Shown here: one piece after another, positions 1-64,000 of the stretch
How positions within the stretch are numbered: the stretch's first letter is position 1
Layout: each line of letters begins with the position of its first letter
NCBI RefSeq assembly: GCF_000210295.1
Contig: NC_026736.1
Location: forward strand, 372,001-436,000
Length of the DNA: 64,000 nucleotides
Reading direction: 5' to 3'
Source of the DNA: Trypanosoma brucei gambiense DAL972
Lineage: Eukaryota; Euglenozoa; Kinetoplastea; Trypanosomatida; Trypanosomatidae
Notes under the pieces: generated by a model
What the model was told of the DNA's origin: nothing
The model's input: only the letters and a program-made list of their open reading frames with translations
Databases searched by the model: none
Program-made: the position numbers and the translations under genes

Positions 1-407
1 TATTGCACTACAGCAGTTGTTATTATTCATACATTACATCAAAAATTCGAGTAAAGTTACACAAACAACGGCAGCGCAGCGCAGCACAGCGATGAGAAGA
101 AGAAAGGAGAGAAGAGGAATTTTGTCACAAAGCGAGTGTAGAGCTCACATGGACGCGGAAAACAGAACAATACGCAGCGGGTGTTTCTCCCTTTTATTTG
201 ATTTTTGTTTTGTGTTGCATTTCTTCCTGATTTCCGCGTTTCGTCACACACTATACCCTTCCTCTTAATTGAGTACTCCAAGCCCCTCCTCTCTCCACAT
301 CACACCTGACTTCCGTCACCCCAACTTCCCTCACACACACACAAAAATACAAAAGTCCCATCAAATCCCAAAGACATTTCCTCCCTTTTTTTTTGTTGTT
401 GTTGTCA
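1..407. other. Non-coding flank, 3' UTR of the ADP-ribosyltransferase-like gene
   Basis: This stretch follows the stop codon of the last gene in transcription order. It is low-complexity and pyrimidine-rich on the plus strand near 190-390. I see no convincing gene. It probably holds that gene's 3' UTR and part of the spacer to the next gene outside the window. Confidence 0.5.
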
Positions 408-2459
408 TTACTTAACCAACTCAGGGAGAACTGGCAGTGGGCCTTCATGACTCACACGCTTCCGCACCAGTCTTCGAATGGACCGTGGGCCCTTTCCGCC
501 ATAATCGCATGTAAAACTGACAAAATCTAAAGTAATGCCGTTAAGTTCGAAAGTTTTCTTGTGCCGCGTCCTCGAAAGAAACGAGTGCTCCGTCAGCAAG
601 GCGAACCTTCGAGGCATGGACTCCCACATGGCGTGCTTAATAACGCCCTCAACGGGGTCAATCATCTGCACTGGATTTGTGCAAACCTGCCAGTTCACAC
701 TTCCATCCTCTATCGTGCTCTTTACCTGAGAGCTACGTTTAACTTCAAAGTAATGATCTACATATTGTGCGCGAACAAGCGTTGCAGGATTGAGGCGAAG
801 ACGGTCTTGCATACGGACGGTCAAATATGAATGAATCGCGACATAACGCGACCGTCGAGCAACCTCTAGCATTTCCCCACGAAGCTTCTTGGCGACCACC
901 TTAGCCACTGCCTGGTCATCTTCCGGAATAACAGCATCTTTTACGCTACCGTGGAGACAACCTATTGAAGAGAGTACAACATGTGTCAAGCCGTTGCGAT
1001 CGTCATATGCGGTGATACTTTTGACGCGAAACATGGAACACATCGGGAGGAGCCATTCCCGATCGTACGGGTGCATGGAGATATCACATATTTCCACCGC
1101 ATCGGTGACGTCGTGGATTTCAAACAGAACGGCGCTATCCGGTGCTGCGAACGCCTCTTCATCCAACCAGTTAACATTTGGTCGTACCATTGTAAAGCAT
1201 GGAAACATATACCAATCACCGTCAGGTATGCTTCGTAAGTATCGAAGCTCCTCTTGTGGTAATTCCTTCACACCATAAAACAATGGAGGGCGAGCCGTGT
1301 GCGGCGGTGCGGAAGGCGATACCCTGTGCAGGACCAGCAGCAACACAGAGGCGGTATATTCCCACTTCTTCATTCCCTCCGCATCCCCAATACGAAAATA
1401 ACTGTAAATCTCTTGCGCTACGGATAATTGTGGGGGATCCACCAAAAATGTTCGCGCAATATCGATGGGCTCCATTGTGAGAAGGCGAATGACTAAAAGC
1501 ACGGGACTGGAAAAGTTTGGGTACAGCGACCCGTACAACATATTCAGCACATCCTGGAAAACAATGACGGCACCAACCTTCAGACCAAGGTTCTTTGCTA
1601 TCTCACGCTGCAATGAAAGTTTGTCCCGCTTTTTGACAGAGGAAATTGCGCCCTCCATAAGAGTTTTCAATAGCAGACCACACTCTTCATACTCGTGAAA
1701 CACCTCTACGGCGATATGCCACTGAAATCCTACCGGATACGGACAGCGCGCATATGCGGACTCGGTTATGTGATCCAATTCCTCAACTGAGAGCTCTTCA
1801 CCGGCGAATTGATCATCTTTTTCGAGATCACCTGCTTTGTCCATCACAAGCATGAGATTCTTATACTCGTTGATTTCCTCAATCACCGGTCGCTTTTTAA
1901 CCTCCTGTGTCGAAAGGATAACTTGCTTTAATATTTTCCCATCCTGAGCATGCACGACATCGCCACGTATCTTAAACTTAGAGGCATTCAGCGCGACCTT
2001 ATCAGGGGAAACCAATCCGAGTGCAAATGGAATGGAAATTGAAACATGTTGATCCATTTCTATACGCCGGACGCACTTAAGTAATACTGTTTGTTTTTGT
2101 GACGCCCTCTTGTCACCCCTTACGCCATCCCCAGTCCAAAAACCTTGAAAGTAAGTGGGTAGCAGCCCCCCTTGTGAGTCCAAACATTCCGCAGTAAAGA
2201 CGGTTGGTTTTGCCTTAAAACCCGGCAATGAGAGCTGAATGACATCACCCTCAAGAATAGGAACGCTACAACGGAACTGAAGCCCAATTCCTACTTCCAC
2301 ACGGGGGATGGGAGGTGAAATGGTAAGAACCGTATCCACCACTTCTGCATCTGCTGTTTCTATTGCTTCATTGGTATTCAGTATCCCAACCGGCTGGAAT
2401 TTGCCTAGACGAGCAAACACATCAACAACTGCCTTCTTTTTACCTTTACCCTTAGCCAT
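408..2459 (-). CDS. Protein with a degenerate ADP-ribosyltransferase-like domain
   Basis: A 683-residue protein starting at an ATG, with a basic start (MAKGKGKKK). Residues about 45-190 look like beta-rich domains that I cannot name. Residues about 340-500 follow the layout of arginine-type mono-ADP-ribosyltransferases: FYGVKEL where the family has a YRG-type strand, PCFTMVRP in place of the F-x-STS strand, then LFEIHD, and YDREWLLPMCSMFRV in place of the ExE-VLLPP-FRV loop. The usual Arg is Tyr and the STS strand is changed, but the second Glu of the ExE pair remains (DRE, residues 466-468). The fold assignment comes from these ordered motifs. Loss of activity is inference. There is no signal peptide or membrane segment. 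It could also be a lineage-specific beta-rich protein with chance resemblance, but the order and spacing of motifs make that less likely. Confidence 0.7.
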   Translation of the reverse strand: MAKGKGKKKAVVDVFARLGKFQPVGILNTNEAIETADAEVVDTVLTISPPIPRVEVGIGLQFRCSVPILEGDVIQLSLPGFKAKPTVFTAECLDSQGGLLPTYFQGFWTGDGVRGDKRASQKQTVLLKCVRRIEMDQHVSISIPFALGLVSPDKVALNASKFKIRGDVVHAQDGKILKQVILSTQEVKKRPVIEEINEYKNLMLVMDKAGDLEKDDQFAGEELSVEELDHITESAYARCPYPVGFQWHIAVEVFHEYEECGLLLKTLMEGAISSVKKRDKLSLQREIAKNLGLKVGAVIVFQDVLNMLYGSLYPNFSSPVLLVIRLLTMEPIDIARTFLVDPPQLSVAQEIYSYFRIGDAEGMKKWEYTASVLLLVLHRVSPSAPPHTARPPLFYGVKELPQEELRYLRSIPDGDWYMFPCFTMVRPNVNWLDEEAFAAPDSAVLFEIHDVTDAVEICDISMHPYDREWLLPMCSMFRVKSITAYDDRNGLTHVVLSSIGCLHGSVKDAVIPEDDQAVAKVVAKKLRGEMLEVARRSRYVAIHSYLTVRMQDRLRLNPATLVRAQYVDHYFEVKRSSQVKSTIEDGSVNWQVCTNPVQMIDPVEGVIKHAMWESMPRRFALLTEHSFLSRTRHKKTFELNGITLDFVSFTCDYGGKGPRSIRRLVRKRVSHEGPLPVLPELVK

Positions 2460-2935
2460 CTCACCCTTTTGGTTTCCTCCTGTGTTCCTTTCTCCTCAAA
2501 TATGATGATGTGACTAAAAATATCCCCTATGCTTATCCCGCACTCTAACTTTGTATGTTCTTGTTTAAAATGGTTTCAGCTGTTGTTCCCTTCCCTTCTC
2601 CCCAGCGCCCACAACCGAATCGGTTTATTGGCTCATAATTAAGAGGGAAAGTATGCAACACCAGCGTAATTAAAGAATAAGGATGAAAAGGATGGATGAT
2701 CACTTGGACGACATGCCGCAAATAAATAAAAAAAGGTAAAACAAACACGAAAACCTACGAAAAAAAAAACCTTACAACTAACTCTCACGCATTCATCAGC
2801 GCTATTTTCTTCAGTCTTTTTTTTTTAATGATTTCAGAATTTCCTCAACAGGGAAGAAAGGAAGCTGAAAACATTTCATGCAGCACATGTACTCGTGTAT
2901 GCCTTTACACGATATGAAGTAATGTCACAAATCTT
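2460..2935. other. Spacer between MAD2 and the ADP-ribosyltransferase-like gene
   Basis: No gene seen. On the minus strand a T-rich tract (about 2728-2770) is followed by AG dinucleotides near 2755 and 2703, either of which could be the spliced-leader acceptor of the downstream gene. The part next to 2935 would be the MAD2 3' UTR. Confidence 0.4.
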
Positions 2936-3541
2936 CTATGAACTCTCTCTATAAGCCACGGATGCACTTACGCTATGAAAACTTGTCGAGAATGAACGCA
3001 ATGTAACCTCGCTACTCCCCATAATTAGCCGCGGGTCGCTAAGCTCCCACGAACCGGTTGGAAGCTCCGTGTCGGGATCCGCATAAACCAGCATATCAAA
3101 GTAGCATGGACGGTGCAGTAAAGGAAGATACGAAACTGATGATGTTACTTGACGCAGCACCGCTTGAATCTCCTTCCGAAGCGTTTCATCGGATTTGGAA
3201 TTAACACCTTCTACCGCCTCCAGTCCCTGAGTTGCGATGTCAAACACCCACCGCTCGACAACATCGCCTTTTGTCTCTGCATCAACTAAAACTAAAACAA
3301 GCTTTCTAAGTTTATCTTGTGAGACCCACTTTATCACCTGCTGGAGAACTTCTGCAAGATACGAATTAAGCTCTTCATCAACAGATACCATCAGTTGCAC
3401 ACCATATCGGGTGACCTGCTGAAAACTATCACTAGGGTACACGCCGCGTTGATAAAGTACGCAATAAATAGCAAACCCCAGGAATTCTGTAATAGTAGAG
3501 ACACTGCTCCTAAAAGTAATGGTTTGTAACTTCTCTGCCAT
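2936..3541 (-). CDS. MAD2: Mitotic checkpoint protein MAD2 (HORMA domain)
   Basis: A 201-residue single HORMA-domain protein, the usual MAD2 length, starting at an ATG. Near the N terminus it has ITEFLGFAIYCVLYQRGVYP, which matches the MAD2 stretch ending in LYQRGIYP. It continues with FQQVTRYGVQLMVSVD, ERWVFDI, a helix with IQAVLRQVTSSVSYLPLL, and the C-terminal safety-belt region ending in EVTLRSFSTSFHSVSASVAY. MAD2 in animals and fungi binds MAD1 and CDC20 at unattached kinetochores. Trypanosomes lack canonical kinetochore proteins, and the T. brucei protein has been reported near basal bodies, so the checkpoint role should not be assumed. No missing segment is evident. Confidence 0.95.
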   Translation of the reverse strand: MAEKLQTITFRSSVSTITEFLGFAIYCVLYQRGVYPSDSFQQVTRYGVQLMVSVDEELNSYLAEVLQQVIKWVSQDKLRKLVLVLVDAETKGDVVERWVFDIATQGLEAVEGVNSKSDETLRKEIQAVLRQVTSSVSYLPLLHRPCYFDMLVYADPDTELPTGSWELSDPRLIMGSSEVTLRSFSTSFHSVSASVAYRESS

Positions 3542-4125
3542 TTCTTGCGAGATGCAGCACCAATAAACTAGTTTTGGTGTATTTCACTGCGTTTGGTGGA
3601 GTGAATGTGTTTTGAATATGCGGATTCCCTCTCCCACGATGTATCCTTCCTTTTTTGTTTTGGTTTTCGTTTTGTGTGTTTGCGTGTTTCGGCCACCGCG
3701 GTAAGCAACCGCAGTTAGAAAAAATAATTTAAACTGGTAACCCCAGAAATAACAGCAAAGAGAAGCAAATACACATCACATAAACTCCACACACACCAGA
3801 GGGTTAAATAAAGCAGAAAAAAAAAAAAGGAGATTGCGTTTGTGCGTCAATGATTATCAACACCGCAACTCGTTTTGAAGGATACGCTAACGCTTTTGTT
3901 TATTTTAACGAAGCAAAAATAATTTTTAAAAAGGAAAAAGAAAAAAAATGAGCCAGTGATCGTTTTTCTTTTTTTTCTTTTTTGATACAATCAGTGTAGC
4001 ATATCTTCAACTAATACTCTGCACCCGTCGCTCATATCATTGTCACACAAGACCCCAGTGACTTGGGTGGGTGGAAAATTACAACGAATAAAACGAAACA
4101 ACTAAAATACAACGTCGTTAGGTTT
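3542..4125. other. Spacer between JAC1 and MAD2
   Basis: No gene seen. On the minus strand a pyrimidine run at about 3819-3835 and a second at 3755-3775 are followed by AGs near 3785 and 3734, candidate trans-splice acceptors for MAD2. The part next to 4125 is A/T homopolymer-rich and probably JAC1 3' UTR. Confidence 0.4.
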
Positions 4126-4893
4126 TTAAACACCCTTTGGGACCGCTTCGTTAATGTTCCCAAGACAGTCTTTCGCCTTCTCAAGGATATTCCGCACGTA
4201 AGTCCACTCCAAAACACTGCGGCGAAACCCCTGAAAGTCCTCCGCATCCCATTGCGCCTTGGTTGCTTCGTAGCACTCCATGTGGCGTTCCTCCAGATGA
4301 GCAATGAGAATGACGAGCCTGTCTCGGTACTCATTTGTTTCCTCAGGAGAAAACACGTACTCATTGGCTGCCATCATTTCAGCAAGAAACTCCTCTGGCA
4401 GGCTCATGTTCTCACCGGCATCCTGAAGCCGTTTGTTATCCTCCACATTACGGCCATCATCGTCACTCATGAGCATTTCCTCCTCCAACGGATCCAGAGG
4501 ACGTCCCTTTACAGCTTCAGCACGACTCAAGCGAGAAAGGTATTTGCAACGGCGGAATGGATCACGCAATGTTTCATATGACAAATTGGCATACATCGAA
4601 TCATCAACATTCGCCACATCAGTTGTTGTCGATGTCGTTACCGATCCCACCACGCCGCCAGGCGGTTCCGTTGAGTTGTTGGCATCTTGCACGTTAACCA
4701 AATCGGGATGAACACGACGCTGCAGTTTGTGGTAACTTCGCTGAACATCTGCAGCATCCAAATCGGGGGATTTCGGCAGTGACAAGTACGCAAAGAAGTT
4801 TCCCCTTCCAACGGTGCCAGCGGTGTGTAGATTTCGCGTCATCCCGTTAGCAAACCCCAGCCACGCGCTGGTTGCTAAGAAACGACGGTTCAT
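4126..4893 (-). CDS. JAC1: Mitochondrial J-domain co-chaperone for Fe-S cluster transfer (HSC20/JAC1 type)
   Basis: A 255-residue protein. I chose the ATG at 4893 (MNRRFLATSAW); an upstream frame extension has no ATG. The start looks like a mitochondrial presequence with spaced Arg. A J domain follows with FFAYLSLP, YHKLQRRVHPDLV (the HPD triad at about residues 63-65) and a second part LSYETLRDPFRRCKYL. The C-terminal third has the helical pattern of HSC20 (LPEEFLAEMM, then a long amphipathic stretch), which holds the scaffold ISCU. HSC20 proteins stimulate mitochondrial HSP70 to release Fe-S clusters from ISCU. A roughly 35-residue Ser/Thr/Val-rich insertion sits inside the J domain between HPD and the last J helix. 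The cysteine-rich N-terminal domain of animal HSCB is absent, as in yeast Jac1. Confidence 0.9.
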   Translation of the reverse strand: MNRRFLATSAWLGFANGMTRNLHTAGTVGRGNFFAYLSLPKSPDLDAADVQRSYHKLQRRVHPDLVNVQDANNSTEPPGGVVGSVTTSTTTDVANVDDSMYANLSYETLRDPFRRCKYLSRLSRAEAVKGRPLDPLEEEMLMSDDDGRNVEDNKRLQDAGENMSLPEEFLAEMMAANEYVFSPEETNEYRDRLVILIAHLEERHMECYEATKAQWDAEDFQGFRRSVLEWTYVRNILEKAKDCLGNINEAVPKGV

Positions 4894-5437
4894 CCCCACC
4901 ACCACCACCACCCTTTGTTGTTTACTGCACCTGTTCCAATACTATGTTTCCTTTAGTGAGGCAGATACATAAAGACGAAGAAGAGGGAAAGTGCAGACGC
5001 CATGTGGTAGAATCACAGTCAGGTTGATTTTTGTGCTATTGATTTAAAGGAAAGCCCAAAGTAGAAGAAGAGGGGGCAGGCGGATGAGCTTCCATGGGAA
5101 CGAGGAGAACCTTAATCATACACGGCAAGTTTTACGTACCGGAGCGCTTAAGACGAGACAAAAGCACGAACGGAACAGGGGAAGAGGGATAATAAAAGTG
5201 TAATACGTGAGAAGGAAAGAGGAATCGACTCTGTGCAATTCCACACTCCTCATTAAGGAGTTCTCAAGTGACTCGCAGAACGGAGTATATAAATAATGAT
5301 TATACATGAAGATTACGACGAGCAACAACAAGAGACCTTAGGCACCAAGAGAGAGAGAGAGAGAAAAATCGAGTAAGACAGGAGGAAGAAAAGAAAATGA
5401 AAACACGATGCGAAAAAAAAAGATCCCAGAGTGACCG
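4894..5437. other. Spacer between the LRR gene and JAC1
   Basis: No gene seen. The plus strand is purine-rich over about 4970-5410, including a GA repeat at 5350-5365, so the minus strand offers many pyrimidine tracts for trans-splicing of JAC1. I cannot choose one acceptor. Confidence 0.4.
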
Positions 5438-8131
5438 TCACACAGGGGTTGTGTTCGAGCGAAAGTAAGATCCTACCTCCTGTGCGTTCAGCCTCAGTAT
5501 CCCTTCAATATCAACGAAATTGTTAAGAGCACTTTCTTCACTCATGCCTGAGAGTCTCATTGCCTCCTGTAACCTCTCATAGTACAACGAGGCCGCCTGC
5601 AGCTTTGAAAATCGCTTAGGCAGCGCATCGCCCAGATCACCAAGCTCTTTTACCGCTGCATCACATTCCTCCTTAAAATACTCCAATCTACATCGCACAA
5701 AAGGCAAATACAACATGAGGTCCAGTAGTGCTGTGCTCAGCGTTAAAACCGGCTGCTTTGTTGCAGAAGCAGCGGCTGCCTCGCGCCCCACATGACGTGA
5801 CTCGGACCGCGTGGGTGAAACTCTCCTTCCGGACCGGCGATCACTTCTGGAACGCCCTGCACTAGGGGAGCGGTGGTTCCGTTTACTTTCCGTAACACTT
5901 GCAGTGCATTTATCGTCCATTTCGGAGGTAGGCTTCGGGAGAGTTTCTACAGTTCTAGATAGATACGCATTAGCAAATGCATCGGTAAGATTTTGAAGTG
6001 AAATGTTTTTTAACCCGCTATCAAAATCAAGCATATTCATTAGGCGCCTGGTCGTATTGCGATCTGGTAGTCCAAACTCCACATTTGTTGCGGCCATAAT
6101 GATTTGAGTCCGCTGGGAAGCCGAAGCGGTAGCAATACCCTGAAGAAGCGCGCCAGATCCTGCAGGAAGTCGAGCCGCATCACCCAATGCTCTCTTCTCT
6201 TTCCGTGAAGTTTTCTTTCCACGTTGGTGCTCCGGAGGTGGGAACGAATCCGCCATACCTGCCATGAGGTGGGACTCTATGGCACTTAATTCTGAAGGAA
6301 GCAAAAGTACCATCATGGCGTTGCAGAGGAACTCCTGGCGGTCTCTTGTGACAACTATGCTTGTACTGGTCTCATCTCCCTCCCATGGCTCAGGTATGGT
6401 GCAATCCTTGCACTGCTGAATTTCACAAAGAAGTTGACTGTGGTCGAATGCCACAGCGGAACTACCCACCGACCCCTTTTTCTGACTCGCAGTTAGGAAG
6501 TTCGAGGCCTTGTCCAGTAGATTTTTCATATTTTCTAAGCGGTGAGGATTCGGTAAACAGGAAGGTTTCCCCCAGATTCTCTTTTCTACCTTATCCTCAC
6601 GGTGAAGAAGGGCATCGTACATGACACTATGGTCAGTGTCACCTGGTAACTGGGGTGGGAGATTTGGCAATTGGATACGGTCCAACGAGACAACTGGAGC
6701 CGGCGCCGCTTGTTTTACCGCCCATTTCCCTGTTGTGTCAGGCGCCTGCTGCTTCGCTACCGAAGCCCTTCTCCGCATTAGCGCATTGCGAGGGGACACG
6801 TTCGTTTGTTCGACATTGCCTGCATTTTGAGAGGTTTCCTGTTGCTTAGACATCGCTCCGAGTTTCTCAGCGCAGAGAGGCATCCCCTTACCTGACATGG
6901 CCCAGACCAGGTGGAACCGTTTGTGGGTCTCAACCACCTCTTCTCGTTTCATTTCGTTTTCCCTGGCCTCGCGCATTTCGCGCAGCGCCTTTTGTTTCCC
7001 TAGACGGTGCACACTTTTCCCGAGGTATAACTCACAAGCAGAAGGTCTGAACGCCCTCCTTGGCACCACCTTTGGGTCATCCGCTCGTTGCCGAGCAGGT
7101 GTAAAAGTTTTAAAGAACGCTAAGGTCTTTAACACGGGTTCCTTACCTATAGTAACTGAAAAGAACCTTGGATCTGTGTGAGCCACCGTTGGTAGCCCCT
7201 GTGTACGCCCGTCTTGCAGAAGCGATAATTGCAAGCTCCTTCGCTGAATACTGCTGTCTGTCGATCGTCTTTGGAGCGGGGCTGATGAAGCCAGTATGTT
7301 TCCAAGCTCACACATGCTACCAAGCTCCCTATCTTTTTGGACTAACTGACTCACAACAGTGTTTCGCTCCTCCATTTGTACTAGTCGCCGATCAAGCAGT
7401 TCCAGTTGAGGTTGCTCACGAATGAGATAGGGTCGATAGCCCAGTTCATCACAGAGTGGATTGCCGCGTAAATCCAATTCACGGAGGTCGCGTAGTCGCT
7501 TAAGTTGTGTGGATACAGCAACCAAGTTAGATAAACGGTTGTAAGCCAACAGCAAAACCCTCAAATGACGCAAACGGGGAATATCTCCGTCAATCGTCCG
7601 TATCATGTTGTGCGACAGAAACAGACTCCGCAGAAGGTGACAACCCCGTGGCCTACACCATAATGTTTCTACTCCGTCATCAACGGCAGCATCATTCTCA
7701 GCTCTAGAGTTGCCGTTAGCAGTTCGCTTGGGAGGTAAAAGAAATGAAACCTCGCTTATCCGGTTGTTGGATAAGACAAGTGTATCTAGATTTTCCAGAT
7801 ATTGAACGTTCGTATGAAGACGCGTGATATTTTTTCTGCACAGTTCCAACTCCTTTGTATTTCGGTATTCCGAGCGTGGGATCTTGAGGGCAATGATGGG
7901 GTCAATGCAGTGATCCTGTTGCTCCGTTGGGTCTACGAACGCGGGAAACTTCTCCAGCTCGGACGACTCCTCATCTTCACTGTTTGAAGCCTCTCCACTC
8001 GTTTCTACTCTCGAGCTGCCTTTGTTCGCAGCCCTCGAAAAGGATATCGCACGACTTGCAATACGATTCATTCGTTCCTTATTTTTGGAACGCAGGAGAT
8101 CCGGATATGACCTATTTGCGGTTGTGTACAT
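5438..8131 (-). CDS. Leucine-rich repeat protein with long basic, disordered tail
   Basis: An 897-residue protein from the ATG at 8131; the open frame extends eight codons upstream without an ATG. Residues about 93-255 are SDS22-type leucine-rich repeats: LENLDTLVLSNNRIS, LRSLFLSHNMI, LRVLLLAYNRLSNL and LRELDLRGNPLCDELGYRPYLI, ending in the typical LRR cap. An Asp/Asn-rich insertion separates the second and third repeats. The rest is mostly charged and low-complexity, with an Arg/Ser-rich stretch (SPSAGRSRSDRRSGRR) near residue 770 and a helical C terminus. This architecture is frequent among axonemal and other cytoskeletal proteins of flagellates, but no motif here fixes the location. A pyrimidine tract followed by AG at about 8151 would leave a 5' UTR of about 19 nt. 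Confidence 0.85.
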   Translation of the reverse strand: MYTTANRSYPDLLRSKNKERMNRIASRAISFSRAANKGSSRVETSGEASNSEDEESSELEKFPAFVDPTEQQDHCIDPIIALKIPRSEYRNTKELELCRKNITRLHTNVQYLENLDTLVLSNNRISEVSFLLPPKRTANGNSRAENDAAVDDGVETLWCRPRGCHLLRSLFLSHNMIRTIDGDIPRLRHLRVLLLAYNRLSNLVAVSTQLKRLRDLRELDLRGNPLCDELGYRPYLIREQPQLELLDRRLVQMEERNTVVSQLVQKDRELGSMCELGNILASSAPLQRRSTDSSIQRRSLQLSLLQDGRTQGLPTVAHTDPRFFSVTIGKEPVLKTLAFFKTFTPARQRADDPKVVPRRAFRPSACELYLGKSVHRLGKQKALREMREARENEMKREEVVETHKRFHLVWAMSGKGMPLCAEKLGAMSKQQETSQNAGNVEQTNVSPRNALMRRRASVAKQQAPDTTGKWAVKQAAPAPVVSLDRIQLPNLPPQLPGDTDHSVMYDALLHREDKVEKRIWGKPSCLPNPHRLENMKNLLDKASNFLTASQKKGSVGSSAVAFDHSQLLCEIQQCKDCTIPEPWEGDETSTSIVVTRDRQEFLCNAMMVLLLPSELSAIESHLMAGMADSFPPPEHQRGKKTSRKEKRALGDAARLPAGSGALLQGIATASASQRTQIIMAATNVEFGLPDRNTTRRLMNMLDFDSGLKNISLQNLTDAFANAYLSRTVETLPKPTSEMDDKCTASVTESKRNHRSPSAGRSRSDRRSGRRVSPTRSESRHVGREAAAASATKQPVLTLSTALLDLMLYLPFVRCRLEYFKEECDAAVKELGDLGDALPKRFSKLQAASLYYERLQEAMRLSGMSEESALNNFVDIEGILRLNAQEVGSYFRSNTTPV

Positions 8132-8758
8132 CGTTAGCGTGGCCTTCTGCCTCAATCAATATTATAAAACAACACAGTGGACAAACGCCACGGCGAAAAC
8201 AATAAAATATATATATATATATATAACACAGAGACGTGCAAACACACGCGCCTGTGTCTACGTTGTTCGATGCGCAAACCCTATTTTCGAACTCTACGTT
8301 TTCTTCTATCTACTTCGAACTAAAGGGTTAAGGGTGACTTGGAATACTACTATGAATAAACGTGAGATGAGTAATGCATGCAGAAGTTCAAAGATGAAAA
8401 TAGAAGAAAGAGTCGTAGTTTTACCTCAATACACTCACAAAAACAAACGTCACAAACCTACAAGAAAAGTTTATTCCCGATGTAACTAAGCTCAAGAACA
8501 ACAGTAACCAACAAAAAGAGGAATGTGTCACATCTTTAATGGATATAGGGTATTATCAACAAACCAAAATGAGAGCAGTCACATGCGCTATATTCCTTCT
8601 GATGCAAGCTAATAATCACCGCGCGGACATGTAATTGGCTACAAAAAAAAAAAGAAAGCAGAGAACATGAACCTAACCAGCGTTGTGATTCCCACCAACT
8701 CGAGCAGCGATAACCGATGAATTAGTGCAACGTCATCAGAACTCACAATTATCTCCCG
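8132..8758. other. Spacer between LSM8 and the LRR gene
   Basis: No gene seen. It contains a TA microsatellite at about 8205-8226. The minus-strand pyrimidine-rich stretch 8152-8200 and the AG at 8151-8152 form the likely acceptor of the LRR gene. The rest is probably LSM8 3' UTR. Confidence 0.45.
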
Positions 8759-9148
8759 CTATCCACCTTTAACTGAAGCTGTTGCTGAGCGCGCCACACG
8801 TTCCACTACCGGTAAGTTACGACCCCTCCAAAGTTTCCTGCTCAACTTTGCCTCCTCCACCGTATTAACAGAAGCAACACACACCACATCACTGCCACGA
8901 ATCATCAACACACCTAAGGAATGTTCCCGCATCTCGCCACCAGGGGGAGTCGCACCATTTGTACCGTTACGATTATTTTTAATATCATTTGGGTCATTTG
9001 AGTCCTCCGCCTCATCATCAAAAACACGCTCTGCACATGATGTTAACACGAGATTCATGAGTTGATCCGCTGCATGAAGAACACCGACGAGATACCGCCC
9101 ATCCACAGTAACAACGGAGACGCGGCGCCTGAGATATTGGGAAAGCAT
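8759..9148 (-). CDS. LSM8: U6 snRNA-associated Sm-like protein LSM8
   Basis: A 129-residue Sm-fold protein starting at an ATG. The Sm1 motif is RRVSVVTVDGRYLVGVLHAA followed by DQLMNLVL. Sm2 is LGVLMIRGSDVVCVA, with the IRG signature. LSM8 belongs to the nuclear LSM2-8 ring that binds the 3' end of U6 snRNA. LSM8 rather than LSM1 is preferred from the D-Q-x-x-N-L-V-L Sm1 loop and the short N terminus. Between Sm1 and Sm2 there is an unusual hydrophilic insertion of about 30 residues rich in Asn, Asp and Gly. The C terminus is basic and Ser/Ala-rich. Confidence 0.85.
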   Translation of the reverse strand: MLSQYLRRRVSVVTVDGRYLVGVLHAADQLMNLVLTSCAERVFDDEAEDSNDPNDIKNNRNGTNGATPPGGEMREHSLGVLMIRGSDVVCVASVNTVEEAKLSRKLWRGRNLPVVERVARSATASVKGG

Positions 9149-9257
9149 TCGAAGTAAATGCGCGTATAACTAACTAGTTATATATTTAAATGCGAACGCT
9201 TGTGTCGAAAGCTCCAACCGATTTGAATGACCACAAAGGAAGAAAACTTGGGCCAAT

Positions 9258-9305
9258 CTTAGGTTTGTAACGCATAAATAGAAACAAAAAAAAAGAGAAA
9301 ACAGA
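9258..9305 (-). promoter_or_regulatory. Predicted trans-splice acceptor for LSM8
   Basis: Reading the minus strand, a run of C/T with only rare interruptions (about 9305-9283) is followed by an AT-rich stretch and then the first AG at 9259-9258. The spliced leader would join here, giving a 5' UTR of about 110 nt. This is a sequence-pattern prediction only. Confidence 0.4.
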
Positions 9306-9865
9306 ACGGCAGAGTACGTTACATAATCGAACGGTGCGCAGGAAGTATCCTGCTGCTACCGACTTTCACGGAAACTATGCATAGAAAACACACAAAAAGA
9401 GAGATTACGGCGATAACTATTATATGGACGGAGAAAGGCAATCACAAGTGTGGGGACAAAAAAAAGAACCAAAAAAAGGGAAAACATCCCAGCGGGACAA
9501 AGTGATGGGAAAGCAACGGTTTGATGGGAAAAAAAAACGAAAAAAGATAAATATACCCGCCGCACTTCATTCCCACCCGAATAAAAGGAAAAAATCATGC
9601 ACGCGGAGCACCAGCTCAGGAAGGTTGGGAAACGCACATACGCTTGTTCACACGGAGCAAATGGAACCAATGCCCTCAATTCGCTCCGCTTGGACATATG
9701 AACAGGAGAGGAGGGAAACGGAAGAGGAAAGAGGAAAGAAGAGGAAGGGGAGCGAAAAAAGATAAAAATAAAAATGATAAAAATAAATAAAAAGAGGACG
9801 GTATGGAAGAATACGGGACCATAAAGCGCATATTTATGCATTCGGCTACAAGAAAAATAGATGAA

Positions 9866-9903
<38 letters not shown>

Positions 9904-9905
9904 GT
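9866..9905. repeat. Compound (CA)n(TA)n microsatellite
   Basis: About eight CA units run directly into about ten TA units in the spacer between PDH E1-beta and LSM8. Confidence 0.9.
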
Positions 9906-10673
9906 ATACCCGGATGGAGTGCTGCATATGCATTTACCGAACGCAGATATTGCCGAAACGCAATTCGTTTTTCTCTTTTCTTCTCCCCTCCACTTTTGAT
10001 TTCTCTCTTTCCTTTTACTTTCTTGCTCCGTCTGCTTCATTACCCCTCTGCACGTACACCACACCAATCCGCATCTTAGCCACTGGATATTTTTTAAAAA
10101 ACCGTGCTGTTGAACACCAATGTAAATTTTTAAAAAGTTCTACTCCTTCCTCCTTTTTTTACGCGGCATTCTGACTTTACCGTATATTCACGCAAGTATC
10201 CACTCTCTTATGCCCACGCCAACGTTTTCCTTAGACAACAATAAGAATAACTAGAAACGTTTTTTCACCCTTTCGTTACACACTTATTCTCCTTTTACCC
10301 ACTCCTTGCTTCTCAGTTCTTTTTCTTCTTGTTTTTTTTGTTTCAAATTCGTCCTCGTGATCGCGTTCATTAAAAATCCGCTCCTCTTTTGTTACTAACT
10401 TACGTGACGCACAACAAACAAAAAACTAACAAAAATAGAAAAAAACATGAACGTGCATATATATATATATACTTTACCGACAGCGTACATACTCTCTCCA
10501 ACATATAAAATGCACCAACATCCAGTTTCAGCGGTATTTGAACGTTAGTCCAACTCAATCTCAAGACAAAATCCCCGCACCATAACACAAACACACACGT
10601 ACACACGCGCCCTTTTTCTCTATTTCTGTCAAGAAGCAGAGAAAAAGTCGCTCAGTCGGTGCGACGGGTTTAT

Positions 10674-11720
10674 TTAGCTCAGAATGCGACGTGCCACGTC
10701 GAGAACATCAGAGACTTGCGGTTGTGATGCAACTTCCAAATTTTTCGAGTATGGTGTTGGGCAGTCGGCACATGAAACGCGCTCCATCGGGGCGTCAAGA
10801 TAATCGAAGGCCTCGCTCTCCATTACAATGGCGCATATCTCCGCACCAATATTGCAAATAGGGAAGGATTCATCAACAGTCATCGCACGACCAGTTTTCT
10901 TCACGGATTGAATGATCGTTGCGCGATCCAGAGGACGAAGGGAACGAAGGTTAATCACTTCAGCCTCAATACCGCTCTTGGCAAGTTGCTCCGCTGCTTT
11001 AAGGCAAAGAGAAACACCACGCGAGAAACCAATCATTGTGATATCCTTACCAGGTCGCTCAATTTTAGCCTTTCCAAAAGGAATGACAAAGTCTTCTCCC
11101 ATCGCCTCATCACTTACTTTGAATGTCTCACCGTACATAAGCTCATGTTCAAGCATAACGACGGGATTGTCATCGCGAATTGCAGCTTTCAGCATTCCAC
11201 GAGCGTCTTCGCTGCTGTATGGGGAGAATACCTTCAGTCCAGGAATTGAGGCATACCAAGCAGCAAAACACTGAGAATGTTGAGCCCCAACACCGGCTGA
11301 TGCGCCGTTGGGACCACGGAACACAATAGGACACTTAAGTTGGCCTGCTGACATGTACAATCCCTTACCAGCGGAGTTCACAATTTGGTCAATGGCTTGC
11401 ATGGCGAAGTTCATCGTCATGAATTCACACACGGGTCTCATGCCATTCATGGCGGCACCCACAGCCATACCCGCGAAACCATGTTCCGTAATGGGTGTGT
11501 CAATAACACGAGATGTTCCATACTTATCAACAAGTCCTCTTGTCACCTTGTAGGCTCCTTGATACTGTCCGACCTCTTCACCCAACACAAAAACAGTTTT
11601 GTCTCGACTCAGCTCCTCATCGATTGCACTGTTTAGTGCGTCACGAACAGTCAAACTCGTCACTGTCCGAGAACCAAGTGCAGCAGATGAAGCTGAGAAA
11701 GTAGTAGCAAAACGGCGCAT
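10674..11720 (-). CDS. PDHB: Pyruvate dehydrogenase E1 component, beta subunit, mitochondrial
   Basis: A 348-residue protein, the usual length for E1-beta, starting at an [18 protein letters not shown] is a typical short mitochondrial presequence. The mature part shows the transketolase-like pyrimidine-binding domain ([53 protein letters not shown]) and the C-terminal transketolase domain ([31 protein letters not shown]). With the alpha subunit it forms the thiamine-diphosphate enzyme that decarboxylates pyruvate and acetylates the lipoyl groups of E2. A minus-strand pyrimidine stretch at about 11875-11925 with an AG at 11846-11847 is a plausible splice acceptor. Confidence 0.97.
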
Positions 11721-12259
11721 TTTAAATAATGTTCTTTCTTCTTCTTTTTTTTTTCCGTTACCTTTGGGTTTCCTGTTTTAGGATAATTCTACAACCTTCA
11801 GGTATCTTTTTATCTTTGATTTCTTTCGTTGACGGGCTAGACACTCTCGAATATTTGTAGTTTGTTTGGTTGTGTAGGTGCAACGAGAGCGATTAGTAAG
11901 TTAGAAGAAGAAGTTTGAAGATAAAAATTCAAAACAGTTCAAAACTGTTTGTTTCTCATATTCGGACAAGGAACAAACTTCTCCGCAATATTTCCCTCCC
12001 CCCTCCTTCATTCGAACCGAATTGTTGGTTAAGTGGCACAACGATAGAAACCAAAATAAAAGCTATTTAAACACTCCTTTAGTACCTCTCCCGTTCCTTG
12101 AAGTAGCACAAACGCAGAGCGTTGTCCCCATTACCCACAGCACGAACTGTGGGGTACATGGTACTTACGGGGGCAGCAGCGTGTTCAAATGCACACTTCG
12201 TGTAAACAAGGTAATGTTTGAGGAAGTACAAAAAAGAAAAAGCTGCTCAAACAATAAGC
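11721..12259. other. Spacer upstream of PDH E1-beta
   Basis: No gene seen. It holds the predicted PDH E1-beta splice signal and, next to 12259, the presumed 3' UTR of the R/D-rich frame. Confidence 0.4.
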
Positions 12260-12700
12260 TCATTGGCCTCTGTCACGTTTTCTCCATCTTCGGTACCTGC
12301 GGTTATGTCCATGATGCTCATCATCCTGTTCATCTCGATCAAAATCCCATTCCCAATGCCGATCACGGTCGCGGTTAGCATCACGATCCCGCTCACGGCC
12401 ACGGCTGACCTCACGATCACGGTCATAATCGCGAACCGCCCCACGGTCATTGTCACGCTCACGAGAACGATCCCGGTCGCGGGCCCGGTCTCCACCACGC
12501 CGACGCAAACGACCATGCCGGTGGTCGTGATTGGTATCAGCCTCATGATCGTTCTCACGATCTCGTTTTCGCTTAGATGAACCCGTAGTACGACCATCAA
12601 CACCTGCTGAACCTTGCGTCTCGGTTCGTGCTGCCACGGACGTTTTGGGGTCTGGTGAAACCATGAACAACTGCTCAGCACTCACCGCAGGCCCTGTCAT
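12260..12700 (-). CDS. R/D-rich frame directly behind the 1311-residue protein
   Basis: An open frame of 146 residues from the ATG at 12700, only 5 nt past the stop codon of the upstream gene and in a different frame; the frame is open further upstream, overlapping that gene's 3' end. The translation is strongly biased: Ser/Thr-rich at first, then a long run of Arg-Asp and Arg-Glu dipeptides (for example RDRDRSRERD), ending in RRYRRWRKRDRGQ. RD/RE-rich tails are common on nuclear RNA-processing proteins. Trypanosome mRNAs each need their own spliced leader, and no acceptor fits between the two frames. So this is either the C-terminal tail of the upstream protein, detached by a frameshift, or non-coding sequence with biased composition. 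Confidence 0.45.
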   Translation of the reverse strand: MTGPAVSAEQLFMVSPDPKTSVAARTETQGSAGVDGRTTGSSKRKRDRENDHEADTNHDHRHGRLRRRGGDRARDRDRSRERDNDRGAVRDYDRDREVSRGRERDRDANRDRDRHWEWDFDRDEQDDEHHGHNRRYRRWRKRDRGQ

Positions 12701-12705
12701 CCTCT

Positions 12706-15700
12706 CTAGAAGTGGACATTCCACAGATGTAACAGATTGACAGGATGAGTGCTATCCGTTGACAGAATTATCCCGAGCGTTTGCTGACGTTTCTTCACAG
12801 CGTCCAGGAACAGCTCCTTGTTTCGCCTGACGAGCCCAATAACACGCCGCATGTGAAAAGTTAGAGTGTAAGCCTTCCAATCACCGAGAGAAGTATTCTC
12901 ACCGAGAAACCGAGCAACGTTCCGCGTCGTATCCATAATAAGTGTCTGGAGAAGTGCGGCAGCATCCTTTCCTGAAGCAGGAAGCACATCATGGATCCAG
13001 TTGTTTTGAGTACCCTCGGTTCTTGCAGGCACGTTCGCCTCTGCAGTCGTTGGTGGTTGCTTTTGCTGATCCCCATGAGGAGGGACAGCACGACAGGGAT
13101 TCAACCTATAGGGCAAAACAATTTCATCCACCAAAACGCCCAGGAATGCCGCGAGGGCAGTGCACTCCATTTTCGTGGCGTGTAAAACTTTTGCGTTCGC
13201 CTGCAAAACGATACGACGCACGGCATTCAATAGTGCACGAGATTCAAGATTACCAGCGCATGATATCAGCCACTTCTTCACTGCAATTCCGGTCAGCACG
13301 GCATCTGCTACAGAAGTTCGCGCGCGCATTACAAACACAGTGATCACTGCATCCATATAGGGTTTTACAACCGCATTCAGCAGCTTGTCGTCACCTGAAG
13401 CAGGGGCTTCAGAGCCCTTATTGATTGCACTACCCGTTACTGCAATTGGGGCTTCTCCTTGTGCACCCGTAGTTGGGGAAACTGTCGATTCTTCCCCCAC
13501 CTTCAAAGTGGCGCTCGAAGTATCAGTAGTCGTGTTAGCAACCTCCCTTTTCTCTTCTACCTTTGAGTCAGTGGGAACGGGCCCCGCCTGCTGCTGGACG
13601 TCTGCCGGTGCGTTGTTAGCTGCCCTTTGGCGAAGCGCATCGAAATCGTGTTTGACAGATGCCGATATACCCGTGTCCAATTTCTCCTGTGTTGCTATGT
13701 CTTTCTCTTTCGTTGTGGGTTGTTCTAGCATGGCGCGGCATGCTAAAAGCGTTTTCGTTGGAATACTCTTCATATAATTTCGGTTGCACAACCTCAATAA
13801 ATTCATTGCACACACGTTCGCACGTGAGTCAATATCCTCTAACTCCATACTGCACAAGTAATCACACCAAGCATGAGGAATATGTGGCTTAACTTCCTCA
13901 TCGTACGCCACGTTGCCCTGTAAGAGGACTGCTAGTGCGAGCCGTGGCAAAACTGGTCCTTCTCGAGCCACATTAGCCCTAGAGAGTAGTTTTTCCACGA
14001 TGGCTTTTTGTACTTGCTGACGTCTTGACACATCCCAGTATGTTACTGTATTGCATAGACGCATCACACCCATGAAAAAAGCCGTCATCGCATCGACGAC
14101 AACACACCCCGCACCAGTTGGCCCAAGAAGACGCGCTTCGCCCACACCTCGCAACCGCGCCATCACCAACTCTCCAATGTGTGCAACAATTTCAACGAAG
14201 AGCCGCCGGACCACATCAGCCTCCTTCTCCTTCTCTCCTCCGCTTTTTGACATTTTGTCATCACCATCCCTCTCCTTCTTTACTGATCCCGGGGTCATAA
14301 GAATGTTGTGGAAGAACTGCAGGGCATCGTTTTTCGCATTTAAAGCGAGCCGCTGTGGTTGACGGCTATAGTATCCACGCGGCAACTCCTCCAGATACGC
14401 GACCTCAGCACAGCGCGGGTACCGCAGGGCACAAGCCACGTGCTCAGCGTCTTTTGCAGTACTGTGATCCACTCCAATAGCCCTTAGCGGAGGAAGAAAG
14501 AAGGCGACGAGCCCGTACTGGTGTCGCTGCCTTATGAGACGATGAAGACACGACATCATGGGCAGACCAGGCGCAAAAAAACGGCGAGCAGCCAATCGAA
14601 CATGCTGAATCGTCGTTTTTTCAAAGAGTGGTGAGTCACTTGCCACAAACCCTAAGAACATGAGCCACTCGCTCACAGCTACACTACAGCTTCCAGTTCC
14701 ACTTGTAATTATGGATTCCTCGAGGGCGGCTGCAAAAAGTCTTTCAACAAATTGCGAAGTATTGACGGCATGATCAGCGACACAGCTATCTTTTCCAGCC
14801 GCTGTGGAGTTCAGAACCGACTTCACATCTTCGCACAAACTTGCCAAAGAGCTTTCAATGAAGTTGGCGACAGCAAAGAATTTAGGGAAAAACATGAAGG
14901 CCACATCATCCGCATCGAGAGTTGCCTCACTAAACGCTGTAGAACGTGATGCACTAGACATGCCCCGATCGGTAATGATGGCCTCAAAGTCACACCTATC
15001 CGCTTCAGCCCCTGTCGCACACAATGACTTAATCAGATGCTGCAATGTCGCAAGAGGCCTGTGAACAAGAAGTACACGCAACGCTCTCTTGTGTATATCG
15101 CTTGGCACACTTGTCTTATCAAGAGCAGAGGAAATGATGCCATTTAGTGCCTTGCTACATGCTTCAACAAGGGTTAACGGTGTCCCTCTGCTTACCATGG
15201 CATTCGATGATGACAGCAGAGGCGTCGCGACTGCTCTGCTATGCCACGAGAGAAACGCTCTCATAGCGGTATGCTCCCTAAAACCCTTCGTAATGTTCGC
15301 GTTATCCCTACATTCTTCGCTGTCAGTGGGTTGCACCCGTTCTCGTGCGGCATGAAATGTGCGGGACGCAATGTCTGCAAGTAACACGGGCCACGGTGTA
15401 AACTCGTCAAGCTGTTCAAGAAGAACAAACACTCGTTGAACTTCCTGCTGTAAACCTCTGAGCAAACCACGGGCTTCTGCTGCAGGGAGCATACCCTCAG
15501 TTTTGGGACACTCGGTGCCCTTGCTGTCCTTATCCCCATCGATACATTTATGTGCGCTGACCCCGTGAGAATCACCACCAGCAGAACCTTCACTCTTGAG
15601 GGCGTTAAAGCACGTAAGCATGGAATGGAGAAAATCTCCGCACACGGGAAGCCACCTCCCAAGGGATTGCACCATGGCACCGGCCATTGAAGAGGTTGCG

Positions 15701-16641
15701 ACAACAACATAACCGTTGCCCTCGTTGTTGTTAAGATCTTTTGTAGATTTCCTGGCGGAAGTCTCAACATACAACTTCCTGAGCACTTTGGCCACATTGG
15801 AAACGAAGGAGCGCACCTCGAAGTCCTTCACAGCATCACCGGTTTCTCCCTCGGCTCCCGATACTGCGTGTGTCCCGCACGACCGCAGCATCGTCTCTTC
15901 CAATTCCAAAAGCTCCACATGAAACAGCTCCCACATTCGCTGTACGAACTTCGGTAACAATTGTATCTGTTCAACAAAAGTTATTTTTAAATGATTTTGG
16001 AGATAGTGACCGAGAGCTCCAAGCAAGTCATCTTGACTCAAGGCGTCCTCACCTGAAGAAGAGGCACAAATCCAATGGTTAACGTGCGTGAAGGCAATTC
16101 CTTCAAGAAGGCAGTCCACGAGGGCACTGAACCGGTTTGCTGTTTCATCGCCGCCAGCGGCATCGAAGTGTGTCTTCCACTCAAGAAAAATAACGTCAAG
16201 CACGATATGGAGGGCCTTTTGATGAAGGGCAATTGTTTCTCTCCTACTCACAGCGACTACGGAAGCCTGCTTTTCCGGACTCCCTTCAACCTTCTCCTTC
16301 TCACACTTCCCCTGCGCTTCAGTGAAGGCAGACAGTAGTTGATTGCGTGCTTCCACAAGTTTTTTGTGCCATGCCAATGTCATTGCTGATTTCCACCCCT
16401 CAGCATTACGCTTGGCACGTGGGGATGTTGTCGTATCCACAACAACCCGTGCCCTTGCTTTCACTTCATCTTTACAAGACTGAATCACACCCTCTACATA
16501 TGGGTTTGAGAGTGCACTTTTTAGTTCGACTGTCAGGGTTCGATGAGTCCACCAAAACTCAAAGAGAGGTCGCTCCTCCGGTTGCTTTTCTTCCGCTTTG
16601 GACTGAGTCCCCTTTCCCTTTTGTCGCTTTTCCCGCTTCAT
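12706..16641 (-). CDS. Large alpha-helical protein of unknown function, 1311 residues
   Basis: The start chosen is the ATG at 16641 (MKREKRQKGKG); three more codons upstream lack an ATG. The first 30 residues are Lys/Glu-rich. The body has the Leu/Ala-rich periodicity of a helical repeat protein, with low-complexity Thr/Ser/Glu linkers around residues 1020-1090. I recognise no catalytic motif, signal peptide or membrane segment. Size, helical build and the R/D-rich sequence right behind the stop recall nuclear scaffold proteins of mRNA processing, but this is only a resemblance. The end (LLHLWNVHF) looks abrupt and may be caused by a frameshift. A clear C/T tract (about 16725-16758) and AG at 16698-16697 would give a 5' UTR of about 55 nt. 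Confidence 0.8.
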   Translation of the reverse strand: MKREKRQKGKGTQSKAEEKQPEERPLFEFWWTHRTLTVELKSALSNPYVEGVIQSCKDEVKARARVVVDTTTSPRAKRNAEGWKSAMTLAWHKKLVEARNQLLSAFTEAQGKCEKEKVEGSPEKQASVVAVSRRETIALHQKALHIVLDVIFLEWKTHFDAAGGDETANRFSALVDCLLEGIAFTHVNHWICASSSGEDALSQDDLLGALGHYLQNHLKITFVEQIQLLPKFVQRMWELFHVELLELEETMLRSCGTHAVSGAEGETGDAVKDFEVRSFVSNVAKVLRKLYVETSARKSTKDLNNNEGNGYVVVATSSMAGAMVQSLGRWLPVCGDFLHSMLTCFNALKSEGSAGGDSHGVSAHKCIDGDKDSKGTECPKTEGMLPAAEARGLLRGLQQEVQRVFVLLEQLDEFTPWPVLLADIASRTFHAARERVQPTDSEECRDNANITKGFREHTAMRAFLSWHSRAVATPLLSSSNAMVSRGTPLTLVEACSKALNGIISSALDKTSVPSDIHKRALRVLLVHRPLATLQHLIKSLCATGAEADRCDFEAIITDRGMSSASRSTAFSEATLDADDVAFMFFPKFFAVANFIESSLASLCEDVKSVLNSTAAGKDSCVADHAVNTSQFVERLFAAALEESIITSGTGSCSVAVSEWLMFLGFVASDSPLFEKTTIQHVRLAARRFFAPGLPMMSCLHRLIRQRHQYGLVAFFLPPLRAIGVDHSTAKDAEHVACALRYPRCAEVAYLEELPRGYYSRQPQRLALNAKNDALQFFHNILMTPGSVKKERDGDDKMSKSGGEKEKEADVVRRLFVEIVAHIGELVMARLRGVGEARLLGPTGAGCVVVDAMTAFFMGVMRLCNTVTYWDVSRRQQVQKAIVEKLLSRANVAREGPVLPRLALAVLLQGNVAYDEEVKPHIPHAWCDYLCSMELEDIDSRANVCAMNLLRLCNRNYMKSIPTKTLLACRAMLEQPTTKEKDIATQEKLDTGISASVKHDFDALRQRAANNAPADVQQQAGPVPTDSKVEEKREVANTTTDTSSATLKVGEESTVSPTTGAQGEAPIAVTGSAINKGSEAPASGDDKLLNAVVKPYMDAVITVFVMRARTSVADAVLTGIAVKKWLISCAGNLESRALLNAVRRIVLQANAKVLHATKMECTALAAFLGVLVDEIVLPYRLNPCRAVPPHGDQQKQPPTTAEANVPARTEGTQNNWIHDVLPASGKDAAALLQTLIMDTTRNVARFLGENTSLGDWKAYTLTFHMRRVIGLVRRNKELFLDAVKKRQQTLGIILSTDSTHPVNLLHLWNVHF

Positions 16642-17363
16642 ACAATTCAATAATGCCTTCGTACTCTGCAGAAACCGTCTACGTCCTTACTCACCTCTGG
16701 TGTAGGCGTGAGTCAGAACGACAACGAGGAAAAAATAGAAAACGCAAACGGATATTCCACGAGAAAGTTGAGAGAACACACAAATTCACTCACATATATA
16801 CTACATATAGTAAGCAAAAAGATATGCGAAGTATCATCCTTTCAGATACCCTCCTGTGAGAACATGTAGTCGCAACATGAATCAAATGTAAGATGTAGAA
16901 CTGCAAATAAATACCCGAGAAACATGAAAATAAATTTAATTAATCCTCCTCCCGCAGTTCGCCTCGCTTTTATCCCTCTAAAAAAAGCTCACTTGAGTCC
17001 CTATATCGGCGATGTGAATCAGACGATATCGAACCTCTGACAAACTCAAAGGATGAACGAATGAATCAGGTGAAAAACCGATTTGTTGCGCCACATTAAT
17101 TTTTGTTGTTGAAGGAACATGAAATTACAAACTATTTTCACACGTGTTGCCTCCGCTTCCAATGTTTCCCTGTTTATGTGCCGTGCTTCCCTGCTATTCG
17201 TCCCATTACTTCTCCATTCATCAAAGGACCCCCCCCTCCTCTACAACATCATACCCACTCCTTCCGTCCCCCAGAAACATGTTAGAACAAAGGAGTGCGT
17301 ACAAGGCATAGTAAAACGCAATTTCACTGTATTCCCTTTGAAGTAGAAAAGCCCACTATAACG
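16642..17363. other. Spacer between the RGG3-related gene and the 1311-residue protein gene
   Basis: No gene seen. It holds the predicted splice acceptor of the downstream gene at about 16697 and presumed 3' UTR of the upstream gene. Confidence 0.4.
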
Positions 17364-18344
17364 TCACCGGGTGTGCTGTGGCTCCTGCGACCGCTGCAAA
17401 GCCATTGAACGACGAACATGAAAAGTATGCTCACCGCGACCCTGCTGCCGCACCTCAAAGTATTGCGGATACCTCTCAAAGAATTGCATTGCCTTCAACC
17501 CGGGTTTTCCCATGCATCGGACGCGCACCTCCTCCGGAATGCCCAGTTCTGTAAAGGGAGACCATTCGTTAGGGATGTACTGAAGCACGGTGTTTAAACG
17601 TTGCTGCTTTTCTGAAAGTGGGTCATGTTGAAGAACGCGAGCATTGATATCATCCGGTTTCAAGGGACTCGACGCTGGTGCCTCAGGAGATGAGGGAGAA
17701 GACGACGACCTTACACCTGCAGCATAAGTAGAGGCGGAAATATGAGAAGTGTTTTCGAGCACCATCGGCCTCGCATTCGCCGGTACCAAATGCGGTGGTG
17801 AGCAAAAGATCGTACGGTTGCGCAACGCCCCCTGCTGATACAAAGCAAAGTTTCGTGGATACTGCAACAGAAGCTGCTCAAGTGGAACCTTGTTCTTCAC
17901 CAGCGTTTTCTTGCTGTCAGCCGACAGTGCACGGAAGAGTGATCCGATTGGTACGGGCCTGCTCAACAGTGCTTGAACCTCCTCCAGCAGGTTATTTACA
18001 GCCTCCTCCTGTTCCGTCGACTTTGCAGAAGCGGAGTTGGTAGGTTTGGTTCCAACTGAGGCACCACCTTCAAAACTATGTTGTTCGCAGTGCTGATGTA
18101 AATCTGTATTAGTGCCCCCACCAACTGCAGAATGTAAGCGGCATCGTGTGGAAAATGTGGGGGTAACAAACGCCGGAGAAGTGATCATATCTCCTCCAAT
18201 AATGCGGTGGGAGCCCATAATAAAACTGTAGTTACGCGTACTCCCAGTCCCGCAACTGCCATGTGATGCGAGACGAGTGTTTAAATGGCCTGGGAGAAAA
18301 GCCAGTTGTCTCCAATACAGTGAACCATGCGTGGTTGTTCGCAT
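17364..18344 (-). CDS. Probable mitochondrial protein with two modules related to RGG3
   Basis: A 326-residue protein from an ATG. The first 45 residues are rich in Arg, Ser, His and Leu without acidic residues, consistent with a mitochondrial presequence. Two similar modules follow: residues about 117-183 (ending LLQYPRNFALYQQ, RTIFCS) and about 247-315 (TVLQYIPNEWSPFTELGI, GLKAMQFFERYPQYFEVRQ, HTFHVRR). Each has helices, then L-x-x-L/F, an aromatic-Pro step and a beta hairpin, a pattern also seen in residues 115-185 of the neighbouring RGG3. A Ser/Pro-rich linker separates them. I infer an RNA-binding winged-helix or LOTUS-like fold and a mitochondrial RNA role; neither is shown directly. 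A tract of 11 T with first AG at 18362-18363 would leave a 5' UTR of about 17 nt. Confidence 0.75.
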   Translation of the reverse strand: MRTTTHGSLYWRQLAFLPGHLNTRLASHGSCGTGSTRNYSFIMGSHRIIGGDMITSPAFVTPTFSTRCRLHSAVGGGTNTDLHQHCEQHSFEGGASVGTKPTNSASAKSTEQEEAVNNLLEEVQALLSRPVPIGSLFRALSADSKKTLVKNKVPLEQLLLQYPRNFALYQQGALRNRTIFCSPPHLVPANARPMVLENTSHISASTYAAGVRSSSSPSSPEAPASSPLKPDDINARVLQHDPLSEKQQRLNTVLQYIPNEWSPFTELGIPEEVRVRCMGKPGLKAMQFFERYPQYFEVRQQGRGEHTFHVRRSMALQRSQEPQHTR

Positions 18345-19359
18345 ATGTAAGTATTTCCCAACTTTTTAAGTTAAAAAAAAAAAGTACAAATAAATGCACG
18401 AAAACAAAGTTCACCGGACCTTGAGAGCAGTAATATGGCACAAACCCTAAAGTTAGCACACAAGAGGGAGGAGAAATGATAGTCCTGTGGGAGCAGCGTC
18501 CAATACCGTTATGAATTAAGGCAACATACTGCAGAGCACGTTCAAAAAAAAAAAGATGAAAGAGTGTGAGGAAAAAGAAATGACAACGAAAAAAATAACA
18601 ATAAATATACCACACACGCATTTGTTTCGTCTATCACCGTCGTTGCTTCTTTCCTTACTCTCCCACCGTCCCCCTGCACCCACCCTCAGACCCCTTATCA
18701 TTCTACTTGCGCCGCATAGGGAAAAGAGATCACAGTTGAATTGCTCCACAAATTCTGCGCTCTCTTCTGAATGATATTATCAAATTTCACAGTGACTCTT
18801 TTTCTTACCCTTATTTATTCATTGCTTTTGAAAAGCGATGTTTTACTGAGCACTGTCTCTCTTTTCTTCTTTTATCCGGTGCATCAACATGCAGTAGCGA
18901 GAACCGTAGCGGGAACATGCACAAAGCGCATGATGTGAGCATTTGCTTCCCTAGCCACCACGGCTTCACATTTCATCACATATAACGTGCAAAAAAAATG
19001 TTGATGGAAGCAGTTGAGGAAACGGGTGTGTTTTAAAAAACAAGGACACCGAAGAGGGATGCCTCCTTTAACTAAGGGAAAATCAGTCCTCAGATTTTCT
19101 GAACTACACATGACCTAAACAACAACGGCGAACAAAAAAAATCTGTGAGCGCCACCGAGGCACGAACAAAGTACTTGCACAAAATAACACAAAAAGAATA
19201 CAAGAGATTTTTGGGAGGAGGAAGAAGAGGAAGAGGAAGAGGGGGAAAACGAATGAAACTAAGCAAAGTGGAAAATGTTAGCTGCACATACCCCGACCCA
19301 CCGTAAACGGATAACACCGTCGCTTGCTTTCCGCTTCTACATATCTTAATTTAAGCCTC
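18345..19359. other. 1.0-kb spacer, presumed RGG3 3' UTR
   Basis: No convincing gene. A-runs on the plus strand at 18373-18384 give the T tract used to predict the acceptor of the downstream gene. Confidence 0.45.
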
Positions 19360-20223
19360 CTAGCGACGGTATTGCCCCCCAAATCCACGCTCCTCACCTC
19401 GCCCCATTCGACCGCTGTCCCTCCCCCCGTTACCTCTGCCACCTCTGAAGCCACCACCACCACCTCTATCATTCCTTCCCCTGTCCTCTCCTCCTCCTCT
19501 CCCTCTTCCTCCTCCTCCTCTTCCTCCTCCAGCGCCATTACGGCCCCTAAAACCGCCACCGCCACCATTCATGGGTCTCCCTCCCCTGCCGCGGCCTCCA
19601 CGGCGTGTCAACCCAAGCATTTCTTGCATGGTTTCCCGCTGTCGTTCCCGTGCAGTGAGCTTCTGATACGCTAGTGGTGTAGCGGCAACGTATAGCACAC
19701 CATCGGAAGGATTAGCCTTCACAACAAAAAGTTGTTTCCGTTGCTCCAAAAAGCTTTTGAGGCCGTTATGCTTCTCTGAAACGGCTTCTTGCACATCGGG
19801 TGAAAGCTGGGCGTTAAGGCTCTTTATCGTTATGGCGCCGTTCTGCGGAATGTGCTTGATAACGCTCATCAACACCTTGGTATCATCTCGCATAACTACT
19901 CGGGTACCCTCACTGAGCTCACCATCAAATGTTTGATTGATCAGTGCACGTCGCTGAGGCGCGTCTGTGGGAGGCTTCCCACTGCCACCACTGCCACCAC
20001 TGCCACCGCCGCCGAACCCGCGACCTCCGCTCCTGCCGTCTCCACGTCTGAAATTACCCCCTTCACGGCCGAAGGATCCTTGGGTTCGCATGGAAAGAAA
20101 GATTGGAAACGTAGCACCGACACACGGGGGACAAAAGTGCCTGTTGCTGACGAAACTCGGCCTAAAAGCAGCCAACCGCCGAATCAGCACGGGCAAATCA
20201 ACGATACCAAATGCGGCAGACAT
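19360..20223 (-). CDS. RGG3: Mitochondrial RGG protein of the RNA-editing substrate-binding complex
   Basis: A 287-residue protein from an ATG. The N terminus (MSAAFGIVDLPVLIRRLAAF) looks like a mitochondrial presequence. A first Gly/Arg/Ser-rich stretch covers residues about 48-85. A folded module at 115-185 has VIKHIPQNGAITIKSLNAQL and GLKSFLEQRKQLFVV. A long RGG/GGRG tail covers residues 205-287. The composition and layout match the kinetoplastid protein I know as TbRGG3, a component of the MRB1/RESC complex that handles guide RNAs and pre-edited mRNAs. RGG tails bind RNA. The symbol rests on recognition of this layout and the neighbourhood. A tract of 13 T and AG at 20243-20242 gives a very short predicted 5' UTR of about 18 nt. 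Confidence 0.85.
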   Translation of the reverse strand: MSAAFGIVDLPVLIRRLAAFRPSFVSNRHFCPPCVGATFPIFLSMRTQGSFGREGGNFRRGDGRSGGRGFGGGGSGGSGGSGKPPTDAPQRRALINQTFDGELSEGTRVVMRDDTKVLMSVIKHIPQNGAITIKSLNAQLSPDVQEAVSEKHNGLKSFLEQRKQLFVVKANPSDGVLYVAATPLAYQKLTARERQRETMQEMLGLTRRGGRGRGGRPMNGGGGGFRGRNGAGGGRGGGGRGRGGGEDRGRNDRGGGGGFRGGRGNGGRDSGRMGRGEERGFGGQYRR

Positions 20224-21067
20224 CTCTCACGCGACCCGCTACTACCAAAAAAAAAAAAACAGATGTTATGCAGATACCACTTTTGCTTTTGATGTTATTC
20301 GACCCCAATTCCCGACACCCTTCGTGGTTCAGAAAAGCAACTGAGCAGGTTGTTGTTGTTGTTCTAAACCTTTCCTGTTACCTTTCAACAAAGAATGTGA
20401 ACTCTTGGTCTCCTGTTGCGCCCTATGGACTTATTCTCTCCTGGACTGAAACCTTACTCTGAAGTGTGCTAGTGGGCAAATTTCTAATTAAGCACAGTGC
20501 CTGTGGACGGAGTTTTGTAGGTGGCCAACAGAAACCTTAATCCCTGTGCTGCTGCAGGAGTGTCAGTTCAGTACTCCTCTCCTGAAGTGACTATATATAT
20601 ATATATATATATCTTTTTTGTGGAATAAAACTTGCGTCACTGACTCCGCTGTCCCTAATTAATCCACCTCCTCTTTTAGGTAATTTGTTACTTCGCCCCT
20701 TCGTCCGTTCCTACTGCACACAGTTATTCGAAACAAACGAATAGGATTTACGTGACTTTTATAACCTATACGAATTTAAACAACCACAAAAAAAAAGTCT
20801 GAAGAAATCGTAGTGTTATGACGAACGATGCTGTTTCAAACTGAAAAAAAAAAGACTTAACGGTATCGATAGCCATCGCACACGCATGTTGGCCTTCCAC
20901 GCACCACTTATGCACATACAAACAAGTATGGTGATGAAGGTGAGCAGAGAGGGAGAAAGAATCAACTGGAATCAGCGGCGCAAATGTAGCCAGTCAGCAA
21001 AAAATAAATAAATAATCCCGTGAGCAGCCCACAGCCGCTCCACAAGAGCAGCGCTCCATTACCAAAG
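20224..21067. other. Spacer between RMI1 and RGG3
   Basis: No gene seen. It holds the RGG3 acceptor near 20242, a TA microsatellite at about 20591-20613 and presumed RMI1 3' UTR. Confidence 0.45.
20241..20263 (-). promoter_or_regulatory. Predicted trans-splice acceptor for RGG3
   Basis: On the minus strand CTG plus 13 T is followed at once by GGTAG. This is one of the cleanest pyrimidine-tract-plus-AG signals in the window. It leaves about 18 nt before the ATG. Pattern-based prediction. Confidence 0.5.
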
Positions 21068-22471
21068 TTACTCCAATTGTCGCACATGAACGACTTCAAG
21101 TATACCGTCTGACAAACGTCGCCGGATATGAAACTCAGCAATGCCGAAGTTCTCCAGCGTACGACCAACTTCATCCACCAATTGGCTGATTCGCGCAAGG
21201 TCATTGGGAAGTTGCGAGGAAGTTAACGACCGGAACGAAGCGACATTCATTCCAAGTGCACGTTGCAGCCACGCATTACCGAGATCCACGACAATTGCGC
21301 CATCTTCCCCAACACCAAGACTGGGCGGCAGTGGTTGCTGAACGGAGAGGAGAACCTTAAGTGAGAAGGATGGAGGTTCTCCAGGACTGCAATTCTCACC
21401 GTCACGGATAGTTAAGTCCGACATAACATCGGTAATTTTGCCGATCGCAGTTGAAAATGGGGGAGTTGCAGTTGGTGGCTGCTCAGGTGTAGGAGTGGCA
21501 GGCACAAAGTACTCTTGCGTAACCCTCGGATGTGACAAAGGCTCAGGAGTTGGTGTCAAGCGCGCTGCCGGTCTTGTGGGGGGTGTTGGTTGTGCAGATG
21601 CTGCCGCGGGGGGCGATGGTTGCACCACAGGCCCTGAAACTCCTTCATTGGTCTGATGACGATACTCTAATAGTTGCTGTTGTTGCTGTTGCCTCTGCTG
21701 TTGTTTTTGATGTTGTTGTTGGGTTGGTCCCGGCGCCACCCCACTGTGATTCGTATCACCCGCAATTCGAGGCGCGGGGGCGGATGAGAAAGTGGCGGTA
21801 TTCGTATTCGTGTTCGTATTCGTTGCAGAAGAAGCCTGCGCGATCCGCCCCGGGCGACCGGATAATTCGTGGAGCTTCTTGACGGCATAATCTTCCCAGA
21901 AAGATTGAATCTCCTTCACGAAACCACCCAGAAGTTCTGTCTTTTCTGACTCCAAAATAATTACCCCGTTCAACAAGCGCAGGGGTGCAAACAAACGCAA
22001 TTTGGATCCCAAAACCACGCCAGTCCGTAGCGCATCGCAACCCCGGCGACAGTCTTCCACCGCAAAGACCCGTACGAAACCATCTGTAAGGACCAGACGA
22101 AGCAGCCTCTGCCGCCGGCCATGATGACGTGCGGAATTATCTTTGCTCTCCAATGAACGAAGTGTTTCTTCAAGGCTTCCTGGCTCCGTTATTTCGGTGC
22201 AAACTCCCTCTGTGTCAGTACCCGTTGGTGCAATCTCACGAAGTCGCTGAGCGAGTGGAAGTGACACGTCTGCAACTTCGTTCACCTGAAGAATTATCGA
22301 TGGTACTATTTTCTGCCCGATAGCACCTTCTGGTACTGACAACTGAAAGTCATGTGGAAGCAGCCCACCACCATCATGCAACGGGGGAAGTTGTCTGACA
22401 ACACCGGGTGGGTCAAGTGAAGCTAAATATTCAAAGTTAGAGTTGAGAAACTCGGCGCTCGGCTGCTCCAT
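21068..22471 (-). CDS. RMI1: RecQ-mediated genome instability protein RMI1
   Basis: A 467-residue protein. The ATG at 22471 (MEQPSAEFL) is chosen; the frame is open upstream without ATG. Residues about 60-190 form the RMI1 N-terminal OB-fold: ILQVNEVADVSLPLAQRLRE, RLLRLVLTDGFVRVFAVE, GSKLRLFAPLRLLNGVIILE and ELLGGFVKEI, matching the family's DVS, LTDG and LGG positions. RMI1 stabilises topoisomerase III-alpha and, with a RecQ helicase, dissolves recombination intermediates; in T. brucei TOPO3-alpha and RMI1 restrain VSG switching. A disordered middle includes an Asn-Thr repeat (about 218-225), a Gln-rich tract (251-266) and Pro/Thr-rich sequence. The last 100 residues look folded but I cannot name them. 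A predicted acceptor AG lies at 22483-22482. Confidence 0.9.
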   Translation of the reverse strand: MEQPSAEFLNSNFEYLASLDPPGVVRQLPPLHDGGGLLPHDFQLSVPEGAIGQKIVPSIILQVNEVADVSLPLAQRLREIAPTGTDTEGVCTEITEPGSLEETLRSLESKDNSARHHGRRQRLLRLVLTDGFVRVFAVEDCRRGCDALRTGVVLGSKLRLFAPLRLLNGVIILESEKTELLGGFVKEIQSFWEDYAVKKLHELSGRPGRIAQASSATNTNTNTNTATFSSAPAPRIAGDTNHSGVAPGPTQQQHQKQQQRQQQQQQLLEYRHQTNEGVSGPVVQPSPPAAASAQPTPPTRPAARLTPTPEPLSHPRVTQEYFVPATPTPEQPPTATPPFSTAIGKITDVMSDLTIRDGENCSPGEPPSFSLKVLLSVQQPLPPSLGVGEDGAIVVDLGNAWLQRALGMNVASFRSLTSSQLPNDLARISQLVDEVGRTLENFGIAEFHIRRRLSDGILEVVHVRQLE

Positions 22472-24696
22472 GCAAATAAAACTAAATGGGTTTACAACAA
22501 CAACAACGTAAACCCGGGGTACTTGGTAGAAAAGTTCTGAAACAACTAAGAGAGAAAGGAGGTGCAATGGAATTGATGCGCACTCACTCGGAGGTTTTTC
22601 AGTACAAATATCATAAGAAGGGTAAAGTTGAAAAGTATTATTTGTGCTTGGAGGGTAACCACAGTAACGAAAGTGATTTTTTTTTTAAAAAAAGAAAAAG
22701 GTTCACAGGGAGAGTGAGCAGTAGTGATAAGTCACGGGTGACTTTTCGCAAGCCGGTTCGGTTGCGCCAAGGCAGTATTTCCGCTATGCTCTCCATTCTC
22801 CGCCCAATCCCGCCGATTTGTTTGTGCATCCACAACATTATTTAACAAACGCATGCACCATTTCGTGTGTTCGTGCTTCTTTCAAAATAATAATTAAAAA
22901 AAGTAGCGCCGAATCCTCGTCACATTGAACTGTTGCAGCAAAAAAAAAACTCCTAAAGGTGGAAAAAGGTGAAAAGAAAATGGAGGCACATGAAGGAAAA
23001 TACTGTTGTGAGTACAATTTCGTAAAGCAAAATGATTTTTTTTTAAAAAAATAAAAAAGACGTCGAAAGCAGTAATACCCCCCCCTCCTTCCCTTCCTAT
23101 GTTTTTCTTCGTTTCCTTTCAGATATTTCTTTTATCTGTAATTTAATTGTACTCTTCATTAATGTCAGCCTCCCATGCATCACTTTTCTCTCTCGTTGCT
23201 ACTAAAACAAAACAAAGCATAAAACCTCCTTCCCCTTTCAATTCCCCTTCATCACCATGAATCCTAAAACAGCTTAGCAAAGGGCAAGAATTTTTTTTTT
23301 AAAGGAAAGCAAATGAGAAATGGGAGAAACCCACTACACATATGCTAAAAATCCCCATTGCAGTACTAACCTCGTACCAAACACAATTAACTTATTTTCC
23401 TATCGATATTTATTATATATTATTATTAATTTTTTTTTTGTAACTACAACAAAGGCGTCAATCTGAGACCTCATTTGTGTCGACAAACCGGGGAGGAAAA
23501 CTTTACGTGATTGAAAAATACAGGAAAGAGGGTAATGCGAGAGATAAATGGTGACTAAACATTGTCAAATGAGACCGGTCCTGGACCAAGAAAAAAAAAA
23601 GAAAAGGGGAAAGGAAAAGAAAGGAAAGGGGGAACTAAACTAAAACTTCCGGTTTTTCTTTACGCTTTTCAGTTAAATCCCACAACTCCCAAGACGCGCG
23701 CACAGTTCACCCATAAATTAATTCACCCTTTGCTTTTACCCTTCCTTTTCCCTCATTCACTCTTACAACTCACCATCGAAACAACAAAATAAGAGAAATA
23801 ATAACAAATGAAAAAAAAAAAGAACTTTCCCATCCTTCTCCTCCTATACCTTAATGATTACATTTATTTCTTCGGTAGCACAATTTTCTCTTCTTTCTTT
23901 TTTTTTTTCAATTTGTTTAGTTGATGATAAATGTTCGCTGATTCATGATATTCCCTCTCCCTTTTTTTCCTCTTAATATTTGCCTTCTTCTATTCATTTC
24001 CTTTACAAGTTACCATTCCTCGCAAATGTAGCTAATAAAACAAAAGAGATAATTGACAAACTAAAACACAAAGAACAAACAATGAAAAATTTTAAAATTT
24101 TTTTTAAAAAATGTAAAGAAGGAAATGAGGATGGACGTTTCGAGAGAAAAGATGTAATGATACAACAAATCATAACAAAACGAAACAAAAAAAAAAAGGA
24201 ACCGGATGTGTCACAAACGGGTGCCTCACTTCAACCAACCCAGCGCCTCATGGACGATGTAACTGGTATCTGCACCAACTTCCCTTTTTTTTGTTTTGTT
24301 TTCCTCTTTTTATCCATCTCACTTCCTCACATCACACCACTCATTTTCTTCTCGTTGTTGTTTTCGTGTACGTGTGTGTGTGTGTTTTTTGCTTTTCACC
24401 CTGCATAGAAATTATAATATTTATTTGTAAATAACCCCTCGTGTTGTGGTTTCTTTTTTTGTCTTGTTCACGGTACTGAGGTGTTCACTCCCCATTTTAA
24501 ACCTCTACTAATCCAAATTTCGACCCCAACGAAAATTCAACTTTTCTTCAAGGTAACGGTAACGGGTATCATCTCCCCCGCCCCCTCCATCATTCATTCA
24601 TTCCTTTCTTACTTCCTGCAATAAAAATGCATTTTCTTTTCTTCTTTTTTCGGAGTAGCGTTCACACAAACACAATATATATATATATTTATATAT
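22472..24696. other. 2.2-kb spacer, long 3' UTR of enoyl-CoA reductase
   Basis: No convincing gene on either strand; open frames here encode Lys-, Phe- or Ser-rich low-complexity peptides. It is very AT-rich with many A and T homopolymers (for example 23040-23058, 23434-23446). Most of it should be the enoyl-CoA reductase 3' UTR; the part near 22480 carries the RMI1 splice signal. Confidence 0.5.
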
Positions 24697-25593
24697 CTAC
24701 AGAAGGAATGGTAACATGGCCTTCTTGTTGCGCACCGATGGATCTGTTTTAATATAGTTCTTGTGTTTCTTCACAGCCCACTCCGCCATTTGTACGAGTC
24801 CTGCAAATGTAAAACCCCAGGAGGTTAGCATACTCGTACCAAGAGAGAAGGCCACCCAAGAAAGGATCTCAAATAAGTAATTGGGACAAGACACCAGTGA
24901 AAAGAGAATTCCTTTGGGTACCGGCCGCGTCGCGTCACCATCTCCCTTTCGCATCCCACTCAACTGCACATGCACGGCAAAGTTAAGGAGCTCGAATATT
25001 ACCATCGCCACCGCTGAGGCATTCACAAGTGTGGGGGACGCGGGTTCCGTATAGTACGGGCTGCATAGAGCATAGCCAATGCCAAGTGCAAAGGTCCAGT
25101 AATACACGCAATTTTTGATGATGTTGCGCCGCGGCATAGTTGGGTGAGAGAACTTGTGCACAAAGAACGTCTCCAGCTCCCGCTTAATGAAGTGGGCACA
25201 GAAGAGAGCAATGTAAAGCTTCTGCGTGTAGCAGTACTCCTTAACAATGCTGCTGCCGTAGATGAAGGAGGGGCGTGCCGCGTACGCCAACATGATTGCC
25301 AAAGGACCGGCGTATTCCACAACGAATACGGTACGGTATCCCACCTGTGGGCCGAGATCCTTGTAAACAACTTCAGATCCATCCTTTACACCCTGTTCCG
25401 TGAGAGCCCGCTTTGCGTCGAGGGTTATGTACGCCGATTTATCATTCTTGTCGCCACCACTGCGGAGGATTTTGAAAGACTTGCGATGAATATCCACTCT
25501 TGGTTTGTACACCTTTTTGAGGTCAGTGAGACCGGCATTTGAGGGTAGCTCAACCACCTCTGAGGATGAGCCTGATATCACGGTAACCTTCAT
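24697..25593 (-). CDS. TSC13: Trans-2-enoyl-CoA reductase of fatty acid elongation (TSC13/TECR family)
   Basis: A 298-residue polytopic protein. The ATG at 25593 (MKVTVISG) is chosen because it begins the conserved ubiquitin-like N-terminal domain (residues 1-85, as in animal TECR); sequence upstream is low-complexity. The steroid 5-alpha-reductase-like C-terminal domain shows HFIKRELETFFVHKFS (136-151), NFAVHVQL, and SCPNYLFEILSWVAF (235-249), the family's NADPH/substrate-binding signature with conserved Asn-Tyr and Glu. Several hydrophobic membrane segments lie between residues 90 and 275. It performs the last step of each ER elongation cycle, reducing trans-2-enoyl-CoA with NADPH; T. brucei uses elongases for bulk fatty acid synthesis. 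A T-rich tract with AG at 25654-25653 predicts a 5' UTR of about 59 nt. Confidence 0.93.
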   Translation of the reverse strand: MKVTVISGSSSEVVELPSNAGLTDLKKVYKPRVDIHRKSFKILRSGGDKNDKSAYITLDAKRALTEQGVKDGSEVVYKDLGPQVGYRTVFVVEYAGPLAIMLAYAARPSFIYGSSIVKEYCYTQKLYIALFCAHFIKRELETFFVHKFSHPTMPRRNIIKNCVYYWTFALGIGYALCSPYYTEPASPTLVNASAVAMVIFELLNFAVHVQLSGMRKGDGDATRPVPKGILFSLVSCPNYLFEILSWVAFSLGTSMLTSWGFTFAGLVQMAEWAVKKHKNYIKTDPSVRNKKAMLPFLL

Positions 25594-26778
25594 GATTTGG
25601 ACTTTTAGCAGTTTCTTTTTTTGTTGTTGCTTTTGTTGGGGTGAGATAAATTCTGTACAAGATGAACGTAGATGAATAAGCACAAATATATATGCATATA
25701 TGCATAGACATAGCCATACACGTAAAAAAAAACAAAACGGTAAATTAGAATTCAGTAGCAAACGTTAGGGAGATGCGAATTTAATTAAAATATAATGAAA
25801 AGCAGGCTAAACAACAACACGAATGAGAAGGTGTTACGAGAAGAGAAGCAACTGAAATGCGCGACTCTTCCATTCACCTTCTCATGCAGGAAGTTAACTA
25901 ATGCTTTTTTCCTCTTTCTTTCTTTTTTTTGAAGAAGGAAAGAAACGTGCAATATAAATAATCGACCCAACAAATGAAGCAGGTTTTCTAAACTTCTGAA
26001 AGGGGTAACGTAACGCAACATAAAGAGGTCAGCTTGATGAAATGGGATTGGGGCAAGCTACAAAATATACAAAAAAAAGGGGGGGAAGAAAAAAAAAAAA
26101 CGCCTCAGTAAATCAATAAAATTGAAAGAAGTACTAAGGGGCCTCCCATTTGGGAGGAAATTCGTATCGACTACCATTGAAGAAAAGATAAGGGAGAAGT
26201 ATTAAGACGGATGAGATAGGGCGAAGTTAATTAATGAGGGGGGAAGAATATTTTAAGTATGAAACAAATTGAAGATATATACATATGTATTTCTGTATAC
26301 AAAAAAATGTAGTAACAATCAACAAAAAACAAAAGAAAAGAAAAAACAAATGAAAAATAAAGTACCAAAGAAACCAAGCGTTCCAGCTGGAACGCCCACC
26401 AGTAACACTGCGCCATAATTAAAATCACTACAAACAACCGTATTCCCATACATGTGAATATATACATCCCTTAGTAAACAATGCGGAGGCGAATCGAAGC
26501 TGCAAAAGGAGCAATCCCAAGCTCACGATGTCCCATGACACCTTTAATCCGCGCTTCTTTCCACCTTATTATTATTATTATTATTATTATTGTTATTTTA
26601 CGCTTCCCCTTCCTTTCCCACGTCCCTCCAACGCACACGCACACAACCATCCAATCTTAATATCGTTTACATAACAAAAAAAAAAGTGTACTCAAAGAAA
26701 GGAAAGGAAAACCAGGCACCACTTTTTCCCTCTCCCACTTCCCAATTAGTCACTAAGATGTTCACCAAACACACATCA
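25594..26778. other. 1.2-kb spacer between the kinase and enoyl-CoA reductase
   Basis: No convincing gene. It holds a TTA/ATT microsatellite at about 26567-26591, A-rich runs near 26070-26100 and the predicted enoyl-CoA reductase acceptor near 25653. Confidence 0.45.
26567..26591. repeat. (TTA)n microsatellite
   Basis: About eight trinucleotide units in the kinase 3' flank. Confidence 0.85.
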
Positions 26779-28566
26779 CTAAGAACTCACATCAAGATTA
26801 AAGAACGGATGGCAAAGTGCACTGGCTGCCGTCATACGTTGCCTCGGGTCTCGCTCGAAACAGCGCATAACAAAATCATTTAACACTGAAGGCCATGCCT
26901 CCGGATGCCGCAATGCTGGGGACAAAAAATTCTCCTCCATAGCCATAAACGTAGCGGCTGGATCCCACACTGCGTACTCAAGCCCATTAAGCATTCTCAA
27001 AAGGACACAACCCACACTCCACATATCGCAGGAGGCGGCGAAAGTTGCAACACGGTTGGCTTCATATCTGGGTTCAGCACTGGCAGATGCCCAATACACC
27101 TCAGGCGCCATTGTACTGAAGTCGCCAAGTTGGGAAATGGGCGATCCGAGACGCTGCGCGAGGCCAAGGTCAGTCAGCACAACACGCGGAAAGGAAAAAT
27201 CCTCCACCAAAACCTGTTTAAGTGTTAGGGGTGACGAAAGAAGGCTCTCAGCGCCTGCATCACCAAATGGCCATGGTTTGGATAGGAGGATATTCTCCGC
27301 CTTCACATCAAGATGGCACAAGTTGCACACATTGTTGAGAAAGTAAAGCGCATGACATATGCTCCACGCTACGTGCTGGACCTCTCGCACAGTAAACAGC
27401 GTCCGAGGCGTACCGCCAGTACCTCCCGTGCCATCATGGGAAGGGAAGGGGCACCCCGTTGCGGATGAAACTTTATAAATCTCGCTGCGCTTATTAATAC
27501 AGTCGCCTAGAGAAGTGGGATAGAGTTCTAGCGGGAAAAGCAACGCATCCCGCTTGATGCTGTACATTACGCTGCCAACGAGCTTTACTACAAAAAGTGA
27601 ACCCGTCAGAAAGGTACGGAGGACATGCAGACGCCCTTCTAACTCCGTTATGTTGTTCTTGATATGTGAAAGCTCGCTCTCATCGCCCTCGGCGCATTCC
27701 TCCGATACCCCTGCTGCTTGTCGTTTAAGCTGCTCCAACTCTCTTTCCACAGTCCGCACATCAGTTTCAAGTCGATGAGCTGCACTAGTTACCGTCTGAA
27801 GGGCACAACTTTCATCAAGAGTCCACTTTCCCTGAACGCGACTAATCTTAATGGCAACACGGCGGGCCTTGATGGATGCGCCCGTGGGAGTCCCATTCCA
27901 TAGCACACAGTCGGAACCCTGATTACGACTTGTAGCAGTGCTATCAGCGCATACGCCATCCACTTCCACAGCTGACTTCCGTTTGGCAGGGACGACAATC
28001 CCATAGTTTCCGCGACCTATGTAACCTGTGAAGCTGCTGCCACACGTAGACGACAGTCGCCTCAGACTGAAACACGATTCAAGCTCTTGGTCACTTTTTA
28101 AAAATTCATATGGTGAACTTTCCTCTTCGGGGAACATTTGCAACAATTGCGACGGAGTCGGTTCGATCTCTCGCTGGAGATCGAATTTACTGTCGTCGTC
28201 AGTTCTCGGACCGCTGCTTCCCCCCAAAGGAGCCTCGTCTCCTCCTTCATTTGTAACGGCTTCACCTCTTTTATATTCGTCACGGCCCCTCGCCATCGTA
28301 TCAAATGGCAAAACGGCACTACACGTACGGCTAAGGCCAAACTGTGCCATTGGTGGGGCACTCCACGTATGAATGAACTCCATGACATTTTTTGGACGGT
28401 TAATAACAATGTCGACGAGGAGGTTGTTAACAATATTCTGCGCACCGCTCTGATGCATCCAGCGGTCAATAGCCAAAGTGGGTTCTTTCTTATTTGCTTC
28501 ATTGCTGGGATCGCTGCATCCATCCCCCGTAATTTTGTCCATCCCGGTAATTAAGTTCCCCCTCAT
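26779..28566 (-). CDS. Protein kinase with N-terminal RIIa-like domain and coiled-coil insertion
   Basis: A 595-residue protein from an ATG. Residues about 33-75 (AIDRWMHQSGAQNIVNNLLV, then INRPKNVMEFI) fit the RIIa/Dpy-30 dimerisation-docking pattern with its conserved RP and F. After a disordered stretch, the kinase domain starts near 178: GRGNYGIVV (glycine loop), VAIK (Lys about 240), CHLDVKAENIL (catalytic loop, Asp about 420), TDLGLA in place of DFG, TMAPEVYW (APE) and DMWSVGCVLLRML. A heptad-like coiled coil (about 263-322) is inserted between VAIK and the next strand, where the C helix belongs. Another insertion lies between the catalytic loop and DLG. All core catalytic residues needed for phosphotransfer appear present. 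RIIa-like domains often anchor proteins in flagella; that location is inference. The family placement is open; DLG occurs in Wee1-type and NEK-like kinases. Confidence 0.88.
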   Translation of the reverse strand: MRGNLITGMDKITGDGCSDPSNEANKKEPTLAIDRWMHQSGAQNIVNNLLVDIVINRPKNVMEFIHTWSAPPMAQFGLSRTCSAVLPFDTMARGRDEYKRGEAVTNEGGDEAPLGGSSGPRTDDDSKFDLQREIEPTPSQLLQMFPEEESSPYEFLKSDQELESCFSLRRLSSTCGSSFTGYIGRGNYGIVVPAKRKSAVEVDGVCADSTATSRNQGSDCVLWNGTPTGASIKARRVAIKISRVQGKWTLDESCALQTVTSAAHRLETDVRTVERELEQLKRQAAGVSEECAEGDESELSHIKNNITELEGRLHVLRTFLTGSLFVVKLVGSVMYSIKRDALLFPLELYPTSLGDCINKRSEIYKVSSATGCPFPSHDGTGGTGGTPRTLFTVREVQHVAWSICHALYFLNNVCNLCHLDVKAENILLSKPWPFGDAGAESLLSSPLTLKQVLVEDFSFPRVVLTDLGLAQRLGSPISQLGDFSTMAPEVYWASASAEPRYEANRVATFAASCDMWSVGCVLLRMLNGLEYAVWDPAATFMAMEENFLSPALRHPEAWPSVLNDFVMRCFERDPRQRMTAASALCHPFFNLDVSS

Positions 28567-30457
28567 TGCTCTCTCCTTGTCATGTGACTTCCCGATCTTT
28601 CCCTTTCTGCAGTTCTTCAGCAGATTTATTTATTCCTTTCCCTTTTCCCTTTTTTGCTGTTGTTATAACCTACTATTCTTTTTTTTTCTTTTATGACCTT
28701 AACCGTACCCTCTCTTCACTTCCCCTGGAATTAGTTTTACGTACATATAAACAAACACACACACACATAATATATATATATGTGTATATGCGTGGTAAGA
28801 CGTTCAGTGGCGGAGCAGAAAGAAAAAACAATAGGAGAAAGAGAGCAGAGGTGAATATAAAAACATACATGCCAATGTGAGATGTTAATCATTCACAAAG
28901 ATTCATTAGGTAATTAAAAAAAAGAAAGGAAAAGATACTAAGAACGGAGCAGGAAAAGATTCTCGCGGCAGTAAATGACGCAGAAACTGTAAACACGAGG
29001 CGCAACCCGAGTGCAGCACTTCATTCAACATCAAAAAAGTAAATAAACAAAGGTAATAAAAAGAAGTGTGTTTATTTGGCAGTGGCTTGCAACAATGCGG
29101 AACGAAAATGGAAAAAAAAGGGGGCGCACATGAACAACAACAGTAATAATAGTACCAAAAATAATGATCGTAAAAAGCGGAAGTTTTTCTTTTCGTTTGC
29201 ACGGCCCTTAACCATTCATACCCCTCCAAATTGCGCGCCACCCGTTTGTTCAAAAGAAAAAAAAGGAGGTAATGGGAAACGGAGGCGGACAAAAGGGAAA
29301 TAAACCAACAGCAGCGATTTATGCCCCACCAAAATTTGTAAAAAAAGAACATAATTTTTTTTGGCTGAAAAAAAAAAACATGAAAACATAATGTGAGCCA
29401 TGTAAAGACATCCTTACGTGTGTTTGTGTGGGCATCGATGTGCGGTAGAGATGTCATCAACAAAATATAACAAAAAAAGGAGAAAAAACAGAAAAGTTAA
29501 TTTGTTGAATTCCCCTTATGTGTTTTATCATTTTCACCACGCAGAGTCAGGTCGCAGTAGCGTTCTTTCCTTGCGTCACGCTTCAAAAACCACTTCCACA
29601 CACATATTTTATGCCATATGCACTCCATACGACTATTATTTTCTTTTTTTTTCCCTCACCCCTCCCTCTTTTCCTACACCATTATATTTTTGCGTGTCAC
29701 TCCTTCATTCAAAAACCCCTCCCAAACCCGTTCCTAATCACACTTCCCTAACATCATCTTAATTTATTCAAGTGAGTGTGCTGGTGTGTATTTGTATGTG
29801 TGTCTATATAACTTTCATCACTCGCTTGAAGCTCATCTACAACTTTGTTTTTGTATGTGTATATAATTGTATAAATACTTCGGGCCCCGTTTCACTTGAC
29901 ACACAGGAATTTTTTTTTTCTTTCATTTGCATCGTGCATTCTCCCTATGCTTAATTGTTGTTCGCAATCCTTCATTTAAAAATTTTGCTCTTTTTTTCTT
30001 TTTTTGAACATTCCGTCAAGATTCCAGTCCCACTGTCAAGTTCAAAAACAATCACTCTATATGGTCTCGTGTGATACGGATCCCATTCTCAGCGGAATAA
30101 CAAACATAAATATATGTATTTTAAAATATATATATATAAAGAAAAAAGGGTGATGTGCTCTATGGGTTCCGGTGAAGAATGAGGAAAACCGCTGCCCACA
30201 CGCATTTCACTGCATAAGAGCATGAGCACCAATGATATCTATACAAATATGTATGTATATATAGATATATAGATAGATAGATAAATAGATATAGATATAG
30301 ATATAGGAAGATATCTCAGATATAAATGTATCTTTTATTTATAAACGTGTGCGTGCAGGTATATAGTGAAACTACAGGAAAAAAAAACAAAAAAGGTATC
30401 GGGGACAAATAGAGTACACCGTATCATGGATTAAATCGTTACCAGTTGTCGGTGTGG
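28567..30457. other. 1.9-kb spacer, long 3' UTR of the ATP-grasp/SET gene
   Basis: No convincing gene. A minus-strand C/T tract at about 28817-28855 is followed by no AG for about 90 nt, across a CA/TA microsatellite (28751-28782), until AG at 28726-28725, the likely kinase acceptor. A GATA/TA-type repeat lies at about 30254-30306. Confidence 0.5.
30254..30306. repeat. Degenerate TAGATA/TATA repeat
   Basis: An imperfect array of GATA, GATATA and TATA units in the 3' flank of the ATP-grasp/SET gene. Confidence 0.75.
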
Positions 30458-32773
30458 TTATTTTTTACCCCCGTGCCCTTTTGTGGAACTGTCGCTGCCG
30501 GAGTGGTTATTGGCATTAACTGATGAACCGCTACCACCAGGCGCACTGCTCCCAGACGAGGCGGAGGAATTTGAAGCTGTTGAGTGCGCACCGGCGTGCT
30601 GCGAAGATTGTCCACCGTTTCTTCCACTGGACGAGCGCTTCTTCAACATGCGTTCCGCCTCACGATCCGCCTTTTGTTTATTCCACGCTTCCTTTTTCTC
30701 TCGTAACATTTGCCGCACCCCTCGCCCCTCCAGCACGCGAGGTGTTGGTGGTGATGGAAAGATAACACTCCGACAGTTGCGGGTGCCACAACTGCATGCA
30801 AATGGCGGCATACGTTCGTCACATAACGTGGCATAATCCACGGTTAACTCCTCACCACTATTAATTGTCCGCTTAGAGACAAGCGTCAGCGTCCGGCCCT
30901 GCAAGAAATGCATATTGGGTTCACAAGAGTGACGAATTGCAACTGCCTGATGAAGGCGATCACCACGTAAAATCACACACCCCACCACTGGATCCTCTTC
31001 CCCAAGTTTATATACAGCCTGAGCAATAACGGGAACAGTGTGGGCCGCATCACTGAAGAGCGCCTTGCCGGGCCGTACGGTTCGGCTCGCTTTACTCGAA
31101 AAATTTCCACGAGAATCGTGACTGATGAAGTACCATGGCCGCCTTGCCTTCTGCTCACGGACTGCGCGGTTCACTGCATTGTCCACAAAGCGGTCGTGAT
31201 CCCATGATTTATCGCCCACCACCATCAAGTCCGCGAAGTCACCGCCATCCTTCTCGCTGTACCACATCCCACAGTTTGGGTTGATTTCCAAAAAGTATAC
31301 ATCACCTTTGGGGTCTATACGAAAGTCAACACGGCCATATCCGACCCCGTTCATAATGTGTTGGAAGGCATTCCGGGCCATGTCAATAATCCGTGGGTAG
31401 GCCGGGTCATTATGAGGAAGAAAACTGCATGCCTCATCGTTGCATTCCATGGACCACTTCTTGTCAAAATAGGCAAAGTCATCTTCATTTTGCAAAAAGT
31501 TAAACATTAAAGGCCTGAACACCTTGACGCCATGCGGACTCCCGCTGTCGGCACATGCGAGAACGGTGCCCTCACGTCCTCGAATAAACTCCTCCACCAG
31601 AGCGTGATTGAACTCTTTCAGAAATGTTCCAACCTTCACTTTCAACTCGTCCAGAGTGTCACAACGGTTATCCTTGTTAATGCCAACAGAAGCGTAACCG
31701 GAAAGATGTTTCACGATGACAGGGAACCGCAGATGACGACATTTCTTCGCCAAACCTTCCGTTTTATCCAAAAGCACAAAGTTAGGTGTATTCACACCGG
31801 CCCCGGCAACAAGCACTTTCATATCAATCTTGCTGGGTTCAAAACTGCGCGAGTCTGTGCCCGTAAATGCTGCGTTGTGCTCCTCCAGTGCCTCTAATAC
31901 GTCGATACCAGCACGCTTCTCGTCTTTACCACCGTCACAAAGGTTAAAGAAAACGTCGAAGTTGTTTGAGGTTACCAATTCTCGCACCTGACGATAGGCA
32001 TCATCTTTACGCACAGCAACTTCCGTGAAGGAGTACCTGTTCTTGTCCTTCCGCACCCTGTGAGCGGGGCTGCAGTGGTAATTGTCCATTTCCGCAGTGA
32101 CAGAATTGGTCCCTTCGTAGCTGCTGTTGAGGACACATACGCGCAATTGCTTCTTTACGCTCGCCCTTCTCCTGCCTAGAGTTTGAGATACCACCATCCC
32201 AGTCGCCGATTTTGTGCCGTGGGAACCATTAGCGGATGAAGAGCCCGTTGACATTGCTGTTGCTGTGTTCGTGGTCGATGCACCGGATCTATTCACCACT
32301 GACCTGGAAGAGGAAGCTTTTACTTTCTTCAGCCCAATCACATCTTCTTTCCCTTTTCTTGCTGACCTTCCCCGATTCGATCCCTGCCCTATTTCCACTG
32401 CTGTAGTCGTCCCTGAGCTTTTACCTGACGCACCACCGCCGTTACTCGTACCTGATGCACTCAACAGGGCTGTACTCTTCGTGCCGGGGTTAATGCCATT
32501 ACCTCCAGGATGAGCGGATGTACCGACGGCGGCGGGAGGCACGGCGCCTCCAACTGTCAAACAACTTGAAGTACCACCACTTTTACTGCTCACAGAAGAG
32601 GCAGCACCACGGGATGGGAGAATAATAGTTGTGTTGGATGACTTCCATCGCAGGGTGTGAACAGTCACGCAACTCCACACAGCCACTGTTGAGGTTTTGG
32701 GTATTAATACATCTGCAAGGGGACATCGTAAGACTGAAGCCACACCAAAACGTCGAATTGCTATTCTGTACAT
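30458..32773 (-). CDS. Fusion of a D-Ala-D-Ala-ligase-like ATP-grasp enzyme and a SET/post-SET domain
   Basis: A 771-residue protein from an ATG. MYRIAIRRFGVASVLRCPLA could be a mitochondrial presequence. Residues 50-205 are Ser/Gly/Thr-rich. Residues about 210-540 form an ATP-grasp ligase: VFFNLCDGG, PVIVKHLSGYASVGI (ATP-binding Lys about 354), ALVEEFIRGREGTV, VGYGRVDFRIDPKGDVYFLE followed by INPN, the metal-binding end. Residues about 565-650 look like a SET domain: a weak N-terminal part, then AIRHSCEPNMHF and SGEELTVDYATL, followed by a post-SET Cys motif CSCGTRNC (about 659-666). The tail is basic and Ser/Gly-rich. ATP-grasp ligases join a carboxylate to an amine through an acyl phosphate; SET domains methylate lysines. 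Substrates are unknown. A T/C tract with AG at 32791-32790 gives a short predicted 5' UTR. Confidence 0.88.
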   Translation of the reverse strand: MYRIAIRRFGVASVLRCPLADVLIPKTSTVAVWSCVTVHTLRWKSSNTTIILPSRGAASSVSSKSGGTSSCLTVGGAVPPAAVGTSAHPGGNGINPGTKSTALLSASGTSNGGGASGKSSGTTTAVEIGQGSNRGRSARKGKEDVIGLKKVKASSSRSVVNRSGASTTNTATAMSTGSSSANGSHGTKSATGMVVSQTLGRRRASVKKQLRVCVLNSSYEGTNSVTAEMDNYHCSPAHRVRKDKNRYSFTEVAVRKDDAYRQVRELVTSNNFDVFFNLCDGGKDEKRAGIDVLEALEEHNAAFTGTDSRSFEPSKIDMKVLVAGAGVNTPNFVLLDKTEGLAKKCRHLRFPVIVKHLSGYASVGINKDNRCDTLDELKVKVGTFLKEFNHALVEEFIRGREGTVLACADSGSPHGVKVFRPLMFNFLQNEDDFAYFDKKWSMECNDEACSFLPHNDPAYPRIIDMARNAFQHIMNGVGYGRVDFRIDPKGDVYFLEINPNCGMWYSEKDGGDFADLMVVGDKSWDHDRFVDNAVNRAVREQKARRPWYFISHDSRGNFSSKASRTVRPGKALFSDAAHTVPVIAQAVYKLGEEDPVVGCVILRGDRLHQAVAIRHSCEPNMHFLQGRTLTLVSKRTINSGEELTVDYATLCDERMPPFACSCGTRNCRSVIFPSPPTPRVLEGRGVRQMLREKKEAWNKQKADREAERMLKKRSSSGRNGGQSSQHAGAHSTASNSSASSGSSAPGGSGSSVNANNHSGSDSSTKGHGGKK

Positions 32774-33718
32774 CCCCTTTCTTATACTCCTTCACGAAAG
32801 GGAATAAGCCGTTACGAAAGACAGGGAGGAGAGCGGAGGAAGTAAAGTGCACACAAAGGAAGGAGGAAAAAAAAAAACAGTGCCAGTTTCATTATCAGGG
32901 AAGAACAACCTCCACTCAACAAATCAACGCCAATGTTGCGAACACTTCACACACCAGCATCAACCACACTAAAACACGCGTCCAAACGCATGGCACGGCG
33001 ACCTATATATATATATATATATATATATAATAGATGTAGACGTCACTGGGATGGGAAAGGTAGAGAGTTAAAGTAGGGAACCGCATGGCAGTTATTGTGT
33101 TAGACTCTAATAATAAAGTATTTTACGTGTCCCTTTACCTTCATCCTCTTATTGACAGTGAGACCAAGTATTCATCGAATTCTCAGAAATCACGGCAAGA
33201 ATACACATGCACAAATATGTGTATGCGAATAACAAAGACATTTCTTTCCACTTTACCGTAAATAGGTTTCGCTCGCCATGACACTGGAGTGAAAAAAAAA
33301 GGTGACTTGAGAGAGAGGTTAAAGAAAAAAAACGTATAAAAAATATATTAATAACAATAATAATAACTAAACAAATAAGCATATAAACCAAGAAGAAAAG
33401 AAACAACAGCTGCCCTCGATGCTCTCGGCCAAATGAAGGATCATGTCTTCCACCGAATAATCTCTTTTTCCTCATACTTCCCTTCACACATACACACACC
33501 CACACGCATACAAGAGCAGATTCTGTAGACACCCAACAAGCATATTGCTGCAACAAAACAAACATGAGTACAGAAGAAAAACGGTAGTAACAAAAAAAAA
33601 CAATGGAGTATGGAACAGGAAAATTAGAGGAAGGCTGTAAACGCATTTGCTTAGGAATAATAACGATGACCATCAGTACAATGTCACCTCTTAAGAGGTG
33701 TAGAAATGAATAGAGAAA
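32774..33718. other. Spacer between the CHAP gene and the ATP-grasp/SET gene
   Basis: No convincing gene. It holds the acceptor of the downstream gene (tract about 32850-32875, AG at 32791), a TA microsatellite at 33004-33030 and presumed CHAP-gene 3' UTR. Confidence 0.45.
32790..32876 (-). promoter_or_regulatory. Predicted trans-splice acceptor for the ATP-grasp/SET gene
   Basis: On the minus strand a run of 11 T followed by CCTCCTTCCTTT opens a long C/T-rich stretch, and an AG lies at 32791-32790 near its end. The 5' UTR would be about 16 nt. Pattern-based. Confidence 0.4.
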
Positions 33719-34588
33719 TCACAAGTCACCGAAGAAACTCGCGTCCTCTAAAAGTTTTCCAACGCGCACGTGGCCCATGAGAGGCGGTCCATCAGGGTCT
33801 TCCAAAGAAGCTCGATCTCCGCGCATCCATGTGAATTTGAGCACCCTTGAAAAGTTTCTCCCCTCCCAGTTCTTGTTATCGAAGTTTTGTTCAGCGATGT
33901 AGACAAGTGAGGGCTGTCGACGCTCCTTCTTCAGTTCGCGAAGTGCCGCCTCTCCACCAGCAGCAGATACGTCATCTTCCACCTTCACAACCACGGCAAC
34001 GTGGCCGCGTGGAAAGTATGCCTTATAGTCCGAGTTCCATACCACAACATCGCCCACGAGCGGTGTGTGCCGCTTGCGCCTCTTCGTTGTCCTGACCTCC
34101 ACCTTATTTTCGAAGTTAATCCGCTCGTATAGACGGTGCATCCCGCTTGAACCAAAAAACTTGAGGTTCTCCCAGTACAAATCGTGTCTGCTTCCACCGA
34201 AATAGACGAAAATTCCTCGGGTGTGTAAAAGGTAGCGAGCAACAAACTCATCCGCGGTCCAACACAACCCAGTTGGTGCTCGCTTCCACTCGGACCCATA
34301 CGGCATTTTCTTCATTACTTCATGTGGATAACCAATTGTAGTGTAGGCGTATGTCTCTGACAGCCAGTGGCGGTGGCAGTTGCTCATAGAAGGGACGTCT
34401 GAACTATAACCTACAACAGAGTCCATGGGAGCGTTGCAATGCTCAAGTGGGTTGAAATCCATATGCATCCCATGTCTCTTTGATTTCTGCGGGGACCCCC
34501 CACCGAGGAGAACGTAGACGAATAGAAAAAGCAGGAGAGTAGCCGGCACAGCGAGCTGAAACTTCTGTTTTCGGTTTAGAGACACCAT
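33719..34588 (-). CDS. Membrane-anchored CHAP (amidase-type) domain protein
   Basis: A 289-residue protein from an ATG. Residues about 12-32 form one hydrophobic segment after a basic start (NRKQKF), predicting a type II membrane protein or uncleaved signal anchor. The rest matches the CHAP/NlpC-P60 cysteine peptidase fold: GLCWTADEFVARYLL with Cys109, then PLVGDVVVWNSDYKAYFPRG, HVAVVVKVE with His196, and SLVYIAEQNFDNKNW with Glu233/Asn235, in the expected order Cys-His-polar. CHAP domains cleave gamma-glutamyl or peptidoglycan amide bonds; in trypanosomatids the best known one is the amidase half of trypanothione synthetase. The domain here is alone, without the synthetase. All three catalytic positions appear kept, so activity in the secretory lumen or at the cell surface is plausible. 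Substrate unknown. Confidence 0.85.
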   Translation of the reverse strand: MVSLNRKQKFQLAVPATLLLFLFVYVLLGGGSPQKSKRHGMHMDFNPLEHCNAPMDSVVGYSSDVPSMSNCHRHWLSETYAYTTIGYPHEVMKKMPYGSEWKRAPTGLCWTADEFVARYLLHTRGIFVYFGGSRHDLYWENLKFFGSSGMHRLYERINFENKVEVRTTKRRKRHTPLVGDVVVWNSDYKAYFPRGHVAVVVKVEDDVSAAGGEAALRELKKERRQPSLVYIAEQNFDNKNWEGRNFSRVLKFTWMRGDRASLEDPDGPPLMGHVRVGKLLEDASFFGDL

Positions 34589-34938
34589 TTATGGCGTGAT
34601 TTGTTGATTCGCGACCTTTACAAAATAATAATAACAATACCAACGACAATGCCAATAAGGTTTTATAGCCCTCCCGTGAAAGGATGGAAGAAAGATAGAA
34701 AGAAGAGCATTGACAGAAACGTACCAACAGGAAAGAACCCGATCATCGGACACACAGAATGTACCGCTGAAGTGATATAGTAGGTAAAAAGTGCGAGACA
34801 CAAATGGCAAAAAAATTTTTCAAAGTTCGTATAATGGGAAAAGGTGTAAAAAATGTGAAATCCTCCCCACATTCATCTGATTATTGCGCCATACATCAGA
34901 CCAGTAGACTGCCGCCGATTTTTTCCACGCACCAACAA
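34589..34938. other. Spacer between the RWD-RING gene and the CHAP gene
   Basis: No gene seen. A minus-strand C/T stretch (about 34676-34715) with first AG at 34672-34671 is the likely CHAP-gene acceptor. Confidence 0.4.
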
Positions 34939-36966
34939 TCAGTAGACACAAACACAGTTACATCCCCTGGGGCAACGGTGCACACTCTGGTCATTCCACC
35001 ACGCCATAATATGCGACATGTGCCCCCCATGACCGCAGTAGATACAACGCAAAATGAGGCAGCCATTCCTCTTGCTTGAAGGAGGCGGTGTGGCGCCTCC
35101 TTCAGCTCCACCACTCCCATGTCCTTGGCCGCCCGGTAATAGCGAGAGACCACAAATAGCACATGTGTCTGCCGGTAGTAAAGCTGGGCTTAGGTACTTG
35201 TCCTTCGCTCCAACAGTGCCAGGGCCTCCGCTACCGCTATCACCATACGCATTAATTGGTGAACTCCTGCTGGCCATGTGTAGTTGTTGGTTTAGGGCAG
35301 CATTACAATAGGCGTCCTCAATAGCGCTCATGACAAGTTCTACCTCACGGAATTTTACAGACTGATCCATGGTAAAGAATACATGAGAAACAACAGACAC
35401 ACAGCGATAGCACTCTACCGGATGAATCAGATGCTTTGCAATGTCTGGAAACGCCGGTTCCTCACTTAATATGGAGGGAAGTACAACACAACAGACGACT
35501 ACACCCGCCCAAAAGGGTTGCCGCTGTGCCTGCATCGCCTCCACGGATTGAGCAAGAGCTGGTATGAGGAGTTTTCGAGCACAGAGCAGAGGTGTCTGCG
35601 CTACCAGCGCTCCCTTCACGATATGGGACAACGTGCGAAACGTCAGCGATACCCCGCGAAGCGCCTTGGCGTTACGTGTTATATGAGCGTTCTTGCATAA
35701 GGCGGAATGGGGTTTATCATCATACAGGCACACATCATTCATCGTATATTTTTTCGTATGCAGTATATTTTCCGGTGCTAATAGTGAAGGAAGTAGCATC
35801 CTCCTTTCTTTACTTACCCCCTTTGGCACAACAGATAGGTCAAGTGCAGAATTAGTCAAAAAAATCCGGCCCTGGACCGATTGGCTATCGGGTCCGTGCG
35901 ACAAAACACCAGCCACACCTGTCAAACCAATCGTGTTTCCATCGATACCGTCCCCACATCCTGCATTACCACACCTGCGGTTGAAAAGCGGTGAAGACGA
36001 CGAAAAGTCACCTGAAGACGTCGCATCGGGATGTAGTCTTCCCTTTGCAAGAGATGCAGATGCAGAGCGATCATCAATTCTTTTTGCTTCCGATCGGTCT
36101 GAGCGTCCCCATGAAAGTATTCCGCCGTTCGGCATGAATGCGGCGGCAAACTGACGCTTCGGCCTCAGAACCATATTACTCCCCATGAAGTCTTCAAAAT
36201 ACCCAACAAAATCATCCCGCAGTGACCAGCCATTACTTTCCTCGTATAATGCCGTCGTGCTTCCCGAGTGCACGCAGTCACGCTCAAGCACTAAGCAACT
36301 CTCGTCCAGTTCCAAGGCCCCCCACCAAGTGCAGAGAAAAGAGAAACCAGACAGAAAAAATGACCCAGTCGCCTGCTCAACACCACGTCCCACTGCCCCA
36401 GCGTCCATGGATACCTCTGTCGACGAACCCGAGGCATCCACAGACCTCAGTGATGAGAGTCGCGAGCAGCCATACCGCAATTTGCCATAGTAGTCCGCAG
36501 CGTTCTCAACAGTATCATTGCAACCCCCACTGTGTGACAGCTTTGGCGCAGTGAGTTTCGATATAGCTTCCTCTAAGACAAACGACTGCAACCCACAGCA
36601 TCTGTTGGCACCACCCCCGCTATCATGCTCGCTGCCTTGTACGCAACCGTCCTTGGCGTAGCGCCAACTGCAGGGAGCCGCCGGATACGAAGGTGGGAAA
36701 ACAGCGACCCACTCCGCTACAACCATGAACCCTGAAACAGAATTCTTGGGTTCTACAGCCCCTTGGAATTCGCGCTGAAGCCGCACAACCACCACACAAG
36801 TCCCGTCTACTTCTGAAACCGGGTCGCACACTATTACGGTAGGCGTTCCTCTCCCCGACGGCAGTTTCGCTGGCGTGGCCTTAATACCTACGCACGGTGC
36901 GAAGTAAACGCTAGCACGTTTTCTTGCCTCCTCAACCTCCGGCGATACAACAACTAAAGGTCCCAT
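34939..36966 (-). CDS. RWD and C-terminal RING protein resembling WDR59 (GATOR2), without WD repeats
   Basis: A 675-residue protein from an ATG. Residues about 20-115 suggest an RWD domain, with the FPPSYPAAPCSW signature at 90-101. The last 75 residues form a zinc-binding RING of the WDR59/WDR24/MIOS type: CAICGLSL, then after a Gly-rich insertion CIYCGHGGHMSHIMAWW and CPRGCNCVC. The CGHGGH-x-x-H and final CP-x-GC-x-C pattern is characteristic. In animals and yeast WDR59/Sea3 carries a WD40 propeller, an RWD and this RING, and works in the GATOR2/SEACAT complex upstream of TORC1. Here no WD repeats are visible, and the neighbouring genes do not supply them. The middle is Ser/Gly-rich with helical stretches. 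The link to GATOR2 is inference; a free-standing E3-like protein is the alternative. Confidence 0.8.
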   Translation of the reverse strand: MGPLVVVSPEVEEARKRASVYFAPCVGIKATPAKLPSGRGTPTVIVCDPVSEVDGTCVVVVRLQREFQGAVEPKNSVSGFMVVAEWVAVFPPSYPAAPCSWRYAKDGCVQGSEHDSGGGANRCCGLQSFVLEEAISKLTAPKLSHSGGCNDTVENAADYYGKLRYGCSRLSSLRSVDASGSSTEVSMDAGAVGRGVEQATGSFFLSGFSFLCTWWGALELDESCLVLERDCVHSGSTTALYEESNGWSLRDDFVGYFEDFMGSNMVLRPKRQFAAAFMPNGGILSWGRSDRSEAKRIDDRSASASLAKGRLHPDATSSGDFSSSSPLFNRRCGNAGCGDGIDGNTIGLTGVAGVLSHGPDSQSVQGRIFLTNSALDLSVVPKGVSKERRMLLPSLLAPENILHTKKYTMNDVCLYDDKPHSALCKNAHITRNAKALRGVSLTFRTLSHIVKGALVAQTPLLCARKLLIPALAQSVEAMQAQRQPFWAGVVVCCVVLPSILSEEPAFPDIAKHLIHPVECYRCVSVVSHVFFTMDQSVKFREVELVMSAIEDAYCNAALNQQLHMASRSSPINAYGDSGSGGPGTVGAKDKYLSPALLPADTCAICGLSLLPGGQGHGSGGAEGGATPPPSSKRNGCLILRCIYCGHGGHMSHIMAWWNDQSVHRCPRGCNCVCVY

Positions 36967-37488
36967 GATCCCTCCTATTTCTACTTTTGCGCGGTTTCCT
37001 TTCTTTTTTCAAGCCCTGATGTAAAGGCTCTACCGTGTGGCAGTTCCCTCTCCCTCCGCTACAATGGTTTTCCCTGTGTGCTCGCGCGTGCGCACCAAAA
37101 CTTATAATGGGGCTCTTGCGTGAATTCAGGTGCAGTTCTTAACACAAGGGGGGAAACAATAATAAAACTAGAGGTTTCTGTCATAGTAGTACAGCCCGCA
37201 AGTAAACATGCAGTTGACGAACGACAACCTACCCCCAGCAGCATAATAAAGAAGTAAATGCGGATGCAAGAATATAATGATGTACGAACGTAATGCGGAA
37301 GTTACCTAAACGCCAAATCACAAGGAGGAGAACTTCATATGTGCATAAAAACCCACCCAACCCTCATTAATTCAATACCTCTACATATATTACCTTATCC
37401 TGCACCATATTGCTGCAGTCATAATACTTCCACCATTCCTCCATATATATGAATAGACATATAGGTACGCGTGCAGACGAGTATACCA
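36967..37488. other. Spacer between the thioredoxin-fold gene and the RWD-RING gene
   Basis: No gene and no clear acceptor chosen. The region is mixed-composition and probably thioredoxin-fold gene 3' UTR plus the 5' region of the RWD-RING gene. Confidence 0.35.
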
Positions 37489-38343
37489 CTAGAATTCTTC
37501 CATTTGTGGCTCAGGACCATATGACAGTTTCTCTCCAAACACAGATTTTAGGCGCCACTCGTCTCGCACCTGGTCATCAACCTTTGGCTCCACGAACTTC
37601 CGGAAAAACCAGGCACGGCGAACGGACACTTGCTTCCAGTAGTTGTGCAGTCGTGCTTGCGCTTTGCAGTAAAACTTCACAACTGACTCCTCCAACACCT
37701 GAGCCATCGCGGGACCGGCGGAAGAATAATACATCTCTTCTGCCTCCAGAGCCGTAACAGGTTGACCCTCCCGCTTGCGACGCGTGACCTCCCGCTCAAC
37801 ACCGGAGTACAACTCCTCCCGGAACTCGGCAGGAGGCTTAAATTCCAAATCCGTCCAATGACCCCCACTAAAGCCTTTAACCTGAGGGTAGCGGACAAGA
37901 TTCCTGGTAAGTTGGGGTGTGGCATCCTTACTCACTTCGTAGAACTTAAGATTCGGATAGCGGTCAGCGCTCTGGTGACAAAGAAATTCAAACGTTTTGT
38001 CGAGTGCATTACACGCTGTGCAGTTCTCCTGATGATACCGCACAACCATAACGTCATCCGAGTGAGAAAAATAGTGCAACTTCTCCCGCATCTCCTCTAC
38101 CGAATGAATTGGCTTCACACACCTGGTTGGAAATTTCATCCAAATTGGATTCACTGGCAACTCGTTGTTTGCGCCCAAACCGCTACGGATACCTGCGCTG
38201 TTCATCATCAGTGCCTTCATTTTGTGCGAAGCCGATTGGTAAAGCTCGAGCTTCTCCCGCCGCCGCTTGATCCCAGCAACGACTTCAGACCGGCCGCCCG
38301 GTACCTCCGGCTCGCTCCATTCTTCTTTTCGGGTTTCGGCCAT
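37489..38343 (-). CDS. Thioredoxin-fold protein with CTAC motif
   Basis: A 284-residue protein from an ATG. Residues about 78-175 have a thioredoxin fold: VMVVRYHQENCTACNALD with Cys108 and Cys111 in a CxxC motif, a beta strand LKFYEVSKD, and RYPQVKGFSGGHW with the cis-proline position. Flanking regions are helical and charged: an N-terminal Arg/Lys/Glu helix (about 18-48) and a C-terminal segment from residue 180 (LEESVVKFYCKAQARLHNYW) unlike ordinary thioredoxins. No signal or membrane segment is evident, and the N terminus is acidic, so a mitochondrial presequence is unlikely. CTAC is an uncommon CxxC sequence; the protein could be a redox enzyme or a structural protein using the fold. No partner is suggested by neighbours. 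Confidence 0.82.
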   Translation of the reverse strand: MAETRKEEWSEPEVPGGRSEVVAGIKRRREKLELYQSASHKMKALMMNSAGIRSGLGANNELPVNPIWMKFPTRCVKPIHSVEEMREKLHYFSHSDDVMVVRYHQENCTACNALDKTFEFLCHQSADRYPNLKFYEVSKDATPQLTRNLVRYPQVKGFSGGHWTDLEFKPPAEFREELYSGVEREVTRRKREGQPVTALEAEEMYYSSAGPAMAQVLEESVVKFYCKAQARLHNYWKQVSVRRAWFFRKFVEPKVDDQVRDEWRLKSVFGEKLSYGPEPQMEEF

Positions 38344-40257
38344 TACACCTAAGTGTTTTATGGCAGTACCCGACCAAACAGACGTTACAGTTTCAACGAA
38401 AATAACAGTACAGTGACGACAAATTGTGTTGTGGTAAAGAGACGATAAAAACTTGCAGAAGCACTACGAAAGTTAAGCGATAACGACTAAACAACTAATG
38501 GAGCGGAACCACAATAGCAAAAGCACGAGCCAGTTGTGGTATCTCCGATATTCCTATCAAAACAAACTCTTCAACTTCGACTGCCCCCACCGGAGCTACG
38601 CAAATATATATATATATATATATATATGCGTGCGGGTGCTCGTGTGTATGTACGTATATATGTGTATTAATTTAAAAATAAAGAAATGGCTTTCAGGGTT
38701 ACTACTATTTTCCCCCCTTTGAAAGTCGGAAGAATGTCCTCTACCCTATTATCTTTACAACTGGAACCCCCTGGTACGAACCCCACTAGATTTCGTGGGG
38801 CGAACCGTGTCTTCGTTCGAAGTGAAATGATGTGTAACGAGAAAAAGGGGGGAAAGCGGAAAAAATTAGATAATAGTTTAGAGGAATTGTACACACGAGT
38901 TAGGCGGGGAGTTAGTGTGCGCAAACACACACACACACTCACACATACATACACGCATTGACCGGTACAGCGCATGCCAATTTGCGTAAGATTTGTGGTG
39001 ACAAAAAAATAAATAAATACATGAGCAGCAAATTGACCTCGTGATTTTTGCACACACTCAAACATCTCTACAGCGGAACATACCCGCCCATGTTCTATTC
39101 TCACCTTTTTTTTTTGTGTTGCTCATCTCATATTTCATTTCGCTCCAGCTTCTCAAGTCACAAAAAAAAAAGGTCCCCGCAACTCGATCTCCATCATGTT
39201 TGTTTACTTCCCCTCCCCCCCCCACACACACACACCGTCAGCGGCACATTCCGAAGCCTCGTTATGCTTCCGGTGTTGCCCTCAGCGGTGAGGCATAAAG
39301 TAGTAAAAATGGGAGGAGGAGGAGGAGGAGGAGGAACAGTAATGAAAATGGGGAACAGAAGCGGCGTGATATCATATCCTCCCACCACCCCTGGCACTTG
39401 TTTCTCCCGACATTAATCGGCACAACTCAAATCTTCTCGTCTCCTTTGCCACACAACTTCTAAGAGTTCGCGTTACTTTGTTATCCGGCCCCACCCAACC
39501 TTACAAATTGCTTTCCCTCTCAGCGCACCACACCAACATGTAACGAACATCATATACATCAACCATGAAAAAATAAAGGGTGTACAGAGGGGAAGGTGAA
39601 GCAGGGGGGGGGGGTGAACAAGAATTACAAAGAAAAAAACAAATGAGGGTAAAAGAGCAAAAGCCCTATAAAGGAAGAAAGGGGAACATTACTTAACAAC
39701 GCGGAAAGGAATTGCATCAGCAGCGGAAATAGAACACGATGCGGAATAAAATTGGTCTCGTAGGAAATGAAAGCGTGAGCATGAGATGGGCATAATTCTA
39801 TTCTTTTTTCACTTTGTTTTTAATTCTCCTTCCGCCTTTTGGCGTACCATTTTTGTTTTTTCTGCGAGCACAAGTATAGGATGAACAGAGAGTTAACGCA
39901 CATAAAAGAATCGGCAAACAATAAGAAACAAAAAATGATACGCACAAAAGCGAGAATTGACACATCGGCAGTTCCTACTGTCACTTTCTGCAGTACGATT
40001 CTCAGACGCAGCGCAAGGTCTTCTTTTTTCTCCCCTTTCCTCCTTCTCAAGTTCCTACCGGGTCCACAGGTAGCGGCGCGGGCATCATCAAAAACTGCAA
40101 CTTCCATCCACTTCAGCCTTCAACGTTACGGCTGATGTATATTAAAGATGCCTCCGCCCACTCCCTACGTACAACGAACAAAAAAACGAATAAAATGGTA
40201 AATGTTACATGCTTTTACAGCTTTTTCTTTGTGTTTCCTTCAACATTCTTCATTCCC
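38344..40257. other. 1.9-kb spacer between the repeat-rich gene and the thioredoxin-fold gene
   Basis: No convincing gene. It holds a TA microsatellite at about 38603-38627, CA repeats near 38925-38950 and 39224-39236, a GGA repeat at 39311-39334 and a G run near 39605-39613. Presumed 3' UTR of the repeat-rich gene. Confidence 0.45.
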
Positions 40258-42357
40258 TTATGCTTCATCTTCTATCTCATCTTCACCTGTGCCAGACGCA
40301 CGGGCAACATCATTCCCACTAAGTTCTTCGCTCCCAATAGAGGAAGATGATGAAGAAGCGTTCTTTCGACCTTTGGATACGCTAGAGCTTGACCGAGAAG
40401 TCCTTTTACTGCTCGATTCTTTGGACGATGCACCATCCGCTGAGTCCTTCGCCGCGTCAGCACCGGACGCCTCATCCAAAGCCTCGCTCTTTACTGCATC
40501 AGAATCTAGCTCATCTACATCCTGATCGTTAACATGTTCGTCCTCTACAACCTGTTGCACAGCCTCACCCTTTTCAGATGATGGCGATCCCTCCAGTTCG
40601 TCGCCGTACTCGAACTTATCCCCCTCCAGTTTAGCGGATGATTCGGATTTCTTCGATGATGAGCGGGACTGCTCCGACTCGGTATCTTTCTTTTCAGATG
40701 TCTGGGACTTGTCAAGCTCCTCAGTGTATTCATCCTTTTGTTCATCATCCTCAGGCTTCTTCGATGATGAGCGGGACCGCTCCGACTCGGTATCTTTCTG
40801 ATCCTCAGCCTCGGTATCTTTCTTTTCAGATGTCTGGGACTTGTCAAGCTCCTCAGTGTATTCATCCTTTTGTTCATCATCCTCAGGCTTCTTCGATGAT
40901 GAGCGGGACCGCTCCGACTCGGTATCTTTCTGATCCTCAGTGTCGGGATCTTTCTTTCCAGACTCGGAAGCTTTCAAATTCGTCACCATAATCATTCTTG
41001 GTTGTATCAGCAGTCGGTTCATCATCCGTCTTGTCTGCATCATCCTTCGTCGGTTCCTCAGGCTTCTTCGATGATGAGCGGGACCGCTCCGACTCGGTAT
41101 CTTTCTGATCCTCAGTGTCGGGATCTTTCTTTCCAGACTCGGAAGCTTCAAATTCGTCACCATAATCATTCTTGGTTGTATCAGCAGTCGGTTCATCATC
41201 CGTCTTCTCTCCTCCTTCCCTGCCGGATCTCTCAGACCTCCTTGACGATGGTCGAGAACGGTCAGATTGAGTGTCCTTCCCATCTTCAGCATCGGTGGTG
41301 TCCTGTTGCATCGCTTTTTGACTGGCGCTTGCAGATGCAGATGACGGGCGAGCAGCAGATGCAGGACGGCTATTGCCACCATCCTTCAAAATTTCCTTGC
41401 TCGTCGACTGCTCTCTCGAGGCTGGTTGCGGAGATGCTGTAGAAGGTCTGCTTTCCCCCTTAGCTTCGCTGGGTCGCGCCACACTTGATGTAGAACCCTT
41501 CCCAGTTGCAGAGTCTTCCGCGACTGATGATGAAATTGGGGCCTCGTCTTCGGTCACAGCACCGTGCTTACTGCTTTCAGTTAACCCTCCACCGGACTTC
41601 CGGCCGCCAACGGGAGAAGCGGCTCCTTTGCCCTTCTGTGGTGTGGCGGGTCGGGAAGAGTCCGAATTTAGAGTTTCTCTAATGGTCTTGAGTAATATAT
41701 TCTTGGAGGGGACGAAGTTTTGCCCTTTCCCTGACTGCTGCAGGCACCCGGTCGGCCACCTCGTTGGCCCACTGTATCAGGACGCTTTTGTTTGGGTGGC
41801 TTAGGAACTGTCGCCACGGCGCGTTTCTTGGATCCAGTAGCCCTACTCGACACAGTACGTTGACGCTTCTTCGCAACTTCTTTTCTACCCGATGTAGTCT
41901 CTTTCGGGCTGGTCAACTCCTCGGCCTCAACACGCCTCTGCGTAGCGAATCCCGTCCGGCATGCGAGTTCCTCCAACTCCCTCTGGCGCCGTTCCTCAAA
42001 TCGCCGGCGAGCCACTTCACGCCGATGTTGCTCCAACCGCTTCTGCCGCCTCATCTCTTCCCGGCGCTCGGCCGTTTCACGGATCAACATCTCCCTCCGG
42101 GCCCAGTAAGGTGCAAGGTATGGATCTTCCAAATCGTTATACGGAGGAAGACTTTGGTCTTGTAGTGGCCCAAGTGTGAATTCTGTTTCTAGGAAGCGCT
42201 GAGCGGACTGTGGGCGTAGATTACTGTTTACTGTAGATCTTGGTGTAACAACACACAAAGCATTGGTAGCAGCCGGACCATGTGACGCGTAGACGCCCAC
42301 TCGAGCTGCCTCACCGCCGCGAGATGAACTCTCCAGTGGGGGGAGCGACTTCGACAT
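40258..42357 (-). pseudogene. Repeat-rich acidic/serine protein gene, reading frame broken twice
   Basis: Coding character runs from the ATG at 42357 to the stop at 40258, but across two frame changes. The first part (229 residues to a stop at 41668) has an Arg/Glu-rich coiled coil (RREEMRRQKRLEQHRREVAR) and a basic tail. The second part is in another frame, open from 41776 down to 40937 without an ATG near its start. The third part returns to the first frame at about 40973 and runs to 40258. Parts two and three share Ser/Glu/Asp-rich repeats (DTESERSRSSSKKPE), so they clearly belong together. The second break is a single extra T in one of two otherwise identical 151-bp repeats. If both breaks are sequencing errors, the gene encodes about 700 residues. 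Function unknown; the coiled coil plus acidic repeats suggests a structural protein. Confidence 0.7.
40630..41206 (-). repeat. Nested direct repeats inside the acidic protein gene
   Basis: Positions 41056-41206 (151 bp) and 40881-41032 (152 bp) are the same sequence except for one added T at 40972-40974. Further down, a 132-bp tandem unit (44 codons) recurs at about 40680 and 40812, with partial copies at the edges. The units encode Ser-Arg-Ser and Asp/Glu-rich peptides. Multiples of three in the 132-bp unit show selection for an open frame. Confidence 0.85.
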
Positions 42358-44826
42358 GCTTCAAGTAATAAGTCCACTATGCACTATGAACGTAACCACG
42401 GCGGCTCGCACAAGGTTTGGGTGTAGGTTGCAACTCCACCAACACTTAAATGAATTGCGCAACCAAGTAGGGAGGGAATATTTCTTCTCTTGCTGTACCC
42501 CTCTATGCGGTGGCTAAATAGTTCGTCTGATCCAACAATCGTTGCCTATTAAATTTAAAGTTATATACCTCCTCCCCTCTCCCTTTCGCTCCGGGTTCCC
42601 CGCTATCTAATTAAATGTAATTGGGAAACAAGAACAGTGGAAGTGCGTACGCTCCCCCAATGCACTCAAATTAAATCGAACCGACCTTTCCCTTCCTTTA
42701 CTTCCTTTAATAACCTGAGATGCGTGTGCAAGGAACTGCAATACTTCCTGGTTTCCTTCCTTGTTTCCTTACTCAGAAAAACTGCTTAGCTTTCCTTCGA
42801 GCCCCTTGCGCCTTTACTCTCTTTTTCGGCCACACTTATGTTCTTCCTTTTTGTTTTATCTATTTTTCTGTTGTATGTTAAAAGCATGACCACGCCGGTG
42901 ATTAGAATTGTTTGCAAAAAGAAAAAAAGGTATATACACAGATAGAAAGAGAGAATAGGAAAGGAAAGAGGCAAAAATTGAAGCGAAGACTAAAAAAGAC
43001 GCAAATATATATATATATATATATATATAATAACAATTAAAGAATACGTAAGGTAAGAGTTAGTGGAGAGACGTGTGTATATGCCCCAACGACTTCAGTG
43101 TGAAGGAAGATCAGGATGAACAAGAAAAAAAAAAACGTATTTGAAGTAGAAATAGCACAGAGAGGAGGGAGAAAGGAAAAAAAAGGGGTTACAGTTAATG
43201 AAACATAAATAAATATATATTTTTATTTATTTATTTATTGGTGCTGTAGACAGGCAATGCGACTCAGCTCGGCCAAAAAGGAGGGGGAGGACAAGCAACA
43301 AACAAAACGAAACAACAACAACAACAATAATAATAATAACCAAAAAGTTTAGTAAAGTTTGAAACATGAGTCACCACTCCACCCACAGCCTTGTCATAAC
43401 AACGGAACTGCTGCGAGACGCTACAGCACAGAAAAGAAAACGAAAAAAAAACAAAGATACCAGCCGAGAAACAAAACAAAACAAAAGAGGTAGCAGGTGG
43501 TAACTCCCTCAGCAGTGGGTACACAAAACAATGACATGCGGCACCGATATTTCAGCCCGATGTACATTTAAAAACATAAATACAATTTTAATGGTAAAGT
43601 AAAGAAGACAAAAGAAGTAAAGTAGAAAAGTAAAAGAATGCATAAATATGAAGATGAGGAACGCAAATACAACAGGAGAAGCAGCACTGAGTAAAAAAGA
43701 AAGAAAGGGGAAAAGGGCACTCATTCCGACAAAAATGCGGGGGGAACACAATGCAAAATTTAAAAAAAAACAAAAATGAAGCATCTTTTCTGGCCTCCAA
43801 CAATGACGGAGGAACAAAAATGAAGAGCGCCAAACCAAATTAAGAATAGCACAAAAAAAAAAAGAAAACAAATGGCAACATACAAATACGCACACACTTC
43901 CCTCCACTCCACTCCACTCCAGTCCATTTTTGGATACAAACATGGTAACACAAACCACAATAAACAAATGCGCGTAATTTAATTTATTTGCGCAAAAACA
44001 CGAAAAAAAACAAAAAAACAGACGGGGGATGTGGAGGCACCCGGGCCAAAACAGTTATTTCCGCAAAAGAAACCAGCAACCAACAAGATACGAAAAAAAA
44101 AAAGAGCAAACGGACACTCGGGCACATACATACATGTGCTAACGAAAATATTTATGTCTATTTACAAATATTTATATATATATATATATGTATCTATGTG
44201 CCTGTCTCGGACTCTTTCTTCCCCTTCCCCTTCCCCTTCTTCCCCTTCGCCTCTTCACTCATTTTTTTTTAATTGTTTCGTTTGTTTCTTTGATATTTCA
44301 CATCACTTATCAAACACAAACCCTCTCCTCTCTCCCTTTTTTTTTTTGTGTATCCTCTCATGGTTTCGCTAAATGCCTTCCTCCTTCCCCTTGTGTTCCC
44401 CTCCCAAAAATACACACACACAAAAAAGGGGGGGTATTTTTCGCACTCATTTACACTCTTTTGGATTCTTAACGTTCCTTCTTCTCCGCCAACGCGTGAA
44501 TTAACCTTTCTGAGGCACACAAAAAAAAAAAAAACAAAAATACATCTGCTTTCCTCCTTTCATTTCACATACACATTCTCTCTATGAATACAAAGTTAAA
44601 CAATTTAAGATTCACAAATAAAAATAAACAAAATAATTTTCCTTCTGAGAGTTACGTTTGAACCACGGAGCATACAATAAAAGTTTTGGGCATCACCGTG
44701 CCGACAAAAACTTTCCTTTTCGCCATCTCGCAAAATGTAATTTCTCATATTATCCATTGAACCACAGTGAGGCCATCCATATAACTCATTTCTACAAAAA
44801 CGAGCCGAATGAATAACACAAATAAC

Positions 44827-44880
44827 CCACTCCACTCCACTCCACTCCACTCCACTCCACTCCACTCCACTCCACTCCCC
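44827..44880. repeat. (CCACT)n array
   Basis: About ten perfect pentamer units, followed by a C run and an A run. A shorter run of the same pentamer occurs at about 43899-43918. Confidence 0.9.
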
Positions 44881-45007
44881 CCCCAAAAAAAAAAAGAAAA
44901 AAGGCCGGAGAGAATGAGGAAACACTGACTCAAACATTCACAGGTAATAAAACACACCTCAGACATTTGGATGGTTTGATGGTTGTGCCTATCGCATGCT
45001 TATGGAG

Positions 45008-45060
45008 TTTGTTTGTTTGTTTGTTTGTTTGTTTGTTTGTTTGTTTGTTTGTTTGTTTTT
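45008..45060. repeat. (GTTT)n array
   Basis: Thirteen or so perfect tetranucleotide units, about 130 bp from the CCACT array. A shorter ACAA-type run on the same strand lies at 45896-45914. Confidence 0.9.
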
Positions 45061-45110
45061 AGAAAAAAAAAAGATCAGACACACAAATATTTATAAATTT
45101 ATATATATAA

Positions 45111-45141
<31 letters not shown>

Positions 45142-47046
45142 CGTGACAAGTTGTGAACACGTCCAATTATTTCTTTTTTTTTTTGCAGCTCCTTTCCTAT
45201 TTCTATCATTATCATTTTTTTTTCTTTTTTCCTTTTAAATTAGCACAACTGATGTAGTTTCCTCTTTTTTTCATCCTCCCTCACCATATCGTCATTCCAG
45301 CGACGTTGATCTCAGATATTTTCTTTTGTTTTTTTTTCTTTTGTTCATTTCACCTCAGCTTTACGTCATTCCCTCATTAACGCAATCTTTAATGAAGGCA
45401 GGAGAAAAAAAAAAAATGGAAACACCATACAACAACAACATCGATGATGACAATAAGAGGAAATAAACTGAAAGCAATAAGAGAAAATAAATCGGAAACA
45501 ATTTGAAAGATATATGAAATATAAAAAAAACATAAATGAGACCCAACCACCATCCCCCTCCCCCCAAAAAAAAAAGAAAAAAAGAAAAAAGAAAAAAGAA
45601 AAAAAGGATCAAAGCAATCATAAAACTGCAGCAGAGCCTCCTCATCTCTCCTCCTTCCTCTACTCTTCAGCCACCTCACCCACAACAATGAAGAACTGCA
45701 TAATTTAACGACAAAATAATAAATAGTCAAAAAAAAAAATAGAACTGATGAAAAGAGGGGAAAAAAGACAAAAAAAAAGAGAAAGAAAAAGAAAGAGAGG
45801 AAATGAGGGAAGGGGATTTATAAAAAAAAAAAAAGACGGCCGAATAGAGAGAGCACTGGTTCAGTAAAAGTGCACTCTGCAACGACTCGGGTGATTAAAC
45901 AAACAAACAAACAAAAGAAAGAAAGAAAGAAAAAGGAAACCAAAAATTGAGAGAAAAGAAGGGAGAAACCCTGTAGATATGAATACATGCGTGTACTTTA
46001 TTTATTTGTATATATTTGTATTCATTTAAACACATGGTGATATCAGGCGATAAACCCCACACACATACACACATAATTGGAAGAACACTCCCCCTTCTAT
46101 CAGGCTAAACAGTTAAATGAATGTGTTGGCCATTGTGATGTTTCAGCTTCGGGGAAAAGAAGCAGAACCAGACCAGAAGATGGGGAAGGAAGAAAAAAAA
46201 AGCACAGAAAGAAATGGCAGCAACACCTCCACTGTACATTTACATAATAATATTCTTCCGATACTCATGGATGTACGAATACGGAAACATACACACAAAC
46301 ACGGAGAAAATAATAACAAAAAAAAGCAAACAAAACAGTGTGCAGTGGTCGAACATGGTCCACTGGAAAGAGAAAGAAAGATAGAGAGAAATATGGGAGG
46401 GGGGGGGGATGCCCTTCATTACCCACTTCGAGGTGATTACATTATCATAATCACTCTTCCTTGTCTTACCAGGTTCGCAACCACCGACAAAAACAAAAGA
46501 AAACAAAACAAATCGCGGCAGGTCCACACCACTTTCCGAACACCCTCAAGTGTTCCTGATATTCTCTCACAAATCTTCTTCACACATTGCTTAGTTTTCC
46601 GGACAATTTGGTTAATATTATCTTCAATATAACTATAACTCCTCTTTTTGTCATCTTCTCTTTAAACCAACGTAGCGATATGGAGAAGCCTAATCATAAG
46701 CGCCAATCGCTCACATGAACAGCAAACGGTATGGGAGTTTACCGGCACTTTTGTACCTTACATCGGAAGTATAACTTGCATCTCATTGACATCACCACCA
46801 CCCCCACCCTTTTCTACACACAGTAACGGCGCTGCAAAGATGCTGAACAAACAAACAAACAAACAAACGGGCACTAACATGTACAAGCTCGCATACATAC
46901 ACGTACACATACACATACACATACACAAGCGCACACAAACACGTGAACACGTGAACACATGTCAAAACGTGCCGAGGAACCGAAGCATATCCCTTCCCCA
47001 TATCCATCTCCTGAAGGGTCGGGAAACTTATGATTGCTTTCATGTA

Positions 47047-48822
47047 TTACTGACGCTGTTGGCGTAACGAATTCCCCCACCCCTCATGTCCCACACACAT
47101 GGGTGATGGGGGCGCCAAGTTCGTCACACCGGCACCATTGTAATAAGAATAGTGATGATGATTAGGTGACGAATGTGGAGTGGCGCGGTGCCCTCCGTAA
47201 GGCGAGTGGTATCCACCTGCGTAAACGTTATTCCAGCAGTGGTTTGTGTTGTCCATATATGTCCCACACCCATTTCCAGGGGCACTGCATCCACTTGTAG
47301 AGTTGTAAGAGTAACCAACGCTGCGTTGAGCTCCATGTTGTATTGGTGATCCCTGACGAGAAGAATCGGCCCAATGTGGTGAGTAAATGGTAGGCTGAGC
47401 AAGCACAGACAGGAACGGGGGCATGTGACTGCTGTTGGAATGAGTACTGCCGTAATATGGCGTGTGTGGTGTATTTGGAATGGAACAAGTACCACCACCG
47501 CCACCGCAAACATTTGAAGAGCATACATTGGGCATACCCATACTGGGCCCGTGAGGTCCACCGACTGCAGAAAGACCGCCCACTGCATATGGTCCCGGGC
47601 GCTGGTGCGAAGCGGAAGGCATAGACACTGATACATCCCGTCGCTGATTGCGGGTGACAACAGGAGTACATGCGACAGTGCCCGCCATCGTGCCAACCAC
47701 ACCGTGCGCTGTTGTTGGTGTAAAGGACAGAAATCCACATGATTGCTCATCAGCAGCGTTCTGCACCCGCTCCAAACCAAGACGCCCCAGCGTTGGGATA
47801 CCAATTCGTGTGTACTGTGGAGCTAAGTTATCTGCGTCATAATCATCCCAGAGGTGCAACTGCCGCCGCCACACGTTGAGATACCTATCGAATGTGCGTT
47901 TACTGCAATCATACTCAGGACGTGGTGTCATGGGATGCATTGGATTGCGGAACTCACGATCACAACGGGATGGTACGGCTCTGATGTAGTTTTCGTAACC
48001 CGCCGTTTCTTTGCCGTATTGTACCTGCCTTAGACGCTGCTGAAGACGACGTGCCCGCTCCGTAGTGTCACCACGGTTAAGGTCAGCGGGATCCAATTCC
48101 ACGCCACTATAATTTAAGTGCTTCTCCTCCGCTTCTACCATGCGGAGAGCAATGGGGCACTGCAGTGGTTCCGAAGCGTTGTAACCACCAGGACCCGCAC
48201 AGTCGGCATCGTTACCCAAATGAACAATGGTCACCATACGTTTGTTGCCATTGTTGTTTAAGACACGAGTAGAAACAATGTGTGATGAACCATTAGTGGT
48301 TCCACCACCAGCGACAGCCGTATCGTGTGGTGTTGCAGAATGTGTAACATCCCCGCCGCACATGTCCCCCGCGTGTCCAATGTCACCTCCGTCCAGCACT
48401 GCAATGGGTGAGCGCTGCGAAGAGCACTGGGAAGGAATATACCCACACCGGGCCATCGAATCAGGTGTGCGGGATACCACAGATTTATATACCGATGTCA
48501 CGGGAACGGCAGTTTCCGCAGGGTTGCGTGTGTACCTCTCCAGTTCTGATTCCACACCAAATACAGACGGTGGAATGCTACGATACGGCTGGTGGACCGT
48601 CACCATGGGAGATCGAAGCTGCTGCGACATTGTCGCCGCAACCGATGTTGTCGAAGAGGCACCGTTGCGAATAGGCGTTTGTGAGGTTGAAATGTCAATC
48701 TTTGGGGATCCGGTTCCCAGAGAAGTATCGAACTTCGGATGATTGGCGCCGCTATAGCTGTTATTCATCCACACACCGCTTGAGCCCAACGCCCGCCTAG
48801 TGCTGCTCTCAGTCATGGACAT
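47047..48822 (-). CDS. Histone-mRNA stem-loop-binding protein (SLBP) family RNA-binding protein
   Basis: A 591-residue protein from an ATG. The only conserved domain is at residues about 255-327: RRLQQRLRQVQYGKETAGYE, NYIRAVP, HPMTPRPEYD, SKRTFDRYLNVWRRQLHLWD. This matches the SLBP RNA-binding domain: YGKNTxxYxxYxxxVP, then HPxTPxK, then SRRSWDxxxKxWRxxLHxWD. The Thr of the TP pair, phosphorylated in animal SLBP, is kept. A roughly ten-residue insertion lies before HPMTP. The rest is Ser/Gly/His/Tyr-rich and disordered, with PY- and NHHHY-type low complexity toward the C terminus. Animal SLBP binds the stem-loop that ends non-polyadenylated histone mRNAs; trypanosome histone mRNAs are polyadenylated, so the target here is unknown. 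A C/T tract with AG at 49688-49687 predicts a long 5' UTR of about 865 nt. Confidence 0.9.
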   Translation of the reverse strand: MSMTESSTRRALGSSGVWMNNSYSGANHPKFDTSLGTGSPKIDISTSQTPIRNGASSTTSVAATMSQQLRSPMVTVHQPYRSIPPSVFGVESELERYTRNPAETAVPVTSVYKSVVSRTPDSMARCGYIPSQCSSQRSPIAVLDGGDIGHAGDMCGGDVTHSATPHDTAVAGGGTTNGSSHIVSTRVLNNNGNKRMVTIVHLGNDADCAGPGGYNASEPLQCPIALRMVEAEEKHLNYSGVELDPADLNRGDTTERARRLQQRLRQVQYGKETAGYENYIRAVPSRCDREFRNPMHPMTPRPEYDCSKRTFDRYLNVWRRQLHLWDDYDADNLAPQYTRIGIPTLGRLGLERVQNAADEQSCGFLSFTPTTAHGVVGTMAGTVACTPVVTRNQRRDVSVSMPSASHQRPGPYAVGGLSAVGGPHGPSMGMPNVCSSNVCGGGGGTCSIPNTPHTPYYGSTHSNSSHMPPFLSVLAQPTIYSPHWADSSRQGSPIQHGAQRSVGYSYNSTSGCSAPGNGCGTYMDNTNHCWNNVYAGGYHSPYGGHRATPHSSPNHHHYSYYNGAGVTNLAPPSPMCVGHEGWGNSLRQQRQ

Positions 48823-49686
48823 TCAAGGGGGGGAAATGTAGCGTCTATGGAACTGTCTTTTCTTTATCTTTCTTTATATTTTTATATATTGTTCTCTCCT
48901 TTTTGTTTTTTTTAAACCTTTTAAAAAACCTTTATTTAATTTTCTTTTTAACAATCGAACGGCTAAAACCGCTACTAGTAATAATAAATGTGGGGTCTAC
49001 CTTCCACCTCCCCCTTCACTTCTTTCTTTTTTCTCCTATGCGAAAACTTTTCAGAAACTTTTATTGCTCTCGCGTTTTGTCTTGTTTTTTTGTTTGCCAA
49101 GAAAAAATTTGGCTGCCGCGTACGGTTTCTTTCGTTCCTTTTCCTCAGTTTCCTGAAATGCTCTTATTCTACCTTGAAAAATATTTTTTAAAAAAAATTC
49201 CCCTCCGACCGTGCAGTCGTAACAAACAAATCACAGAATGCAAATCAATCAATTTCTCCCCCCTTTTTTTTCTTTTTGATTCCCTCGCCTCTACTGTGGA
49301 TTACACGGTTAGTATATTCAGACTGTTAAAATATTCCCTTGGCCCTTTTTCTTCCTTCTTACCTTCGCGTTATTTTCCCCCCTCTTCCTTTTTCTTTCTT
49401 GAAAGAACAGGCCGATTTTAACCCAAACTGGCGAAGCTCACCGGTCTTCGACAAACGAGTTTGAATTCGTCCTTTCTCTTTACACCCCAATTTCTGTCGT
49501 TGTTGTTGTTGTTGTCTCTTGTTTTTGTTTTTTTTTGTTTTGCTTTCGTTCTGATTTGTTGAGGTTTTGTGTCGTCTTGATTTGACTAATTTTTTTTCTT
49601 TACTTTTCGTTACACGGCAATGACACACGTCTGTGGTTTATATATTTCCCCCACCGTCCCCCCTAATATGTGCTGTCCCTGCCTCG

Positions 49687-49800
49687 CTTGGATGAACAGA
49701 TGGACAGAAGCGGGGGAAAAGAGGAAATAAAAAAAAAGGACAGAACAGAACAGAACAGAACGAAAAGCAAGGTAAAGTAAAGTAAAGGAAAGGAAAATTA
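49687..49800 (-). promoter_or_regulatory. Predicted trans-splice acceptor for the SLBP-family gene
   Basis: On the minus strand a long C/T-rich stretch (about 49800-49690, containing a TTCTG repeat and a 9-T run) is followed by first AG at 49688-49687. The 5' UTR would then be about 865 nt, unusually long; a nearer weak acceptor cannot be excluded. Confidence 0.35.
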
Positions 49801-51670
49801 TGTCAGGAGTTAAACTCAACCGCCGCCGCTGCTCGTAACAATAATAACAACAGTGAGGATTATTATTATTATGATTATTACTACTACTACTATGATACCC
49901 AACACCGGCTCGTGCACCCCTGCTCACAGAAACAAAGTAAATATATATAAATATATATAAATATATATGAACTATATTTGCTTTTCCACCTTCCCCCTTC
50001 TTGTTTTACCTTATTTCAATTATTCTCCCCCACCCCTTTCTTCAAACTTATGCAAGAGTTTGTGTATGATAATTTCACTTGCTTACTTCTGTTGAGTAGC
50101 TTCTTCCCTTTTTCTTTTGTTTTGTTGCTTTGGTTTTTGATGTCAGCTTACGTCTAAAATGAGTGTAGATTATTCAATCCACCGTAATATATATATATAT
50201 ATAAATACGTGTACAAATAACCTTAATTTTTATTACGGCTAATCTGGAGAGCAAAAAACAAAAAAAAGAAATACACTAATTGTATTGCTATTTGTAAATG
50301 GCGATTCGGTATTTTTTTTAAAAGGGGTATTGTACAGACAAAAACACACAAAAAAAAACCTAAACCCTATCTTTCTATCCGTCAACACCTTTTCTTTTTG
50401 TTTTCCCTGTTTGTTTATCCCCCTTATGTTCCCTAAATAATAACAGCAACAACCTCCTTTGGTACTGTGGTCATTTATGATTTAACCAGCAAACAATGTT
50501 TTTTTTTTTACAGAAAAAAAAGAATGGGGGAGAAATACTCGTAACAGCTCGATACCATAATATAAAAGGAAGAAAAGGAAAATGAAGCAACCTGTAAGAA
50601 GATGAGCATCAATAACATTCAGTTAATAATTATAATATATAATCATCATACTCTTATTATTATTATAAATGGGACCAAAGCCCCAAGCAGAGTTAGGAGT
50701 AATGTTGCGCACTCGGCAAATGGAAAAGCAGAAGGAAGAGAAAGTGTGCGAAAGGCAAAAATATCCGCACAATGATTGTCTGCCTTTTTTTTTTCTTTCC
50801 TCTTTTTTTTTTATTTTATTTTACTAATAACAGCGAAATTAGACAACAAATAAGAGGAAGTAAAAGGAAAAGATAGGAAAGGAAACTCAATGAGAACTTT
50901 TTACACGCACTTAAAAATGCACAATACATTAAAGTAAATGACCCCATTTCCTCCCCCATTCCCCCTTTTCTCTGAATTTGTTTTACTGTTCTTTGCTTTC
51001 TCATGTCTCATCTACTTCATCATTTCCTCCGCCACAAATGACACATACACACGTATGAAAGAGAAAAGAAACACACGCGCTATTGGACAATGTATCACAT
51101 TGTTTGTTTGTTTGTTCGTTTGATCTTTTTTTTTTTTGCCTTTTTATCCGTTCATTATTTTCCCACCTCTGCGTTCCCTATCATACCTCAAAGGGAATAA
51201 CACAACAATAATAGTAATATTTTTTTTTTTTAAGAAAAAGGGACCTCAATTTCCCGTTTCAGCTGCTTGTTTTATTAAAACAAGTATCATGTAGAGAAAC
51301 AGAGTACAAACCCACATCCCGATCTTTCTCCCTCCATTCCTACTTTTTTTCTTCCTCACCATCACCGCACCGCCATTGTCTTTGCGAATTCTTGAAGGTT
51401 ATGGATGTGTTGCGTGTTGAACCTTTAAGTTTAGACCATCAACAACGGGAGCGAGAGGGGAAACAAAAAAAAAACATTGTGGCGACATGAAAAAAAAAAC
51501 ATGAGCCGCTGGAAGTAACAGCAAATATTGGGAGGCGTTGCGGGCAAAAACGGATGAAAGAATAAGAATTTCCCCCCACCCCCCAAATCCCCTCAGCGTC
51601 TTCACTTCAGCTTCCCTTCGTTTATCATGCTTCTTTGACAGCTCTCCACCTGTTCTTTTTTTTTTATTTT

Positions 51671-51705
51671 CCCCCCTTCCCTTCCCTTCCCTTCCCTTCC
51701 CTTCA
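51671..51705. repeat. (CCTTC)n array
   Basis: About six pentamer units after a short C run, in the NOT5 3' flank. Confidence 0.85.
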
Positions 51706-51827
51706 TTATTTCCCTTCATCCCGCGTAAACACAGACACACACACATACACATGAATGTAAACGTAAATCCATACAGTCCCTTCCTCACCACTGATTTGTA
51801 CTTTCCTTACTTCAGGTGAAGAAGTGT

Positions 51828-53642
51828 TCAACGCAGCTCATTCTCGAGGTATTTGTAATCAAAAACGAAGTCTTCTTTCTCTTCCAAATTCCAACCTTCC
51901 TCAAAGTTGAAGAACTGAAACGACCCGCGCTCGCTCCCCTCCAGAGATTCTTTTGGGGGACCATTTCGCTTAAACCAAGTGTTGAGTTGAGTGTGGTAAC
52001 GGAAGGAACGCTCCTTAATTTGTCCCGCGGCACAATACTGCTGATACGTGTTCTGGTGATAGTAAAAGATAAAGAAAAGGGTCTCAAGCTCAAATGTCCG
52101 GTAAATCTCCGGAGAAGCTAACGCTGGGAGAACCTGCTGTGGAAAGAAAGGAACGTGCACTGTTGGATTCGAGGGCTCAAATGGACGTTGCCGGTCAACG
52201 TCCTGCGTATGTGGCAAGTTTGCTAAGGACATGTCAATAAGCTGCAGCATGGTGTTCCTGTCCAAAAAATCATCGTGTGCTGTGGAAGCCGGTGCGGGGG
52301 AAACATGGGAAGCGGGTGCAGCGCTGAGTTGCCTCGTTTCTCCAGTAGCGGCGGTGTTGGCACTGCTGGGAGACATGGAAGCCGTCCCGGATGCCTGAGA
52401 TGGAGCCGCTGCCGCCGGTTGCTCAAGGTTTGACTTCTTACTTGTAGTGGAAGGTGGCGACACGAGACTTGCAGGTCGGCCCTTCTCCCAATCACCCAGC
52501 CGTGAACCGGTGCTCGTTGCCCTCGCCATATCTGCTAAAGAACCGGTCCCAACCATGGCCATCGCATCGTCGCCGAAGGTGTCGTCGTTCATTTTGTCCA
52601 TGTCGTCTTCCGGAAAATCTGCGTTTTCGTCCCAGTTGTCGTGCAACCCGTCCCTGCCACCTACCGTCGATGTTATTGAGGTGTTTCCCTTGTGTGGGCT
52701 CGGGCTTCCGGAACCCAACCGCTTCGCCCCATCCATTCTGTTTGCCGTTGCGGAACCGGGGCCTTTCCTGGCATCAGAGGAAGTGGGACCGCTCATCTTC
52801 GCACTGGAAGAAGGTGTATTGGATTTTGTCCCTCCCATTCTCACCGGACTCAGTTTGTTATTTGGGTTGCGGGAATTAGGAGAAGCCGCATCCTCATCCT
52901 CCCCAACCGTGCTACCACCCCGTCGCCTCTCTGAAACTAACTGCTCGTCGAAACCAAATTGGGCGTACAGGTCTTCATCTTCATTGTTGTCATCATCGTC
53001 GCTGCCGTTGGTATCACCACGTTTGATTGCCTCTACACGCTCTTTGATTCCGTAAACACTTTCGGGGTTTACATCACCGTTTGCGATACCTTTGAGGAGC
53101 AACTCAAGGCGTGCTACGTGAAATTTAAGTTTTTGCGTACGGGTCGAAGTGGTTGCAGACACAGAATTCTTATTACGTCCGTGGTTTCCACGCCCACTGC
53201 GTTCCGCATCCGACTCGGAGAGCTGCACTTGCTTCCGCAAACTATCTGTTGTGTTCTTGAGCCATGCCTCCACATCCTTTACTCCCTCCTGCTGCGCCTC
53301 GCTCAAGGCACCAGTGCCTAACCCATCTTTCCCAGATCCCTTCGTTTTCATCGCCTGCTCACACATCTTAAACGTTTCGATCCTCTCGTGAAGTTTTTGC
53401 ATCCACGGCTCAACGCTCCCTTTCGAGTCCTTGGAGTCCGAAGGTGGGCAAGCGGCCTTTATTAAGTCATAGCTGCGTTGAAGCTTCCTAGCCTCCCTTC
53501 TCAGTTCGGCCTCTAGTTTCTCCCTCTGGGGTGACGTACTGTTGTTGAACTTCGTGTAAACACTATCGTAGCTGTTAATTTCCTCCTGGGTACGGCGAAG
53601 AAGCCGCTCGATCTCCTGTTGACTCTTTTTATTATTTGTCAT
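51828..53642 (-). CDS. NOT5: CCR4-NOT complex subunit NOT3/NOT5
   Basis: A 604-residue protein. The ATG at 53642 (MTNNKKSQQEIERLLRRTQE) is chosen; the frame runs eleven codons further up without ATG. Residues 1-230 are the N-terminal NOT3/5 coiled coil (REKLEAELRREARKLQRSYD, IKAACPP, PWMQKLHERIETFKMCEQAM, LKFHVARLELLLKGI). A Ser/Gly/Asp-rich linker follows. The C-terminal NOT box (about 460-604) has YRTFELETLFFIFYYHQNTY, RSFRYHTQLNTWFKRNGPP, a Phe-rich FQFFNFEEGWN and FVFDYKYLE. NOT2/3/5 subunits clamp onto NOT1 and help bring deadenylases to mRNA. Both domains are complete. A tract of 11 A on the plus strand (53924-53934) with AG at 53913-53912 predicts a 5' UTR of about 270 nt. Confidence 0.93.
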   Translation of the reverse strand: MTNNKKSQQEIERLLRRTQEEINSYDSVYTKFNNSTSPQREKLEAELRREARKLQRSYDLIKAACPPSDSKDSKGSVEPWMQKLHERIETFKMCEQAMKTKGSGKDGLGTGALSEAQQEGVKDVEAWLKNTTDSLRKQVQLSESDAERSGRGNHGRNKNSVSATTSTRTQKLKFHVARLELLLKGIANGDVNPESVYGIKERVEAIKRGDTNGSDDDDNNEDEDLYAQFGFDEQLVSERRRGGSTVGEDEDAASPNSRNPNNKLSPVRMGGTKSNTPSSSAKMSGPTSSDARKGPGSATANRMDGAKRLGSGSPSPHKGNTSITSTVGGRDGLHDNWDENADFPEDDMDKMNDDTFGDDAMAMVGTGSLADMARATSTGSRLGDWEKGRPASLVSPPSTTSKKSNLEQPAAAAPSQASGTASMSPSSANTAATGETRQLSAAPASHVSPAPASTAHDDFLDRNTMLQLIDMSLANLPHTQDVDRQRPFEPSNPTVHVPFFPQQVLPALASPEIYRTFELETLFFIFYYHQNTYQQYCAAGQIKERSFRYHTQLNTWFKRNGPPKESLEGSERGSFQFFNFEEGWNLEEKEDFVFDYKYLENELR

Positions 53643-53910
53643 TATCCCCTGGGGTTTTTTTTTGCACGCTCCCACTTCCCGCCCTCAACAACCCTTTGCG
53701 TACCGCAGAACTGCCACTCCGTATAATCTTGATTCCCCTTCTTTCCTACCCAACCTCAAGAAATTGCGTTTGTAGTTCCACACTCTTCCGATGTTTACTC
53801 CTCTCGGTGCCTTCTTCCTTCTACACTCCTTTCTTATGCTCTTCTTTCGTGCCTCAGTGTATTTTTTTTTTTAAAATTCCCTTCCCCTCGTTCCTAATAG
53901 TTTTATTGTT

Positions 53911-53946
53911 TCTACCATTTGGCAAAAAAAAAAAGGAAGTGAAGTG
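53911..53946 (-). promoter_or_regulatory. Predicted trans-splice acceptor for NOT5
   Basis: On the minus strand CTTCACTTCC plus a T run is followed by GCCAAATGGTAG. The first AG is at 53913-53912. Pattern-based. Confidence 0.45.
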
Positions 53947-54412
53947 CAGATTACACGTCCGAGCAAACGCGATCGCGCCAATGGAGACAGCTCACCTTAA
54001 CGCCTTGAAAATAGCAGTATATTCGCAAACTTTTGTATGCGTACGTATTTTACTCGGTGGAACCTGAATACTACTCGTTGTAGAACGGGTAAAGCACGAC
54101 ACCACGTGTAGGGCATATGTGCACAGAACAAAAAAAAAGCGATAAAACATGGTGAGCGCCTTTGCTATCTCCAATACCGCCCACCTTCCATACAAGAAAG
54201 TGTGTGAGCAGGGAGAAGAAATGGAAGAGAAATGTCGCGAGTTAGAAAATAACCATGGTGGCTCGTATTCGTATACACCCTGTCCTCACGTCAGTCCATC
54301 GCCATAAATGCACTTAAACCCAATTATGTTACCTGCACAGCTTTACACGTGAAAGCACTTCCCTTCGCATGTCACTAAAAGTTGCAGCGGTAAAACAAAT
54401 TAGCATCGTTTC

Positions 54413-54418
54413 CACACA

Positions 54419-54450
<32 letters not shown>
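54413..54450. repeat. (CA)n microsatellite
   Basis: About 18 CA units with one interruption, immediately beyond the PRP17 stop codon in the transcribed direction. Confidence 0.9.
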
Positions 54451-54454
<4 letters not shown>

Positions 54455-54478
54455 AATTTTAAAAAAAAAACAGCACCA

Positions 54479-55918
54479 TCACGCCCATGTCTTAATGGCA
54501 CCATCCCACGCTGAGGTGACAACGCGGGAAGACTCAACTGGGTGCCAGCGATGCGACACAAGAGTTTGAGTGTGGGCTGAAAAAGATCGTAGTAGCTCAC
54601 CAGTAGCCCACGACCAGATAAACAACTTACCATTGATGTCACCACTCGACAAATAGCGGCCATCAGGACTAAATGCCAGTTGGCAACGCGTGCCTGAAAT
54701 TGTGTGGCCGCTAAATACACGATGACGAAGTAACTTCACTTGTCCTCCACCACCATCAGAGAATACAAGTGCTTGATTGTTGAGCGATTGGGCAACAAGC
54801 ATGTCTTCTGTGGGGTGCCGCACGACATGAGTGATGGCATGCATAGAGACATCCGCAATCTGTTTGATTTGAACTGGAACCCTAAAGTCCCACGTGCGGA
54901 GCGTCTTGTCCTCCGCTGTCGTTAAAAGTTTCTTCCCTCCACTAAGCAGCGAGAGATTAAAAATGGTCCCCATATGGCCCGTGTACTCGCGTTGGTACTT
55001 CTGGTAACTCACCCGCACGTCATAAAGGACCACTTTCCTGTCTAGTGCTACAAGTATTAAGGAAGTTGGATCTAGAGGATGATGCAGGTGCTGCACGCAG
55101 GGAAGCTGCTCCGAATTCGTCAGCACGCCTCGGCACTCACCATGTTCAACGTCCCACATCGCAACCGTCCCATCAACAGAACCTGTGGACATTGTTTCCC
55201 CATCCGGAGTCACCTCTAGGGATTTCACTGGTTGTGAATGGGCTACAAATGAAGCGATGCACTGACGGCGGGAAGAGAAGGTCTCGTAAAGCCTCACCTC
55301 ACCCTTTAAATCAGCGGCAAACAACAAATGACCAACGGGAGGTAGCCACTGAAGCTGTTGAATGCCCGCCGCATGCTTGTCGCAACTGCCTTTCATTTGT
55401 CGCGGGAGACGGCACTCATGCGAGCGCGGTTGCAGCGATGGGGGAGGCTCCAAGAAAGACCTGCCCAAGTAATTGGTGCGCTCAAATGATGGATCAAAAT
55501 TAGCTTGAAGTGTATTTGCCGCTACAGAGGTGGAGACGTTAGTATTCACCTCTGTAGCACCAGCAGCAGAAATAACCGCAGGTGTGGCTGAATCGGAGAC
55601 CCCCACCTGCGCGGGTCCTTCACCACTTCGTACCCGCTTGCGCGCCACTGGCTGAGTGGTTCGCTTCTCAGGTAATCCGCTGCCATCAGTTTTTTTCACA
55701 TAAGCCTCCTCAAACCCCTCCGGCGGAGGCAAATATGCCCGTTTCACATCCTCCGGGGTGGCTAAAAAACGCAGCGGAAGTCCGGCGTGCAGATCTGCGA
55801 TCGCGTCTTGCTTCCGTTGTTCAGAACTATCCTCGGAAACGGGCAACGTATATCCCTTCTCTCGAGCCACACGCTGCAGGACTTTGGGATCAATGTGCGG
55901 TGCAAGGTCAAAAAGCAT
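54479..55918 (-). CDS. PRP17: Pre-mRNA splicing factor PRP17/CDC40 (WD40 repeat)
   Basis: A 479-residue protein from the ATG at 55918 (MLFDLAPHIDPKV). A second in-frame ATG lies 120 nt upstream (56038), but the sequence between is Cys/Phe/Pro-rich and contains the pyrimidine tract, so it is unlikely to be coding. Residues about 155-180 show NYLGRSFLEPPPSL, the PRP17-specific stretch before the propeller. Seven WD40 repeats follow (HAAGIQQLQWLPPVGHLLFA, GTVAMWDVEHGECRG, TAEDKTLRTWDF, FSPDGRYLSSGDINGKLFIW, SAWDGAIKTWA). MHAITHVVRHPTEDMLVAQS and NNQALVF match the sixth-repeat region of PRP17. PRP17 acts at the second step of splicing; in trypanosomes this mainly means trans-splicing. Confidence 0.93.
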   Translation of the reverse strand: MLFDLAPHIDPKVLQRVAREKGYTLPVSEDSSEQRKQDAIADLHAGLPLRFLATPEDVKRAYLPPPEGFEEAYVKKTDGSGLPEKRTTQPVARKRVRSGEGPAQVGVSDSATPAVISAAGATEVNTNVSTSVAANTLQANFDPSFERTNYLGRSFLEPPPSLQPRSHECRLPRQMKGSCDKHAAGIQQLQWLPPVGHLLFAADLKGEVRLYETFSSRRQCIASFVAHSQPVKSLEVTPDGETMSTGSVDGTVAMWDVEHGECRGVLTNSEQLPCVQHLHHPLDPTSLILVALDRKVVLYDVRVSYQKYQREYTGHMGTIFNLSLLSGGKKLLTTAEDKTLRTWDFRVPVQIKQIADVSMHAITHVVRHPTEDMLVAQSLNNQALVFSDGGGGQVKLLRHRVFSGHTISGTRCQLAFSPDGRYLSSGDINGKLFIWSWATGELLRSFSAHTQTLVSHRWHPVESSRVVTSAWDGAIKTWA

Positions 55919-56778
55919 CGCTTCACCGCAGGTACACGTAAGACGGGTTAAACAAGGAGAAACAAAAGAACAAAAGCAACAGTTATAGTATTTACAATAA
56001 AAGAGTAATGGAAGAGGAGGCCGGAGTGATAGCGGCATATTTGAACCAAACGATGAACGGTAGAAATTAGTCGTAGACAAGGACAAACACAAACATTGAG
56101 TGCGCCCCGTTATGGTCGTACCGACGCCACACAAAAGTTCGTGCACGGGTTAAAATGATAAAGTGAAACTAGACAAACAAAGGACGAACAAATAACTAGA
56201 AAGAAAAACGTACGCAACGATACTTCTAACTACAGGTATGCTTTACGCGTGCTTTCGATGCCCCTCCACACGCCGCCCAAGCACATGAAGATATGAGGAA
56301 ACTCTCACACTCCTTTGCGACGCGCGGCTGCAGCCGCTTTCCAAGTTGACTTCCCTCCCCTCCGCACTGCGCTCATCAGTTGTTACCACATCGGTAAAAA
56401 TGATAAGATGCTTCTACAGATGGACTGGAAACGAACTGGTGAGTTTCATTCATGTGGTATGTAACAATTTAAGTTCCTGCAACGCAGGAAAAAACGCACA
56501 AGTTTCTGTACATCGACGCATGGCGAATAAATAATGTGATGTTATCCCGACCGTCGGAAAAGATAAGGTTGAGGCAACCACAGTGGATTGTAGGGACGGC
56601 ATTGTTTGTTGGACTATATGCACGAACCTACGCGCTCAACAAGAAAGGACGTGGTTCAGCGCGGCTACAATATCCCATTCTCTTTCTATTTTTGATCATG
56701 AACCATTTCACCTTTTCCACACCTTTTTACTATTACTTCTTTTTTTGTTTTTTTTTCTTTTTATTCCACCACCTTCCA
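55919..56778. other. Spacer between the TPM-domain gene and PRP17
   Basis: No gene seen. A C/T tract at about 55942-55978 on the minus strand is followed by first AG at 55922-55921, two bases before the PRP17 ATG. The part next to 56778 is the 3' flank of the TPM-domain gene. Confidence 0.45.
55921..55978 (-). promoter_or_regulatory. Predicted trans-splice acceptor for PRP17, almost no 5' UTR
   Basis: The T-rich minus-strand stretch around 55978-55946 contains no AG before GAAG at 55924-55921. Splicing there would leave only CG before the ATG. The next use of AG would fall inside the coding region. Confidence 0.4.
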
Positions 56779-58001
56779 CTACAGCTTTATTCCGGTCTTC
56801 TTGTGTGTGCTCGCACGGTCAATAAGAAAGTCATACCAGTTCGTCTCTGAGGTGGTGTCAATAGGTCGAAGTAATGGAAGCAGCACCTCCCTTCCAATCC
56901 TACAATTCTCGCATGTGTACAGCAACTGCTTCAACCCGTCCTCTTCCTTTGTTGGAAGTTTCTGCACTTCCTTCGTTAGTGTGCAGGTGTAATAATTACA
57001 GTCCATGCATTGCAAACACCTAGTGCTTTGGTGCAGGTCACGTGACGTCAGTGTCACGCGGGAGCTGTCAGTGCAGCGTGGGCATTTCCACACACGGTAA
57101 TGCGCGCAACCGTTGCTGAACTCCAGGTATTGTCCACGAGTCATGATTGATTGAAGGGTGGCGTCGTCCCTGACACGGTGCATCGAGCCGTAGCAAGTTG
57201 GGCACATGGTGTCGATGATTTGATTCACAAGCACCGTTGAGCAGAGACCGAAGAATATGATGCCGATTAGGAGGTACGGAACTGAGGTCACGCCGTATGC
57301 AGCGGTTTTCGCAGCAAACCGCACTTTGTTTCGTGTGGGCAACGCCAGAAATCCCCTGTTCCACAGCGTGTGCATTTCCTGAGCTTGACGGGCGATGGCA
57401 TACACAAGCTGTACCACGGCATAACTGGCTTTTCCCTCTCGTACGAGTGGTTGAAATATTTCCTTGACTGCTGCCTGGAGAAAGTGCTCTGCAAAATACT
57501 CCTCGATGGCAGGACTAGTCACGAGTTGGACGCTTGCCTCGCTCTGCGCAATCAACAGCAACAAGCCATTTCCACGCGGCTCTCCGATTCCCCAATCAAA
57601 CAGTATGGAATTAGCAAAGGCTCTCGGCGTGGTATAACCAACTGTGGGAACAAGCACAACATACATGTCCACCTCACACAGAGATTGCATTTTGTCAATG
57701 GCCTGCTCGATCTCCATTCGGTCCTCGCTTGAAAGCAGGCCGCACAAATCACTCACACGCTTTTTCGCATAGCGAGGCACGAGTTCCCATGGCCGGTTGG
57801 ACTTTCGGTAGTGAATCTCATCGAACGTTTGTATTTTCTCAAAAGAGGCGATAACTTCTTTGTTGTTGCGATGGCGACCTGCCTTAATGTCCGCAGCTAA
57901 GTCACGACTTTGTCCTAATTTTGCCAAAGGTGATAGAAGGTTGACACCAGCGCTACGTTGCGCCATGAGCAGCACCGGCCTGAACATCGCCGAACCTCCT
58001 C
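56779..58001 (-). CDS. TPM-domain zinc-ribbon membrane protein, 3' fragment up to the N gap
   Basis: This contig end carries all but the N-terminal part of the gene; it reads open into the N gap. The complete protein, judged with the fragment on the other side, has about 438 residues: an Arg/Ser-rich start, a TPM domain (about 113-238, with VDMYVVLVPTVG, WGIGEPRGNGLLLLIA), one membrane segment (about 268-292) and then four Cys pairs (CPTC, CPRC, CLQCMDC, CENC) typical of zinc ribbons. TPM proteins act in membrane-protein quality control or acid phosphatase-like reactions in plastids and bacteria. An apparent ATG at 57987 exists only because of one base (T here, C in the other copy, where the codon is GTG), so it is not the real start. 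Confidence 0.8.
56996..58001. repeat. Copy 1 of a 1006-bp direct repeat flanking the N gap
   Basis: This segment and 58102-59107 have equal length (1006 bp) and agree throughout by eye, apart from one base (57987 T versus 59093 C) and one ambiguous base (57020 C versus 58126 n). Both differences lie near the gap-facing contig ends. This indicates two overlapping contig ends that were not merged. Confidence 0.9.
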
Positions 58002-58101
58002 NNNNNNNNNNNNNNNNNNNNNNNNNNNNNNNNNNNNNNNNNNNNNNNNNNNNNNNNNNNNNNNNNNNNNNNNNNNNNNNNNNNNNNNNNNNNNNNNNNN
58101 N
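58002..58101. other. Assembly gap of exactly 100 N
   Basis: One hundred consecutive N, the conventional placeholder for a gap of unknown size. The sequence on its two sides overlaps, so the true gap is probably negative. Confidence 0.98.
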
Positions 58102-59107
58102 TTACAGTCCATGCATTGCAAACACNTAGTGCTTTGGTGCAGGTCACGTGACGTCAGTGTCACGCGGGAGCTGTCAGTGCAGCGTGGGCATTTCCACACA
58201 CGGTAATGCGCGCAACCGTTGCTGAACTCCAGGTATTGTCCACGAGTCATGATTGATTGAAGGGTGGCGTCGTCCCTGACACGGTGCATCGAGCCGTAGC
58301 AAGTTGGGCACATGGTGTCGATGATTTGATTCACAAGCACCGTTGAGCAGAGACCGAAGAATATGATGCCGATTAGGAGGTACGGAACTGAGGTCACGCC
58401 GTATGCAGCGGTTTTCGCAGCAAACCGCACTTTGTTTCGTGTGGGCAACGCCAGAAATCCCCTGTTCCACAGCGTGTGCATTTCCTGAGCTTGACGGGCG
58501 ATGGCATACACAAGCTGTACCACGGCATAACTGGCTTTTCCCTCTCGTACGAGTGGTTGAAATATTTCCTTGACTGCTGCCTGGAGAAAGTGCTCTGCAA
58601 AATACTCCTCGATGGCAGGACTAGTCACGAGTTGGACGCTTGCCTCGCTCTGCGCAATCAACAGCAACAAGCCATTTCCACGCGGCTCTCCGATTCCCCA
58701 ATCAAACAGTATGGAATTAGCAAAGGCTCTCGGCGTGGTATAACCAACTGTGGGAACAAGCACAACATACATGTCCACCTCACACAGAGATTGCATTTTG
58801 TCAATGGCCTGCTCGATCTCCATTCGGTCCTCGCTTGAAAGCAGGCCGCACAAATCACTCACACGCTTTTTCGCATAGCGAGGCACGAGTTCCCATGGCC
58901 GGTTGGACTTTCGGTAGTGAATCTCATCGAACGTTTGTATTTTCTCAAAAGAGGCGATAACTTCTTTGTTGTTGCGATGGCGACCTGCCTTAATGTCCGC
59001 AGCTAAGTCACGACTTTGTCCTAATTTTGCCAAAGGTGATAGAAGGTTGACACCAGCGCTACGTTGCGCCATGAGCAGCACCGGCCTGAACACCGCCGAA
59101 CCTCCTC
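58102..59107. repeat. Copy 2 of the 1006-bp direct repeat flanking the N gap
   Basis: Counterpart of 56996-58001; see there for the comparison. The offset between copies is a constant 1106 bp, with no insertions or deletions. Confidence 0.9.
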
Positions 59108-59201
59108 GCCCACCTGAAAAAAAGGCGATGTCGCTAAGAATGCGACGAGCAGGAGATGAGGACACTCGGAGAGGGGAGAAGTTAATCCGTGTCCGCTCCA
59201 T
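58102..59201 (-). CDS. TPM-domain zinc-ribbon membrane protein, 5' fragment
   Basis: It starts at the ATG at 59201 (MERTRINFSPLRVSSSPARR), an Arg/Ser-rich, acid-free start that suits a mitochondrial presequence. It covers 366 codons, through the TPM domain, the membrane segment and the first Cys pairs, before the N gap. The remainder of the protein is in 56779-56995. A minus-strand T/C stretch (about 59242-59270) with first AG at 59216-59215 would leave a 5' UTR of about 13 nt. This and the fragment to its left most likely represent one gene. Confidence 0.82.
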
Positions 59202-60734
59202 GCAGCTAAATGTACTTAATAAAGTTTTTTTTTTTAATTTTGTAAAAAGGGAGACAAATGTGAGACAAATTGTGTTTGTTTTTTGTTTTTTGTTTTTTTT
59301 TTAAAGGGGAGAAGGGGAAAGCAGGTGCTTGTGCTCGGGGGAGGGTTGTGGCACCGCACGTGAGGCTACGGCATCATACAGAGATCAAACAGTTCAATTG
59401 GTTACTCATTGCATTGCCCATACATATCAAAGTCACGCACGCCATCATCGCATGTATGCTTTGCCAAGAAGATGTACGCAACAACAAGGTGTTCCCCATG
59501 TGGCTGGAAGAAATAAATAAATAAAGTTGCAATACGCAGCACATACTAACAACTTGCAAACAAGCAGTATCTGTGCTCGCAAGTGTTAGAAAACAAACAA
59601 AGCAAGCCGTAAGAGCTCATTCCCAACACCATCTTGCGACACGTCCATTGAGCCACATCAAACGCAACTGTGTGCACACACATATACACAAATACATATA
59701 TTTATACTTATATATACGTATATGTATTCATTTCCTTGTGTAAACTGCACAACCACGATATCACTTCCCGTCAAAATCCTGAACATAAAGCGCCCAACCC
59801 CTCAAATGAAGGAGCAAACACAATTCTTGCCTCTCCCCCTTTTCCTCCAGACACCAGTTAATCCCCCATATTATATGAAATATTAAACACCACAATGATC
59901 TGGAGAAATAAAAAGGGAAAGACCAAATACAGAAAAGAAAGAAAGAAAGAGAGGGGGGGAAAAAAAGTAGAGACAGAGAAGAAAGAGGTACACCAAACGT
60001 ACAGCAGCCATTTTTGGAAAACAAACCCACTCATTGTATCCGTTAAGAGTGCAGGTGTGGCACTGTCCTCGAAACGGTCACAAGATAAAGGTACGTTTAG
60101 CGGATAAGAAGCATAATTCACACGCAATAGAAGGGGGGAGGGGTAAACTACGCGAGTCGAAAAAAAAAAAATGGTACGACAACGAAGGGCATAAAAGAGA
60201 GAGAAAGAGAAATATCAGTGCACAAAAATTCGCTACCATTATACGGTTAGCACAACACAGAAGCAATAGAAGAGGGAAGAGGGAAAGTCACAGTGCTATT
60301 CCCTCATAAACTCCCCTCCTTTTCTTTCTTTTTTTTTTTAAAAAAAAACATTTTTTTCTTTTATTTTGCCTCCCACCCTTCTCCTATGGTTTTGGTCCCG
60401 TATGCACTGCCTGTCATAAGGGGAGGGGGACAAATCATTCCCCTTTTACGCCTCAACCTCCCAATTAGCGGCTACCACCACCCATTCCCGCTTCTTCGTT
60501 CATAATACACTCTCGAACGTCGCACACCCACATGCACATACACATCCCAGTAAAAAAAAAAAAAGAACAGAACGAAACAGAGGTTTGTATGAATAAAGCA
60601 TGCACATGCACAGTCCTTTTTTTCCTCTCTTCCTCTCTCTCTGTTCAAATGGATGAACTACAGATGCTGAATAACCCTTCCCTTCCGTTCCCTTATATAT
60701 ATATATATATAGTCACGCATACGCAACCGATACG
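59202..60734. other. 1.5-kb spacer, presumed VPS55 3' UTR
   Basis: No convincing gene. AT-rich with TA units near 59692-59725 and 60691-60711 and GAAA units near 59936-59950. The end next to 59202 carries the TPM gene's acceptor. Confidence 0.45.
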
Positions 60735-61124
60735 CTACAAATCATAATTACCTTCTTCATCTTGACGCTCACCAGATTGGAGGAATGCTGCCGCCCCCAA
60801 CAGCGTCACTTGCGATCCCAATGATAACAGAAATGCACCGAGTGAACTGTGACCCGTGTGATAAAGCACAATGGAGAGAGAAGGTGCTGAAACGGCTAGG
60901 GCACCGCTAAGGAAGACGACAAATCCGTTTATTTCGCCATCGTCATCAAACGTACTTTCCGACCGCCAAAAAAACAAAAAGGGTAGTGGTGTAATAAACG
61001 ACAGAAGTAATGAAAACAGCGGTAAGACGTTGCTACCTGCCACCACAGTACATGCAAGTATGGAAAGAACAACCGCAACCACAACCAGCGAGGCAGACAA
61101 AACTAATGGTAACAACGCAGCCAT
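60735..61124 (-). CDS. VPS55: VPS55/LEPROT-family endosomal membrane protein
   Basis: A 129-residue protein with four hydrophobic segments, the family's usual size and topology. The ATG at 61124 (MAALLPLVLSASLVVVAVVL) is chosen because a T tract and AG lie directly upstream. Motifs: a first membrane pair with VLPLFSLLLSFITPLPFLFF (the PLF and P-L-P positions of VPS55), a hydrophilic loop with Asp/Glu, then GFVVFLSGALAVSAPSLSIV followed by LYHTG, and a last membrane segment. VPS55 acts with VPS68 in late endosome to vacuole transport in yeast; LEPROT proteins affect receptor surface levels in animals. The short C terminus is acidic (GERQDEEGNYDL). Confidence 0.8.
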   Translation of the reverse strand: MAALLPLVLSASLVVVAVVLSILACTVVAGSNVLPLFSLLLSFITPLPFLFFWRSESTFDDDGEINGFVVFLSGALAVSAPSLSIVLYHTGHSSLGAFLLSLGSQVTLLGAAAFLQSGERQDEEGNYDL

Positions 61125-62399
61125 GATTTGTCCTACTATTTTTACGCCCCAACGAAGAAAAAAAAAATCCCCGCAATTTCGTTTTACCACAATGAGGGTA
61201 CTTTTCTCTTATTCAAACTATTGCTGCACCCTTTTGGCACCTGTGCTGCTCACTCTGTTTACCCAAAACTTTTTTTTTTTACCTGCAAGACAAAAAGAAA
61301 AAAAAGATGTTTAATCCAGGTAAAAAAAAAAAAAATAATAATAATAATATAATATATAATATATAAAATACTCCTAGCGTAAATACCCACACGACACCGA
61401 AAGTGTGTTTGTGTGTGTGACGAGAAAGAAGAAGATTTAGAGTGAAAATGGGGTGAAAAATTGAAAGTGAAAAGTGAATGGTTGTGGAAGCAACAACAGG
61501 TTAAATTACCGAATGAATTTAATTACAGCTCAAAAGATGTGAATAGTGCTTCTCTCTGCAGCACTCAAAACTGCTCCCCAGTCCCTGTTGATGTTGGTTT
61601 ACTGCGCTACATCTCAAGTGGAAGCATATGGAACATCAACAACAAAATAAAAAAAAAAAAGAAAGGCAACACATTCGATTTGTGTTAGGCAATGATGCGA
61701 GCAACTTCACATAATGAGGTGCTCCATGCAGTTGCACATGATGTTGTCTACCGAAAACAGACTGCAGAGGCACTACACAACAGAAAGATAAAAGGTGGCA
61801 TCAAATACGCTAGACCAAAAATAAATAAATTAATTAATTCCATGCACTTGAGTCACTTTCAATCTGTCACCAGTGCATAGGGGGTTTCAAAATGTCAACG
61901 GATTGCCAAAACTTTTTCCTTCAAGGTAATAATATGAGCCAACCACCGCGCCAAAAGGCAAGAGGAGGAAGCATTCATTTTTTCCTCATACGTGTGTGGC
62001 ACCGTATAGGACACCTTCTTGGCGCCGTACCCAACTTCCTGTGTAAAAAAAAAAAAAGACACTTAACCGAATATTATCAAGCGCGTAAACTGCGAAAGCA
62101 GCAACCGCCCCGGCAGCGGAATGGGTGGAAAGTTGGTTCCATCTTTTTTCACACGCCTCAGTAAACAATGACCGCAAGCACAAATAAACGAATTAGGGGC
62201 AGTATATCATTGGCTTACGCGTCAGTACAAAGTACATGCGGCTGCGGAATCCCTTCAGTACATGAACAGTGGTTCCAGTGCGTGTAAACCTCCACTCGTC
62301 GTTTATTGCACACCGAATCCGCCAGCAAATGCTGCATTCCACTGGCTTGGGCTCCAGCAGGAATAAATGGCAACACGATTGCAGAACCCTTCCACCTCC
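61125..62399. other. 1.3-kb spacer, presumed 3' UTR of the PAC3-like gene
   Basis: No convincing gene. A minus-strand T tract (about 61158-61168) followed by AG at 61137-61136 is the likely VPS55 acceptor. An AAT/ATA-rich stretch lies at about 61333-61370. Confidence 0.45.
61135..61169 (-). promoter_or_regulatory. Predicted trans-splice acceptor for VPS55
   Basis: On the minus strand a run of 11 T, then CTTCGTTGGGGCGTAAAAAT, then AG at 61137-61136; 11 nt remain before the ATG. It supports the chosen start. Confidence 0.45.
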
Positions 62400-62837
62400 T
62401 CAACACGTCTCTCCTTTAGCTAATGCTACAACCTTTTCTCTAACCATCCGCACAAATGACATGCGCTCCTCCGTCGTCTGCAGCCTTTTCGCCGTCTTCG
62501 TTGCGCTGACGCACAATAGAAGTGGTCGTTGCTCACCTACTGATTGAATGGCATGTGCAATGGCACTAGAAAGTATATTCGTCAGCGGATGATCCCGTAC
62601 GCCTAACAGATACTCACACGGAAGTGAAGGTAAATTACTAAGACTCTCACAACCCACACAAGGGCCGGCATCATGCGGGTCAAAGCGAAGCACTACACCA
62701 GGCACACATGTATCATCTTCCGTTACAAGGATCCAAACATAATCGGAGAAGCACTGCTGCGATATGTGCAACGTCGATGGTTCAGCTCCGTAAGTGAAGG
62801 AACACTGGCGAAACCATACGGGAGGTGGTCCTTCCAT
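62400..62837 (-). CDS. Probable proteasome assembly chaperone 3 (PAC3/PSMG3-like)
   Basis: A 145-residue protein from an ATG. The pattern follows animal PSMG3: a strand pair ISQQCFSDYVWILVTEDDTC, then GVVLRFDP, a loop, LLGVRDHPLTNILSSAIAHA (PSMG3 has a VLLG-x-DEPL helix start at this place), then RPLLLCVSATK, and a final helix VRMVREKVVALA. PAC3 and PAC4 form a dimer that assists assembly of the 20S proteasome alpha ring. The insertion between the second strand and LLG (PHDAGPCVGCESLSNLPSLP) is longer than in PSMG3. Sequence identity is low, so the call rests on ordered motif positions and protein length. Confidence 0.6.
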   Translation of the reverse strand: MEGPPPVWFRQCSFTYGAEPSTLHISQQCFSDYVWILVTEDDTCVPGVVLRFDPHDAGPCVGCESLSNLPSLPCEYLLGVRDHPLTNILSSAIAHAIQSVGEQRPLLLCVSATKTAKRLQTTEERMSFVRMVREKVVALAKGETC

Positions 62838-63404
62838 TGTGCGTGTCCAACAGTCAATATTCCTTTGCTCCGCGATGTTTATGTGAGAAGTGTGTCAGAG
62901 GTATAATTTTGGTAATTTTCCCTTCTTGTATGCTATTACTTCCCTTGCCTTCTGTCCCCTCCCTACCCTCAAGGGCCTTGGCAGGGTATAACAATAATGT
63001 GTATTCTACCCTTCAAATGCGAAACAATGCCAGGTGATGATTTCAATATGTGAAAAAGAAAAAAAAAAGCACATTTCTTAAAGAAACATCAAAAACATTT
63101 GCTTGAAATTCCGTTGAGTGGTAACAAAAACCAAGTGAGCACGCCAACGAAACGTAATGAAAAACAAGAGAAAGTGAGCATTACCGATAACAATCATAGC
63201 ACCTCATGACACCGCTCGATGTGTCGGAGACCTCCGGCAAGATATCACCAACTCACGTCGAGTTATTGTGGCAGAAGTTAACAACTTTCTGCGAAACAAC
63301 ACACCCCAAAATATGGGGTCCACAGATATCTTGCCTCCTTTATCTCTAGCCAACAAAACTACGGCACATACAATCACACACACACATACACATGTACGGT
63401 TAGC
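62838..63404. other. Spacer between the PPCS gene and the PAC3-like gene
   Basis: No gene seen. A-rich plus-strand runs (63054-63069, T-rich on the transcribed strand) could serve the PAC3-like gene's splicing. Confidence 0.35.
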
Positions 63405-64000
63405 TCATCTTCTCCTCCCCTCAAGTTTGTACTGCATCCCACACCCTTTCGCATGGTTTTTAATGCGTTGAAGCACGTGATCAATCATGAGAGATTCCAC
63501 GGAACCGTTTGGAGACCGGTGCAGGAGTGTTGGGTTTTGCTCCTCTCCGTTCCAAAACACCAGCACCCGTTCCCGATAATTTTGCAGCATGTTGGCAACA
63601 ACAGCGTCGCAACGGTAAAGTCCAAGATTCCTAAGTGCCTTGGCTTTGAGTTGTTCTTCCTCAGTTTCAAGTTTGAATGTGATGAGATATCGCGGGGCGG
63701 CACGGCTCGACCCATGCCACTCCTCACTAATGAGGTCAAGTATTTTGGGTACGTTGTTAAATTGAATAGTTAGCCCATCTCCGCCACTCATTTTATGGTG
63801 CGATAGGCGGCTTTCTGGGATGTAGTAATCCGATACAGCAGCAGCAGCCAAAAGCATCATCGGTGTTTGGCGTAAACATTCTGCCCTATGGCTAAGCGTC
63901 CCTGTGAGTAACGAGAAAAGATACAAATACTCTACTACTGTGTAATATGGTATTTCAAGGAAACGACTTTTATACTTGGTGTAAGCCTCTATGGCTGCAC
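63405..64000 (-). CDS. Phosphopantothenoylcysteine synthetase (PPCS/CoaB), cut by the window edge
   Basis: The frame is open to the right end of the window, so only the C-terminal 198 residues or so are seen; eukaryotic PPCS has about 310. At the window edge it reads FLEIPYYTVVEYLYLFSLL, matching the PPCS stretch before the substrate site. Then MMLLAAAAVSDYYIP (the AAVSDFY signature), HHKMSGGDGLTIQFNNVPKI (K-x-x-S, VPK), YLITFKLETEEEQLKAKA (the SFKLET motif with its Lys), and DAVVANML. PPCS joins 4'-phosphopantothenate and cysteine in the second step of coenzyme A synthesis; the eukaryotic type uses ATP. There is no fused CoaC flavoprotein domain in the visible part. Confidence 0.92.
   Translation of the reverse strand, partial: AAIEAYTKYKSRFLEIPYYTVVEYLYLFSLLTGTLSHRAECLRQTPMMLLAAAAVSDYYIPESRLSHHKMSGGDGLTIQFNNVPKILDLISEEWHGSSRAAPRYLITFKLETEEEQLKAKALRNLGLYRCDAVVANMLQNYRERVLVFWNGEEQNPTLLHRSPNGSVESLMIDHVLQRIKNHAKGCGMQYKLEGRRR

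Follow-up and report, generated by a model that had tools for sequence, protein, structure and literature searches.

The window, as the whole 64,000-nucleotide stretch of Trypanosoma brucei gambiense DAL972 DNA analysed here is called, encodes one member of a real and conserved gene family whose proteins join a D-Ala-D-Ala ligase (Ddl)-type ATP-grasp domain to a SET domain in a single chain. Two kinetoplastid paralogues of this family show opposite losses of active-site residues, and the family is more interesting as such a set of paralogues than as one bifunctional chain. The best explanation found, held tentatively and with slightly less than even confidence, is that the window gene is the ligase-keeping paralogue of an old Ddl-type ATP-grasp-SET family, the jobs of which have been divided among kinetoplastid paralogues.

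The gene is a single open reading frame on the minus strand (30458..32773) for a protein of 771 amino acids, 99% identical to a T. equiperdum protein (P0001) annotated as 'ATP-grasp domain containing protein, putative'. The span originally singled out, 30770-32146, corresponds to about residues 210-668. Sequence and clade comparison mark residues 1-45 (32639..32773) as a presequence-like N-terminus, possibly a mitochondrial import signal, followed in the translation by a Ser/Gly/Thr-rich stretch (residues 46-204; 32162..32638); the distance from start to domains varies widely across orthologues. The Ddl-type ATP-grasp domain, including its N-terminal subdomain, occupies residues 210-544 (31142..32146). 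It contains Lys355, the ATP-binding lysine of the VIVKH motif (31709..31711), invariant in one alignment and kept in all 49 rows of type A, the group of the window protein, and the E-I-N-P-N metal-binding end at residues 496-500 (31274..31288), aligned with LEVNTVPGM of a solved Ddl. The SET and post-SET part, with a shortened SET-I region, covers residues 547-674 (30752..31135) according to Pfam, the alignment and an AF2 model. There the alignment places R-H-S-C-E-P-N at residues 614-620 (30914..30934), with Arg instead of the Asn of the canonical N-H-S-C, together with the kept active-site Tyr647 (30833..30835) and the kept post-SET C-x-C-x4-C at residues 660-667 (Cys660, Cys662 and Cys667; 30773..30796). 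A tail that is basic and then Ser/Gly-rich in translation ends the chain (residues 675-771; 30461..30751).

Pfam recognizes the C-terminal part of D-Ala-D-Ala ligases at residues 321-503, above the curated cut-off, and the SET family PF00856 at residues 612-647 with 32.6 bits against a cut-off of 22.4, the latter match covering only profile positions 64-104 of 105. The original prediction of a Ddl-like ATP-grasp and a SET domain in one chain, with the ATP lysine, the E-I-N-P-N end and the post-SET cysteine motif all present, is thus borne out by Pfam calls for both domains, by the AF2 model and by fold matches. Elsewhere in the window, the fusion gene is preceded on its own strand by a gene for a CHAP-domain (amidase-type) protein (33719-34588), with one 174-aa ORF called between the two, and no PDB match at E<=1 was found for this protein; the minus-strand gene at 21068-22471 encodes a protein in which an RMI1 N-terminal OB-fold domain scores 62.9 bits.

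A search of 5.8 billion proteins, in which 7991 candidates were scored, returned 243 homologues at E<=1e-3, and both Pfam domains are found in 109 of the best 120, those listed. The window protein belongs to this family by its order of a Ddl-type ATP-grasp and then a SET domain in one chain, with homology running through both. Among the matches listed, the sources named are Trypanosoma, Leishmania, Leptomonas, Strigomonas, Porcisia, Perkinsela, Plasmodiophora, Spongospora, the moss Ceratodon, the alga Sanguina, the giant virus Fadolivirus, Gaiellaceae and a Rhodothermales bacterium, and a later protein search added a protein with the EukProt label ANDGO, which we take to be the jakobid Andalucia. 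Across bacterial and archaeal genomes, one scan picked up 55 loci, 13 with the full fusion and 42 with only the ATP-grasp part. Since the eukaryotic, viral and bacterial matches are scattered and 13 of 55 prokaryotic loci hold the full fusion, the distribution is widespread but patchy. The search for the same fusion elsewhere, which had been proposed as a check, was thus successful in other kinetoplastids and in plasmodiophorids, in a moss and a green alga, in a giant virus and, here and there, in bacteria. No relative of the giant-virus homologue (P0098) was found among viral contigs in one scan. In 199 genomes of the order of one bacterial fusion (L055), the full fusion occurs solely in that locus's own genome, the other 91 of the 92 matching genomes giving partial matches, so that the bacterial context, mostly from metagenome assemblies, is thin. 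The domain pair is already named in some database entries (e.g., P0015), and a literature search found no publication on an ATP-grasp-SET fusion, in agreement with the expectation that the system is undescribed. The family is old and without a name found in the literature, and its kind is already known from ligase-methyltransferase fusions and from small-molecule SET enzymes.

A search of the trypanosome genome with a short kinetoplastid homologue reveals three paralogues, referred to here as types A, B and C. Type A is the window gene (C3), type B is a short form (C9:43310-44728) and type C lies at C10:1121298, with homologues present in Trypanosoma, Leishmania, Leptomonas, Angomonas and Bodo. 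The EukProt label 'Tbor', presumably standing for Trypanoplasma borreli, appears in each of the three groups (P0036 in type A, P0054 near type B and P0168 in type C), which suggests that the split predates the trypanosomatids. In an 85-row tree, type A (16 rows) and type C (15 rows) each form one side of a branch with an SH-aLRT support of 100, and the 14 rows labelled B require two changes. The type B gene of this genome (L064, C9 near 43310-44728, minus strand) shows no in-frame ATG ahead of its domains, the first ATG giving 382 amino acids of a 517-codon frame; the start is intact in its near copy P0085.

Active-site residues were scored in a 188-row alignment, one distant row being dropped from the counts. 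Rows shorter than 400 amino acids (6 of 180 P proteins) were left out, and 11 of the 13 fusion loci were used, L006 and L008 having been missed by a motif filter. The ligase set comprises eight residues (the ATP-site Lys and two Glu, the loop Lys, and an Arg, Asp, Glu and Asn), as does the SET set (the SET-I Trp, the Asn, His and Cys of NHSC, the Tyr and three post-SET Cys). Near-duplicates were counted apart (Tb_C3/P0001, Tb_C10/P0121 and Tb_C9/P0085), and membership of types A and C over the full set was assigned by search rank, with a tree check limited to 16 and 15 rows, respectively. Counted in this way, type A has the full ligase set in 49 of 49 rows and the full SET set in none (6/8 in 47 rows and 5/8 in two), whereas type C has the full SET set in 46 of 46 rows and at most three ligase residues in each (none in 9 rows, one in 25, two in 11 and three in one). 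In the other 92 rows, both sets are full in 59, the ligase set in 87 and the SET set in 64, with four or fewer SET residues left in 7. The 19 type B rows listed all keep the full ligase set, the SET Asn or Tyr being altered in 7 of them, namely five named Trypanosoma, the copy of this genome and P0085. Mean pairwise identities of the ligase and SET halves are 0.59 and 0.57 in type A (16 rows), 0.72 and 0.59 in type B (11 rows), 0.27 and 0.65 in type C (16 rows), and 0.58 and 0.59 in bacteria (12 rows).

A loss of catalytic ATP-grasp residues in orthologues, named beforehand as a finding that would speak against the original prediction, was looked for and is absent from type A; it is present in a different paralogue, type C. 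The opposite losses in types A and C suggest a division of labour among paralogues rather than ligation and methylation in one chain. Thus, the proposal that the window protein ligates and then methylates is not upheld, as the SET set is never complete in type A, where the Asn and the SET-I Trp are gone.

The type A ligase is very probably active. The window protein has an ATP-grasp fold with Ddl topology and 8 of 8 conserved ATP/Mg residues, and its scores against the curated Ddl models are below cut-off (72.1 bits vs. 245.65 for TIGR01205, and 71.4 vs. 243 for NF002378). The trypanosome is not known to have peptidoglycan, and a ligase whose site looks intact in all 49 rows must, as foreseen, use another substrate. 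The Lys of the FKH motif, kept in 92/92 rows outside types A and C and lost in 49/49 rows of type A, hints at a changed ligase substrate in this type.

The type A SET domain is altered but conserved. The Asn of NHSC is replaced in 49/49 rows (Arg in 41, Lys in 3, Gln in 3, Ala in 1 and Thr in 1), and the SET-I Trp is equally absent from all of them, as is the SET-I Tyr, both belonging to a helical SET-I stretch that is missing. One of the GxG glycines is kept in 1/49 rows and the other in 0/49, the window protein reading GNFS. The spacing between the GxG position and HSC is 57 residues in the window protein and in 6 of the 8 type A rows shown (61 and 66 in the other two), vs. 69-71 in the 16 non-type-A rows shown, and predicted models of the SET-I region display helices at 339-345 and 348-357 in type C and strands in type A. 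As a member of the SET class, the window protein therefore has the active-site Tyr and the post-SET Cys, but neither the SAM-contact Asn nor the GxG (RHSC; GNFS). What is kept in 49/49 rows is the His and Cys of HSC, the active-site aromatic residue (Tyr in 47 and Phe in 2) and the three post-SET Cys. By sequence identity, the domain is not decaying, being as conserved as its ligase (0.57 vs. 0.59). A SET-only tree gathers the type A SETs into a separate clade (98) within the fusion SETs, set off by a stem of 0.9 changes per column and lying apart from the TEW/BurB side (88). The window SET, which also has no TEW post-SET stretch, is not BurB-type.

BurB is a 172-aa single-domain SET-type enzyme of a Burkholderia pathway (excerpt of PMC12542666) that converts free methionine into S-methylmethionine (excerpts of PMC12542666 and PMC7496086). 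It is active without the NHSC Asn, and the Asn change alone therefore proves nothing. Its SAM contacts were left unused as a yardstick for type A because the bacterial fusions differ from BurB there too. A SET fold lacking the methyl-donor pocket, the other finding named beforehand as adverse, is largely what the sequence presents as regards the Asn, the Trp and the GxG, but the activity of BurB without the Asn and the conservation of the domain temper this outcome. Overall, the type A SET probably no longer works as an ordinary methyltransferase.

A SET domain re-tuned around a short BurB-like SET-I region, and methylating the substrate or product of the ligase, would instead make type A fully bifunctional. 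The conservation of this domain and its invariant HSC His and Cys, aromatic residue and post-SET Cys would suit such an enzyme, as would BurB, in which a Y124F mutant retains >60% activity according to the excerpt of PMC12542666; still, we find full bifunctionality unlikely, given that the Asn and Trp present in 46/46 type C rows are lost in 49/49 type A rows along with the GxG glycines and the SET-I Tyr, that the clade stands on a long stem, and that an Asn-to-Gln change at this Asn in DIM-5 strongly reduces activity and SAM binding, as told in the available part of PMC3520985.

The substrate class is approached through the SET relatives. The best PDB SET match to the fusion profile is BurB, with 72 bits vs. 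54 for MLL1 (71.5 bits with the type C alignment). Five of the 13 bacterial fusion loci (L004, L005, L009, L037 and L055) have a separate SET gene less than 4 kb away from the fusion and in the same orientation; no separate BurB-type SET is nearby in the other eight, G007 having a weaker match on another contig. Against BurB, the separate SET of L004 reaches 58 bits, compared with 27 for the runner-up; that of L055 has matches at E<=1e-8 in 5 of the 199 genomes searched in its order, one of these being its own. In L037 and L055, two extra Ddl-type ligases stand between the separate SET and the fusion, forming compact same-strand clusters (L037:3486-9413 and L055:5383-9446) of a BurB-type SET, in L037 an ABC transporter (membrane and ATPase domains), the two ligases and the fusion. 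These clusters, which rest on mechanically called frames, are possibly small peptide biosynthesis clusters. In L009, the fusion and the separate SET flank a DUF3326 gene that was called as two frames (4273-5579, plus strand).

In a moss homologue (P0102), a SET of the same type is N-terminal (185.9 bits with a six-sequence profile of which P0102 is itself a member). In the trypanosome genome, where a general SET search lists 32 places, the separate SET of L009 has six matches at E<=1e-3, every one of them within a single ORF of 1449 amino acids with about nine tandem BurB-type SET units by profile score (C9:1267484-1271833, minus strand; L065:3485-7834). The units score 86.6, 48.4, 90.4, 25.9, 100.8, 20.6, 108.1, 1.5 and 99.9 bits, strong and weak ones alternating, and the nearest solved structure is again BurB (E 9.1e-15 vs. 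4.7e-6 for the next). In the SET-only tree, the separate SETs, the moss, the nine-unit SETs and BurB fall on one side of a branch with a support of 88. The place of BurB itself is unsure because it enters as an 89-residue piece on a branch of 1.35 whose nearest rows by path are types C and B; its highest identity there is 47% over 76 columns, to the SET of a fusion. A literature search found no link between S-methylmethionine and kinetoplastids, the matches concerning Ascaris by title.

As for other neighbours, no partner beside the fusion is common to most of L001, L002, L004, L005, L006, L008 and L037 (10 neighbour proteins). A luciferase-like monooxygenase occurs about 3 kb or less from the fusion in L001 (4155-5216), L004 (5858-6865) and L005 (9914-10927), on differing strands. 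For the 42 ATP-grasp-only loci, Pfam on 10 chosen neighbours shows nothing shared, and blast clustering gives families common to many loci, mostly of Roseibacillus/Akkermansiaceae. Those checked, a sulfatase (12 loci), a nucleoid-associated NA37 protein (11 loci) and a sigma-54 activator found in one member of a 9-locus cluster, were judged generic and rejected as conserved partners.

Because the ligase is of Ddl type, because ligases occur in tandem and because of the BurB-type partners, a small amino-acid or peptide substrate is somewhat favoured over a protein. The ATP-grasp half could otherwise add amino acids to a mitochondrial protein or to tubulin, in the manner of TTL and TTLL12, with the SET domain recognizing the target. 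TTLL12, which unites a SET-like and a TTL (ATP-grasp) domain and for which neither SET nor TTL activity was shown in vitro (as given in the excerpt of PMC3520985), provides a precedent, and of the 29 putative SET methyltransferases of T. brucei that Staneva and others examined, only eight had some nuclear signal, the majority residing mainly in the cytoplasm (as far as the excerpt of PMC8559703 goes), which fits non-histone roles of these proteins in general. Protein modification nevertheless appears improbable, since the ATP-grasp domain matches Ddl in profile and fold searches, where Ddl fills the best matches listed and TTL is absent from them, the domain order is the reverse of that of TTLL12, and two bacterial loci with tandem Ddl-type ligases, one with an ABC transporter, suit a small product. 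A pseudoenzyme scaffold or regulator with both halves non-catalytic, to which the lost FKH Lys and the SET changes could point, is very improbable in view of the eight core ligase residues kept in 49/49 rows, type C showing how an unselected ligase site looks.

The idea of a mitochondrial start fares unevenly. A presequence-like N-terminus is found in 22/47 type A proteins, 0/21 short forms and 0/46 further rows, in a comparison whose type C group wrongly included P0166, but the window protein itself does not qualify, having one acidic residue in its N-terminus. Type A is possibly mitochondrial on this basis. If type A were mitochondrial and type C cytosolic, the two would not cooperate directly, which counts against the preferred explanation.

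For the divided family, we infer activities, a substrate class and a compartment, and with them a small-molecule pathway, from what was computed, namely domains, reciprocal residue losses, conservation and co-occurrence with BurB-type SETs. The ATP-grasp half would activate a carboxylate as an acyl-phosphate, which would then react with an amine to yield a dipeptide-like product. The SET half of the bifunctional form would use SAM to methylate a small amino-acid-like group of the same pathway, as BurB methylates methionine. In kinetoplastids, type A, possibly mitochondrial, would ligate, its SET persisting as a module that is structural, serves in binding or has been re-tuned; type C would methylate and retain a catalytically empty ATP-grasp fold; and type B would retain the ligase with SET residues altered in Trypanosoma. 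The nine-unit BurB-type SET protein, a separate chain, may provide the substrate or modify it. The opposite active-site loss in two paralogues offers a clean route to assign each half-reaction experimentally.

A bolder picture, which we put forward as speculation and consider unlikely as a whole, is that of an ancient undescribed pathway running from bacteria via protists and mosses to trypanosomes. BurB-type SETs would methylate a free amino acid (perhaps as a sulfonium or N-methyl form), and the fusions would ligate it into a peptide and methylate again. Kinetoplastids would have split the enzyme into a mitochondrial ligase, encoded by the window gene, and a methyltransferase of the cytosol, while the amino-acid methyltransferase grew into the nine-unit chain; a human parasite would then make methylated peptide metabolites of a new class. 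Should the small-molecule pathway be right, a conserved ligase of the sleeping-sickness and Leishmania parasites would make a metabolite not yet known, and some SET domains counted as possible histone methyltransferases in these genomes would act on small molecules.

Among known systems, Ddl resembles the window protein in fold and ATP/Mg residues, but the latter scores far below the curated cut-off (72 vs. 245.65 bits), its metal end reads EINPNCG where the solved enzyme has EVNTVPG, and it bears a C-terminal SET domain. TTLL12 likewise combines a SET-like domain with an ATP-grasp-type ligase and has lost critical residues, according to the excerpt of PMC3520985; its SET-like domain is N-terminal, its ligase is of TTL type and both of its sites are degraded in one chain, whereas here a Ddl-type ligase precedes the SET and the losses are reciprocal between paralogues. 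BurB (PDB 9l4t and 9l4v) is the nearest solved SET to the fusion SET and to the separate SETs tested, and its substrate is a free amino acid. Like the type A SET, it has no Asn before HSC, yet it is active; it is single-domain, whereas the type A SET groups with the fusion SETs and not with BurB. Finally, the bacterial proteins P0200-P0206, distant matches only, also pair a Ddl-like ligase with a methyltransferase in one chain, but their methyltransferase is of another fold class, class I (Rossmann), and is N-terminal in P0202, the one checked. They are apparently a second, independent invention of the ligase-methyltransferase pairing.
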